Below the pieces are notes generated by a model, which saw nothing but the letters and a program-made list of their open reading frames with translations, had not been told where the DNA came from and did no database searches. Source: Branchiostoma floridae (taxonomy: Eukaryota; Chordata; Leptocardii; Amphioxiformes; Branchiostomatidae). From it: DNA of 64,000 nt. Shown in pieces: positions 1 through 64,000 of this stretch (position 1 is the first letter of the stretch; each line of letters starts with the position of its first letter). The DNA lies in NCBI RefSeq assembly GCF_000003815.2, contig NC_049981.1:14112217-14176216 (forward strand), in the 5' to 3' direction. The translations under genes and the position numbers were made by a program.

Positions 1-280
1 ATGCACCCTTTCGAAACATCTAACATTTAGTTATCATCTGTTAGTGCCTTGCAGTTCAACTGCTTGTAGCATGTACTTGGATGGTGTTTTGTGTTGGATT
101 GTATATTGCATGGTACTTTTACTCCATTTTGCAGCATTTGCCAGTGTCGTAATTTTGTGCATGCACTGAACCGTCATTGTGGCTTTGCTTCTTTTTCACG
201 AATACTTTAACATCTACATGGCTGACTAACAATGATAGTATAAGGAGATATGTAGATTTATCTTGACCTGATACCAACAG

Positions 281-334
281 GGACCGCCAGGGTACACAGG
301 CGAGAAGGGGGACCCTGGACAGCCGGGAATGATG
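281..334 (+). CDS. COL4A2-like: Collagen IV exon e1 (Gly-X-Y)
   Basis: 54 nt, phase 0, [18 protein letters not shown], acceptor caacag and donor gtaagt. It is the first exon seen; 1-280 holds no exon that I can support and is read as intron. Confidence 0.93.
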
Positions 335-3300
335 GTAAGTCAATGGTTTTTGCATTCCAATTGTTCATCCAACCATTGCGAAGCACCTAATTGTTTAGAG
401 ATGTCACTATGACTTACCCCAACTTTTTCACGCTCACGTGTCTAGTTAAGGTCAGCATCTGTATTTGAATAGTCTCTAGTTAAGGGATATCAATTTGTCA
501 CATGTATAACTCTACCACGGGTAATTATAACTTTTCAAGTCCACAAACCTACAATTAGCCTTCGGGCGTGTTGAAAGAATTGAACTGAATACTTTGATAG
601 AACAACAGAAACTGGACTAAATGTAAGCAGCTTGCATTGATGAATATATCCTGTGCAATGTTACGCTAAATCTATGTATTTTTCACCAATTACAGGGTCT
701 TTCAGGACGGCAGGGTCCGATGGGTCCAAAAGGTCCGAAAGGTCCACCGGTGAGTGTCCGCATCCCAACTCCGTTAAACAACAGTATATATTGAAATAGA
801 CACATTGTACGGTACAGTACTAGTAGGGCCGTTTAATTGCACACCCTATTTGCCAGCGTATTTCGTGCAATTATCCGGGTAATGCAGCAATGCGAAGTTA
901 TCCAGCTGGACCGCATCGGTTTGGGTTTGGGGGATTTAGTGCATTCAACAGAAGTGCGCGGTAACCCGTTTTGCATTTAACTGGCTTCTACTGTATAAAC
1001 TACCTTGTGTAAAGAAAACCCCGTTACATATAACATGGTTGCACAAGTAGATGGTATTGTTGACACTGATAGAAAGCTTTTGTTCATAGGGAAGACAAGG
1101 TGACGATGGCTTGCCAGGTCTTCAAGGACTTCCAGGATTGAAGGTATCTAAAATCTTTGGGGCATTTCCTCCTCTTGTGCTTTTCTAACAACATGTACCA
1201 GTCAGCATTAGGTTTAGCACATATGTATGGTGTATTTAGCATTGCCTGTTTAACGGCACATTTTTCCCATAGGGACACAAAGGTGACAGTGGAACACCTG
1301 GCTTTCCTGGACTCAAGGGGCATAGGGTACGTTTTCGCTTTAACCTCAGAAAAGAAATCTATTGCTCACCGCTTTCATTCTTGACTTACAAATATGCATA
1401 GATGATAAGGCAAGATAGATCAGTGATGTAATGATCATCAGCTGATATTATGAAATGCTACTGATGTCTGCTGAATGTATGTTATTTTGTGTGGCACGAC
1501 AGGGTTTTCCCGGACAAAATGGCCGTCCTGGCGACGACGGAAAATCTGGTTCCCCGGTGAGTGCTACTGCTTGCTCCTTGAAAGTATGAAATCACTTTAC
1601 TTTTCTTGTATATGATCAGGTTATGTAAGAACAAGACAAGCAGATTCGCCTTTGCTCTGAAATGTAACTTTAAGTTCATGACAAATACCTTATCTTCTAT
1701 CCATATCCAAATAGGGCAGACCAGGGGACATGGGGCCACCTGGCCTACCCGGGAAACAAGTAAGTATCTTCCCACGTGGAACGCCATGTTCGCATTTTCG
1801 GTCTTTTATAGGACAACATCAGCATATATATACAATCTTTAGCAATTTTGAGTTAAGGACAATCTTGCAGGAATTGAACTTTCTTGTAATGAAACTCACA
1901 TTGCTAAGATATCGCCCGATAGAAATACAAATTACATTTTGGAACTAAATTCTTTTCTTTCTTTTGTCAGGGTTTTCCAGGAGCCAAAGGCCATGCCGGC
2001 ACACCGGGCCCAGCCGGTCCTGCAGTAAGGCCATACTTTATTTGATTAAGTGATGCTTCTTTGCATATTCTGATTGTATGAATGATCGAAAGCAGCCATT
2101 CTGAGGCACTAGCAACATACTCAGCGGGGTGCAGTAACGAGTAATAAAATGCACTTTGCATTTGGTATATGGCCAGCAATTGCAACCGATCTATCATTAT
2201 GATTGCTTGTTTGCTGGACGATACATGTAGACATCCATGTATAGTTGAAAACCCAAGAAGATCTGAACTGCAACACTAAGCAGATGTAAACAAACCAAAC
2301 CATATGTGCATAGTGTATCAATACGAAGTATTGGTTTTAAATGTAGGCAGTTTTGTGACGTCTGATGAATTTCATTGTAGGGTGTTCCTGGACAGCGTGG
2401 CCAACGAGGAGAGCCTGGACTGAAGGTAAATATATATATACATACCACCCTGGTATCTACTTCATCGATCATCAATTTACATGTATTTAGACCAGATGTG
2501 TGACACAATCAATACCATGAACTCCGGAACCATTCTGGTGAATTTTCCGGTGCTGAGTTATCATCTATGGAAATTAAACGTAACAATAGTATTTCATGTG
2601 AAGTATTGAAAGATTTAGGTCCTCGTACTCGTTTTTTCCTATGATACTCGTCTTTAACATACAACAAGAAGATTCAACGACAATGAGATGATAAGATTGC
2701 TAGATATCTGCCTGTCTTGATATGCAGGTGTTTACAACAGTGTCGTTCTTTCCCAGGGTCCACCAGGTCCTGGAGGATTGCCGGGATACCCGGGACCACC
2801 GGGTGAGAAGGTGTCTCACAACATCAGTACTTAAGCTTCTAGTTAACTCTGTCTCACTTCTGTTTGTGCCTTAGGCTATTCCATCTCTAATGTATGTTCA
2901 AAGATGAAAGCATATTCATAAGACATAGGGGAATATGATATAATGACCCTCTGACTGACAAAACTCCATTCTTGGTGAAGAGTCTTGTCCCAGAATATGA
3001 AAATTAACAAATAGAAACGAAGCAATTTTTAGAGAAATTATCATTTTAGCGTGCATGTCTGTATATATTTGTAAATGTCTATCATTTGGAAGAATTCTAC
3101 GTTTACACTGAACTGAGATTTCCAGTATCTAACTTAATAACCTGCCTAGAATGACGTTTGCACTAAAATGTGAAATATCATTGCATGGAATTAGTTCTAG
3201 AATAGCTTAGAAATTTTACGCCAGTAAGTTCATTTAAAGCATGCAAGCAAGGGTCTGCATGATTTATTGCCATAAAATGACAATCTGTAAATAACATGGC

Positions 3301-6300
3301 TCACGTGTGTGTGTGTGTGTGTGTTCCTAGGCAGTACGTTTGTTTGAATGACTTGAACAGTACTTTAACTGACTACTTATCTAAATGGTCAAAGACGTTA
3401 CCACAAGCTTCTTTTTTTCTGTGTGTCTGTAGGGTCTAGATGGTAAAAAGGGTGACCGAGGTTACTCCGGGACTCCAGGGAAGGCTGGTCCGCCAGGCCC
3501 CGCGGGGCGCCCGGGAGGTCCAGGATCCGCGGTAAGTTAACGTTAGCTCCCCTGTTACTTGCCAGCTTCAACATAGTGTTTGTAGCCACATAGTCATGAA
3601 ACACGACAAACAATAGGACATTATGGATGTATCCAGCTTCCCTAATTTCTCAGGACAAGTGTGACATTAGAAATGGGTCAAATGTTACTGGAAACCTATA
3701 TCGCCCCCCGTCCCGATAGAAATTTAGTACGCATTGACTGTAGTTCAGTTGTAGCTAAGATATAGTACTAACGTCTACAAAACAATGACCCAAACACTGA
3801 GAAGCAGATACTGTACATCATTTTGTTTGATTTGCATCTGCATTATATTTCCCTTCCGTACAGGGGATACCAGGACAAGATGGAAAAGACGGAGAGAAAG
3901 GACAAGCCGTATGTATCTTCCTCCTCAATATGACTTTCCATAACTAAAGATTGTATATATACTTCAGGATGACAAAAAGTAGCTCAACGTCAGTCACGGA
4001 TTTCCCTTTAACAATTACCTTTCTGTAAGGTTGCACAGAATTAGCTGTTAGAATGTGCTGTGTCCTATTGCCGTCTGAAATGTGTAGTGCGACCCATCTT
4101 AGACGTCTACCAACTATTCACTGATATTTGATTGATTATCGCATTTGTTTAGTCAGTTGACTTGCATTTCGGACATGCTTTTTGTTTTGTTCTATAGGGT
4201 CACAAGGGACCGCCTGGCTTCATGGGGCCCATAGGTCCAGCAGGTCCACCGGTTGGTATGAGAGAAACTTTTGGAATTTAGAATTCCACATCAGTTGTTT
4301 TTGACATGTCTATTGCAGTTCACCTACATGTAAACATGTTGTAGCTTACTTGTTATTCACATGTCAAGCGAGTATCTGAATAGGTTTTATGAATGAATGG
4401 TTGACCTTTGTTGCTCGACAATTGTACAGGTATAGCAACGCCTACATACAGATACTAAACTACATACAGATACAGTGCAACAAAAATTCATCAATAACAT
4501 TATAAGGGTTACAGCACATTTATGTATGGGTGATTTGGTCTCGCATTTGGAATAATATACAAATGTACGAGACTTATTCCTTAATGAAGATCAGAATTTT
4601 TCATACGAATGCCACTTGATGTGCTTGTACAGCAGAAATTAAACTTGCAATTAATGTAAGCTTTTGATGAACTTTTTAGCATCTTTTAGCATTGTTTACT
4701 TAATCAACGTTGGGAAATTATTAGCGCATGTTATATCCGTCAATATGATAGACTAGACTTTAGTGACATATATTAATTTGTAGACACTTCTTTTTTGTAA
4801 AGGGCCCTTCTGGAGAAAGAGGTACACCAGGAGCTCCGGGTAGACCGGTGAGTTTTATCATATTCCTCGGAAATGTTAGATACTCCAATATCATCATACT
4901 GAACTAGCTCACAGTTTTCAGATTTTTATCCAGTCAACGTCAATCTTTAATCGATATGAACTACTCTTAGTTTTCCTTTTGGAACTGTACATTGTTTAAC
5001 TTTTCGTACAAGACAAGACAGGGCAGTGTTGGTAGGATGTTGTTGGGATTTGTACGCTATTTCCGTACACAACGTGAAGCTTTTACTTATAAGCTTTCAA
5101 TCAGTTCTCAAAACCTTGTCAAGCTGTAATGACCCGGATCGCATATGTCACTTGACCTGGACATACAAAATCTTCACACTGTTGATTATCGTCGTAGATG
5201 GACTTTCATTCCAGCTGATAAGACATCATAGAGTTCAATTTTGATATTCAATGTTGATATGATCCATATGTTGACAGGGCGAACCGGGAAATTCTGGCAG
5301 AGCCGGGTATCCTGGGTTAAAGGTACGTTCATTCTCTCCATCCTTCCCTCATTCAATTATGTTACTAAATTGTTAGTTTATTTTATTAGAACATAACATC
5401 CTTTTTGTCATCATCCCTGATTTATAACATTGCTGAACATCCATATGGTATCGACACATGCACCAATTGTAGTCTCTACCAGACTCCGGATAGCTGGAAA
5501 TCGTAGAAATGGAACAAATAGAGAGGAATATAACCGNNNNNNNNNNNNNNNNNNNNNNNNNNNNNNNNNNNNNNNNNNNNNNNNNNNNNNNNNNNNNNNN
5601 NNNNNNNNNNNNNNNNNNNNNNNNNNNNNNNNNNNNTGTTCCCTGGCCGGTTATATTCCTCTGGCCGGCTTACTCCTCTATTTGTTCCATTTCTACGATT
5701 TTTCCAGCGATCCGGAGTCTGGTAGAGACTACACCAATTGACCAACCCTGATTTTTAAACGATTATTTTCCATGAAACAGGGAGAATCTGGACCTCCTGG
5801 AGATCCAGGTAGGGGGCGTTACTCATCTCACTGGTCTTCTGGATATTTTCTCAAATGTCTTCCCTCATCTAACAATTGTATCTTACTGCATTGTAGTAAC
5901 ACTACTACATAGTTGCATGGAGGCCATTATGTTAATACTGCAGCTTCACTGTAATAACTGGTGCTTATCTGTCTGACAGGAATGATGGGGAGACCGGGAA
6001 AGTCCCTCAGAGGACCCGAGGGTCCGCCGGGACCACCAGGTGATGCAGCAATCTGTTTATACAAGGACGAGGTCAAGGATGACCAGAGATAATTTTTCAA
6101 GATTGTTTTCGACTCGTTTTACACACCCAACATCACAAATTGTCGTAGTAGATGTGTACTTGATGTATATAATGACATAGAGTGCAGCAGCAATTTGTTA
6201 TCAGAAATACAGTTGACGAGGATTGTTTTCTATTCACCACTTTATCTTTCTGAAATGCTTTCTTGTGTGTTTGATACAGGTCCACCAGGATTGGGGCTTG

Positions 6301-9300
6301 AGGGACCTCAGGGACTACCAGGTTCCATTTCACTTCCTTACTACCTTCTTGATATGTGCTGAAGCCATGCAGTGTATCGGGTTTGATTTATTCAACAGAT
6401 TTTCATGCTGAACGTTGGTATTGATTCTCTGATTCCTAGTTAACTTGCGATTGTTGAATGATATATATTTTGTAAATAATGAACTTAATATCTTGCTGAA
6501 TTTCAGGACCCCCTGGACAGGTTAAGACTCTGAAGGGCCCCCCTGGTCCACCTGGACCACCTGGTTAGTACATGGTTAATATGTTTTCATGTTTATTTGT
6601 CTATTTCTTTACTTGTTCTATTTCCAATGCAAAGTAACGCCATAAGGTGTAGAAGCCTAACAAGAAAACCTGATTGATTTTACCAACAGGAGGTAGAGGG
6701 CCGTCGGGAGGTCCGGGGGCACTCGGTGAACCAGGTAAGGTTAACGTCACATTTACAAACCGAGCTGTTCGTGCAAACGAAAAATAGTAATGTATACGTA
6801 AAGATATACACAAATATTGCCCAATACTATTCTCTTTACGTCTTTAGTAGTTTGGTGTCTTTTATACAGACAAAAAAGAAATGTGACGTAGGCCTCATCA
6901 AGAATGATAAGTTTGTTTCCTAGACATAGCCAATGGAATAACTGTAAATGCTGCTACATACGCTGATGATCATTATCATTTTCTTTTTTTTCGTATGATT
7001 ATTAAGGCATTTCGTCCATCTTTCAGAACTTTGCTTAATCTATCACTGCAGACTAAGATTTACTAAAACGCCCGAATGGCTAACATGATATTGGCTGCAG
7101 AAAAGTTGTTCAATATTCTGTACGAATCAACAGGAAGACCTGGTGTGGGACTCCCTGGTGGACCGGGACCGAAGGGAGAGCGGGGTTAGTGATGTCTTCT
7201 TTTTCTTATTTGTTTAGATTTTCTTTGTTGAAAACAAATCCATTTAAATGTCTTCATCTGTCAAAGTACATGAACTATAGAATCAAATGCTTTGGGCTGA
7301 ATCAGGTCAGACGATGGCGGATGTGAATAGTTTTATTTTTCTCTACGCAGGTTCTCCTGGTATTGGAGAAATTGGACCAGTGGGCCCAGAGGGTATGACT
7401 TTTTTTCTTTACTTTATTTTTGTTACATCAAAGATAAAACTTAATTTCACATCAATGATTTTGTCAACAGGCTATTCAATTCAATTGCGAAATATTACTG
7501 TGTGTTACTTTTATTTATGTAGATGAATCAGATCAATGATTGATTTTTTCTATATTTGCCAGCTTTGCTACGTACTTGTTAACGTTGAGTATTGAGTTAC
7601 TTGCCTGTTGAACATTATATACTCCCTGAAATCACACCGTCAGAGTTGATATCTATGAACCAACTTCCTGTTAGGTCCCAGCGGTAGACCAGGAGAGCCA
7701 GGAGAACCCGGACAGAGAGGTAAGACGGTTGGAACCGTTTAGATGATTGTGCCATCTACCGTTCTTGCTTAAAAACCCTATTCAGACCGGGCTATTTTGG
7801 TCATCCCTGGACCGGGGGGGGGGGGGGGCTTTTGAGGCCCTCCACTTCTAAGTCCTCTAACTCATGAACGACGTGCCGTAGGGCCACCGAATTTTTAGGA
7901 CATGATATCGACATAATATCTGACAAGTATATGACGTTTGACGTTAAAATGATAAAATGACGTCATGCACATCTAAGATACTAGTTAGGCTCCGCCATAT
8001 TATATCCACTACCTTGAATTTTTAAAAGTCCTTTTTTTTGCAAGAAATAATCACAAAGGGCAATGGGAATAGACTAAATTCATTCATTTAGATGGTTTTT
8101 GATGAAAAAATACCAGGTAGTTGCAAATTTTAAGGGATAATTAGCTTGTTATTCTTGATCTGGCCATACGGTCCGCCATCTTGGATTTTGGGCTGATGAC
8201 GTCATCAAATTAGCATAATTTCTGCATATATAATTATGAAAGATATGTTAAATAATATAAGATTTTATTTATGTAACAAAATAGCAGTAATATAGCAAAT
8301 AAATGTGAAAAATACATTGTTAGAACCAAAAATAGTGATTTTGGGCAAAACTGCCTGTCAGCAAACGGTTGCCATGGCAACACGAAAAAATGGAAAATTT
8401 GTCAAACTTCGTAAAATTGTTGCCAACAATATTTTAGGAAAACTCACCAAATTTGGTGGCTTTAGCGTAAGGCGTTCTGGCGTTATAGGACATCGAAGTT
8501 GGCGCGGGCCTCAAAAGCCCCCCCCCCCCCCGGTCTGAATAGGGTTAAAGTTCTGACAAGTGAACATAATTCTGTTCCAAGATAGTAGCAGAAATGTATG
8601 ACGACCAAGTAAGAGAGTACATAAGTGATACGTTGTATGCTTGCACTGTACCAAAACCCAGCAAGCTAGTCATTTTAAAGTTAGATATTTTGAACTTTCT
8701 CCTGACTAATTACGGTATGCCATTTGTTTTCTGTTCCAGGATCGCCAGGCCCTCCAGGAGCGTCAGGATTACCAGGAGCCAAGGGAGAAAGTGGTGCGGC
8801 TTTAGATATTTTTGTTCCTTTTGGGTGGGGTTTATGTTTGAATGTGTTCATCAACAGCACTATCACTTGTAACCATCTTATTCCTATTTTGATCAGCAAC
8901 AAGGCTTCAAAATGTCGCCCTTTGAAGCCTTCGAACTAGAAAGAAAAGAGAACAGCACCTTTGATTTGTAACGTTACTTACTAGTGTATATCCGTATTGT
9001 ATTATCCGAAACGTCCAGTTACTTCCACTTTCGAATTATTTATCTATTCTATCAAGAAAGCCCAGGGTGACAACTTTCAAAAATAAGATGTTTTGATGCC
9101 CCTTCTTTATGCTACTCTGCAGTTTCTGGTTATACTTAATGTTCTGGATGTTCTACCTAAGTCGTCTTGATAGTCGTATTGCCTTGTTTCTATAGGGTTG
9201 GCCGGTGTGGGGCTCCCTGGACCACCTGGAGCAAGAGGTTTGTCAAAACTATTCTCAGTAACTTCTTACGAGTTATGTTCTTACACAGGTGATAGCCCTG

Positions 9301-12300
9301 TAATGATAGTGACCAGAACAGATTGACAGCAAAGTTTCAATTGATGTTTCGTTGAAAATTATGCACCACCCGTACTTGATAAACGGTACCTTTGATTCAT
9401 TATACAGTTGTTGCATTTTGAGTATGCTTATTGTGTATAAATGTTTTAAATGTATATCCTTTGATGCCATATCAGGACCGATCGGCCCAGCTGGAGTTGG
9501 TATCAAGGGAGACAGGGGACTGGACGGTCTGATGGGACCTCAGGGTTAGTACTGACCATGCGCCTACAAGGCTGCTTATGTAAAGTATGTGCTTGAAGAT
9601 GTGGTGAATTTCCTCAGTGCAAACCAGGATACCGTTTTCTGGTACTCTACAGGATAATATTACATTCTGATTGATTATAATCCCTACATGGAATAACGTA
9701 TCTGACCAGAAGTGATGACATTCTTTGCTTTCTTTAACGTAACGTATGTTTCAATCTGTCGTTTATTCTAGTATAACATCAGCCTTATGCTTCTAAATAT
9801 GTTAAGAATACCCATTTTGGGGCCGATCTGCACTGCTCTCATTGAGTGTTACATTACCTTTCGATGTCTTTAATATTCTTTTTAAATAACCGGAGATTGG
9901 TGTCTTTCCTCAATAGATGATACCACAGCCACATAGACACATGATATCTTCTCTTTCATATTTAGGGCCACCCGGCTTTGGTCAGAAGGGTGAGCGTGGA
10001 GCTCCTGGATTCCGTGGACCTCGTGGTGATTCAGGTAGGGTTTCTTATTTCAAATTGTTTCATCGGCAAAACAACAATAAGACTATCCTGATTGGTGTGT
10101 GTGTACATTCTGGCCTTTCGTCAACAAGAACGCAAAGTGTGAATCATAAAAGTGGACTTTGTTGGCGAGGCTATATGAAGATTAAAACTAATGGATAGTA
10201 AATCAACAAACGATACCAAGGAGGTAAATCCACTATAATCAAAAGCATCATGCTCATACGCTATAATGATTTTCGTTACTAGGTATCCCTGGATCCCAAG
10301 GTCGCCAGGGTCCCCCTGGTGTCAGTCTGGGACTGTTGGCCCGTCATAGCCAGAACACAACGGTACCCAATTGTCCACCCGGCATGAGACAGCTCTGGTC
10401 AGGCTTCAGTCTGCTCCACGTTGAAGGCAACGAGAGAGCACACAAACAGGATCTGGGTAAGCCTAGACGTTTTTCTAAGTCTTGTTAAACAAATATGGGC
10501 AAACGACGACGCTGTCTGGCTAGAACGTCACCAATGTACGTTCTACGCGCTCACATCTTAATCTTGTCTTAATGTTTATTTCTTTGTTTGGTTGTTTGAA
10601 TTACATAGCCGTTAAACCACCTTATGGCATAACACACCAAGTTTGTACGGTAGAGTTCAAGCTGCATATCCGGACATATCTATTTGATCCACTCACACTT
10701 TTATTTTCATGTTATCCCGTACAGGACGTGCTGGGTCCTGCCTCCCCAGGTTCAGTACAATACCCTTCATGTCCTGTGAGCCTGACGACACCTGTAACTA
10801 TGCGAGCAGAGATGACAAGACTTACTGGCTGTCTACAGTGGAGACCAGCGCGGAGAAGCCACTAATACCTGTCAGGGGTAGGTAGTTGTGCATATTTTCA
10901 GAAGCAAACAGAACATCATTTTAAGATCTATCCAATAAAAACTAGTATAAAACATGTCACCATAAGAAGCACTTTAAATCCACTAACCAACATTCAACCG
11001 TTGACAATGCCCAAGATTTATTTATTTATTAGCAAATATGACAAAGTACATTACGCAGACTTTCAGGCAGTGTTGCTGATATTGGAGTGTCTACAAGTAG
11101 GAACAAACAAATACACAGGCATGGCAATATAATGTCACACTTCACTAGCATTAAGAGGGGTGATCAGTAAGTTCTCGGTCTCGCCCAGAAATATCAATCA
11201 CAACTCAATTTTCGGGGCACATCTTCGTACTTTGAAGTCTTTTATTACTATCCTCCAAATGTTAAATTATTGCAGTCATTACTTTCCAGGCAACATCTTT
11301 TTGAAAATCAGTAGGTAAGTGGCGAGAAAAACAAGCCTTTAGGGTAAACTGTGATCAGGCGTGTGTGGGTCGAGTTCCCCATGCCTTAAATTCTTCGAAG
11401 ACATCGTTAAAATGTTTGATAATGAGTCCCTTCGTATTTCAAGTAGAAAGAAGTGGGTGTCTGACTTCCAGCAGAGCAAGTTGATCCACACACCTCAGGT
11501 CGCAGCTCAAGTGCCCATGTTTTTTTCCTTCTCTCTTATCTACCTTTACAGGGTGTCGCCTGCAAAGTAATGATCATAATAACTTGCATTTTGGTACACA
11601 TTCCTAAAAGACTTGACATATACGTGTAGAAATCTGAGTTGTGCTTATTATTTCTGGTTGAGGCCGAGAACATATTGATCACCCCTCGTAACAAGAACTC
11701 TATAACTTATCTAACAAGTTAATTCAAAATCAGTCTACAATCTATTTGGGTTGAGGTACCGGAATTTCATTATAGTCATATATGCCATTCTAACAAGAAA
11801 AAAAATGTGCTTGTATCTACGTATTAAGTACATGCTAATGTTTACTTAACAGCGTTCACTTTATATAGGTCTGGAGATTAAGAAATTTGTAAGCAGGTGC
11901 TCCGTTTGTCAGACGCCTGAGGTGGTTCTAGCCCTGCACAGCCTGGACGCCGATTTTTACCCTGACTGTCCTCCGGGCTACATCAGCCTCTGGACCGGCT
12001 ACAGCTTCCTCATGGTAAGGTGGAACCCTCGTGAAGAATCCAGAGAGATGGGTATCCTGACTTGAGATACTAGAGTGCCATTCTGTCCTCGGAAATACAG
12101 TTTCCTCCATCATACGATGGATCATTGAAGGTCTCTACGAAACCGTAACAATTGGTGTTTCTCTAAGGACACACTAAGGATAATAATCATTACTTTGATC
12201 CCTTCGTGACTTTCTTGAAAAAGATTAAGTTCATATTTTTCCGTTGTTCTAATTTCTGCATAATGATCTTGTCCAATGAAATTTGAAGGAAAAAAAGGAA

Positions 12301-14269
12301 TAGAACGTCAGAATTGATCAACGATGCGGCCAAGCTACGGTTCAAAAGCCAATGGATAAAAGACAACACGAACACCTAAGCTATGGCACATTTGTATCTC
12401 AAGAAAGCTTACCAATCTCCACCTTCTCTTCTTCCCTGTCTGTAACACACACTTGCATTTGTTTCCAACCCACAATGTAGGGCTGGAAATTAAGAAGTTC
12501 GTGAGCAGGTGCTCGGTGTGCCAGACCCCAGAGGTCATTTTGGCACTGCACAGCTTGGACGCAAGCGCTATTCCTGACTGCCCTGACGGTTATATCAGCC
12601 TATGGACAGGATACAGCTTTTTAATGGTGCGTTATGCAACAGCAAAAATGTTGCAAAGTTTTTGAACTTTTCATCCAGCTCAAATAAAATCACTCACCAT
12701 ATACCATTTTCAGTGTATTAACCTCATGCGTCAAACGTTGAAGAACAAATTTATCGAGAAGAGTAATATAGGGTGGCCCAGTTTGATTAGTGAAGCCGCA
12801 TTAATTGTACTACTTCTAACTACTTGAAAAAGAAACATGTTTTACCTCAATTGACTGCTTGCAAATTGGCCATACCTATGTATTTTTGACCGTTCCATCG
12901 GTCTTTATATAGTATTACATCAGCTTACCCACTCAATTCTGACATGCGTTAACGCTCCGGACACGTGATGTCATCGATCATGGGTACCAGGAAGTCGATA
13001 CCGCACATCGTCACGGTTTAGAGAGAGCAATGGAGACTGATCTGGTAGATGGCTGACCCCACCCCACCCCTGACGTCACGTTTCTGAACATTAACGCATG
13101 TCTGACACGAGTGAGTCAGATAGTCGATGAAGACTGATGAGAAGGTCTAAACTTATTTTCGTTGAGTTGGAACAAAATTTCAAGAATTTTACCATGCGAG
13201 CTCTCATCCACTGCAGACAATTAACACCATAGAGTGTAGTTTGCACAATTGAAACTTACTATGCTTTGAAGTTCTCCTGAACTCGGGATAGTAATAGGAG
13301 ATGAAAATAACCTCTGCTGAAGGGTTTACGAATATTGATGATTTACAGATAAATGGTATGCAAATCATAAATATTCGATTATGGAGATGTTTGGAAAATA
13401 CTTAAGAAAAGATAAGTCATGGAACTTGAAAATGTGCCATTGCACAAATTCGCAGATTTTAAGACCATGATGATTGGTCATACAAATATCAACAGAAAGT
13501 GAATCATTTTCATTAAGCTAAATGGAACAAGAACGAAACAAATCATTCGAGTTATTGTTCAATTATTCCAGCGTAAGACCAAATCGGACGGCTTTACACA
13601 GGGTGCAGACGCTAACCGCTTTCGATGCCACGTACTAGTAATTTGCCTGCCAAATTTTTCTAAATTGTCACATGCTAGCGCACTATTACTAATACAACAT
13701 CATAAATGTATGTGAATTGACACAACAGTTACTCAATTTCTGTCTAGCTATTTCTTTCTTTATTTTCTACACAATACGACTTCATGTCCTATAAGAGCGA
13801 CAGACTTACTCCTTCTGTTCATTTTGAATGTATACATGTAAGATTGATTGGATCGATCCTAGTCTGGTTATGCACTAGAAAGTGATAGGTTGTGCAGTGT
13901 GCACCACCCCACCCCCAGTCCACGCGTTTTCTGAGAAGAAAATTCGAACATTTATACCTGTCATTATTATATTGTATTGATTACGTTCCTTCACTCCACC
14001 ATCAGCACACAGCCGCTGGTGAAGGCGGTGGCCAGGAGCTGACCAGTCCCGGAAGTTGTCTTCAGTACTTCCGGCCCGTACCCTTCATCGAATGCCAAGG
14101 CTCCCTGGGAACGTGTGACATCATCGGCAACTCTTTAAGCTTCTGGTTAACGGATGTGCCTGAAGATGAAGTACAGCAGTTCCAGCGGCCTCAAGCACAG
14201 TCCGGAACCATATTTACCATGAGAAACCTCCTTAGTAAATGCCGTGTATGTATGGCTACAGATGTGTAA
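281..14269 (+). CDS. COL4A2-like: Collagen type IV alpha chain, alpha2-like, 3' part of gene (5' end outside window)
   Basis: Secreted basement-membrane collagen chain that trimerises through its C-terminal NC1 domain. Exons: 281-334, 696-749, 1090-1143, 1273-1326, 1503-1556, 1715-1759, 1971-2024, 2381-2425, 2757-2810, 3433-3531, 3864-3908, 4198-4251, 4803-4847, 5278-5322, 5781-5808, 5980-6039, 6280-6321, 6507-6563, 6690-6734, 7134-7184, 7351-7392, 7675-7719, 8740-8793, 9196-9237, 9476-9544, 9966-10034, 10283-10456, 10725-10877, then 11869-12014 or 12481-12626, then 14006-14269. All have AG/GT borders and join in frame to 698 residues: about 466 collagenous, with several short Gly-X-Y interruptions typical of type IV, and a 232-residue NC1 with 12 Cys. 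Known type IV chains are near 1,700 residues, so about 1,000 are missing to the left. NC1 motifs [19 protein letters not shown] and [10 protein letters not shown] resemble vertebrate alpha2 more than alpha1; this subgroup call is from remembered family sequence. Confidence 0.95.
696..749 (+). CDS. COL4A2-like: Collagen IV exon e2 (Gly-X-Y)
   Basis: 54 nt, phase 0, [18 protein letters not shown], acceptor ttacag, donor gtgagt. Confidence 0.93.
1090..1143 (+). CDS. COL4A2-like: Collagen IV exon e3 (Gly-X-Y)
   Basis: 54 nt, phase 0, [18 protein letters not shown], acceptor ttcatag, donor gtatct. Confidence 0.93.
1273..1326 (+). CDS. COL4A2-like: Collagen IV exon e4 (Gly-X-Y)
   Basis: 54 nt, phase 0, [18 protein letters not shown], acceptor cccatag, donor gtacgt. 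The intron before it is only 129 nt. Confidence 0.93.
1503..1556 (+). CDS. COL4A2-like: Collagen IV exon e5 (Gly-X-Y)
   Basis: 54 nt, phase 0, [18 protein letters not shown], acceptor cgacag, donor gtgagt. Confidence 0.93.
1715..1759 (+). CDS. COL4A2-like: Collagen IV exon e6 (Gly-X-Y)
   Basis: 45 nt, phase 0, [15 protein letters not shown], acceptor aaatag, donor gtaagt. Confidence 0.93.
1971..2024 (+). CDS. COL4A2-like: Collagen IV exon e7 (Gly-X-Y)
   Basis: 54 nt, phase 0, [18 protein letters not shown], acceptor after a strong pyrimidine tract (cttttgtcag), donor gtaagg. Confidence 0.93.
2381..2425 (+). CDS. COL4A2-like: Collagen IV exon e8 (Gly-X-Y)
   Basis: 45 nt, phase 0, [15 protein letters not shown], acceptor attgtag, donor gtaaat. 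Confidence 0.93.
2757..2810 (+). CDS. COL4A2-like: Collagen IV exon e9 (Gly-X-Y)
   Basis: 54 nt, phase 0, [18 protein letters not shown], acceptor tttcccag, donor gtgtct. The following intron (2811-3432) carries a (GT)n run at 3304-3324. Confidence 0.93.
3433..3531 (+). CDS. COL4A2-like: Collagen IV exon e10 (Gly-X-Y, 99 nt)
   Basis: 33 codons, phase 0, starting [13 protein letters not shown] and ending GGPGSA with uninterrupted Gly every third residue. Its size equals a 54- plus a 45-nt exon, consistent with loss of an ancestral intron (inference). Donor gtaagt. Confidence 0.93.
3864..3908 (+). CDS. COL4A2-like: Collagen IV exon e11 (Gly-X-Y)
   Basis: 45 nt, phase 0, [15 protein letters not shown], acceptor gtacag, donor gtatgt. 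Confidence 0.92.
4198..4251 (+). CDS. COL4A2-like: Collagen IV exon e12 (Gly-X-Y)
   Basis: 54 nt, phase 0, [18 protein letters not shown], acceptor tctatag. The donor gttggt is weak, but it is the one that keeps the frame and the usual 54-nt size. The next intron holds a short LINE 3'-end remnant near 4405-4445 (ttgctcgacaattgtac). Confidence 0.9.
4803..4847 (+). CDS. COL4A2-like: Collagen IV exon e13 (Gly-X-Y)
   Basis: 45 nt, phase 0, [15 protein letters not shown], acceptor ttgtaaag, donor gtgagt. Confidence 0.92.
5278..5322 (+). CDS. COL4A2-like: Collagen IV exon e14 (Gly-X-Y, last phase-0 exon)
   Basis: 45 nt, phase 0, [15 protein letters not shown], acceptor ttgacag, donor gtacgt. The following intron contains the foldback element and the first N run. 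Confidence 0.92.
5470..5731. mobile_element. Foldback TIR element with a perfect 9-bp target duplication
   Basis: The left arm begins TAGTCTCTACCAGACTCCGG and its reverse complement closes the right arm at 5731. The arms match over about 65 bp on the left, with a short insertion in the right arm. The 9-mer CACCAATTG flanks both sides (5461-5469 and 5732-5740). The centre is an N run, probably because the hairpin or its copies could not be assembled. A 9-bp duplication with long arms fits Mutator-like (MULE) foldback elements; the family is not certain. Confidence 0.85.
5537..5636. other. Assembly gap, 100 Ns
   Basis: Exactly 100 Ns, the conventional size for a gap of unknown length, inside the foldback element. 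Confidence 0.98.
5781..5808 (+). CDS. COL4A2-like: Collagen IV exon e15 (phase-switching exon, 28 nt)
   Basis: Starts with a whole Gly codon and ends after the first base of one (GESGPPGDP plus G). This shifts all following introns to phase 1. Acceptor gaaacag, donor gtaggg. Confidence 0.9.
5980..6039 (+). CDS. COL4A2-like: Collagen IV exon e16 (Gly-X-Y with interruption)
   Basis: 60 nt, phase 1 to 1. Reads [26 protein letters not shown] is a short break in the repeat. Acceptor ctgacag, donor gtgatg. Confidence 0.9.
6280..6321 (+). CDS. COL4A2-like: Collagen IV exon e17 (Gly-X-Y with interruption)
   Basis: 42 nt, phase 1 to 1, [20 protein letters not shown] breaks the triplet register. The donor gttcca is weak but is frame-consistent. 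Confidence 0.88.
6507..6563 (+). CDS. COL4A2-like: Collagen IV exon e18 (Gly-X-Y with interruption)
   Basis: 57 nt, phase 1 to 1, [27 protein letters not shown] is an interruption. Acceptor tttcag, donor gttagt. Confidence 0.9.
6690..6734 (+). CDS. COL4A2-like: Collagen IV exon e19 (Gly-X-Y)
   Basis: 45 nt, phase 1 to 1, [15 protein letters not shown]. Acceptor ccaacag, donor gtaagg. Confidence 0.9.
7134..7184 (+). CDS. COL4A2-like: Collagen IV exon e20 (Gly-X-Y with interruption)
   Basis: 51 nt, phase 1 to 1, [23 protein letters not shown] is an interruption. Acceptor atcaacag, donor gttagt. Confidence 0.9.
7351..7392 (+). CDS. COL4A2-like: Collagen IV exon e21 (Gly-X-Y with interruption)
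   Basis: 42 nt, phase 1 to 1, [14 protein letters not shown]. Acceptor ctctacgcag, donor gtatga. Confidence 0.9.
7675..7719 (+). CDS. COL4A2-like: Collagen IV exon e22 (Gly-X-Y)
   Basis: 45 nt, phase 1 to 1, [15 protein letters not shown]. Acceptor cctgttag, donor gtaaga. The next intron is 1,020 nt, most of it a TIR element. Confidence 0.92.
7776..8544. mobile_element. Non-autonomous TIR element, piggyBac-like
   Basis: Terminal inverted repeats begin CCCTATTCAGACCGG on both ends. TTAA directly abuts the right end (8545-8548); on the left, TTAAAAA precedes the terminus. Subterminal homopolymers are inverted copies: G-run near 7804-7818 followed by cttttgaggccc, and gggcctcaaaag followed by a C-run near 8519-8531. 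There is no credible transposase ORF. A TTAA target and CCC terminus suggest a piggyBac-type MITE; the left end is degenerate. Confidence 0.75.
8740..8793 (+). CDS. COL4A2-like: Collagen IV exon e23 (Gly-X-Y)
   Basis: 54 nt, phase 1 to 1, [18 protein letters not shown]. Acceptor tgttccag, donor gtgcgg. Confidence 0.92.
9196..9237 (+). CDS. COL4A2-like: Collagen IV exon e24 (Gly-X-Y with interruption)
   Basis: 42 nt, phase 1 to 1, [20 protein letters not shown] matches the break in e20. Acceptor tctatag, donor gtttgt. Confidence 0.9.
9476..9544 (+). CDS. COL4A2-like: Collagen IV exon e25 (Gly-X-Y)
   Basis: 69 nt, phase 1 to 1. Begins [15 protein letters not shown] and continues [14 protein letters not shown] is an interruption. 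Acceptor atatcag, donor gttagt. Confidence 0.92.
9966..10034 (+). CDS. COL4A2-like: Collagen IV exon e26 (Gly-X-Y, contains RGDS)
   Basis: 69 nt, phase 1 to 1. Begins [12 protein letters not shown] and ends FRGPRGDS before a split Gly codon. The RGDS tetrapeptide could be an integrin recognition site, though within a triple helix RGD is often cryptic. Acceptor atatttag, donor gtaggg. Confidence 0.92.
10283..10456 (+). CDS. COL4A2-like: Collagen IV exon e27: end of triple helix and start of NC1
   Basis: 174 nt, phase 1 to 1. The last collagenous run is [15 protein letters not shown]1 follows from [18 protein letters not shown]. The exon holds NC1 Cys 1, the conserved LWSGFSLL strand and [14 protein letters not shown] is an N-glycosylation sequon next to the first Cys, a position where I do not recall one in human alpha1 or alpha2. 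Acceptor ttactag, donor gtaagc. Confidence 0.96.
10725..10877 (+). CDS. COL4A2-like: Collagen IV exon e28: NC1 subdomain 1
   Basis: 153 nt, phase 1 to 1. Contains [35 protein letters not shown] and the linker [13 protein letters not shown], with NC1 Cys 2-4. The Arg and Asp of SRDD match residues known to bind the chloride ring in vertebrate NC1 hexamers. In human chains the linker after YWLST carries the Met (Met93) used in the sulfilimine crosslink; no Met is seen here. Acceptor cgtacag, donor gtaggt. Confidence 0.96.
11153..11690. mobile_element. TIR element, probably Tc1/mariner-like MITE
   Basis: Imperfect inverted repeats of about 53 bp. The left arm starts GAGGGGTGATCAGTAAGTTC near 11155 and the right arm ends with its diverged complement near 11687. 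CG|TA at the right end and TTAA at the left suggest a TA target, but one terminal base differs. It lies in the intron before the duplicated NC1 exons. No intact transposase is visible. Confidence 0.6.
11869..12014 (+). CDS. COL4A2-like: Collagen IV exon e29A: NC1 centre, alternative copy A
   Basis: 146 nt, phase 1 in and phase 0 out. With the split Gly it encodes 49 residues: [13 protein letters not shown] (NC1 Cys 5-6), [10 protein letters not shown], the variable patch [10 protein letters not shown] (Cys 7) and [11 protein letters not shown]. It covers the end of NC1 subdomain 1 and the start of subdomain 2. The acceptor follows tttatatag; the donor gtaagg is strong. Copy B differs at five residues (V20I, D29S, F30A, Y31I, P36D, counted from the split Gly). 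One of the two is expected per mRNA. Confidence 0.95.
12481..12626 (+). CDS. COL4A2-like: Collagen IV exon e29B: NC1 centre, alternative copy B
   Basis: 146 nt, the same phases as copy A and 466 nt downstream of it. It reads [23 protein letters not shown], patch [21 protein letters not shown]. About 23 of 49 codons differ synonymously from copy A against 5 replacements, which shows an old duplicate held by purifying selection. The SAIP patch resembles vertebrate alpha1/alpha2 (IQIP, VSIP) more than DFYP does, so B may be nearer the ancestral form (inference). The acceptor is cacaatgtag; the donor gtgcgt is weaker than that of copy A. Confidence 0.95.
12627..14005 (+). other. Last collagen intron, no gene seen
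   Basis: 1,379 nt between exon copy B and the final exon. No further copy of the duplicated exon, no transposon ends and no convincing ORF were seen. If exon choice is regulated, control elements would be expected here and in 12015-12480. Confidence 0.6.
14006..14269 (+). CDS. COL4A2-like: Collagen IV final exon e30: NC1 subdomain 2 and stop
   Basis: 87 codons plus TAA, entering in phase 0 after accatcag. It carries [39 protein letters not shown] and [11 protein letters not shown], with NC1 Cys 8-12. In human chains a Lys about 11 residues before the penultimate Cys (Lys211) forms the sulfilimine crosslink. Here the matching stretch is [17 protein letters not shown], with Gln or Thr instead depending on the gap placement. 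Confidence 0.96.
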   Translation, partial: HTAAGEGGGQELTSPGSCLQYFRPVPFIECQGSLGTCDIIGNSLSFWLTDVPEDEVQQFQRPQAQSGTIFTMRNLLSKCRVCMATDV

Positions 14270-15270
14270 TGTATCTCATGTATATGGTACAAAACTACAC
14301 CCTATCTAAAGCATATTGAATGTAATAGAATAGAAAGCATACATCTATTTGTTATGCGATGTTATACTTGTTTCCACCTGTAACCGTCAATAACCTTTCG
14401 GTAATCCTTGATCTCACGGCTGTATCTGCAGAAATTGTGGCGATGCAACATCTCAGTAAAATAGTGTTATATTAAGACGCTTTATTGTTTGAAAGTGTAG
14501 TGAAGTGACCACGTGTAAGACCACTTGATGCGAGGTTCTTAGATTCACATTTAGAGTTCACCACACACTTGATATTGGTGCTATGGGTTCTTACGAATTC
14601 AAATTTTTATCATTACTTGGTGCTCGCAGTAATGCATTATTGCCTTTGACGTAATTGATCTCTACTAGCCAAAGTAGGCTTGAGAGGCGAGAAAATCGTC
14701 ACTGTTGTCACTATCTTAAAAAGTTGTGTACTATAGAGTCATACTTGTTTGAAGATGACAAAATAAGGTTAACTACATACGTTTAAGTACTGTTTACTGT
14801 CCTTTATTTCTGATTTTTGTTAGGACTATGGAGTAAGTTAAAATCTTATTAGTCAGTATACGTTTTGAGAGAAAACTTTGCTGACCAATTGCTCACGTGT
14901 GGCAATAACAGCGTTACGGCTCAGCCTTCCGCGCCGTTGACAGTTGAACGACTTTCAAAAAAAATACGCATTGTTTAGCTTCTAATCTTTGGACGCTTAA
15001 TAACATGCAATATGACAATGATCTATTTATAGCAATTTTAGATGCTTGTCCTCCATGATTGTCTGGATAGCCTTGCATTTCAAAGACGCAAAAGAGGCAA
15101 AAGAGAAATGCTTGCAGCACAATAGGCGATAATACCCTCCAAGCGTTTGCTGTTGAAATGATTTTTCAGCATGCTATACTCGAGCCTAATTCAGTCAAGT
15201 GTAAAAAAAATCCATTGTAATGTGTAAAGCGCATAAGCAGATGGCACCGATACCTCTTTGGATGTATTCT

Positions 15271-15276
15271 AATAAA
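15271..15276 (+). terminator. Candidate poly(A) signal of the collagen gene
   Basis: First canonical AATAAA downstream of the stop at 14269, followed by T/G-rich sequence (tgttgtatttcat). This would give a 3' UTR of about 1 kb. Not proven. Confidence 0.4.
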
Positions 15277-15804
15277 TATCTTTTCAACAATTCTGGCTGT
15301 TGTATTTCATATAAATGTTGTGATAAAAGCCGGGTTTATAGATTGAGCACAATAATCAAGCGCATTGATACCCATCCTTTGGAAGTTCTATACTTAAATC
15401 AACCAATTACTGCCCTCAAGCACTGATCTAGTTTCTTACCAGATAATCATATGTACCGATAATCCGAAGCTTGACTACAGCTGCCTACCTGTTTTCAATC
15501 TGTTATAACATAGATTTAGCATTTCGCGCCATTAATTGATGGTATTTAGAGTACATCCAATGAACACTCGAATCTTCCTGTCATTTACTCTTTTTCCCGC
15601 CATTTTATGTTGAATGAAAAGGCTCTGACACTATTTGGCGCGAAAAATTCAGTCACAGAAACTAGGCTGTCAATCATTGCCTGCCGGAATCTGCATTTCG
15701 CGCCATTTGGTGTAGGTATGTTAATTTCTTTTCCGCAACATTTCCATGTTGAGTGATACGTGATGTAACATTAATATTATGTACATAATGTACATGCAAA
15801 AATA

Positions 15805-16126
15805 TCATCTAACGTAGGCATTATGCGAGACAAAGCTGTTCGACAAGTACCATTTGTGGCGTAGATTCTGCGGAATGGCATTAGATAGAGACAAATGTGA
15901 GAAAAGTTTGTTGACAAACCTGTCTAACAGTTTGGGCGTCAGGTCGAGATCCCTCTTCAGTCCGAACTGCTCTCTTAGCTTTCTCCACTCACCAAAGATG
16001 ACGCCCAACTGCCCACGAGCCTTAGATTCTCTTAAATCTTCAGTCTCTTGGCTGGTATCTAAAGATGACGGGGTTCCAAGCAACGCTTTCTCTTTGTCTT
16101 CGAACTCCCGGGGTCAGCCATCTTGA
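15805..16126 (-). pseudogene. Broken ORF with a WRKLREQFGLK motif
   Basis: The open frame on the minus strand contains ARGQLGVIFGEWRKLREQFG followed by Lys-Arg-Asp and LLDRF. It resembles the short N-terminal motif (W-R-x-L-K/R-E..GLK.D..L...LLDR) seen in many uncharacterised zinc-finger or transposon-derived proteins of invertebrates. An ATG at about 16123 (MADPG) lies one base out of frame with it, and gtttgtc after LLDR could be a donor. So it is either a first exon with a sequence error, or a decayed copy. I do not recognise the family firmly. Confidence 0.35.
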
Positions 16127-16730
16127 TTCAATCGCTCGCAAATCATGACGTCATGCGACCGGAAATTACCGAAAATTGTCGACGAAAAACGGCTACTACC
16201 TAGCCTGGTATCCAGCCGTAATATAGCTCCCGAGTCTGTGCTAATATAGGGATGTTATTGTCAATATCATACATATTGTCTTATCCAGACAACCATATTC
16301 CAGTTTTAGCGACCTGAGAATGCTTTGGGCTCTTTAGACAATGCTACGTATGGAATGATATGACCGCACATATCAATGATATGACCGCACACATCAGACT
16401 CCATGTGACTTCTTCTTGTAGCGCTAAGAAAAACATAGTTTACAATTACATGCAAACAACTCCACCACTTAAACTGCATGCGTAAACCAAGGCCAGCGTT
16501 CAAAACTATTCAACAAACTGGCTCATCGGAATCATAAACAAGAGGCGGTTTTATTATTCGCGGTTTTATTATTCCCGTGTCCATCCAGAAAAACAGGAGT
16601 TATAGTAACAAACTGACGACATTTTTTTTCCATTCCGACCATATACTTTGACAGAGATTCTCCAAACGCACTACAGTGTACTGGTAAACGGCACACATCG
16701 CGCATGACGTGTATACCCGGACAAACTTCA

Positions 16731-16940
16731 AACCTCTATAAGAACACAACCTAAGTTGTTAGAGAATAACAGCCAAACATCTTGATTTCCAGCATGTTAT
16801 GACCTCTACAAGAACACAACCTAAGTTGTTAGAGAATAACAGCCAAACATCTTGATTTCCAGCATTTTATGACCTCTACAAGAACACAACCTAAGTTGTT
16901 AGAGAATAACAGCCAAACATCTTGATTTCCAGCATTTTAT
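16731..16940. repeat. Three tandem copies of a 70-bp unit
   Basis: Units start at 16731, 16801 and 16871 and are nearly identical (for example tctacaagaacacaacctaa). Differences are few, so the expansion is recent. Confidence 0.95.
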
Positions 16941-17720
16941 GACAATATTGCCATTACTGTCCGATATCGTTAGACCCTTGTTGTAAATAGTTCACACCTT
17001 CACAAAACTCTCGTTTTTGAATACCAAGAAAAGTGGTCGTTTGGAATTAGAACATTCACTACATTTTCAATACATTCTTTCTAACGTTGGTGATCCCTTC
17101 ACATGTAATACATTACACAGTAATGTCACATTATTTTATAATCAAATACACAATAAAGGGCACCCAAGACGGTAACTAGTATATGCAATGGACCTTTCAA
17201 ATGGAAAGATCTTCCGTAGTGTGGATAGAGTATTTGTATGTTCTTGAGTCTACCTACAAACACCTATGCTAACAATAACGCGTTAACGGTACACCACATA
17301 TATATTGCTATTTTGACGTGTATGTCTTCGTCCGTCGCAAAGGTCATGAGATCCGATCCTCGCCTTCTCCTGACCACTTGATAATTCTGTAGATGGACAA
17401 AAAAATCAGATGGATGCTGTAAAGTAGAACATTGCAGTTTGTCGGTTGCCCCCGTACTATTCTAAATTCATTACTAAACTTTTTATGACAAATTAAACAT
17501 GGTTGAACGGATATAAAACTGCGAGTAACAAGGTAGTGGGGATGTATTTAGGGAACGAAATTGCTAATAACATCACGCAGAACAGAGTGGACACAGAACA
17601 TGTACATCACTGTTAAAACTGAAGGCTTGGTGCACGACGATTAAAAAGAGCAGGATTGGTATGTTTTGTTGATGGTGCCCCCACATTGATGCTGATGACA
17701 AACATACAGACCTTATCCCT

Positions 17721-17843
17721 TTACATGCAGCGGTACTTGAACCGGCTGTTAGGGGGCGCCATGCACTCAGTGTCCCTGGGGCAGGAGCAGATGGTCTTGG
17801 GTCTGGAGCCGTAGAAAATCTTGCACATGCTGTTGCCTCTGCA
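17721..17843 (-). CDS. CARTPT-like: CART-like gene 1, exon 3 (Cys-rich peptide)
   Basis: 40 codons plus TAA, starting exactly at the first Cys: CRGNSMCKIFYGSRPKTI, CSCPRDTEC, and a tail ending FKYRCM. All six Cys are present; the last gap is 11 residues against 6 in human. Acceptor ttcgtcaacag. Confidence 0.88.
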   Translation of the reverse strand, partial: CRGNSMCKIFYGSRPKTICSCPRDTECMAPPNSRFKYRCM

Positions 17844-20800
17844 CTGTTGACGAAGACAACAAGTAACGTTTTCGCTGCTTTGTAAGTAGACTTCTAGCTT
17901 GGGTGAAGCTCATTTGTTTGCAATACGTCGTGTAAACCAGGAAAGGACAGTAGCAGAAATTCATATGAGTCTTAAATACGGATTGGGTGAGAGGGTAAAA
18001 GAAATCAGTAAAAAGTGACAATGATTAGAGGCCAATATATGCAATGAAAATATGACATTGAGTGTCATAAGGTAATACCACACTTTGTCATGATTTGGCA
18101 AACAAGAAAAGTTCAGCAACCAACGTTGGAATAGGCGGTGAGTCATCAGCACAGATTATAGTAAGTGCGAATGATAATGTATAGAAGGTCACCTGGCGAA
18201 GAGGCCTTCTTCCAAACTTGCCCAGCCCACGTTTCTCTTCTTCATTCCCGCGTAGTCTCGCCAAGATATCTGCTAGGAGCTCCTCCAGGGTTGCCTGAGT
18301 TGTCGGTAACAGTAAGAGTAACCAGGGATTACTTAATCTTCGAAATGATCATGACAGTACCTAGATTGTAGCAACACTATATATAACTATTTTTTTAATG
18401 ATATGAATATGCCATGAAGGGTAAGGACTTCGGGTGGAATTTCATCCAGGACAACGATGGTGCTTGAGTTACAATTAACCTGTTTACGAACAGCACACAA
18501 ACGGACACGCAGCCTCTAAACATGGCAAACATAGTTATGAGTAACCATTGGCAACCATTAGGGGTGGGTACCGGTACAGAAAATTCAGGTCCAGGTCCGG
18601 TTCAGGTCCAAAGGATCAGGTCCAGGTCCGGACCTGAACCTGGACCTGATGCAGTATGACTCATACCATTGGTCCATTTCACTACAAAGAAATCTGTTTG
18701 GTAGAGTATTAGACTTACACTGGCGTCTTAAATTCCTACAACGCTAACTGCACCTGTACGATTGACTGTAAACCTTGGTAGAAATGACTATAAACTCTAC
18801 TCTACTTCACTTGTGTTATTTTCTTCCACCTGCAAGCACCAAAACGTGTGAATGCCTGATCAAATAATATGTTAATTTTCTAATCGGTCCAACATCCGGT
18901 TCACCTAATTTTTTCAGGTCCGGTTTTTCTGGACCGGTCCAATAAGAAAAACCGGTTTTGTACCGGTACGCTGTACCGATACCCAGCCCTAGCAACCATG
19001 ATTGAAATCTTTAAGAAATACCTCGCGTATGTGTAGAAACCATTTTCTAGATGACGTCAATGACAAACACTGACGCATAAAGTGACATTTCTTGGATTAG
19101 GCTAAAAGTAGGATGCTTTTTCTTTTGAAATTACACAGGTACCGGTGATTGGTGACATTTTGTTAACACCCAAATTACTAAAGATACATTGAGATTTATC
19201 CCTATAGTGTCATTCTTGGTAACGTTAACTCCTTCTATTGTAAAAGATATGTACGTACATAAACCAAGACAGGATTCATAAAGTACAGTTGATGCACATT
19301 CGACAGATAGCTTGAAACCAAGCAACTAAAGATGCCAAACGTTAGGTGTGACAAGTCGTTCGGTGTAGTATAACCAGCTGCTGCCGCGCCGCGTGCCTGC
19401 GAAATCGGTGTGTTGCGCCGAAGGCTATGGCGGTTTTACTGGCTATACAGATATAGATGTTCGAAATGAATTACAATTTGAAAATCAAAAATTAATGGTA
19501 AAATAGTATAATAAGAACGAAATCGTTTTGTGCTTTTTCTAACTCTGGTAAACCAAGGACGCTATATAAGTCCTTGGGTAAACTCAACATATGGTAGATT
19601 CTGTTGTCGATGAACGGCCATGAACGTATCATGTGGAGCTAGGATGAAGACGGAATGTATTGAAATTGAATTATTCATGGTGAACTCTCTGTACCTAATA
19701 TCTTAGCAATCGTCTCATAGACACTTTGCTCCAAGCGCCAATGGGGAAAACGGAAAGATTGAATCTCAGGGGTCTTTGATTCATCGCATAAAGAAGTATT
19801 GATATTGCACTTGTGCTGCCGAGGTCGTCGGAGAGAGATTACCTATCAAACCAGCGCCCATTCTCTCCTCTTCACTACCACAGGTACTTCATCACTGAGG
19901 CATCAGGCTGCCGCAGGCTCAATACACCAGTGATCACCTAGACCTCTGACTCACTCACTCCTCTGCACGTTCTAGTGCGGACAATAACCGTTTTCCTATT
20001 GAATATTTGAGCTTGTGGATCTTCTCAGCAATCATTCAACCTGCTGTCGTGCCGGGAATATGACGATAAAGATGTGGATAGGTTTTAAACAAGTAGACCC
20101 TCGTATGACATATAAAACCAAGGAGCTTTTAGTATAAAAGCTCCTTGAAAAATTTTAAACATACCTGCAACAACAAGCTTGCTTCTCCTGTTCAATATTT
20201 GTTTGCAGCCGACGATATGATGTTAGTGATGGACTTGGTAGGTATTTGAATAGGGAAATTTGGCTATGTTCACACTACATTCAGAGATACAATTTTCTGC
20301 TTGTGACTGTCTGTACATTTAAAGCAATTTATCACCAGATATTATGTTATTGTGCGCAACAAATTGTTCTTTAAGATTTTAGATTTTCATCGATATCCTC
20401 CACAGAGTTGTGGTTGTAACGTTTCTTCATATTTTCTACCTAATCGTCTTCTAGTATCTCGAAGATAAATCGAGGTCAAATCAAAGAAAAGCGCGGGTTA
20501 TATTGACAAACGGCGAGGGACGATTGCTTAATCAGGAATATTATGTGCCGAAAATGCAACCAGCAGCATTTCAAACTTCGTTGACCCATGTATTATTGAT
20601 TGCGCAGATTTAGGTCCAATAAACTATGTCAAGTCGGGATTAGAGGTGACCTTTGCTTATACTTGGCAATACTGCCTTGATTTGAGTCCCTTTCTCTGAT
20701 GAAGTACATGTAAGAAAACGCCCCTGCCCCTGCAAATATTCTGTTATGGTGTGGAGTCAGTAAATTGAAATAGAATGAACTTTATTGCTCGACATTTGTA

Positions 20801-23800
20801 CATGGTACAAAGTATGGCAACGACTGTTACACAAAGTACAAAATATGTGTATAGAATAAGACATAACAAGAAGGGCTAACACAAGTCTTTGATATAGTGT
20901 TACAATCGAGTTGGGCTAATCATGAGTTTCATTACTCTTTCTAATAGCAAAGCAGTCTTTGATATACTGTATTTGTCTATCTTTGCATTATGGGAGTTGT
21001 GGCATATATATAGATGAGTTTGCTGTATGTGTTTGATAAATGTTGCTGTATGTACTCAATCTCGGTGATGTTTATTCATCTTATTTACCTCAATGGGTTA
21101 GCATTGCCTTTACATAGATTAGATGTCATACCTAAGGAGAATCTACAATTCACATTTTGGGGTAAAAATTAAGATGAATGACTTAAACTATGATAACGGA
21201 TTGTTCATTTTTATTGCTTATCTAATGTATCATTTGCCAATTCCCGTGTGAATAGTTTCACATCAATGGATTTTCCAGCAATTTGTGACAAAAATATCGA
21301 TTCACAATGCTTTCTCTTTGTACAGAGCACGTCCCACGTCTGTTACTGTGATTATACACTGACCCTTTCAATCTCTTGAAAACATCATCACAATCAAGCT
21401 CACAATTGTCTAATTACTGAAAGAACAAATGGGCATAGAGCTAGAGCTGCATTAATGCAGACGTCAATAGCTATTGTGAACGGGACAAATAGTCAATAAT
21501 GCCGAATATTGCTACAATCAAATGTTTCGCAGGAGAATGCACTTTTAGGTCAAACAAAGTTGTTATTACCGGCTGAAGGTTTGTAGAGTGCAATTACAGG
21601 CCGAAGCAATCGTTTCAATCGATTTGAAGTTAGAACACAATGTTTGTCTTGAAAAAATATAATTTGTTAGATAAAATCAATAATGGAATATCATTTTTTC
21701 CATCTTGGTTTTTAAGACAGAAATTATACGCTCCAAGCAACACCGGATTGTCCAGTAGATGCGCAACAATTGTATATCGGTAAGTTCCTTCTGATGATAA
21801 AGAAATGCCCCTTCTTGACCTATGATTTGATCAGTGTCCCCTCATGGGGAGCTCGAGACAGGGTCATAGGAATCGCTGCAAGAATCACCCAGGCGGTCAG
21901 ACAAAACGCCCGAGCAAAAATAAAGTCGTTTGGCGTTATGAGTATGACTGTATATAAATTCTATATAACGTATCTGCCATGATTCACAGAGACCTCGAGA
22001 GAAACCGAGATGGCAATCTGTCACGATTCATATAAGAGTATTATGAAGAGATAAACAGTTCTCCAACTCAAAGATTGGATCCACCAGAATTTCGTTCAGT
22101 TTCCTTTGCCTGTTTGGGTTCTTGGTGTATTTTACCAACTCAAATAACTGTCAGGCTAATAAGCTATTGCGCTGTACAGCTGTTTCTTCCAAACGAAACA
22201 ACCCGTGAATAAGATCGAATGAATGGCACTATATATATTTAGGGCCTTGCTATTGTGAATGTGCATTGGCTGCTGGTGTGTAAGATTCCTTTACTCTAGA
22301 TAGAAATGTGGTTAACCATTGCTAATTATTCCTTTGAAGGTAGAACTTATGCTGCATTTTACGTTACAATAAAAGATGTCGTGGCGCCAACCATGCCAGC
22401 GAGTTAGCTTTCGTATGTAATATGAAGTAGTACGTAAAACCTTCAACGAGCAACGTCTGCCTCTACATACACTACAATGATGGTTGACAAAACTGGTGGA
22501 GGAATTATTTTACTCTACACCACATAATTTATTCATTTCTACGTTCTGACGTCATCCATCGATTTGCACAAGGATGCGCTTTTAGAGGTTATGTATTGAC
22601 GTCTTAGGTCGATGACGCTACATGAAATATAAGCATACACATGTCGTCATCATGCTCCACTTATCTTCTAGAAAAGTTATTTAATGCAAATCCTTCTGGT
22701 GCACAGAACTACTTCGATATCCTTCTGTAAGTAAATAGAGTAATTGCATCGCTTATTTATACATATCGGCAACAAATTGACATCAAATCGTAAAAAAACA
22801 AGATCTATGTTTTATCCGTCTTCATTCGTCTTATGTAGCGGTCAATGCACCTTAAAGCCTGTATAAGCCTAGCTCAGTGGGTGCCAATGGGCGGGCTCGT
22901 GGCTAAGTATTTGGTGGAATGGATTGTCACGTTGTAGCCGCTATTTCGAAACTTTCGTTATTGGATTACAGACGGAAAGTACATAAGAGAAAAGAGTGCC
23001 ATAACTGGTTATAATCTTGCCAAATTTAATTCTGATTGACATGTACCATACAGGTGCAGTTTTGTGCAGTTTACAAACAGGAAACGTTGCACTTGCACAC
23101 GTACATGGAAGGCTATCTTTTGCACACATGGTTCCGACAATGCTATTTTGCATCGATACGTATATTTCTGCAGGACTTGTAAATTACGTTCATTGGTGCA
23201 CAACATAGTTTAAAAAGCACTTTCAATGGACAAAGTTACAGCCTTAGGGTGTCATAGGTAACCCATACCATCGTTCAGTGTTACCCCTTTGGCGCGCCCA
23301 TGCACCTGTTTTCATAATATTACCTGGTACCGAGGCAGTCATGCATACAAGGCGACATCAAACGGATTTGAATGATAATGGTGAGGAAGGAAGGAGTGAT
23401 TAACGTTAATGAGCATCGTGATGATCTGATGACACCTTAAATTATAGTCAATTATTTTAGATAATAGCGCTATTAGAGAGTCATTAATTGCACAGCTGAA
23501 AGCAGAGGGTTCAAGGGAGCCATCTGGACTACTAGTGTATCTGTATCTGTATTACCATCGGCGAAACACACCAGCTTCTCATAGCAGTAGCTGGTATTAT
23601 TATACAGTGCCATCTGACACTCCCTACCATTGCACAACTAACTGCAGGGGTTATTTGAAGGTATCTAGCTTGATGGTGACATTAAAGTCATCTGGTAAGT
23701 TATGCTTTGGTCACATTTCCCGACCCGGGCTCCAGTTTGGAAATGTGACCTTAGCATAATGCCTACGTCACAGTGTACATTAATTTCCAAACCGGGGCCC

Positions 23801-25466
23801 GACCGGGCATCTTTCTGGAGCGAAAAGTATGTTACAAAAGACACCAGCTTGACTACACAAGACGTAAAGAGAATAGTCATGGGCATTATTTGCATATATC
23901 ATTACATTTCTATTTATCGTATACATTTCTATTTTTCGTTTCCATAAACAGTCCGGCTGGGCCCCGGTTTGAAAAGGTATAACAAGTGGGGATGGCTACA
24001 CTTGGTGGCAACGAGTTTATTTTACGATAGTTTTAGGAAAATACAAGAGTCATAAATCACGTGCTGATATTGCTGCTGCCGATATACTCCCAAACGTGTC
24101 TTGCTGAACAAAGTTTACAGAGTATGAGTTGTCAGATGTATCAACCCACAGAGACGCCTACACGACGTTTCTTTTTTACTTCTTCAATTCACGTCCGGAG
24201 AAAAAAATGGTGCAATTTCATGGTAGTGACTCGGCGAGTTGCGTAAGATCTGTTAACGGCGAGGTTTTATTACATCCTGTTCGAGGCAATCGAAGTGGAA
24301 CCCACGCCAAAATGCCTGCAGTGATCTATGTGCGATGATGAAAACGTGACATTATGCGAGTCCAATATATTTGGTGGCATCACCTTCGCCAGTTTGGATG
24401 GTAAATTGTTCATGCTTGCTTGGCTCGTATTAAGATACTAGTATCTTGTAAGACGGCAACACGTATCTATATGTCCAGTGAGCCTCTCAAATCTTCACGC
24501 TATAAGTCCATGTAGTTCACGAGTACGAGTCAAACAAATTAACCTTGCCGGCAGCATAAACGTTTGCGGGAGACCTTTCATTTTCCGGGTAATTGATTTC
24601 CGAAACCAAGGGCAAAGTGAGAAGATGTAATATCGTAGAAACAATTTCTGTCCACACTCTAGAGCCATTTCTGTAATGAAGCAAAGACATTGAACGAGAT
24701 TATGTTGAGTGAAAAATGGCCTTTGTGTGCCATATCAATATTTCCTGTTGAAATCAGATTTCTGCCTCAGGGTGGGTAGTATGCAGACTTTTACGTAGTA
24801 GCTTGTACGTGCATATTTTTTGCATATAGAGCCAATACCGAGACATAAATTATTACATTATCGTTACGGTTGGAGGAATAAACTTTTTGTAAATGGCACA
24901 AATTTATATCATTTCTACTCTGATGTTGCAGTGGAACTTCTTCATAAGGACCCCCTGTCTAATGTGATTTTAGTTCTTTTAGTGATCTCAGACATTTTCC
25001 CTTTGACACGGTCAATACGTATCCTGTCTATAGTGACCACCTGTCTACATATACTAGGTCTTAAGTACTGAGATGTACCCTAGAAATTAAGTGGTGTAAT
25101 TGTAGAGAAGTTGGTCTTGAGTCATGGGCTGAAGCCTACATATCAATAGTAACCTCGACTCGTTCAGCGGTTGTACCGGCACCTGAAATCTTCAAGCGGT
25201 TGTGGAAATCACCATAACCGCAACTACTTCTTGTACAAGGCATTGCGTGCATGTACCTTGATAGGCAGCAAATCACTATAGTACTAGTAAAATAACTACT
25301 TAAAAAGAAAGCGCACACACGTTACCTCTTCTTCCTCTGCGCTTCTTTCATCTACGGGTAAGAAGTTCTCCTCTTCCTCCTCCTCGGCCCAAACGGAAGA
25401 CATCACTGAAAGAACGACAATAAGCGCCGTAGCAAACGTTAAGACATGAAAAGCCTTCATCGCCAT
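17721..25466 (-). CDS. CARTPT-like: CART-like neuropeptide precursor, gene 1
   Basis: Three exons in order on the minus strand: 25466-25326, 18294-18193, 17843-17721, both introns phase 0, product 121 residues (47+34+40). The first ATG after the TATA box (25466) is in a good context (acaATGG). The layout is signal peptide (about residues 1-27), acidic spacer, amphipathic segment TLEELLADILARLRG, dibasic sites EEEKR and FGRR, then a six-Cys C-terminus with spacing C-x5-C-x11-C-x-C-x5-C-x11-C. CART peptides are secreted hypothalamic and gut neuropeptides acting in feeding and stress; human CART has C-x5-C-x11-C-x-C-x5-C-x6-C and the same CxCPRxTxC core (CSCPRDTEC here). The family call rests on spacing, core motif, processing sites and length (human 116). 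The function in this animal is inference. Confidence 0.87.
18193..18294 (-). CDS. CARTPT-like: CART-like gene 1, exon 2 (propeptide helix and cleavage sites)
   Basis: 34 codons, phase 0 in and out: ATLEELLADILARLRGNEE, then EKRGLGKFGRRPLRQ. It corresponds to the human segment ELIEALQEVLKKLKSKR before the bioactive peptide. Cleavage at KR or RR would release the Cys-rich peptide with a short N-terminal tail. Acceptor gacaactcag, donor gtgacc. Confidence 0.85.
18559..18991. mobile_element. hAT-like MITE with 8-bp target duplication
   Basis: Ends TAGGGGTGGGTACC and its complement (...ATACCCAGCCCTA). The 8-mer GCAACCAT is duplicated at 18551-18558 and 18992-18999. Inside lie repeated aggtcc/ggacct motifs forming hairpins. 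TAGGG ends and an 8-bp duplication are hAT hallmarks. Related copies are at 45190-45455 and 46106-46506. Confidence 0.85.
20756..20900 (-). mobile_element. Non-LTR retrotransposon 3'-end fragment
   Basis: gaactttattgctcgacatt and following sequence, matched by a shorter copy near 4405-4445. The plus-strand TTTATTG reads as CAATAAA on the minus strand, as in a 3' end. No ORF remains. Confidence 0.5.
23690..24000. repeat. Diverged copy of the GTCACATTTCC / GGGCCCCGG repeat family
   Basis: Contains paired ggtcacatttcc and ggaaatgtgacc and the motifs cggggcccgaccggg and ggctgggccccgg. These are shared with the better preserved copies at 48939, 54979 and 60753. Confidence 0.55.
25326..25466 (-). 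CDS. CARTPT-like: CART-like gene 1, exon 1 (signal peptide)
   Basis: 47 codons. MAMKAFHVLTFATALIVV begins a clear hydrophobic signal, with likely cleavage after VWA. A run of six Glu, NFLPVDERS and four Glu follow. Ends in phase 0 at donor gtaacg. A second in-frame ATG lies at 25460. Confidence 0.87.
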
Positions 25467-25571
25467 TGTCTTTGCAGTGATATAACCAGCTAAGTAAACG
25501 CGTGCCTTCTTCTCAAGCAATCTGCACTGGTGCTTCTACGAGTCTGTGGACTCACTCCTGTTGGAGGCGGA

Positions 25572-25578
25572 ATATATA
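25572..25578 (-). promoter_or_regulatory. TATA box of CART-like gene 1
   Basis: On the minus strand GGCTATATATTCCG, about 106 bp before the ATG. A start site near 25545 would give an 80-nt leader. A TGACG half-site (CRE-like) lies further upstream at 25640-25644. Confidence 0.6.
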
Positions 25579-27884
25579 GCCGGATCAATAATGTAATAGA
25601 TGAACAATGGGCGCCCCAGGCGATAACGTTGTCAAAAGGTGACGCTAGGGGATTAACTCCATCGACGGTAGCAGCATATTACCATCACGCTAGCAAACGA
25701 AAGGCGGGGTTTTCCTGGTGAAAGGTTTACAAGATATATGTTCCTTTGGGATGTTGAGGCAATCTCAAAGGAACTTTGTTCATTGGCTGTTAAGTTTTGG
25801 GCTGTTCAGCTTCAAACAAAGCAGAGTAGATTCGTCCGTTAGGAAATGAGGGAGGCGTGGCCAGAAAATGAACTCCACATACTAATGCAGTGCCGATTCA
25901 TCCAATTGAAATATGACGAGAATAGAATGACTGTAATTGAATGAAAACTTGATCATCGTGAGCAGATTCTTGTTGGGGAGTTCAAAGTACTTGGCTGCGA
26001 ACCAATTATAGACATCAAATACGATAAGAAAGTCAACAGGGAATCTCTGTCTGACAAAGACGTATCTTCTCCCTTTAAGTAGTCAGATATGTACGTATAC
26101 ACGAGGGATGTCTAATAGAATTGTGAGGTCTACTGGAAAGATACGGTTCGTGAAGGTGGTGTTCGTGAAGGTGGTGTATATATGATGTACGACCAGTGCT
26201 TTAAACAGCGATGGAGTGTGAATGGAAACTGTGGAAGCAGAGCAGAAGAGTGAAGAACGTGGTAAAATATAGCCGTATGGTGACTACGGTCTGCGAGGAC
26301 TATCTATCATAGGGCAATAGAGCGCGCAAAGGGCAGGGTATGCTCTGGCCAGATTTATGAAAACTGCGACCCTTGGAGCTAAGCTGCAATGCTTCTTCAG
26401 CACCTTCTAGCAGGATGTGATATTGCTGCTCGCTCGTGTGTAGTTGACATTGATATATCAAAGAGTGTAACTTAACTACAAAGTTATTTGATGACTCATG
26501 GACAAAGGCAGAAGATAGATGTTATGTGGTCTTCTCCTAACTTACCGCATGTATGCTGTATGCATCAGCAAATCAACAAAAGTTTTCATTTGAAAGACAA
26601 TGACATAATGGATGTATAAGGCACATAAGATAGATCTCTATAACATCTATCACACGACTGAGATTCGCCACACAGCCAAAACCCTATGGTTGAATTACAT
26701 GACACCAGATGACGCACAAAGACGTGATTCTGAATAAACTGAATGCAGACCGTTGATCCAGTGGAGTGCGGTTATTCATGAAAAACATACTGGAAGATGG
26801 TGGATGTTTATCCATGTGATCTTCGGTTATATTCTTAAAATCATTTGGGAAATTCGCTGATGGCATGAAATGTAACATGTCCTCCCGATGCGTACTGCTA
26901 ATGTATAAGAGTATTAATCGTGGATTACTTAGGACTACGAGGCAATCCTATGAGTAATGAATATTAAATGTACTATGTGCTGATCCATTTATCTCGTATT
27001 GATTTTGAAGGTTTATATGAATGTAAATTCAAGATTGGTTAATTGCATTCATTATGACCAGGTCACCTCTTTATAATCAGATGTTTTACACTTCTCTTGT
27101 GAAAATGTTTACCCGGGCATTGCGCACACACCAACAGCACAGAAAATAACAACTTTACTGCTCTTGGTATCAAATTATGGCACATGTTGGAACATCGGCG
27201 CACCAAATCCGTGTATGTTCGTTTGGCACTCTTTTGATACATTGGTCGAGAGGCTCGGCTTGCGTCACTCCACTACCAAGGAAAGTCACAATGTCGGCAG
27301 CATAGCGAGAATCCTGAACCTCATGGTTCTGAGCCCAATGCTCTATCAGTTACTACACATAGACGCCATTAGCAGCACAGCATAGATGCTATTTCTAGCA
27401 CTAGTTTAAGGGAGAACAAAACAGGCACATTCAAACATGGCATGGCAAGCAAAAAGGATATTCAATAAGCCACAATAACCTAACGGGTTTAACAGAAACT
27501 ATATCCTCACAATCAGAGAGCATCATCATCATCATGTGAAACTAGTAAATAACTAATACAAATGTATGATGATTTTGGTTTATAACTTACATATTGATAC
27601 AATTTTTTGCTGGCAGCTATTCCGTACTTTGATTCGCAGTAAAAAGATATGTGTGTTTATCTTTCAGAATCTTTCATTGAATCAGAATCTTATCATATTT
27701 TACAGGAAATGTCCTCTTTCTGTCATTTAAACTGCAACAGTGCGTGATAGAAATCACGTCTCAAAGTATGCCAGAGGCCCGCTCAATAAAGTAACCCGGC
27801 ACCTGAAAGTTGTCCATCCTGCATAGATCCCTAGATTTCCCGCTGGGAAGTACTGCAATAAAGTATTGCAGGGTGGATTTTAAT

Positions 27885-28009
27885 TTTCTGTTGGACTGTA
27901 CCATGGATGAAAACGGAGACTGTTATATCGATCACTGTGGAAACCATGGGAAAGCTGACTTCCTCGATTTTGTAAGATTTCTGCAAAGGATGGTGACTAG
28001 GCCTGAGTG
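27885..28009 (+). pseudogene. EF-hand-like remnant
   Basis: The open frame DENGDCYIDHCGNHGKADFL is followed by DFVRFLQRM and a stop. DENGDxYID is the start of a calcium-binding loop and DFxxFLQRM resembles the exiting helix, but the loop is longer than the canonical 12 residues. No splice acceptor is convincing. Probably a decayed fragment of a calmodulin-type gene, or chance. Confidence 0.3.
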
Positions 28010-28554
28010 ACACATGGTGATACGGAATGGGCTGCAGCTACGATGAAAAATCGGCAGCAAAGGTCTTTATGAGATTTGGATGTAAGAAAATGATCTCATT
28101 GTATGACTCATATAGTATACGAACCTCGAGCTTATACCTAAACAAAATTTGTTGACTTACCGGTCATAGACTTTTTGATTTTCTAATAACTTCACTATAT
28201 TTCTACTGTCGTGATTTAGATACTGAGAATTGGCCTTGAGTTTAGTTCTACGCTGTGGAGTTGTTGTTTCAAGGAAATTGCTGAAAAATTCACCGAATGC
28301 GATCTTAGAGCAGCTTTTATTTTTACCCTGGTGATTTGACATTCATGAGAATCTGCCCTTCAAAAGCAATGTTCCAGCGATGTACTCTGAGGACATGACC
28401 TACATTCATCTCTGAGAAATGGCAGTGATGGTCTCAAGAAGACGAGTCTAAATGACGGGGCAGGCTGGTAAATGCTAACTTCATATAAAGAACGGCTTCT
28501 GCAATGCTGTTAATCAACATGACCTTATCTAGTAAGCCAATCAAACCGACATAG

Positions 28555-28618
28555 AGCTCTCGCTCCCTCTTTCTCCCTCTCTTTCTTCCTATCTCTGTCT
28601 CTCTCCTTTCTCCCTCCA
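28555..28618. repeat. Pyrimidine-rich (CT)n-type tract
   Basis: Continuous C/T-rich run such as ctctcgctccctctttctcc. Confidence 0.85.
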
Positions 28619-30009
28619 TTCAACCAGTCCGACATCTATAATATTTAAGATACCCGTGTAGATCAACAACCTTAATGCGTACGCATCAGAATGCGAAGAA
28701 ATGGTAAAACTCAATGAGTAATCACAGACGTATACACGCATGAAAGTACTATCCTTAGCTAATATCCTGTGTTTTATGCACTCCGATATCAACGACGTTG
28801 TTTAATGATAATCCTCCCCCATTTTATTGGCCCTTGACGAATATCGGCAGGAAATGGTGAAGTGACTCATTGTGTGAGGGGCTGAAACTCAGCCATGTTG
28901 ACATAACCAGGGTGTGCTAGTATCCGTGGAGGCAGAAGGCTTAATTGGACTTTATTCCCCTAGGCGAGAGGCCATCGACCTTTCCTAATTACCGCCATAT
29001 CTCTAGGAGGTGTGCGACAATTAGGGCGTCAAACGACGACAGCGCCCAATCAATGGGACTCAGCATGTGGCGTCTATCGATGGATATTGTTGATGAAGAT
29101 GTCTGTGGCGGTTACGTCATCGCCACATAACGTCTCCCATGCACAGCTTGCTTTTCTTTGTTCTTGAATGAAGCCATGGAAACTTGAGGTTGTAAAAGCT
29201 TTCATAATAGTAATAAAAATATAAATGGAGTAAAAACAGACCATGCTTCAACGCCGCAACGTATGGCAATAAATAGATAAAGATCCGTTTATATTATTGC
29301 AGTATTGTGATTTATCAATGAATATCTTTAATACTTCAGCAGCATATAAAACAAAAATTGGTGTATTTTGTTTGTTGAGGTAATGATAGTGAATCGGTTC
29401 TCCTATTGGGTTGTGTATGGTCTATAAATCCCGGGTCTTTTATCATCTCAAACGTGTCATTAGATTGATTTATCAATAACATCACCTACATGTGTCAAGA
29501 GTTATCAATAGTTGTTATGCAGCAAGCCTATCGAACTTAACCGTCCGTGTACTTAAAGTACCCAGTATACATGTGAATGATGTAGATCGATATACGAAAG
29601 TTGGGTAGTAAGTATACGATGCCATTAATCATACTGCATCATTATGATTAACTTGTCATTTCTGTTATATACTTCACATGCTTTTGCGTATCTTTTGAGC
29701 TCATTCGTGCTAGGATGTCATTAACGATGTCACAAGAGAATGACCATGGCAAAGAAGTTTTGTTGTGCTACGTGACTTTGACGTTCATTGTGGTTCCAGT
29801 GTCGTCTTTTCCTATAAGACTGAAGTGTGGATTTGTCAAATAGTAATTACTCAAGCAGCTGCATACGGTCAGACGTTTCAGATAGCGACCACTTTTTGCC
29901 GATGCGTAGCACCGGCTATGAGACGGGAGAAGCGGTTGTATGGATGCATGGATGCATGGATCGGTCACTTTAAGCAAATAGCCCTTCTATACGTGCTATT
30001 GCGTAATCG

Positions 30010-30092
30010 AGCCAGCGTGGCCGAGCGGTCTACAGCACGGTACCTATCTTCCGTAGATCGTAGGTTCGAACCCCACTTGCTAAATTTTTTTT
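30010..30092 (+). repeat. tRNA-like sequence, probably pseudo-tRNA or SINE head
   Basis: Box A tggccgagcgg and box B ggttcgaaccc are spaced as in a tRNA gene, and a T-run follows (30084-30092). The acceptor-arm halves pair with at least two mismatches, and no clean 5-bp anticodon stem with a 7-base loop can be formed. So a functional tRNA is doubtful. Confidence 0.5.
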
Positions 30093-30396
30093 CTTTGTTA
30101 GACAAATCTCATGTATTGTTTTTTTAATAGAAGAAAGACCAATTCAGTAATTCGATGTTTAAGAACTCTTTTTTCGTGTGATTTTGTTGAACATGCAGGC
30201 TTTTTCCAAAATACGCACCGGCCAGCTTTTTTCAGAAGCTTTCTTGTTTCGTCAGTGACACTGAAGAGATTTTGTAGAACGTGGGTTTTATACCCTAACA
30301 CTGAATTGATATGTGAACATTTTAGTCTAATGAAAACAAAAGTAAGACAAGGTTTTTTATTGGAATATCTAAACCTCCTTTACATATCAATTTGTA

Positions 30397-30521
30397 CTCT
30401 CCAAGTAGAGGTTGGTGTGGAAAATCGTGACCTTTTTCTTTGGTTGGTGGGAAGGCCGATCAAACAATATTGATGAAAGGAAAAGGTCACGAATTTTCCC
30501 CACCAACGTCTGCTTGGAGAG
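30397..30521. mobile_element. Short MITE with TA target, Tc1/mariner type
   Basis: Ends CTCTCCAAG and CTTGGAGAG flanked by TA on both sides (30395-30396, 30522-30523). The arms pair almost throughout, e.g. aaatcgtgaccttttt against aaaaggtcacgaattt. A fragment of the same family (tctgcttggagagta) is at about 53478-53492. Confidence 0.75.
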
Positions 30522-33177
30522 TAATCAATTCATCGTTAGTGTCCACAACCTGATGTTCAACTTTATTTCATCAGTGTCACTGAAGAAAGATGGTGGATGG
30601 TAAGTTATGTTACTTTATTTTCATAACTAATCAAAAATGATATAATAGTTCCATACTTGCGCCTCTAGGAAGCTAATATGTGTATATTTTATTCATAAAT
30701 TATGCGAAATTCATATTGCTAAGCAAAAGCTACAATGAATTTTTTTACTTTTTTTGCGTAATCTAAGAGGAACATTCAAAAAAATTAAGTCACTCTAAAA
30801 TGTTAAGGCAATAGTATGAAGTCTCTGTATAGAACCCCGGATGTTGTAAATCCTGCTCCTTCCAAGCGATTTATCATTCTGGACCGTACGATTGGTTAGC
30901 GAGAACATGTTATGACGTTCAGGAAATTGGAATCGCCGAAGGTCAAGTTTTCTCCGCATCCCATCTGTGCTACTGCGGCGCTCTCCTTCCCACGCGGAAC
31001 TTTACGGTCTCTAAATCTTGAGAGTCAGTCGTTAGACGATAGAGCAGGTGGTGTAGAAATCATTATTGAGTCATTGGGATCATTTTTCGGCAGACAAGAA
31101 CGATTGCAACATCGTTAGTGATTGAAAAGCTACTTGAACTCGTTGAAGTATATTGAAATATTGATTCAGTTGTGGCAGATCTGTGAAGATTTCGTGTTCA
31201 TCAACGAAGGAGGTTGAAAGATACATCACACGTCGGCGGGTAAAGTGAAATTTTGATCGATAGTTTGCCTTCGAGTCCTAAATCTCTCCGATTGGAACCG
31301 AAGTCAAGAAAGTTCTTGAAACCTGACTAGAATAGTTGAAATCAAGAGTAGGGGATGTAACGTTGTACATTAGATCAATTTCTTCACTAATGTTGATTTT
31401 ACTATGTCAAAAACTAGCTTAATGTGTACTTTTGTTTGTGTTAACGTAAACGGCAAAAGGGATAAGGTCTCAATGGCATTTGAACTCAGATATGGATACT
31501 GGTTAAGCTTAGCTACAAGTCCCAGGTAATAAAATGAAAGCTCCTTTGAAATTCACTGGGATTCAATTCACTGCCTGTTCCCTAGTGTCCCATATGACAT
31601 AGTGCTCTTTGAAGTTTATTTGAGTTGATCTTCTCCGGTTGGTGATTCCTATCTTAAAATGTGAGTTGAACTACCGAAGTCTGTTTGGCATTATTCGGTG
31701 CTTGAGTCCAGTAATTGAGTTCCATATGCTCAGTTATTTCCATGGAAATTTTCTTGTCCTCTTCCTGACCTCGTCCTCCTATTGTTCTTTTAATGTTCTC
31801 AGAAAGACGAAACCTCCTTGACACATTATCAGAATCTTTATCCCTAAGTTTTCTTTGCACCACGCAATGAGGAAAATTGCTAAACACTGGTACTTTCTCA
31901 AATGTTTTCTTCCTCTTTTCTGTTTGACAATTGACGAGTATAGAGTCATAGCATCAACTACAAGCATCCGTTGCTGACAAAACAACTGGTTGAATGTGAC
32001 TCTTTTGACAGAAGTCGAAGAGAAGAAGATCGAACTAGCAATTCTAACAGTGTTAATTAAGATGTTGCATACCTCTCTATCAAATACGCTTTAGAAACAA
32101 CGATTATGTCTATGCACAACGATTAAATATCAATTAACGTTGCGCATACATTATTGGATTGCCATTTTGCACACTATCTCTGGCAATAGTTAAAAACTGC
32201 ATTACCATCACGACTAAATTATTACCAATCACAGTCAAGGTCAGGAGATTGCATGATAAGCCTGAACGTTGGTCGTGCGCCATGGTCACCAAAGGTCACG
32301 AGTATCCCACGCGTTCTTTCATTATACCCACATCAAACAAAGCTAGATCTGACAGATATAAATGACCATACCACGTAATGAGTTCTCTATACGATCAATT
32401 GTACTCACATCCACTTTTGTATAGATGTGCTATTGGGACGAAGAACATTACTCATATTTGATCAATTGGTGGCGAATTGGTTCTTCAATATTTGCATCAC
32501 TGGCATTTCACTGCCATTCCTTTTTCATTGCATTTTCTTAACACTGTCTTCATATATTCTAAAACCGGGCACAAGTTTTTTAAAACTTAAAAGTGTGTGG
32601 CAGTTATATGTCTGCTGACTTGATGAAAGCTAGCGCTATTGACGTATCTGGTGAATATCATAGTTTACCAACATGTCTCCAACATAACAAGTCAATGCAC
32701 AGTGGCCCCAACATCTGATCTACATTCAAAAGAACCAAGCTTCAAACATTGACTTTAAACTTTTAATTCTGCAAGCAAAATATCTGCAACAAAGTTTGGT
32801 ATATCGTCTTTACATGCTAGCGACGGAAAGTGAATTCAGGCGAAGAACAGAGGTACAATTATCTAGCGAAATACGTTCTACATTATCTAGAGTATGTTCC
32901 ATCGCATCACCGCTGGAGATTCGCAGCAATGTAAACTCCTTCGCCATGGCTCTCTGCGATATGGCAGCTGCTGCAAAAAGAAGAAGAAAAGTAAGGACAA
33001 ACAAGTCTTTGATTTTTAGACTCAAGACATAAATGAAGGTGATATCGAGCTAGTTAAGTTCAAATAGCAAATGCACAAATAAGCTTATCGTCCACTCGTC
33101 CTGTCGTGACAGAGGAGGCAGATACTATGTAATGTATTTTCAGGTTCATTGGACAGGGAAATTTTCGTAGCTCTTTT

Positions 33178-33296
33178 CGACGTACGGGCACAATGAACAG
33201 TATCGTGCATGTCGGGTGAGCGACACAGTCGGGATTCGAACTCACAACCTCTTGCCTTGGTTCTGAGGCAGGGTCACAGAGCCACTGGACTAGGTA
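33178..33296 (-). mobile_element. tRNA-derived SINE
   Basis: On the minus strand, box A TAGTCCAGTGG (33282-33292) and box B GTTCGAATC (33233-33241) have tRNA-like spacing and are followed by a non-tRNA body. It abuts the Harbinger-like element. Confidence 0.7.
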
Positions 33297-33532
33297 TATC
33301 TCACTGCACTTGGGGCTCCGGTGTGACACTGCGGGGTTCGAATGATACTCATCGAATTTCAGGGATCAAGAACGAATTTTCTTACTTTTTGTGTATTTTG
33401 TTATCTCCTAAGCCATACTTTTACATATTACACAATATCTGAATGATAAAAAATCGAAGAAACAAAACAGTGACGCAGTGAACGAACCCCGCAGTGCCGC
33501 ACCTGTGCCCCAAGTGCAGTGAGATACCACCT
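33292..33532. mobile_element. PIF/Harbinger-like MITE (older copy)
   Basis: Ends AGGTATATCTCACTGCAC and GTGCAGTGAGATACCACCT, with inner arms around GCGGGGTTCG/CGAACCCCGC. It is the same family as 57155-57380. It lies 24 bp beyond the stop codon of CART-like gene 2, so the 3' UTR of that gene probably runs into it. Confidence 0.8.
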
Positions 33533-33556
33533 TAAAGTGACTGATGAAACCTACCT

Positions 33557-33682
33557 TCAGAGCTTCTGACACGGAGTGTTCCCATATGTTGTCATGTCGC
33601 AGAAGAAGCCAGGCGGGCAGTCGCACTTCTTGATGCGGCGGTTCCCGTACATCTGTTTGCAGGGCGTTTTGGCAGTCGGGCA
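33557..33682 (-). CDS. CARTPT-like: CART-like gene 2, exon 3 (Cys-rich peptide)
   Basis: 41 codons plus TGA: CPTAKTPCKQMYGNRRIKK, CDCPPGFFC, and a tail ending TPCQKL. It starts at the first Cys like the equivalent exons of genes 1 and 3. Acceptor ctccacag. Confidence 0.88.
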   Translation of the reverse strand, partial: CPTAKTPCKQMYGNRRIKKCDCPPGFFCDMTTYGNTPCQKL

Positions 33683-36600
33683 CTGTGGAGGAGAGAGAGA
33701 CGTGGTTTCAGGAAATTAGCTGACTTTCGTCCGTTTTCCTCTGACGTTTGAAGTAGAATTTTCTTCCCTTGTGCATTTTAATCGGTGGCGTTGGAAAAAA
33801 TGTCATTATGTTTACCTTCACAGAAGGGAAACATATTGTTATATTTCCATACCACTAGTATGGTTTAAGATATCTCGCATTTGCTTATGTTTCTTCTGTC
33901 AATCTTCAAATCGATTCGTCTCCTTCATTTCTGAGACAAATGACCTGAATATAAGGGTAGCGGGCAGTACCCTCAAGCCCCTTACATTTTTTATACATCT
34001 TGTTATACAAAAGCCCATGTTTTTAGTGGATGTACTTTGGGACTGCTCTATATTGCTTTGGGTTGTGCTGGAAGAGAGCGAAGTACAGAATACAGAAGGA
34101 ATGTGTTGAGTAAGAATGGACAGAGCAATAGTTAGTTAAGCTAGACCGTGTGAAAGTGAATAGTATGTATTTGTTGGCAAATATTAACGTTACCTTTCCA
34201 GTTGATATTTTTGTCATTATTGTACTACAATCTTATATATGTGTCACCTTACAACTCAGGTGTGCTACAACCCACATAATTCATATTCTTGAAAATAGGT
34301 ACTAAACATGCTATTTTATGTGTAACTTTACATAAAGCGCATTTTATGAGTCTAATGACAGTATGCAAACCGATGATTACATGGATAGTAGTGGCATGAA
34401 TGAGATGCAGGGGGATGGGCGATACAATGACCTTGACTTTGACAAATAAAAACAAAAGAATCTCTAAGATTTGTTTCAGCACCGACCATTTGCCTGTGCC
34501 TGGGCAGTGCCTCTTGGTTGATTGCTGACAGTACGAAGTCATACAGGTGACCAGTGCCGCACCTCTGTCGCCCACATACCCGCCTATGTATGGCCCACAA
34601 TGGAAGTCTGGAGTCATTCTGCAGCACATATATAGCCGGGACTTCAAATATTGTCCAAATCCGAAATACATCAATTCAGTGTTACACGATACGAATGGAA
34701 TTGATTTATAGACTTCGTATTTATCACCAATGTGCGCTGATGTTTGCTTCAGTTGTGTCTGAATGAATAACATGCTTGTCACATCGTGGATACTGACAGG
34801 AAGTTAGGTCAAAGGTCCCAGAATAGGTCATCTCATTTCCTGTCCCGAATATTTTCTGCTAGATGAATTTTACCTCATAAGAATCAGTGAGCATAGCCAA
34901 ATAATGAAAGGATTTTACATTCGATAAACGTCGCAGCAATGAATTTCAATAAATGACTTTTGTTAATTACTAACCGCAAAGATATGAAAAACAGATGCCA
35001 AGCAGAGAAAAGTCACTAGGAAGAATAAAATCAATTATTGTTTCCTGTGTCTTGATTACAAATGGCCGCAATATTGTAACTTGTGAAGCATCGCTGAGAC
35101 ATACACTGCTGTTCAAAATGAACCTATTCAATTATGAGTATGGATCAATGAAAGGTGTGTTGCCATGTGAGAATCAAGTGAGTCAGCGCATGTAGAAGTG
35201 AAATGAATGCAGCGACTGAAGCAAGTCAGCAAATCAAATAAAGTATTCTATATTGCAGAAGGTGTAACAAATGAGAACTTGCAGCACATTTATAGATTTA
35301 GAGACAGGGAAATCACAACCACGTATCTTACACCTCTGAGCGAGAAACAAAAGAATGATACATGCATTCTACATGTTCCTCATTACGTCGTTTGTACTTT
35401 TCAACGTTATTAAAAAACATCTTCATATCGGATAGTCTGGTGTAAATACACTAGCTAAGAATTGAGTATGCAGTATCTATATTGATTTTGAACTGCAAGG
35501 TTGGGAGTTTTGGCGCCAAAACGTCGGACCTGCACTACGGAATATTCATGAGCTTCTTCGGTTTACACGTGAATTCTGCCACTTACATACGTTTGAATAT
35601 TCATGATCACGCTCTGAGCACGTGCTGCAAGGTGGCAGAGAGAGCCAGTTAATTAATATTCATGAGTCAGGCAACCCAACCGCGCTGTCGAGAGGTTCGT
35701 CTTCTGAGATCTGTGAATACACTCGCTAAGAATGGAATATGCAGTATCTATACACACAACATCATTGAAACTCTAGCAATCATCGTTTATCTTCATGGTT
35801 CAATGTTCGGCCATAAGTTTTTATCTCCACGAGCTGCTGTTATTCCTATTATAACAGAATAAACACAAATACATCGATCGAAACTTAAACAGTTACAGTT
35901 TGCTATCACTACCAAGGTAAGATAGACACAATGTTTTGAAGCTGCTACTGTTATATTTACCGTTTTGTAACGCCGTGCACGTTCGGGTAGAGCAGCCTCT
36001 GCCCTCAACAGTTCAAGTTCACGTTCCTCCAGCAGGTCCCTCAGTTCCTCAAGTGCCTGAAAGGAAGTTAACATCACATTAGATAGAGGGCGCTTCTGCA
36101 CCGTATACGTAGCCTCAACCGTTGAATCTCTAGGTGGCGAGATTGATTGGTGTACAGAAACACATACCTTCCGATGTACCTTCACTTAAACGCAAGTAAT
36201 ATAAATAATGCGAGTTGGAAAAATGTGTGGTAACGATCTTATGTTATTTTTCCACCGAAACTGCATGATACAAGCATATATAGATAATGAGCAAAGAACG
36301 TCTGTCTGTAAATTAAAACCCTAACTTATAGCTTTAATGGACCATGAACCCTATAGTTTCAAACGTACAGATAGATCTCAGATGTGTTTCCACAAAGCTT
36401 ATGTCATATTCATTCATAGATTAAAACCCATTTGATGAGATTTTTATGAAAGACCTTGAACCTTCTTGTAATAGTACAGGATATCAGCCAATGAATCATT
36501 GTATTTCACCAGAACCCCTCTAAAGACAAGCGGGGGGATTGTAAACCTTAGTCAGAGCTGCGGCTGGCAGTGATGCACTACTTTTATCGCACATTTAGAG

Positions 36601-39600
36601 CACCAACAGTCGTATAACATCTCTTAGTTGAAGAGTTTCTTACGGATAAGATCCACAGAGGGAAAATTGAGTAGCGGGGCTATCTACTGTGACCAGGTCG
36701 TTAGCTTTCTTTTTCCTGGCTTCACGTAAATAATTTGTAAGAAACTCCGGACCTTTCTGTCGTTAAGACTCTTACGGCTTGTGAGCATGTATCTTTGAGG
36801 CCAATACGGGCCAATTATTTCCATCTAACAGTGTATCTGGAAACAAAGGCATAAGGTCCATAGAAGCCTTTTATCACCGTATTGTGTGTCGTAATTTTGC
36901 CCCCATCCCCACCCAGTCTTTAACTTTACTTTAATCTCATTTATTGCTTCTGCGTAGTTTGCAAGAGTGGCGAAAAGTTTGTATACAGTATATGGCCACT
37001 TTTAAGACCTGTGTGGCAAAAGTTAAGAACAAGCCCTCTCCGACTTTTAACATTTGAAAAGCTGCAGATACTAAATCCCCATTTGTCTTTGGTACTGTGT
37101 GTGTTGGGAGGGGGATGCAAATACTTTAAGCGTTGACTGGTAAAATAATGAGAGTCTTTAAGATCTTGCTGATCCTTGCTAATGTGGCGTCCACATATTG
37201 CATTACAAAATATACCATTGTTTTATACATTAGTGTAATTGTCTAGCCTGTATGTGTTTACACAATCTCTTGCTAGCTGGGGTTAAAGACGATATTGTGG
37301 GGTCGGCCGCTAGGAGCGCGATTTTAGTCAGGCTATGGGATTGTCGTGTTGTACAAGGTTGGAGAATGTTCTACTGACACTTGCTACTGAACACTGCGGC
37401 AGTGCTGACAAAGAATGGCACAGAACAAGCAGGCAACATAATTGAAACTTGTATAAAGAAGACGAAGTACACAAGAATAAACTAACCATTGCTCCCCCCC
37501 CCCCCTTTTTGCGATGATAAGGTACCTATTGGACTTAGTGACACGCAGCACACGCTACAACCTTCACACCCACATGTTTCAAGTATTATCCGTTGACGTG
37601 AAGCTCTTATAATGAGTTCTGGATAACCTTTCATATTTTCCACACAGCACCTGGTCCCTTCTGCGATATAGAATATATATGTTTATTGCAAGTTCTTGCC
37701 CGAGGGCTAATTGCAGGTACAAACAACATGTAAAATAAGGAAAAATACAAAGGTGCTAGGAACTACATTCTATGACTATGCTATGCTAGTGTACATTATA
37801 CTGGTTTTGTTGGGTTAGACTTCTTCTCTTTAGGCAGTGGAAGACGAATTTACCCACTTCTTTTATAATGTGTGGGTTCTTTGATTTTAATAGTAGGATT
37901 GATTTTTCATTGTCAGGAATAGTTGGAAAGTAAGCGTGTATTTTGGATACACTCATAAATAGTTGGTTTCTTATATCATCATAAAAAGAACAATTAGTGA
38001 TAAAATGACTCTCGTCTTCCACAGCATTTGAGGGGCAATATTTACAAATCCTCTCGGACACAGGTAGCTTCATATATCTCCCCTTTTCTATTTCCAGGGG
38101 GTGGGCACTAATTCTAATCTTACTGGTAGCTGAACGCTGCTCAAAGTCGCAAAGTTCGAGATATTTCTCTATACAATATTCGGTTTTAAATTTTCTGTAA
38201 AATCTAAGCTTGCCAGTATCGGCAGACAGATTATGGAAGAAAGTTTGAATATACATATCTGAAAACCTTGTCCTTAATAGATTGCATATATGTTAAGGAT
38301 CATAGTTAGTGCTATCACCATATAATAAGTATGAGTAGCCACAGTGATCGAAGATCTCCTTAACTCGCTGTAATAATGTCCGTCGACGACTATTTGTCAG
38401 AGATGTATGTTGTAATCGGAGAGCATCAACTTGCAGCGGGTGTGTATCGGAGTCTAGTTGTGTTAAGTGTGTCCAGAATTTTACAGTGCGCAGGGATATA
38501 TCTAAATCTAGTGGGAACCTTCCTAGTTCTGCTCTGGCTGCTACATTACTACTGTTCCTGTGCACACCAAGTACATTCTTGCAGAAGCGGTTATGGGAAT
38601 TTTCAATAGGTGAGGTGTCATTTATAGGGTCTTTACCCCAGATTTCACATCCATACAGAAGTATTGGTTTAATACAAGTGTCGAATATTCTTAGTAGGCA
38701 CTTCGGAGAGACAGACGAACGGAGTAGCGATTTGAGACTGAACATGGCCTTTCGTGCTCTGAGTGAGAGCTGTTTTTGTGCAAGAGAGAAACTGCCTGAT
38801 GCAGTAATATTCAAGCCCAAGTAGCAGTAGGACTGGACTATGTCAACTGTGTCTTGCCCAAAAGAGAATGTTTGTTTTGGGAATGATCGGCCAGATTTGT
38901 TGAAGATAATGACTTTTGTTTTCTTTAAATTGACTTGTAATTTCCATTTCGTACAAAAGTCGCTCAATCTATTCAGGGCAATTTGAAGTCCTTTATCGGA
39001 CTCAGAAAAAATAACAACATCATCTGCGTATAAGAGGCATGATACAAACAGGTTATGTAGGGAGGGTGGTGAGCATTCAGTATTATCAAGTACATGTACA
39101 AGGTCGTTTATGAACAGGTTAAAGAGTGTAGGGCTAAGGTTACAGCCTTGCCTGACACCCTTCTCGGTTGCAAATGATGGCGTTAAACCAGACGATGTTT
39201 TGACGCATGTCAGGGGTTTTGAGTACATACATTTAATAAGCTTATAGATATAAGGTGAAAGGAAATGCCTACCGTAATAGGATATTAATTAGTGTCCTAT
39301 CTAATGGGCCGAGCACAGTGTCACCCATTTTTGAAGGAAAAATAGACAAGAGAGACAAGAGGGTTTTTTTCACTGTTCTTCTCTTTTATTCGTCAACGTT
39401 TCAAAGAAGGAAAGAAAAAAGGATGTGTCAAGCTTCACACGACAGGTTACTTGTCCGCCGAGCTCCCACCAACCCACTCCTGCCAACTTGACACAGCAAC
39501 ATAAAATACAAGACAGAAAGTTCATACCAGTAGACTCCGACTACATGGGAGTAGGGGATTAAAAGCGCAGGTGTAGTTTTCCCCCCGTCGACCCTCGCCC

Positions 39601-42600
39601 ACATGCACTGAGCACCACATACAGAGACATAAACGTTGTTTCATACAGACGTACAAAGTCAAGCTTTAATCTTGAGCGGAGGCACTCCTTCGTGTACGGG
39701 ACCATCTCGATGTGAGGTTTTGTCAAAGCAGGGTTCACAACGTGAGGACCATATGGCACGTTTGTTGGATGAGGTACTGTGGCAGGCTAATGGTCAAAGT
39801 GACATCTAACACACCTATACTGACGTATGTGGTCTGGCGAATGTCCGTTGTCAATACGCTCATGTTACTGTGATTCTAGCTAATGGTTAACTCCTGTCTT
39901 CAAATGGAATAAAAGTAATTACCTCCATGAAATGTCATGGAGGTTATATTTTACCCTGCGTTTGTGTGTGTGTGTGTCTGTCTGTCTGTCTGTCTGTCTG
40001 TCAACAAGATAACTCAAGAACGGCTGAATGGATTGGTTTCATACTTGGTGTGTTGGTAGGGTGTGATGAAAGCTAGAAGTGATTAGATTTTGGGCTATAC
40101 TAGCGGCTATACTTGGTACTGCAGCGCAACTTCCGGTTTTGCTATCTCGTGTTCTGAACAAGCTATGGTCCCAATTTTGGGTGTTAGATAGCTCTTGTGC
40201 TCAGGAATAAGTGACATAAGTTTGGGCCCCCTAGCGTCTAGTTTGGGGATAGCAGGGGCATTTTTATCAAAAACTTCTGAAGCAGATAACTCAAGAAGGG
40301 AACAACAGATTTTCACGATTCTTGGTATGTGGGTACCTTAGACAATGTTGTACAAGATAAAATACTAATCATGCAAAATTAGAGTACATTTGCATAATTA
40401 ATGAGAATATTCTATCATAGCAGTTTTTTCAATGTATCTCCTGTCCTGGAAATGATATGATGTTGACAATTGGGTGGTAGACAGCTTTCAGGGTCATGAT
40501 ATCGTGGGTCAAGTTTCAGCCCCCTAACATCTAATGTTGGAACTGCAGGGGTATTTTTGTCAAGACATTGCAAAGAAGATAACTGCAAAGAGGAATGATG
40601 GATTTCCATCACTTTAGGCATGCAGGTAGCTTAGGCAAATATGTTCATAATGACATACATGTTATGCAAATGAGGGCTTTATTTGCATAATTAATGGGGA
40701 CATTTTTCCCAGCATGTGATGTGGCAAGAGATAATAAATTCACATAAATTATGCTAACAAGGGTCTTCTGTGTATATCTATCCCTATGTCATGAGGCAAA
40801 AATTACTTGAGAAAGGTATCACCAATGCAACATAAACAGTCAGGGAGCTCCGGAAATAGATTTCTGCTCTGCGGTACATGGTCACTGTAGAGTCATGGCA
40901 TTCCAGAGGTCACTGAGGTCAAATCCCTCTGAAGCGCGCAGGTGGAATGCCTCACTGCCAACTCCAGAAAGTAACTTCCGGTCCCTGTGACACAGGAAGT
41001 TCACTGGCCATCTGCTCAGTGCTCCAAATGTCACAGAGGTGACGTTTCAGCCAAAACAATATACACAGTGTTACTGTACGGGCAGGAAAGTTCTCTGGCT
41101 ATAACAACGAGTTTTATGCCTGTTCTTGTTGGAATTTGTTGCTCTACATGGAGTCTTGGAATATCAAGGGAGTTTATTTGGACTGAAGAGAAGACCAACC
41201 GGTAAGCTAAGTACAAAGTGTACTATGTACATGTCAACTCTCTAAGTCGAGCCTGAACTGTTGAAGCTGGATAGCATAAATTATGTTAATGTTAATTAAT
41301 TGCATAAAATTTACAAAAGCTCTAAATTTTCATGGAGGTATGAGGTCGCCGAACTCTAGTTTAACCTATTGAAGTCATCCACGCACGCATCACTTTTCGC
41401 CTCTTCTACAAAAAGTCACCTTCTCCGAGGCTCCACGCAAGTCCGGAACGTGCCGACTCATATTGCCGCAAATGGCCAGCATGTGCCGGTGTGACAGGGT
41501 TTTCGCCCCCCCCCCCCGTGATCTCGCCCCCCCCCCGGGGGCGAAATCACTAGCGATCTCGCCCCCCCCCGGCTAGTGATCTCGCCCCCCTACCTCGCCC
41601 CCCTTTAGCGATTTCGCCCCCCCCCCCCAAAAAAACGTGTTTACATGACATTTTAGAAGTTGATTGGTATAAATCACAAAATGTAGTTTCAGAATGATAT
41701 AAGTACACGAGTTTGATACATAACTCCATTCATAGTATCAACATTAACGTAATTACATGGTAATAAGATAGTTGAACTTGTTTCAGACAAGGAGGGTTTG
41801 GTCCCTTGTATTCCCGTTATTGCATATACCTGAGTCTTGACATAAGATGTATTTCATTGTATTCACCTGTCCTCAAGCAACCTATACATCTCCAATATGA
41901 AGTCTCTACCATGAAGTGACCACAAAAGAACTATGTAATGTCTTTATTAATTATGCAAATATTAGGTATTAATTAGAATAACGCACATTTTGGTATATGC
42001 ACCTAGCCAAGGGATATCTTCACCTCCAACATGACTGTTTTTCTAGTATTTAGGAACTGATGCATTTACCCGTGTTTCTTAAGACAGGTACTTTATCAGT
42101 GTTTGTGTAGCATTTAGCAACAGCTATATCAACTTGCGCGTAGATAGTGTTTATAATGAGAAACTATTATTCACGTGTGTTTTTAATTTTGTGAGTGCTT
42201 TGGAAATGTTTCCAGCACAAGAAAGAAAACACTGTGACAAATTGAAAACATATAGCTGACGTATTCCGTACCATAGACGGTGTTGATTTATACGTTCGCA
42301 GTAGCACTGTTTTTATGCCGCCTCAGCTGCAAAAATTGTCTTTTTCATTTCAATGTCATGTTTGCACCGAACAATATAGTATAGACTTTCGAGGTATGAC
42401 ATCTTACGGTACGGTAATAAGGTGCCATATAGGTACCAGGTAACACACCATATACGTTACTCCTCAGGTGCAGTATAGTACCAGGTAGCGCACCTGTGAT
42501 ATGTAGTAGCCAGCTGCTCTGGGGGGGGGGCGAAAACGCTAGTGATCTCGCCCCCTGTCACACCGGCCTAGGTGAGCTCGTTAGGTACTACCGCAAACCG

Positions 42601-45600
42601 TGGCAATTTTGTCAAACTTCCCTTGGTGCTATTCTCATCAAGGTCGGATATCATCCATAGTGTACGTCTCTGATAGTTCTTGTGAATATATTAAACATCT
42701 CATACTTCAGCTGGGTCTGTTAAGATGAGCAAGACAACCTACATGTGCCTCTTACAAATAAAGACGTGAAGTGTCTTTTGAAGCACTGTATTCTGTGGCT
42801 CCACTCGTAATACCAGCTTTGTAGTCCTTTGGTTTAGCAACATTTTTGCTGGACATTTTCGCCCTCCCGCAGAAGTCTCCAGAGGATGTCATCATATTAC
42901 ATGTATGAGCCAGGCCTTAGAACAAACGACAGTATAATTGGCATTTGGCAGATATCATCAAAAAGCCATACTACACTTCCTGAGATCAAAGGATTCGAGC
43001 ACTGCTTCTGGCTGTACAGTTATTTCTTTTAATTGTTTTGCAACGTTTTCGCAAAGCCCCTCGTATATGGTTATTCATGCGCAATATAATAAGTGACCCA
43101 CGAAATACTTCGAGGCAAAATGTTGCTGCGTCTAAGTCACTGTACTTTTGCTCCATTAGTCATACAAATCCAGTCACCCATATTTTAAGGGTTACGATTC
43201 TAGACTCAAATTCACCCGACAGTAGTCATGTTGAGTCATCAAATGACTGTTTACAACCCTGTACACGTGTTCATCAATAGCGCTACTTACTCATAATTAC
43301 GACTTGGATCTCAGCGGGAGTTATCAAAGTCCATTTATGTCTGACTAAGAAGACGATTACGTCAGCAGTACTTTTTGAAAGTGCTGACCGGATGAGGTTG
43401 ACTTGTTCGTGAATCGAAAACAACCTGTAAAATGTAAGCACGTCTAACTGCCCAATTTCAAAAGCCTAAGTAGGTTGTAACATGGTCGTATGAGTGAAAT
43501 ACTAAGAAACAGTAGATACGTTACAGTAAAAATACTATAAAGGAATATTTGAAGTAAAAGAACAACACAGTACATTGTGATAACTACAGCACGATGAGTT
43601 GTAGTAACCCCATCACCGATTGGTCGAAAACTTAGAGACTTTTGGGAAATCAAACCATGTGTCTAGAAATAATAACTCTTGACATCACTCGAGCATGTCC
43701 TTGAATGAAATCATATGCCCTTTGATTTTGATGAAGTTGACATTATGATTAATGACAACACCAAAACTGCAATAAAAGATGTTTTCCCAAGACGATTGTC
43801 TCCCTGGAAGACTTCGCACCGGGCAAGACAGGACGTGCTATTGGTTGAGACATGTCATCATTTGAACCAAGTCCGTGATGTTGTATCAGAGGGAAATGGT
43901 CTATGATAATGTGTGTGGGAGAGCGGTGTACAGTAGTATTAGTGTGACGGCCATCTATGGTATACCAAGTGATAGTCTGTGCTAACATTGGGGCATGATG
44001 GTAGCGCTCTGGTTGTATAGCCGTGAACAGCGCCTTGGAAGTTGTCAGTCTTGGTAAACAATTAACAGCAGCTACTCTGTAGGGTCCTTACTTAATAGTG
44101 TCTCTGGTGGCTGCTGCGTCGGACGTTGGCTCTGTAGGCCTTTCCGCTGAAGACTCGTCAGAAAAACCACACCAGTATCAACCTACGTCAAGCTTTTTTT
44201 TTAATGAAATGAAATTTTATTTGCAAATCCATGCCCGTAGGATAATTGTACATAAGTACATGCATGGTGGAAACATGCTCAATGTGGGCAAAAAGTGCAA
44301 TAAAGGTTTTCATTCATTCATTCATTCATTCTATCTTTAAACGGAGTGGCTTTGACTTCTTTTTGTAAGCAGAGGACGAAAAGTCACAATTTTTCTACAA
44401 ATTGTGGATTCTACAATTTTAAAATGAAAATGGCTTTATAGCATTCTAGAGAACTCTAGACAATTCTAGAAAACTTTGTATCATATCGACCGTCAAACAT
44501 CAAAACACGTTTTTTATTCCAAGCACCGCATGTCCTCTCTGGGTATGTATTTGAAGCTTAGTTCATTTCATTTCGTAAATAATTAAAAGCGTCCTATCAC
44601 CATGAAGCTTCAGTGTCTCTCCTGATGTAGGTGAACCTTGATCTTCCGGTGTTGTTTGCGGATTGAACCTCAGCAACCTTTCACATCATCAAAGCATTCC
44701 AGCTACAAATGCCGATAAACATTAGGACTTTAAGTCTGTATTCTGTATCTTTGCTATGTCTTGTATGACCCTTACCTCTTCCATCTTGACCCAATGGCAA
44801 AAAAGCGGCATATGGAGCAATTTCATCTTCTCATTAATAGACGGGTCCAAACAAACCGAGTAAACAAACATTCAACTGTACATACATTGTCGTGTGGCAT
44901 TTTCTCTAGAGAGGGTTCAAGCGTGAACATGATTATTTGACAATTAGCTGTTGAATCTCTGGTTGACAACTTGAAGATTAAATTGATTCAAGCTCACGTC
45001 GCAAAGTTTGATTGCTTCAAAGCTTGGATATAACTGGCGCCTACATCAAAGCACACACAGGAAACGTGCGGAGCCCATAGACCTTAATTGAGGTGGAAGG
45101 AGTGCGAATCATTACTACTAGACATGACATCAGGGATTCATCATTATTGTATTCCCTACAACTGTGACACATAGCCTGAGTACCATCTTCCGTAGTAACC
45201 GCTTTACAGTCAACAGTCGTTTTACAGTCAATCGTACAGAGACAGTTAGCCTTGTAGTATTTTCAAACGACAAAGGGAGTCGAATGCTCCACAAAGCAGA
45301 TTTCTTTGTGGCGAAATGGACCATTGTTTTGAGTATCGTCCATTCACAAGTTTTCACATACTGAATCAGGTCCAGGTTCAGGTCCAAACCTGAACCTGAT
45401 CCTCTGGACCTGAACCGGACCTGGACCTGAGTTCACTGTACCGGTACCCACTCCTACTAAGGACCTATTGATTTTATCCAACTAAATGTACATTGCCTGT
45501 AAATTTGCTTCTATTGTCGAGCAACACTGAGGAAGTGACAAATAATCTCATTATCCCTAAAGGGGCCCGAAACTATAGGTATCGATTTATCAATGCGGTG

Positions 45601-48600
45601 GCGTGATAAAAACCATTGTTGAAATGCAATCACCCGGTACTGTGGCAAATTGATTTTTGGTACAGTGTAAATGATTTTTTAATTCATCAAATAAAGTAGA
45701 CGGCGATCGCGCTGCGCTCTAGCTGAGACCTGAAACAGATGCATACTGGTTACTAGTATATCATACAAACTGTAACTGAGAAGATATAACAAAGCACACT
45801 GGGTGTAAAATTAAAAGTATTGTTTTGTCCTCTGTACAATTCGTTGCGCGATTTTAGGCCACAGAGAGAGCACCATCCTAGTCGAGAAGGACGCGTGAAT
45901 GAAACCTTAAGTCGTAGATTAGTCATTTTATTGTGAAAAAGAAAAATAAGTATGCAGTTGCCAATTAACATTAGCCTTCTAATGGTAATTCTTATCTACT
46001 ATTAAGCAATCATAGTCTTTAAACTTTGGTAGCACTCAAAGTACAGTAAAGACAATAGGGTATTTACACATAGAGGGGTACTGTGTGGAGTCGATTGGTT
46101 GTCTGTAGGGCTGCTGTACCGGTACAGCGTAACGGTACAAAACCGGTTTTCCTTATTGGACTGATACGGAAAAACCGGACCGGAAAAAATCAGGTGAACC
46201 GGAAAATGAAAATGAACAGATTATATGATCAGGCATTAACACGTTTTCCCGCTTGCAGGTGGAAGAGAATAACAAGAGTAAAGTAGAGCAGAGTTTATAG
46301 TCATTTCTACCAAATTTACAGTCAACCGTACAGGTGCAGTTAGCGTTGTAGGATTTCAAAACAACAGTATGAGTCTGATACTCCACCAAACATTGTAACA
46401 TTTCTTTGTAGTGAAATGGACCATTGGTATGAGTCATACTGAATAAGGATCCTCTGGACCTGAACCGGACCTGGACCTGAATTTTCTGTACCGGTACCCA
46501 CCCCTAGTTGTGTGAATGGGTAATCCCTGATATGCCCCGATGGTGTGCTCTCGCGTAACTCGGGTGAAAAATAGTGCCTATGTTAGGTTCCTAGCTTAGG
46601 TTAGGGCCGTCCCTAGGATAATGCGTTAATTGGAGGTCCCGCGTTGGTGTTTGTGGAGAACCACACCTCTAGCGTGTGAAAAAAAACACAGTTATCGATT
46701 AGGGGTCCTTCCCGATGTGAGTGGTTCATATACAGTTAATGGGCGCAACTGGGGTAATCACTGTCGTATTGTGGTCACTAGGCACTGTGCACAGGATGCC
46801 ATCATAGACCATTATGATATTCCCCGGGGGAGTTACATGTGTTTATTTTCTTTTTTGTTCCTAGGAGCGAAACTTTCAAGATCATTAGTGGCAACTTAAG
46901 TGGTTAATGTGGCGGCAAATGAGACATACTTTTGCCTGAAAATGACCAAAGTGTGCCATTAAGGGCAAATTGATGGATAAAGTACGTCACGCTAAGCGAC
47001 TGCCTCCAGATCATAACTTCATTATCACTCCATTATCTTCAAGCTCTCAAAGAAACGTGTCCTCAAAACAGTTCTGGCATGTTACTTCCTTCTTTGGGTT
47101 GATGCTTGTCCGTAGTTGTTTCAATCCACCGTCATTACGGTGACAGGAAGTGAAAATGACCGCAAAGGTTGCAGTAGCAGAAAGGCTAGGTCAGAGGTGG
47201 TAGAACTAGTCGTTAATGAGACATTACAATTCATGATACGGGTCGATAGAATACTAAGCAATGAAGGCTTAATGTTTGGGGGATGTCTATTTGTGTATTC
47301 GGGGTTATTTTCCATTTGCAAAAATTGCAAGTACCATTCACTCCTAGGGAAACTGTCTTGAAGTCACTAGACTGGACCCCTGTAGCACAGCACCACAGAA
47401 GAGCTAAGGCTGTTTTCATGTTCAAGGCTCTCAACGGTATGTTTCCTCCACACATTTCCCAACTCTTCACTACATCTGCAGACACACACTCTCACCACAC
47501 CCGGCACAGTACACGGCGGGGCTTCAACTACCAAAAACACGGTTACAATACAAGAAGAAGTCTCTCTCGTTTTCTGGTGCAGCTTTGTGGAACTCGCTAC
47601 CTGCACACTTAAGAACAGCATCATCTATCTCCACTTTCAAAACCATCTACACAGCAGAATACCACATGGTCTAATATGCAATCGGTCATGTCTTTTTCTG
47701 TTCACATTGGTATGCAAATTTGATTTCATTTATGATTTCGGAGTTATATTAGGATTAATGTTGTACAATTGAATTGCCTTATTTGGTCTTAGTTGAATTG
47801 CGTTATTATTTGCCAATTCTTGCTGTGTCACCATTTATTTGATTTTATATTGTTATCGTTTATTGTTATGTATGTACGGGGTTTCCCCCCAGGGATCTTT
47901 GAAAAACGCCAGCCAGGCGACATGTACCCCTGGATAAATAAAAATAAACAAACAAACAAACAAACATTCGACACCATAGGGCGACAGGAAATGACGAAAG
48001 GACGCATGTATTGTTAATCATAACCTTTGCATGATTACGTAGCAACAATTATACAAGATATACGAGGAACTGTGAATATTTCAATGAGTCGTGAAATCTA
48101 GGACGTTCGCTCGTCGGGATCAAAGGAGCAATCTCACAGTCAATCAACAAAATCAATTTATTTTTTGGCACGTAAAAGAAGGCAACAAAGTAACCATGTG
48201 CACCGAAAGATGGGGAGAGAGGTATAAAGTGCCCACTTTGTTTCTGACGCGCATCTGTGGCGTACTACACCACGCCTAAGGCATCTTACGATCCGACATC
48301 TGAAAATGTGCCAGGATCTCTGCATGATTAGAAGCGGAACCTGATTAAAACAATATGGACCCTAGTACTGTGGTAATCCATCAATACTGGCGTCCAGGTA
48401 TTGGACTGTAGACAACATAAATGAGATTGCTACTTACATTTCCATAAAGCCATAATGATCTAGCATAATGATCCACGTTAGATGACCATCGGAAGGATTG
48501 TTTTATAATCATGTGATAATCACACAGGTTTGATTTCCCATATGCATAGTACATTCACATTTAAACCCCATATTGAGATACAGATAGACACCTAAGGGCC

Positions 48601-51600
48601 TATCATTACAATAATGATAAGATTTAATTTCAAGCCAAAAGGTTCCCCAAGAAAACCGGCTGTTGATACCATTGGGTTATATGGTGATAACAAAGACGCC
48701 TGCGGGATGTTTGCTATAAAACGACCAAATCCGTTATCTGCGATGGCTATCTTCACTTTTGTGTAATTGAATTCACCACGCTATCCAATGGGTATTGGCC
48801 ACGTGCACGGCGCGATGAAGAAACGCACAGAGGCGACATCACAGCTGCAGGCCAAATAAATAACTGGTGACGTCCTCTATAGTACTTATCAATCTATTAA
48901 TGTCATAAATCTACAGGTGGCCTTAAGCCATTGAGAGAATGGAATACAGTCCACTGCCGCCGTTTTTAAAACCTCTTCTAAGGCTAACGTCACATGTCCA
49001 CAATGGCCCGACAGGGCAGTTTTGGGGGAAAGAAAAGTACGATATAAAAGACACCAAATAATTCAGCAGCATGGCTTGTACATATTCATTGGCATAAACG
49101 TTAATCTTTCTTTTCCGCAAGAAGCCCGGCCGGGCCCCGGGTAGGAAATGTGACGTAGTCCATGACTTTTACGTAGCCCAGCGTCTGTGAAATGGAGTTG
49201 GCATTTCATCATAATGTCCGAGTGATCATCAAAATCATTCAGAATCATCACATGTCCATGGGGTGGGTTGTAGCGCCACTTGTTACTAGTGTTACCGGCC
49301 AACTATCAATCTTGATGACGGGTTTACTCGGATTAAATGGCTTTATCGGCTTTGACTTCTTGGGCGACACCTTGTAGTNNNNNNNNNNNNNNNNNNNNNN
49401 NNNNNNNNNNNNNNNNNNNNNNNNNNNNNNNNNNNNNNNNNNNNNNNNNNNNNNNNNNNNNNNNNNNNNNNNNNNNNNNNNNNNNNNNNNNNNNNNNNNN
49501 NNNNNNNNNNNNNNNNNNNNNNNNNNNNNNNNNNNNNNNNNNNNNNNNNNNNNNNNNNNNNNNNNNNNNNNNNNNNNNNNNNNNNNNNNNNNNNNNNNNN
49601 NNNACGGCCCTCACGTCATTAGCGTAGGAAATCTTTGAGAACGCAAGATGTCGGACATTTCATACCTTCGTGAGATCTCTAGAGTAATTATTGTTTTCTT
49701 TTTCATTGTGTATTTCTCGCTACTTCTGTCTATGTATTTTCCTGCCAGCCTGCGGGACCAACTTTGAGCCCAGTCCAGTCAAAGGCAACCATTCAATCCT
49801 GCCAGTCTCCTGTTACACCATCTCCCACATCACATCCTGTCCCTCTACAGCAAATGACTACGGACGCATACCAAGGCACAGATACACACAAACGACATAA
49901 ACTGAACAATACCAATACCCCCATTTTCACAAAGGCAATAAGGATGGATATAGTGCTTAAACGGGTGGCAGCGCTCTTCAGCTTATAATGCCCGGAAACA
50001 TGGGCGATCTTCTATTTGGCGTGGCTATCTATTCCCCATCTATGGACGATCAATTGGGCGCAGAAACGGCTATAAAAGAAACTGTGACTTCAAAGCAAAT
50101 TTGATATTGAGTGGACAGTATTGCCACACATACCACAGTATGGCGTTGTCTGCGGTTTCCAAGAAAGGAATGATATTAAGTATGAATAAAAGATGAACAA
50201 TTTCAAGGACCCTGTGATTCAGGGATCCGTGGATTTTAGTGGTAATAGAATTATATGCAAAGATGTTACAGTGGTGTCTGTAAAAGTAATTAGAAATACA
50301 TTCTTCTGAATGTTAGATACGAGTAAATGTCAAGGTAGACAGTAGATTCGGGTTAGCATGATTTCCTTATACTTGACATAAGATTTGAAGTGTTGATCTC
50401 GCTCGAGCCATTCTTCCTCTGTTGAGATATTGGCACCTTGCTGATGCGCATTTACTCAATATTTCCTGCACCATTTTTTCCCAAAGATGTGTAGACGGGT
50501 TTTGATTAAAATAGACTGTACCCAATTGTTAACATATGGTTCCCCTCTATCGCCTCTATCATACAAGATCCGCAGCTCATACGGGTTTTCAAATATCGTC
50601 AAAAAAGGACCAAGGTTATGCTTAGTTTAAGGAATACAGTGGTGTCTTGCAAAACCTTTTGTTTTTTTTTGGAATATGTTACAGTTTCCCATTGACACTG
50701 CAAGTAGATTGTGTGGCGTAATTTGACGAAATAGTCTTGAAGTTTTCCATTTCTTGGAAGTTCATACTTTTACGACAAAGAGTGACTCACTTTTAATGGG
50801 TTTTGCTTTTATCAAATTGTGTGCTCCATGACTGTAGTTGTGTTTGATAGAATCATTGATAAAAAGGACAAAGTAGCAAAAATGATGAGACCAAGTTTCG
50901 TCTCGCGGATGACTTGGGTGCTAAATGATAGATGTAACCAATAGAAGAGGCACTGGGTGGTGGATCTCCATGACCCCAATAGCTTTTGATAAAAGGCATT
51001 AATCGTTTTACAGGATAAAGACTGTAACCTATTCCAGCCAATTACTCAAGATATCAAGCCCCCTTTTGAAACACCTTAAGGGGATTGTCACGGTCTGGCT
51101 TACTCATTACGGCGTGACTGTGCGGCGAGCTCTTTTACGACGTACTTAAGAAAGCATGTAAGTATCCAAATTAGGCGTTATCTGTTTTTTTTAATGACGA
51201 ACTTACTTTGGATATAGCTGTGACAAACCTGCTTAAGTTACTGTGAGCTTTGACAGAATGACAAGGTTACAGTGAACAGACTAGACCAGTGCAGGACAGT
51301 AGAGACCGTGCCGGGTGTAAAAAGTAGAGATTCGGGCCTTGTAGACCGGGGCGGCGGTAAGAATCATTATTGCAAGACTCGCGGGCACTCTTTATGGTAG
51401 CTTTGTTATCTAGATGTAAGGACTTAATTCCTCCGACTGTTTCTTACCCGTTATGTCTTGTGATTTGCATCAGACCAAAGGAGCAGAAATCCATGTAGAA
51501 AGCCAGTGCGTTTACGAGAAGTCTAGTCGTATTAGTTGTACTGATTGTATGGCTAAGGCGTAACTGTGGGAGTTACTTTATCGCACGAGGCCCCTTTATG

Positions 51601-52027
51601 ATCTCATCTCTTGCTGCAGTGGGTGCAAATACTTTTAAAAGGTTTGCCATGCAGTACTAACCCATAGCGGTAACGACTGAACTTTGAATCAACAGGCACA
51701 TGGGAAAGTGAAAACAGTCGGCAATAGCCCCAACATTGGTGATTTGTGAATGGGGTCGCTATAGCCATCAATCAAGGATCTAACAGTTACCAAACAGGGC
51801 TTGTGCTCGATGTGGAATACAAAACAGGAGTAGCGTTATGCAAAAGCTCCATATACATTTTAGGAAACTTCTCGCTTGTTCGTAAAAGCATACATTGAAC
51901 TTACCATGTCGTTGCTGTCGTCAGGATAGTATGGGTCGCTCTGTCGAGGTAGACACTCCGTTACGACGACTAGCAGAGCTGCACTCAGAAGCAGAAGCAG
52001 GAGCTCCCGAAGGCGGACTGTCTTCAT
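33557..52027 (-). CDS. CARTPT-like: CART-like neuropeptide precursor, gene 2
   Basis: Exons 52027-51905, 36056-35961 and 33682-33557, both introns phase 0, product 114 residues (41+32+41; human CART 116). Layout: Leu-rich signal peptide, short acidic spacer, helix ALEELRDLLEERELELLRA, a dibasic ARR, then six Cys spaced C-x6-C-x11-C-x-C-x5-C-x9-C with core CDCPPGFFC. Human CART has CDCPRGTSC at this place. Secreted neuropeptide role by family knowledge; the receptor and function here are unknown. Intron 1 is 15.8 kb and packed with transposons, so the assignment of exon 1 to exons 2-3 rests on order, strand, phase and absence of rival exons. It would be settled by cDNA. Confidence 0.85.
35961..36056 (-). 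CDS. CARTPT-like: CART-like gene 2, exon 2 (propeptide helix)
   Basis: 32 codons, phase 0 in and out: ALEELRDLLEERELELLRA then EAALPERARRYKT. Cleavage after ARR would leave YKT before the first Cys. Acceptor cttcctttcag, donor gtaaat. Confidence 0.87.
37672..39240 (-). mobile_element. Non-LTR retrotransposon, 5'-truncated, with reverse transcriptase
   Basis: The minus-strand frame 39228-38293 has reverse transcriptase motifs: GVRQGCNLSPTLFNLFINDL, the catalytic YADD, and SYCYLGLNI. A single in-frame TAA (38293-38295) separates it from the C-terminal part (38256-37786), which carries a CKYC...HFITNC zinc-knuckle-like motif. The 3' end near 37675 contains the LINE-like GCAATAAAC. Fingers and endonuclease are missing, so the copy is dead but young. 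The same C-terminal domain recurs at 63515-64000. Confidence 0.9.
39919..41345. repeat. Long repeat bounded by TACCTCCATGAAA motifs
   Basis: Begins tacctccatgaaatgtcatg and ends with tttcatggaggta. Inside are two diverged direct units around 40260-40400 and 40545-40700 (both with gcataattaatg) and a compound microsatellite. The repeat class is unknown to me. Confidence 0.5.
39961..40002. repeat. Compound (GT)n(CTGT)n microsatellite
   Basis: About eight GT units followed by about six CTGT units. Confidence 0.95.
41485..42567. mobile_element. TIR element with poly-C 'gatctcgcccc' arrays
   Basis: Ends GCCGGTGTGACAGGG and its perfect complement. Next to each end lie C- or G-homopolymer stretches broken by tagtgatctcg/ttttcgcccc, arrayed on the left (41504-41628) and single on the right (42522-42555). 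No target duplication or ORF was resolved. Confidence 0.7.
44199..44332 (-). mobile_element. LINE 3'-end-derived fragment with (TTCA)n
   Basis: tttatttgcaaatccatgcc and cgtaggataattg match the tail of the LINE at the right edge of the window (63524-63556). A (ATTC)n microsatellite follows at about 44311-44332. Confidence 0.65.
45190..45455. mobile_element. hAT-like MITE, partial copy
   Basis: Shares tttacagtcaa, gaaatggaccattg and the aggtccaggttcaggtcc hairpins with 46106-46506, and ends ctgtaccggtacccactcct. The other end is lost. Confidence 0.65.
46106..46506. mobile_element. hAT-like MITE, complete copy in reverse orientation
   Basis: Runs from TAGGGCTGCTGTACCGGTAC to GTACCGGTACCCACCCCTA. 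Flanks gttgtctg and gttgtgtg are a 7-of-8 target duplication. Inverted relative to the copy at 18559. Confidence 0.8.
47334..47966 (+). mobile_element. Non-LTR retrotransposon 3' end (L2/CR1-like)
   Basis: The plus strand encodes the C-terminus typical of these elements (LKSLDWTPVAQHHRRAK, VFMFKALNGMFPPHIS), then after one frameshift FSGAALWNSLPAHLRT and STFK, with the stop at about 47674. The 3' UTR contains ccagccaggcgacatgtacc and ends in (CAAA)n. 5'-truncated and frameshifted. Confidence 0.85.
48939..49378. repeat. 440-bp duplicate, copy A
   Basis: Base for base the same as 54979-55418 (offset 6040, no indels that I could find), with unrelated flanks on the left. It runs into an N run on the right. 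Contains ccggccgggccccggg and ggaaatgtgac. Confidence 0.9.
49379..49603. other. Assembly gap, 225 Ns
   Basis: Sits where copy A should continue into the part seen in copies B and C. Confidence 0.98.
51905..52027 (-). CDS. CARTPT-like: CART-like gene 2, exon 1 (signal peptide)
   Basis: 41 codons. MKTVRLRELLLLLLSAAL then LVVVTECLPRQSD; the hydrophobic core is ideal for a signal peptide with cleavage near TEC/LP. The acidic tail YYPDDSNDM ends at the donor gtaagt in phase 0. Confidence 0.85.
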
Positions 52028-52165
52028 GTCGGTGGCCTAAAGCAACTCACTAGCTCGTCTACGATGAATCTATCGCTTGTTGATGGCTTTGTAGACCCTG
52101 TCGTCAAAGTGATTTCGTGGAGGTTCACCAGGTCGGTTTTTTGAAGACCAATGTGTCTTGAGTTG

Positions 52166-52246
52166 TGGGCGGGGTCTTCTCGTGGCCATTCTATTGGACG
52201 GCAGCTTTTGTCTCGTGGGAGAGCGTGGGTGCCCCATAGTACGTCA
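52166..52246 (-). promoter_or_regulatory. Candidate promoter elements of CART-like gene 2
   Basis: On the minus strand upstream of the ATG at 52027 lie a GC box (CCCCGCCCAC, near 52165-52174), a CCAAT box (52193-52197) and a CRE-like TGACGTA (52240-52246). Mammalian CART promoters are CREB-responsive; the parallel is suggestive only. No TATA box was seen. Confidence 0.4.
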
Positions 52247-53686
52247 CCTCTGTGTGTACAGGGTTTACAAACCCTGTTGCGCTAGCTTCCGTGAATTGGA
52301 GAGATGCTTTGGGTTCACGTGAGCCATTGAAAGAGCACACACCGAGCAAGCACGTACTAACATACCAGGGTCTTGATTAGACATCTTTGACAGTAGCAGA
52401 CGGATTGTTATTAAGGGTGGATGCTGCACTGTTGGAGTGGGTGACTCATCACCAATTTGAAATGATATTTTTTACCACATATCTGCCATTTCTATCCTCA
52501 TTTTCTCAATAACTTATTTTCTGTGAAAGGGTCTGTTTGCAATAAAAAGTCGAATCAAAAATTTCATCGGACTTCGTAATTATCTTTGGAATGTAAAGCT
52601 TTTGTGGGGACCACGCAATGCACGTGTAAGAGTTCTTACTTAATACCAGTTATATGCTATGCTATTATGAGGATTAATGATGATTCTATATTCCATTCCA
52701 CGTAGTTACTATAGAGCTAATGTTTGCTTATCAGTCGGGTTGACTTCAGTTGTGAAAATATTGAAGTGGTTGCTAGGCATATCAAACCTTGTGTACTGCT
52801 CGGTATGCTAATAATGTGATGAAAATATGATTTCACAACAGTTTAGCGTGAGGTTAATAATAGGACAACCAATGAGAAATTTAAAAAAACACGTTGCTTT
52901 GCAAGTTTCAAAGGTGAGTAAAACGTTGGTGTCATCGTGCATGCAATTCACTCATAAACTCATTCCCTACCACCTAACCTACCTATGTATCATTTTCTAA
53001 CACATTGGTGTAGGAAGCTCCAACCGATGCGTACCCTAGAAATGCGGTGAACCGAAACCACATTACGTACATGTACGTACCTTTTAGATTGGTGATTTCT
53101 CGGCAAGACCAAAAAGCAAGACCAGATTATGCAAACGGGTTATTGATGCTGATACATTCAGTTGCCACCATTTCAGAACGAACAAGAAGATGGGAAGGGA
53201 GTGGAAATATTTTTCATTAAGTGATCTAGTTACAAGGTCTCAAACTACCGCTGTATGCACACATTGCGATTCCGTATCTATATATTGCCGATATAACCGC
53301 CCTTTAACGTAACACACCAGCTTTGTAGTCACGCTGTGCGGGAGCAGCTGCATATATCACTGTATCGAATAACCTTCTGTTCGCGAGATCTAGATATCAA
53401 GAAAACAGTACAAAATGGAAAGCCCGATAAAAAAAAAACGCCTCAAAAGCGTTAAAAAAACAGCCGGAGCCTAACATCTGCTTGGAGAGTATGAATGGCC
53501 CGCCACACCTAACTTTGCATATCTAACTGTAGGCGCTGTTTAAAGTATAGCTGGCAGTGAATTTCACTCAACGGTAGTTCTATGGAAGGCAGTTTGGTTG
53601 ATATTTCTGGGTTGATGATTTTGGTAGTTGAAGGCATAACTATATTTCTTACTGTCGATGAAGGTTGGACATCCAGGTAATAATTT

Positions 53687-53789
53687 CCAAAAAGCAGTTA
53701 CTCACGCAACTAGACCGGCGCTGACGAAAGGTTGTTTTTGCTATCTGAACTGTCTAACCGTTTCCAAAATCATATCAAGTTGCTTTTGG
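53687..53789. mobile_element. MITE related to the host element at 60.6 kb
   Basis: Ends ccaaaaagcagttactc and gttgcttttgg. The stretch gttactcacgcaact and the inner accgtttccaaaat match the arms at 60631-61692. Confidence 0.5.
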
Positions 53790-54978
53790 CGTATATACTT
53801 TTTGTCCTTTTCTGCTCTGGCACTAGATACAGTTTGAAAGATCGAAGCAATTAACCAGTGGCATATTCTTCCCCAGCATGCACCGCCTACATGTTTTTAG
53901 AAGCTCTAGCTTTGCTCGCTTTTGTATTACATCCACCATCCGCACTGCTTACAATTCAAAACAGAAGTCATAAATGAGGTAATAGTAGTCACAGGCAAGT
54001 TCCTTGTGATTTCCAAGAAAAGCCTTGGGGTTTGGGACGTAGATATCGGTTTTATGATTCAATAACTGTTAACCCGTAAAAACGGATGACCCTTTGATGG
54101 TTGCTATGGTAGCGATTGCATCCCGGGACATTTTTCAATCATTTTGTAATTTTATTCATGCTATGTTTATGCGTTTATGCGGGGGTAGGGGGAAGAGCAG
54201 GAGCGAAAACGTCAGCAAAGTGCTTAGCTTCAATAATAACATGTTTGTTAAGATTGTCTCTCTTTCGCTGTAGCATCTTGCAGATATTCAGCGTGAATTA
54301 CATGTCTTGAAAACATATTTACAGCAAGATTGGCGGGGCCTGCTAAGATCTTTTTAAGCATCTTTTTGAACTGTTACTAAGTGTTTGTTACATCTACCTC
54401 CAAGAAACTGGCCATGTCGCACCTAAAATCACCTTACGTTGTATAACAGCTTACAAACCGAGTGTTGTGAGTATAAAGTGCGTGAAAATGTATTGAATTT
54501 AATACCATTCATCCCAGGCATGTAATCGTAGCTATATTACATAAAAGCGACAATCATAGACGATATGATATGTTTTGGCAATCGCTTCTTTTCAACTGTT
54601 TCAACATGAACTTTAAGCGTATTGAATGTAATGATCAACGTACATTAAGTTAAGTTAAGTTACAATGAAAGTTACAATGGCTACCGACTGATACAGACTT
54701 TGATATATGTTTTATAATAGCCTCTTCAATCTAGGAGGAACCTCCTTCTTAATTCATTCATTTCGCCTTTATCTACATTTCTTTAATTTTCCAATTTCAA
54801 CTTGACTCTTGAACACTGAACTACTTTGAATTTGAACAGGATTGTACCTGAACTTAAATTTTCACCTGACTTTGTGCCATACGCAGTTTAATAGGTCCTT
54901 ATCATAAAAATGACTGGCAGAGACCTTTCTTCATGTTCGTATGTGATAGAATCAATAAAGATACATGCATACGCGTAT

Positions 54979-55850
54979 ATGGAATACAGTCCACTGCCGC
55001 CGTTTTTAAAACCTCTTCTAAGGCTAACGTCACATGTCCACAATGGCCCGACAGGGCAGTTTTGGGGGAAAGAAAAGTACGATATAAAAGACACCAAATA
55101 ATTCAGCAGCATGGCTTGTACATATTCATTGGCATAAACGTTAATCTTTCTTTTCCGCAAGAAGCCCGGCCGGGCCCCGGGTAGGAAATGTGACGTAGTC
55201 CATGACTTTTACGTAGCCCAGCGTCTGTGAAATGGAGTTGGCATTTCATCATAATGTCCGAGTGATCATCAAAATCATTCAGAATCATCACATGTCCATG
55301 GGGTGGGTTGTAGCGCCACTTGTTACTAGTGTTACCGGCCAACTATCAATCTTGATGACGGGTTTACTCGGATTAAATGGCTTTATCGGCTTTGACTTCT
55401 TGGGCGACACCTTGTAGTGTGACAGGGGCTTCGCTTGTTATATATCGATGTCAACTTCATCTTCTGGCATATATAATCCGCTTGCGTCTAAGCTTTTACT
55501 TCGAACACAAAGGAAAATCCCCTCAAATATCTTTTTTCAGACGTTGTCTTTCTTGTGGACAAGTGGGTACCATGACTTCACATGTTCTTTTGCATTTGCT
55601 TGTCATATATATCAATGTCAATTTCATTTTGTAAGATAACCCACTTGTGTCTTTTACCAGAAACACACGGGAAAATCGTCTGAAATATCTGCCGTTTTGA
55701 CTTTCTTTTTCCTTTGTACAAGAGGGTATCAATCAATGTGCCCCCTGCGGTTGCCTGTCAAGCTGATGATCTCAAGCTGATTTTGTTAAATCTCCCGCTA
55801 GCGTGTTTCATTTCAAACACTTGGTAAATCATCTGAAATATCCACCATTT
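54979..55850. repeat. Duplicated repeat, copy B
   Basis: The first 440 bp equal copy A; 55419-55840 continues like copy C (61139-61540) with scattered differences. Not coding. Confidence 0.85.
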
Positions 55851-56010
55851 TGACTTAGTCTTTCTTGTGGACACGTGGGTATCTATTGATGTGTCTCTTT
55901 GCGGTTGCCTGTCATGAATTCGAAGCGATGTCAATTTCATTTTGTAAGATTACCCGCTTGCCTTTTCACTTCAAAGACATAGGAAAATTATCTGAAATAT
56001 CCTTGGGAGG
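55437..56010. repeat. Degenerate tandem units of about 160 bp
   Basis: About three and a half units share 'atgtcaatttcattttgtaag', 'tctgaaatatc' and 'tctttcttgtgg' blocks, starting near 55437, 55605, 55766 and 55927. They form the 3' part of the copy B/C repeat. Confidence 0.7.
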
Positions 56011-57154
56011 TATAGTGATGGACATTTCCTGCATACGCACACGGTATATAATACAATATATCGCTGAATCTCTGGTCCAGCAACCAGTTCCTTCCGTACA
56101 ACTTATTAAAGGGTTTATGATTTTAGTAAGGAAATTAGCTATATTTATGATACACATACATGTCAATGAAATTTTAAATGACGTGTTTATAAACACTTCC
56201 GTGCCTTTGGAACATAATACTGTCATTTCCCTGACTCCAAATCTTCCTGGCATGAAATCTAGTATTATATTGATTCCTTCCGTTAAAATTCAAATTTGCT
56301 GAAACGAAATACCACTCGCCTTCTCATTGACGATTCTAACGTCCCGCCCAGCTTCCGATTTCCCTGTCCCTGGTGTGAAATACTCCCTTGGCCTTGCGTC
56401 AAGCTTCACAGGGAAAACATACCGCCTCCCTCTAATTTCAAAACACCGCCCTTTCTTCCCAATTTCAAAGCTCCCGGGGAAAGTACCGCCCTCTACAAAA
56501 TTTCATGTTTCTATTCATCTTACATCGTACCATAGGCTGTTGCATGCGAACGCCTGGGGGGCTAAACTTACCGGGCATTCGCGTGACTTATCATGTCTAC
56601 TGGACTGTCTGATAGACGAAGCCAAACATTAACGTTACTTCCAGCAAAACTCCAGGATTGAGCTCTTCGTGCTCAAGTGCCAGCGGAGCTAGTGCAAGAC
56701 AAGTTGATTTTTAGTTTACAAGTTTTTATCAACACTGTTGACCTCTGTGCTATTTTAAGTTGAAAAGCTACGATAGTTTTGAAGTTCAATTCAAAACTAT
56801 TGCTGACGTAATTCGCACGATATGAAACGGCCACATCACAAAAGAACTGCCAACTTTTAAGAAACCGACCGTACAATGTAGCTTCTTGGTTCGCTTTCTG
56901 GCTTCTTGTCGGTTTCTTTTTAAACACCATGCAGTGGTTTCTTCCGAGGTCTTTGCACTCAACAACAAAAGGAAATGTTGATGGATTTTGCTCGCTCAAT
57001 TTTCTGTCATGTAAAAGCGAGGTATACCCCACAGCTGACATACCCCAGCACCAATAGTTGTGATGGCTAATCAATCACAATCCGACGGACACCGTTCCAA
57101 CCACTTACCCTTTGCGGGCGATTCGCTACATTTGGTGAGAGAACTCGTTCATTA

Positions 57155-57380
57155 AGGTGGTATCTCACTGCACCGGTGCGGCACTGCGGGGTTCTAAACA
57201 CTACTCAGAATTTCAAAGATAAAGACGAATTTTCTTATAGTTTTGTGTATTTTGTTGTCTTCTAAGTCATAATGTTACGTATGCGCAATATCTAAATTCG
57301 GCGAAAATAACACAACAGTGCTGTAGCGAACGAACCCCGCAGTGCCGCACCGGTGCCCCAAGTGCAGTGAGATACCACCT
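57155..57380. mobile_element. PIF/Harbinger-like MITE, complete
   Basis: 226 bp with near-perfect ends AGGTGGTATCTCACTGCAC and its complement, flanked by TTA on both sides (57152-57154, 57381-57383). A 3-bp TTA target is typical of Harbinger. Confidence 0.85.
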
Positions 57381-57617
57381 TTAGATGGACACGGATTCAT
57401 GTTTAGTACGTAGGTAGATGTGCTGTTGAAGAAATATGCCAATGATGATCTTATTTATCTGTTTATTTCATTTCTATCGTAAGCAGAGTAATCTATGGTT
57501 GGGAGTTGGTCAACGCTGCCTACAAGTCCTTCAAGGCCATCTGCACAAGTCGACAATAAATTTTCAATGCTATTTCCAACATAGCCCCGACATTGACTTT
57601 GAATAGTCGTGAGCAAA

Positions 57618-57645
57618 GTGTGTGTGTGTGGGGGGGGGGGGGGGG
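57618..57645. repeat. (GT)n followed by poly-G
   Basis: gtgtgtgtgtg followed by about 16 G. Confidence 0.9.
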
Positions 57646-59355
57646 AATGAATGTGTGACAGGGCATATTTGTGACAACTGCTAAGTCAGATGCAAATTTA
57701 AAGTTGCAAATACAATAGGTTTTTTTTTAATTCAGGAAAATATATTCTGAAAATATCTAAACTTAATTCTGAAAGTCGGAAGTTTGGAGACAAAAATTTG
57801 TCGATCGATACTGAAAGAAACAATCAGGGTTAGAGTGTCAAGGAACTTGGCACTGGGTGATGAGGATAGATGAGAAAGCTGATTTCAGGAAAGTGAGAAC
57901 ATCCATGTGAAATTGTGATAAATTGCGAAGAAAAAGGAGTCAATACAATGAAAGAAGTGGTAGGAGAGGTGCATCGATTACGACAATAACGTTATCAGGT
58001 TGTATAGTACTTAGGATATTGAAGTTTCTCACCTGCTTCCGTTTCGATGCTTGTTAGACATCTTCCTCAGAGCATCTGACCAGCCAATATATACCCTATA
58101 TGCATCGATTAGTCGGTTTGAGCTTATCTAGAGTTATATATTCTCTCTACCGGCGCCAGCTTTAAATCAGTTACCTGTTTGGTGACAATGGATGTACTTT
58201 CATACAGAGGCTTTTTGTTAACGATTTGTACAAGGGAACGCCAGTCGATTTTTATCCGCTGCAAGCTTGAATTGCAGATTACTTTCAAGGTTTGACGTCT
58301 TAACTTCTGCTACAAACAGGTGGTTTTAGACAACATGACGTGTTCGGCATACAGGCAGTGCTATCAGTAAACTAGTCCACATACCTTTTATACCAGTCTA
58401 TGCATACAGCTAGGGGTCTTTTGATGTCTGGTCATATAAAAAGGTGATAGGGAACATGGATGATGTCCAAGTGCATCCTTTTTCTACTCGTTAAGTACAC
58501 AAAATGGCGACTGCGTGTTACAAGGGCTTCTCGTGCGGCATCTGAAATAGATCCTTCTTGTGTCAACCAGTGTTTTGGACACATATACGTCATTTCAAAA
58601 GTATGTTTTAAGACGTATGTACCTGTCTGAGAAAGTGTTGATTAGATCTAAACCTACTGTATATTTTTACATCACAAGCCGGCGTATATATTCTATTAGA
58701 CCCTAATCTGCAGTTCCGGACCAAAAGTGTTAAAACGAATGCCTAAATTTTGATTGGTCATTCCGAAAATTTTGGAGGGCTAATTTGATTTTTTTTTTAA
58801 ATGATAATTTGAATTGACGACTGACAATATTCATGGCCATTTTACAAACAAGATAATGAGATGTTAGGTCACTCGCTTCCTTCTGCTTCACAGGCAGTAG
58901 ATTCGAATAACTACAATATGTACCGACACACAAGACACAAGACACAGACTGAAAGAGTCCTTACACAGTGGAAAGAACTCCCCGTGACCTGAAGTTACCC
59001 CGTTCGAAGCCCGCTTTCAGAGGCTGAAAACGTCTGGTAAGATTATTACAGACTTTTATTGTATAGTAGGAGGTTAAATCTCAACCCTGCCGCGGACAAG
59101 GTGGCGCGTCAGTCCATTAAACACTAAACGAGCCGATCTGACAAACTGAAAGCATTTTCCCGCAATTAATACGTGCATCGAATAAAGCCATGCCATTTTA
59201 ACGTCACGATATTTTTGGCAGCAATACAAATGTACCTCATCAAAATATCGGAAGGCTTTTACAACTGATCCGGGATATGTCTCAGAAGTCATGTATCTAA
59301 AATTTGTATAAGCCTTTGTATTCTTGCCTGGAATGAGTAGATCAAGAGTTTATTG

Positions 59356-59470
59356 TGCTTGTGTGTGTGCGTATGCGCGCGCGCGCGTGTGTGTGTGTGT
59401 TGTTTGTGTGCGTGCGTGCGTCTGTGTGTGTGTGTTTGTGTGTGTGTTTGTGTGTGTGTGTGTATGTGTG

Positions 59471-59503
<33 letters not shown>

Positions 59504-59553
59504 TTGTGTGTGTATGTGTGTGTTTTGTTTGTGTGCATGCGTCTGTGTATGTT

Positions 59554-59601
<48 letters not shown>

Positions 59602-59639
59602 GTTTGTGTGCATGCGTCTGTGTATGTTTGTGCGTGTGC
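59356..59639. repeat. Long (GT)n microsatellite with interruptions
   Basis: About 280 bp of GT with GCGC, TTTGT and CATGCGTCTG variants. The block tgtttgtgtgcatgcgtctg occurs twice, 74 bp apart. Open frames through it are artefacts of the repeat. Confidence 0.97.
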
Positions 59640-59869
59640 CCTTACTAGCGGTGTATGTTGCAGTGAGGACACCTATCGGTCGTTTTATGTATACCAAATG
59701 CAGTCTTTTGGTTAGAAGGTAGTCATACAATTACCTATGATAGTTATACCTAAATAGGTATAAGTCCAGGTATACGAAGAGAGGCATGCGTATGCGATAA
59801 CGATTTGCCTGGTCTTCCATAGTATTTATTCTGTTATAACAATGATCACAAAACACCAAGAGATGGTAA

Positions 59870-60539
59870 NNNNNNNNNNNNNNNNNNNNNNNNNNNNNNN
59901 NNNNNNNNNNNNNNNNNNNNNNNNNNNNNNNNNNNNNNNNNNNNNNNNNNNNNNNNNNNNNNNNNNNNNNNNNNNNNNNNNNNNNNNNNNNNNNNNNNNN
60001 NNNNNNNNNNNNNNNNNNNNNNNNNNNNNNNNNNNNNNNNNNNNNNNNNNNNNNNNNNNNNNNNNNNNNNNNNNNNNNNNNNNNNNNNNNNNNNNNNNNN
60101 NNNNNNNNNNNNNNNNNNNNNNNNNNNNNNNNNNNNNNNNNNNNNNNNNNNNNNNNNNNNNNNNNNNNNNNNNNNNNNNNNNNNNNNNNNNNNNNNNNNN
60201 NNNNNNNNNNNNNNNNNNNNNNNNNNNNNNNNNNNNNNNNNNNNNNNNNNNNNNNNNNNNNNNNNNNNNNNNNNNNNNNNNNNNNNNNNNNNNNNNNNNN
60301 NNNNNNNNNNNNNNNNNNNNNNNNNNNNNNNNNNNNNNNNNNNNNNNNNNNNNNNNNNNNNNNNNNNNNNNNNNNNNNNNNNNNNNNNNNNNNNNNNNNN
60401 NNNNNNNNNNNNNNNNNNNNNNNNNNNNNNNNNNNNNNNNNNNNNNNNNNNNNNNNNNNNNNNNNNNNNNNNNNNNNNNNNNNNNNNNNNNNNNNNNNNN
60501 NNNNNNNNNNNNNNNNNNNNNNNNNNNNNNNNNNNNNNN
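59870..60539. other. Assembly gap, 670 Ns
   Basis: Estimated-size gap; contents unknown. Confidence 0.98.
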
Positions 60540-60630
60540 ACAAGCACGTAGATGATATACTCGATCGTTACACTGAAAAGCAAAACGTTGTACAGCCTTT
60601 TCGTAGGTTAGACATCCACGTAATAAGATA

Positions 60631-61692
60631 CACAAAAAGTAGTTACTCAAGCAACTGGATATGGTTTGGAAACGGTCAGACGTTTCAACTGGAATCCACC
60701 AGTTTTCGTCAGTGACACTGAATTGATCTGGAAGAAACAGGTCTTTTATACTTTGGAATACAGTCCTCTGCCGCCGTTTATAAAACCTCTTCTAAGGCTA
60801 AGGTCACATTCCCACAAAGACACCACATAATTCAACAGCATGCCTTGTACATATTCATTGGCATAAACGTTAATCTTTCTTTTCCGCAAGAAGCCCGGCC
60901 GGGCCCCGGGTAGGAAATGTGACGTAGTCCATGACTTTTACCTAGCCCAACGTCTGTGAAATGGAGTTTCATTATCACGAATGATCATCAAAATCATTCA
61001 GAATCATCATATGTCCATGGGGTGGGTTGTAGCGCCACCTGTTACTAGTGTTACCGGCCAACTATCAATCTTGATGACGGGTTTACTCGGATTTAATGGC
61101 TTTATCGGCTTTGACTTCTTGGGCGACACCTTGCAGTGTGACAGGGGCTTCAGCTTGTTATATATCGATGTCAACTTCATCTTGTAGCATAATCCGCTTG
61201 CGTCTAAGCTTTTACTTCGAACACAAAGAAAAATCCTCTCAAATATCTTCTTTCAGACGTTGTCTTTCTTGTTGACAGGTGGGTACCATGAATTCACATG
61301 TTCTTTTACGTTTGCTTGTCATATATATCGATGTCAATTTCATTTTGTAAGATTACCCGCTTGTGTCTTTTACCTCAAACACACGGGAAAATCGTCTGAA
61401 ATATCTGCTGTTTTGAATTTGTTTTTCTTTTGTACAAGAGTGTATGAATCAATGTGCCCCCTGCGGTTGCCTGCCATGTAGTGATCTCAAGCTGATTTTG
61501 TTAAATCTCCCGCTATTGTGTTTCATTTCAAACATTTGGTTTCACTGAATTGATCTGGAAGAAACAGGTCTTTTATACTCTAACTATGAATGAAGACAAT
61601 TTCAGATGTCCAATAGGAAACGTTGTAAGACAATTCAGACTGAAGACAGTTGCAAAACCATATCCAGTTGTTTGAGTAACTGCTTTTGGTGC
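60631..61692. mobile_element. Foldback MITE interrupted by repeat copy C
   Basis: The left arm tagttactcaagcaactgg, atatggtttggaaac is matched in reverse by gcaaaaccatatccagttgt, ttgagtaactgctttt on the right (61651-61690). Copy C splits it. Confidence 0.7.
60753..61542. repeat. Duplicated repeat, copy C, inserted in a MITE
   Basis: Same family as 48939 and 54979 with a 5' internal deletion (the cggg...aaagaaaag part). It is bounded by a 37-bp direct repeat (60716-60752 and 61543-61579) that begins CACTGAATTGATCTGG. Confidence 0.75.
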
Positions 61693-61957
61693 ATAATGAC
61701 ATCAGCGAAAAAATCTCTATAAGTCTATTCATGATTCCAAATGTGCATGCGCAGCGAGATACATTCTAGGTACTATGTGAACGTTATTTTTAAAGGGCCA
61801 TGTGACATAAACAAAACAAATTACGCTTGGCATAGACAAGTTAGGGGTCTTTAACTTATATTTACTACCCACAATGCATCTGGCTGTACATGAACGGAAC
61901 GATTGGATCCATAAACAGGCGGCTTATTGGATCCGGACGAGGGGCGTTGCTAAAATG

Positions 61958-62059
61958 TTACCTTCCGAAGCGTTTGGAGCAGATGAGGGAGGCTGGGCAG
62001 CGGCAGGTCTGCACGCTCCAGGCCTTGTAGTTCCGCACACAGGAGGTGCGCGGGCGGCA
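61958..62059 (-). CDS. CARTPT-like: CART-like gene 3, exon 3 (five-Cys peptide)
   Basis: 33 codons plus TAA: CRPRTSCVRNYKAWSVQT, CRCPASLIC, SKRFGR. Begins at the first Cys. The C-terminal Phe-Gly-Arg is a possible amidation signal. Acceptor gtccgttccag. The stop overlaps a potential donor (AG|GTAACA). Confidence 0.74.
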   Translation of the reverse strand, partial: CRPRTSCVRNYKAWSVQTCRCPASLICSKRFGR

Positions 62060-62389
62060 CTGGAACGGACATTACGTCAGAAACATTGCAGCTAGGTGTC
62101 ACTTCAGTCAAAACGTCCAGTATTATCACATTTACATGGACATTGTCAAACAACAACGTAACAAACAATTTAAGCCAATTTTTAAGATTGTGGTATCAAA
62201 GATGATCGTATTGGTGTTAGTGGACTGATGGTGATGATGATTGACGGTAGTATGAACAGTGGTTTAAACCCGGGTGTCCCGATAGCTGGTACTTACGTCA
62301 GGGAGAACTACAACAGACCCGGCCCTGGCTGCACGTTTGTCCACTGTCGTGTACACTGTGTCTCCCATATCATGGTCACCATCATCGCT
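61958..62389 (-). CDS. CARTPT-like: CART-like neuropeptide precursor, gene 3 (exons 2-3; exon 1 probably beyond right edge)
   Basis: Exons 62389-62297 and 62059-61958 on the minus strand, phase 0 junction, 64 residues seen. The Cys exon keeps C-x5-C-x11-C-x-C-x5-C as in genes 1 and 2 and in human CART, but has no sixth Cys: after LIC it reads SKRFGR and stops. The propeptide exon has a KR site but lacks the Leu/Glu helix of the other two. Either the gene has diverged, or AAG|gtaaca at the stop is a real donor and a further exon supplies the last Cys. No signal-peptide exon was found up to 64000. Recognisable as a CART paralogue by Cys spacing, exon borders and position in the cluster. Confidence 0.72.
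62297..62389 (-). CDS. CARTPT-like: CART-like gene 3, exon 2 (propeptide)
   Basis: 31 codons, phase 0 in and out: SDDGDHDMGDTVYTTVDKR then AARAGSVVVLPD. KR is a prohormone convertase site. Acceptor tcttttccag, donor gtaagt, both strong. Confidence 0.72.
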
Positions 62390-63095
62390 CTGGAAAAGAT
62401 ATAAGAAGTTAAACTACAATGTTGATATTTGCAAGCATAAATCATGCATATGTTTTCCTTCACTCAGTCTAGCCTAACGAACTACTACCCTGGTGTTTTC
62501 GTATTCAAATACATAAGCTTTTTAACTGGGTCATGAGGGAGCAGGTAATGGTCAGTCAAACAATATCCTCACAGATGACACATAATAAATCCATAAACAA
62601 ATGCAATAGTGGAATCCTTACTTGGCATGGTAACAAAAGACAGAATTCGAACCTAACTCATGGCTCTTTTGAAAATATCTGGCTGAGGGCTCATGACAAC
62701 CAGTAGGTTACTGGCTCGTTCTCATTTAAATGTCGAAATGCTGTCGCCTGACTTTACGGCTTGATATGGAGAAAATTATAGACAGCATCACTGGTTCCTT
62801 CATTTTTCCATAACCCCTGTAATGTTTTACAAAAGATGCACAACAACATTCGTATTGGTTGATGGCTTAGACGGTTATTATAGCCACGGGTCGGATTTCA
62901 CACCCTAAAAAATGGCTGTCGCCTGAGAAGAAACGAAGAATTCAAATAGTAGCCAAAAATGTAACAATTCAGTTCCCAGAATAATTGTTCGGCAGGTGAA
63001 ACCAGCTACCAAGGCCCTCTGCCCGATCACGTCAGATCGCTCCTGTCACTGATCTTGGAGGCTGTGTGAGGTGGTTTATTCCTGTCGCCAGATTC

Positions 63096-63471
63096 TGTAA
63101 CAAACGTTACCACCACGAGTGCGATGGATGCCACGGTTTTATTATCCACGTATAAGACTAGAAATGACCATTTTTGTGACGCTGTACAGTTTTTCTGGCT
63201 TCCTAAAGAAACAAGAAAGGGTTGTTGACTGTTATTTGTATCCCACCTTGCTTAACAAAATGTTGTACAGAAATGACTGTAACAAACGTTACCATCGTTT
63301 GATGCTGTCTAAGCTTTCTATTTGACCTGGTGTAAAAAAGCTGCCCACTTTTCAAATGTTCCTTGGGACATCCACTTGTACCTAAATGATGTAGTCAATA
63401 AGGTAAGTCCTTTAGAAGAAAACAGGGTTAAGTTTACTGTTGTAACAAACGTTACCGGTAACGTTTGTTAC
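63096..63471. repeat. Spaced copies of GTAACAAACGTTACC with a 30-bp palindrome
   Basis: Direct copies at 63097-63111, 63280-63294 and 63442-63456. The last is joined head to head to an inverted copy (63457-63471), giving a perfect 30-bp palindrome. Each half is itself partly symmetric (GTAAC...GTTAC). Confidence 0.9.
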
Positions 63472-63514
63472 CTGCCCTGTGATGTATTACCGATGGGACC
63501 GAAAATAATATATA

Positions 63515-64000
63515 TATATATATTTATTTGCAAATCCATGCCCGTAGGCTAATTGCAATGATACAGACAGTGAAAAGTAACAAGTGTCTATTCTAAATAC
63601 ACACACGTCAGCTATCTATGTACATGCTTCTACTTCTTTACTGGGTGGTTTGACTTCTTCTTTGGAGGCAGTGGCTGATGAAAAGTCCCACTTTTTTAAT
63701 GATTAGTGGGTTCTGTGATTTTAACAGAAATATAGTTTTTTTGAAGTCTACTAACTGGTGAAAAGTTGGAAATAATGTTTTGATTGTGTCAAAAAGGTTG
63801 TTTCTTTCGTCCTCATAATGGGGGCAGTTACATATAAAATGTATTTCATCTTCCACTGCATCCGTCGCACAGTATTTACACAATCTATCTTGAACTGGCA
63901 CTTTTTTATAACGACCCTTTTCTATCTCTAGTGAGTGAGCACTGATTCTTATCTTACATACATTGGATCTCTTGTCAGCGTCGTTCTGGTATAGATAGGT
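63515..64000 (-). mobile_element. Non-LTR retrotransposon 3' end, runs off the window
   Basis: The minus-strand frame to 63638 carries CKYCATDAVEDEIHFICNC and FLLKSQNPLIIKK, matching the C-terminal domain at 37786-38256. The 3' UTR ends at a (TA)n run near 63510-63522. The upstream part lies beyond 64000. Confidence 0.85.

What the first reader, a model, noticed from the sequence alone, without database searches (positions are those of the whole stretch)
11869..12626. Duplicated NC1 exon in a collagen IV gene: two alternative cores of the trimerisation domain
Two 146-nt exons with the same phases lie 466 nt apart. They encode the same 49-residue NC1 segment apart from five replacements, three of them adjacent (DFY versus SAI, next to NC1 Cys 7), while about 23 codons differ silently. 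This is an old duplication kept under selection, so both are probably used. The NC1 domain sets which chains trimerise; two versions would give two chain isoforms from one gene. Alternative exons are known in nematode let-2 collagen IV, but in the Gly-X-Y region; I know of none in NC1.
Basis: partly seen in the sequence, partly recalled or inferred. Interest (0 to 1): 0.9.

Follow-up and report, generated by a model that had tools for sequence, protein, structure and literature searches.

The report
Alternative exons in lancelet collagen IV
A lancelet collagen IV-like gene carries two old, intact versions of one exon that swap a surface loop of its network-joining domain, and the gene next to it looks able to swap most of that domain; if RNA data confirm it, one gene could build several kinds of basement-membrane joint.

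Summary
Exons A (11869-12014) and B (12481-12626) are both 146 nt with the same phases and AG/GT borders. Their 48-residue segments differ by 5 replacements, and 23 codons differ silently. Silent change is near saturation and the introns are unalignable: an old duplication kept under purifying selection. Using both or neither gives an early stop, so they should be mutually exclusive. Only A appears in the protein records I saw (Branchiostoma floridae, B. lanceolatum). RNA was not testable.

DFY/SAI and P/D align to alpha3(IV) residues 127-129 and 134, in the exposed EB (Goodpasture) loop, not the domain-swap hairpins, chloride or sulfilimine sites. A change of surface binding is likelier than a change of trimer partner. 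The gene is not the canonical COL4A pair (on contig C12) but an extra collagen IV-like chain lacking both sulfilimine residues.

Unexpectedly, a neighbouring gene 13 kb before the window has two first NC1 exons only 35 nt apart and five intact, phase-compatible 3' NC1 cassettes that would share them: up to ten NC1 domains. My searches of the held library showed no published case.

The parts
11869..12014 (+). Exon A: NC1 C-subdomain first half, loop [11 protein letters not shown] (derived form)
   Evidence: same five diagnostic residues in B. lanceolatum P0025
12481..12626 (+). Exon B: duplicate of exon A, loop [11 protein letters not shown] (consensus-like form)
12015..12480 (+). 466-nt intron between exons A and B
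10725..10877 (+). Constant upstream exon: second half of NC1 N-subdomain (joins A or B in phase 1)
10283..10456 (+). Constant exon: end of triple helix and first half of NC1 N-subdomain
14006..14269 (+). Constant last exon: rest of NC1 C-subdomain and stop codon
   Evidence: the only copy found for this gene
281..10034 (+). 26 Gly-X-Y exons of the same gene (54, 45 and 99 nt first, irregular ones later); further exons lie before the window
   Evidence: lengths of the first 14; upstream Gly-X-Y runs at C3:14111687 and 14111776

Best explanation
Exons A and B are a pair of mutually exclusive, tandemly duplicated exons in a lancelet collagen IV-like gene (called W here). Each transcript takes one of them (inferred), because both or neither shifts the frame (shown from sequence). 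The trimer-forming parts of NC1 stay the same and the EB surface loop at the apex of the NC1 hexamer changes: an aromatic, acidic DFY...P form or a small, aliphatic SAI...D form (position shown by alignment; effect inferred). The most likely use is two versions of the basement-membrane joint with different surface binding or stability, chosen by tissue or stage. B keeps the ancestral-like loop; A is the derived form and the one in the gene records I saw. The neighbouring paralogue U seems to carry the same idea further, with alternative N1 exons that vary the matching EA loop and five alternative 3' NC1 cassettes.
For: Intact exons, phases and splice dinucleotides. Near-saturated silent change with 43 of 48 residues kept; 0 of 20,000 neutral simulations match. 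Frame forces exclusivity: both gives a stop after 164 residues, neither after 113, counted from the exon at 10283. Exon A type with all five diagnostic residues kept in B. lanceolatum 'isoform X2', a cluster of 4 members. The residue before the loop Pro is I or V in 50 of 50 aligned relatives; B has I, A has Y. EB mapping; loop in the model. Of 16 clear exon-3 matches in the genome, only this gene has two about 0.6 kb apart; the nine loci outside C3 have one each in 10 kb. U array with splice-compatible cassettes.
Against: No RNA evidence at all. No protein with the exon B loop was seen: 0 of 143 fetched hold SAIP, 2 of 143 hold DFYP, though 90% clustering would hide it and the last search listed 120 of 232 hits. 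B has the weakest acceptor of the 31 in this gene model by a small leave-one-out matrix (A ranks 25 of 31); but the constant exons at 14006 and 10283 also rank low (30 and 28), so this says little. No sign of competing intron pairing (a crude test). Two relatives in the wider set also have Y before the Pro, so A's Tyr is not unique. Binding function of the loop in lancelets is inference from mammalian structures.
Confidence: 0.68

Rival explanations
1. One reading: the two exons change which chains trimerise, giving two chains with different partners from one gene.
For: NC1 directs chain selection and trimerisation (passage in PMC10694668). The exons lie in NC1.
Against: The five replacements correspond to alpha3 residues 119, 127-129 and 134 (my count on the alignment with the numbering). 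The motifs that the passages of PMC10694668, PMC6211539 and PMC13098435 name for swapping, chloride and cross-link (37-45, 66, 74-78, 93, 144-154, 186-189, 211) lie elsewhere. Four of the five are in the exposed EB loop. The last 13 residues of the exon, next to the SM1' hairpin, are identical.
Confidence: 0.12
2. Exon B is a dormant or rarely used relic, and A does all the work; B will prove unexpressed.
For: Only A appears in the records seen. B's acceptor scores lowest of 31.
Against: B keeps 43 of 48 residues, an open frame and splice dinucleotides while silent change is near saturation; a neutral exon would not. It also keeps the family consensus residue before the Pro.
Confidence: 0.12
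3. B acts as a poison exon: inclusion of both exons triggers decay and tunes the amount of protein.
For: Inclusion of both shifts the frame and stops early.
Against: This would need no conservation of B's amino acids, yet they are conserved.
Confidence: 0.06
4. Assembly or allelic duplication.
For: The older gene model P0001 does contain a near-identical repeated stretch of collagen exons, likely a haplotype error.
Against: A and B differ at 37 of 146 bases, with silent change near saturation and unalignable introns.
Confidence: 0.02

Closest known systems
Nematode collagen IV let-2 mutually exclusive exons (regulated by ASD-2)
   Same: Tandem alternative exons in a collagen IV gene. I saw only that let-2 is a splicing-reporter gene and the title of the ASD-2 paper in a reference list.
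   Different: Recalled: the let-2 exons lie in the Gly-X-Y region. Here the exon is in NC1 and swaps the EB loop.
Tandem duplicated exon substitution (mutually exclusive exons) in general
   Same: Homologous neighbouring exons of equal length and phase that cannot be used together.
   Different: None in collagen NC1 found in my searches; the human survey PMC5740500 does not contain the word collagen in its main text.
Drosophila PGRP-LC, pip and CG42235 alternative 3' variable regions
   Same: Tandem alternative 3' cassettes behind shared exons, as the neighbouring gene U appears to have (passages of PMC9013439).
   Different: Unrelated proteins; there competing RNA pairing is reported, here none was found by a crude test.
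Goodpasture EB/EA loops of human alpha3(IV) and alpha5(IV) NC1
   Same: The same loop positions: W A/B varies EB, U N1a/N1b varies EA.
   Different: In vertebrates loop variety comes from separate genes, not from splicing (inferred).

Membership tests
Collagen IV (NC1-bearing chain) | C4/NC1 domain match (PF01413) | tested here: met
Collagen IV (NC1-bearing chain) | Twelve NC1 cysteines | tested here: met
   12 in W_A and W_B
Collagen IV (NC1-bearing chain) | Sulfilimine residues Met93 and Lys211 | tested here: not met
   No Met or Lys at the aligned positions in W or in U as aligned (in U cassette 5 a Met stands nearby); the C12 pair has the MTMSM/PMMPV and TLKAG motifs. The residue numbers were placed by alignment to known motifs.
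Canonical COL4A1/COL4A2 pair | Head-to-head gene pair | tested here: not met
   W and U lie in the same direction on C3. On C12 two NC1 ends point away from each other 84 kb apart, as in a head-to-head pair; the stretch between was not read
Collagen IV (NC1-bearing chain) | N-terminal 7S domain | tested here: inconclusive
   5' end of W not determined; the first 60 lines of a search with N-terminal pieces of three other chains, themselves of doubtful N-terminus, showed almost only Gly-X-Y matches and stopped short of W
Spongin short-chain collagens | No HSQ motif, different cysteine set (PMC5395295 section 11) | tested here: not met
   First HSQ present (second reads HSL) and 12 collagen IV-type cysteines
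Mutually exclusive exons | Tandem homologous exons, same phase and length | tested here: met
Mutually exclusive exons | Joint inclusion or skipping is not productive | tested here: met
Mutually exclusive exons | Transcripts with each exon alone | not testable with these tools
   no RNA reads; only A in gene records seen

The most novel reading that the evidence does not exclude
Lancelets have a two-gene collagen IV-like cluster that assembles its NC1 domain by alternative splicing. W chooses between two EB loops. U chooses between two N1 exons (EA loop), which are too close together to be spliced to each other, and between five complete 3' NC1 cassettes, for up to ten NC1 domains. Without the sulfilimine residues, these chains would form a separate family of variable basement-membrane joints beside the canonical COL4A pair.
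Probability: 0.5. Interest if true: 0.87.

Novelty: new variant of a known kind. Interest (0 to 1): 0.72.

Why it matters
Vertebrates vary collagen IV joints by having six chain genes. A lancelet that varies the same EA/EB loop positions by splicing would be a different solution to the same need. It would make the function of these loops testable, because the two W isoforms differ by so few residues. [quoted passage not shown] passage seen).

Tried and rejected
Competing intron pairing as the splicing mechanism: duplex energies between introns were no better than shuffles (i1-i2: 3 of 12 shuffles as low or lower; i2-i3: 11 of 12; i1-i3 not run), and no 10-14-mer was shared upstream of three or more of the five U cassettes; one search timed out. 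This is a crude test. U12-type splicing as the cause of exclusivity: both donors look like ordinary GT sites by eye. Steric exclusion for A/B: rejected, the intron is 466 nt. For U N1a/N1b the 35-nt gap fits steric exclusion (smallest of 30 introns in the W model is 126 nt). Spongin membership: rejected. Separate N1 exons between the U cassettes: searched at E up to 10 with six N1 queries; between the cassettes only the C1 exons' own resemblance, some reverse-strand matches over the same exons, and weak short hits appeared. Gly-X-Y exons between the cassettes: none by the rules, but the rule recovers only 17 of the 26 known window exons, so single short exons could be missed. Protein evidence for exon B: three searches gave 24 of 642, 5 of 457 and 232 of 683 candidates (120 rows listed in the last); of 143 distinct proteins fetched none carries SAIP. 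The U5 N2C1 rows are wrong because of a one-base slip in my join; the C1 and C2 rows and U1-U4 stand.

Literature: I searched the held library for NC1 with mutually exclusive exons (0 papers), amphioxus collagen IV NC1 (1 paper), NC1 structure and Goodpasture epitopes, let-2 splicing (5), tandem exon duplication in amphioxus (15 of 216 listed), alternatively spliced collagen NC1 (15 of 53 listed), Branchiostoma collagen IV (20 of 626 listed), invertebrate NC1 splicing (8) and let-2/ASD-2 (8 of 12 listed). In these listings and the passages read I saw no report of alternative exons in NC1; most subscription papers are not held. Read as passages: PMC10694668, PMC6211539, PMC4395375, PMC4678570, PMC5395295 (section 11 in full), PMC13098435, PMC10746531, PMC9013439, PMC3771449, PMC8093946 (section 8 in full); PMC5740500 find only (no hit).

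Full report
WHAT IS THERE. The window is on contig C3 (14112217-14176216) of a 513-Mb genome and is Branchiostoma floridae, judged by a 100% NC1 match to a B. floridae UniRef entry (P0001) and by a contig length shared with B. floridae record P0036. The gene (W) runs on the + strand from before the window to 14269. I could place 26 Gly-X-Y exons, two NC1 N-subdomain exons, exons A and B, and one last exon, all internal borders AG/GT. The spliced NC1 is 232 residues with 12 cysteines in either form; its best single-chain matches among solved structures are alpha2(IV) NC1 domains.

THE TWO EXONS. A and B are 146 nt each, 466 nt apart, entered in phase 1 and left in phase 0. They share 109 of 146 bases; 23 codons (22 whole plus the split Gly codon) differ silently and 5 by replacement. 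pS is 0.77 and pN 0.095; 12 of 16 four-fold and 7 of 20 two-fold sites differ. The 100-nt intron flanks align no better than shuffled sequence (336 and 381 of 500 shuffles as good or better). Unselected simulation never kept as few as 5 amino-acid changes (0 of 20,000). This is an old duplication with purifying selection on the protein of both copies. Because 146 is not a multiple of 3, both exons together or neither give an early stop.

WHICH RESIDUES CHANGE. Both copies have one extra residue in the loop compared with mammalian chains. Anchored on the following Pro-x-Cys, DFY/SAI corresponds to TDI of human alpha3(IV), residues 127-129, and P/D to residue 134 (alignment; peptide numbering from PMC4395375). 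The fifth change, V/I, falls on residue 119. EB is 127-141. Structures describe EA and EB as surface loops in sheets I/I' flanking a crevice at the apex of the hexamer (PMC6211539; PMC8093946). The swapped beta6-beta7 hairpins, chloride motifs and Met93/Lys211 lie elsewhere. A model of the B. lanceolatum protein puts the DFY and P positions (329-331, 336) in a loop between strands 320-324 and 338-347, with block confidence 81 and 91; overall confidence is low, with the collagen part poorest (mean pLDDT 59.5). The residue just before the Pro is I or V in 50 of 50 aligned relatives (rows 3-52 of a 52-row alignment; I chose 52 of the 143 proteins fetched); in the wider set of 138 parsable proteins a few have other residues there, Tyr in two apart from the lancelet pair. 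B has I, A has Y. B is therefore ancestral-like and A derived.

CONSERVATION AND USE. A B. lanceolatum record named isoform X2 carries exon A with all five diagnostic residues and two other changes in 48. No protein with the B loop was seen among 143 fetched, but the database is clustered at 90% identity, which would merge A and B forms. B's acceptor scores lowest of the 31 in this gene model, though the constant exons at 14006 and 10283 also score low (30th and 28th). A may therefore be the default and B regulated or minor. No RNA data were available.

WHAT KIND OF GENE. The likely canonical lancelet COL4A pair is on C12: two NC1 ends pointing away from each other, with Met93 and Lys211 motifs. 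W lacks both residues and lies elsewhere. It is not a spongin: it has HSQ and the collagen IV cysteines. I call it an extra collagen IV-like chain. Its first 14 exons in the window are 54 nt (8), 45 nt (5) and 99 nt (1) long, a pattern that I recall from fibrillar collagen genes.

THE NEIGHBOURING GENE. The exon-3 peptide finds 16 clear places in the genome: A, B, five more on C3 in the same direction before the window, and nine elsewhere; three further weak hits (E 0.2-0.5) include an N-subdomain exon of W itself and look like N-subdomain exons. Reading the C3 stretch shows a second gene, U. Its Gly-X-Y runs reach about C3:14083244. Two alternative first NC1 exons follow, N1a 14084153-14084323 and N1b 14084359-14084526, only 35 nt apart. 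Then come five cassettes: 14086147-14086445 + 14086786-14087094; 14088890-14089188 + 14089365-14089691; 14091444-14091742 + 14092123-14092449; 14094604-14094902 + 14095079-14095408; and 14098061-14098181, 14098493-14098670 + 14098933-14099199 (the fifth joined by eye). Each has an open frame, an acceptor in the same phase and its own stop; a polyA-like hexamer lies within 600 nt after the stop in four of five (none after the fourth). No other N1 exon and no Gly-X-Y exon was found between the cassettes (the rule recovers 17 of 26 known window exons). So cassettes 2-5 can apparently be used only by splicing to the shared N1 exons, unless they are dead. They are unlikely to be dead: between cassettes pS is 0.58-0.95 and pN about 0.10-0.20 (U1-U4 for N2C1, all five for C1 and C2), and every cassette completes a 12-cysteine NC1. 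N1a and N1b differ in the EA loop (QLDVVPDC against QTDQIPNC) with pS 0.77 and pN 0.17. The C2 search shows five U copies and one W copy. As a control, the nine NC1 loci outside C3 have a single C1 exon each in 10 kb. One of them (L028, C17) has partial repeats of N1 and C2 pieces, one with a stop, and in another (L025) no N2 exon was detected.

HOW IT LIKELY WORKS. Shown: intact alternative exons, exclusivity by frame (W), loop position, selection. Inferred: exclusivity by spacing (U N1), regulated choice, and a change in what binds the apex of the NC1 joint rather than in trimer partners for W. In U the cassettes also vary N2 and C2, which hold swap-hairpin and interface segments, so there chain or hexamer selection could change. 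The lack of sulfilimine residues suggests joints without that cross-link. The splicing mechanism is unknown; no competing pairing was found.

VERDICT. The exon pair is real and old and very likely a mutually exclusive pair. The trimerisation reading is weak and the EB-loop reading better. The neighbouring array makes the locus more interesting than the original finding, but without RNA it stays a strong prediction.

Noticed in passing
Genome contig C3:14084153-14099199, 13-28 kb before the window (loci L013, L014): Neighbouring collagen IV-like gene U with two alternative N1 exons 35 nt apart and five intact alternative 3' NC1 cassettes.
   Followed up: yes
Window 10725-10877 and 14006-14269: The chain lacks Met93 and Lys211 needed for sulfilimine cross-links, as does the neighbouring gene U; the C12 pair has them.
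   Followed up: partly
Window 281-5322: The first 14 collagen exons here are 54, 45 and 99 nt in phase 0, like fibrillar collagen genes (recalled); later ones are irregular and phase 1. Gly-X-Y runs of gene U show 54, 45 and 99-nt lengths too.
   Followed up: partly
Window about 11155-11687 (intron before exon A): Insertion-like stretch whose two ends look like inverted repeats (gtgatcagtaagttctcgg at 11160 ... ccgagaacatattgatcac ending 11682), possibly a small DNA transposon.
   Followed up: no
Window 37786-39288, - strand: Reverse-transcriptase-like open frames by eye, probably a LINE element.
   Followed up: no
Locus L028 (C17:12601695-12611694): NC1 gene with partial tandem repeats of its N1 exon end (one with a stop) and of the start of its last exon.
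   Followed up: no
C18:11459398-11469397 and C18:11846404-11856403 (L023, L024): Two NC1 genes 387 kb apart with identical matched N1 peptide but different later exons; B. belcheri proteins P0010 and P0114 show the same. Gene conversion or shared N1 use.
   Followed up: no
P0001 (older B. floridae gene model): Begins with what looks by eye like a wrong-frame reading of U cassette 5 and repeats a run of collagen exons; looks like a fused model on an assembly with a haplotype repeat.
   Followed up: partly
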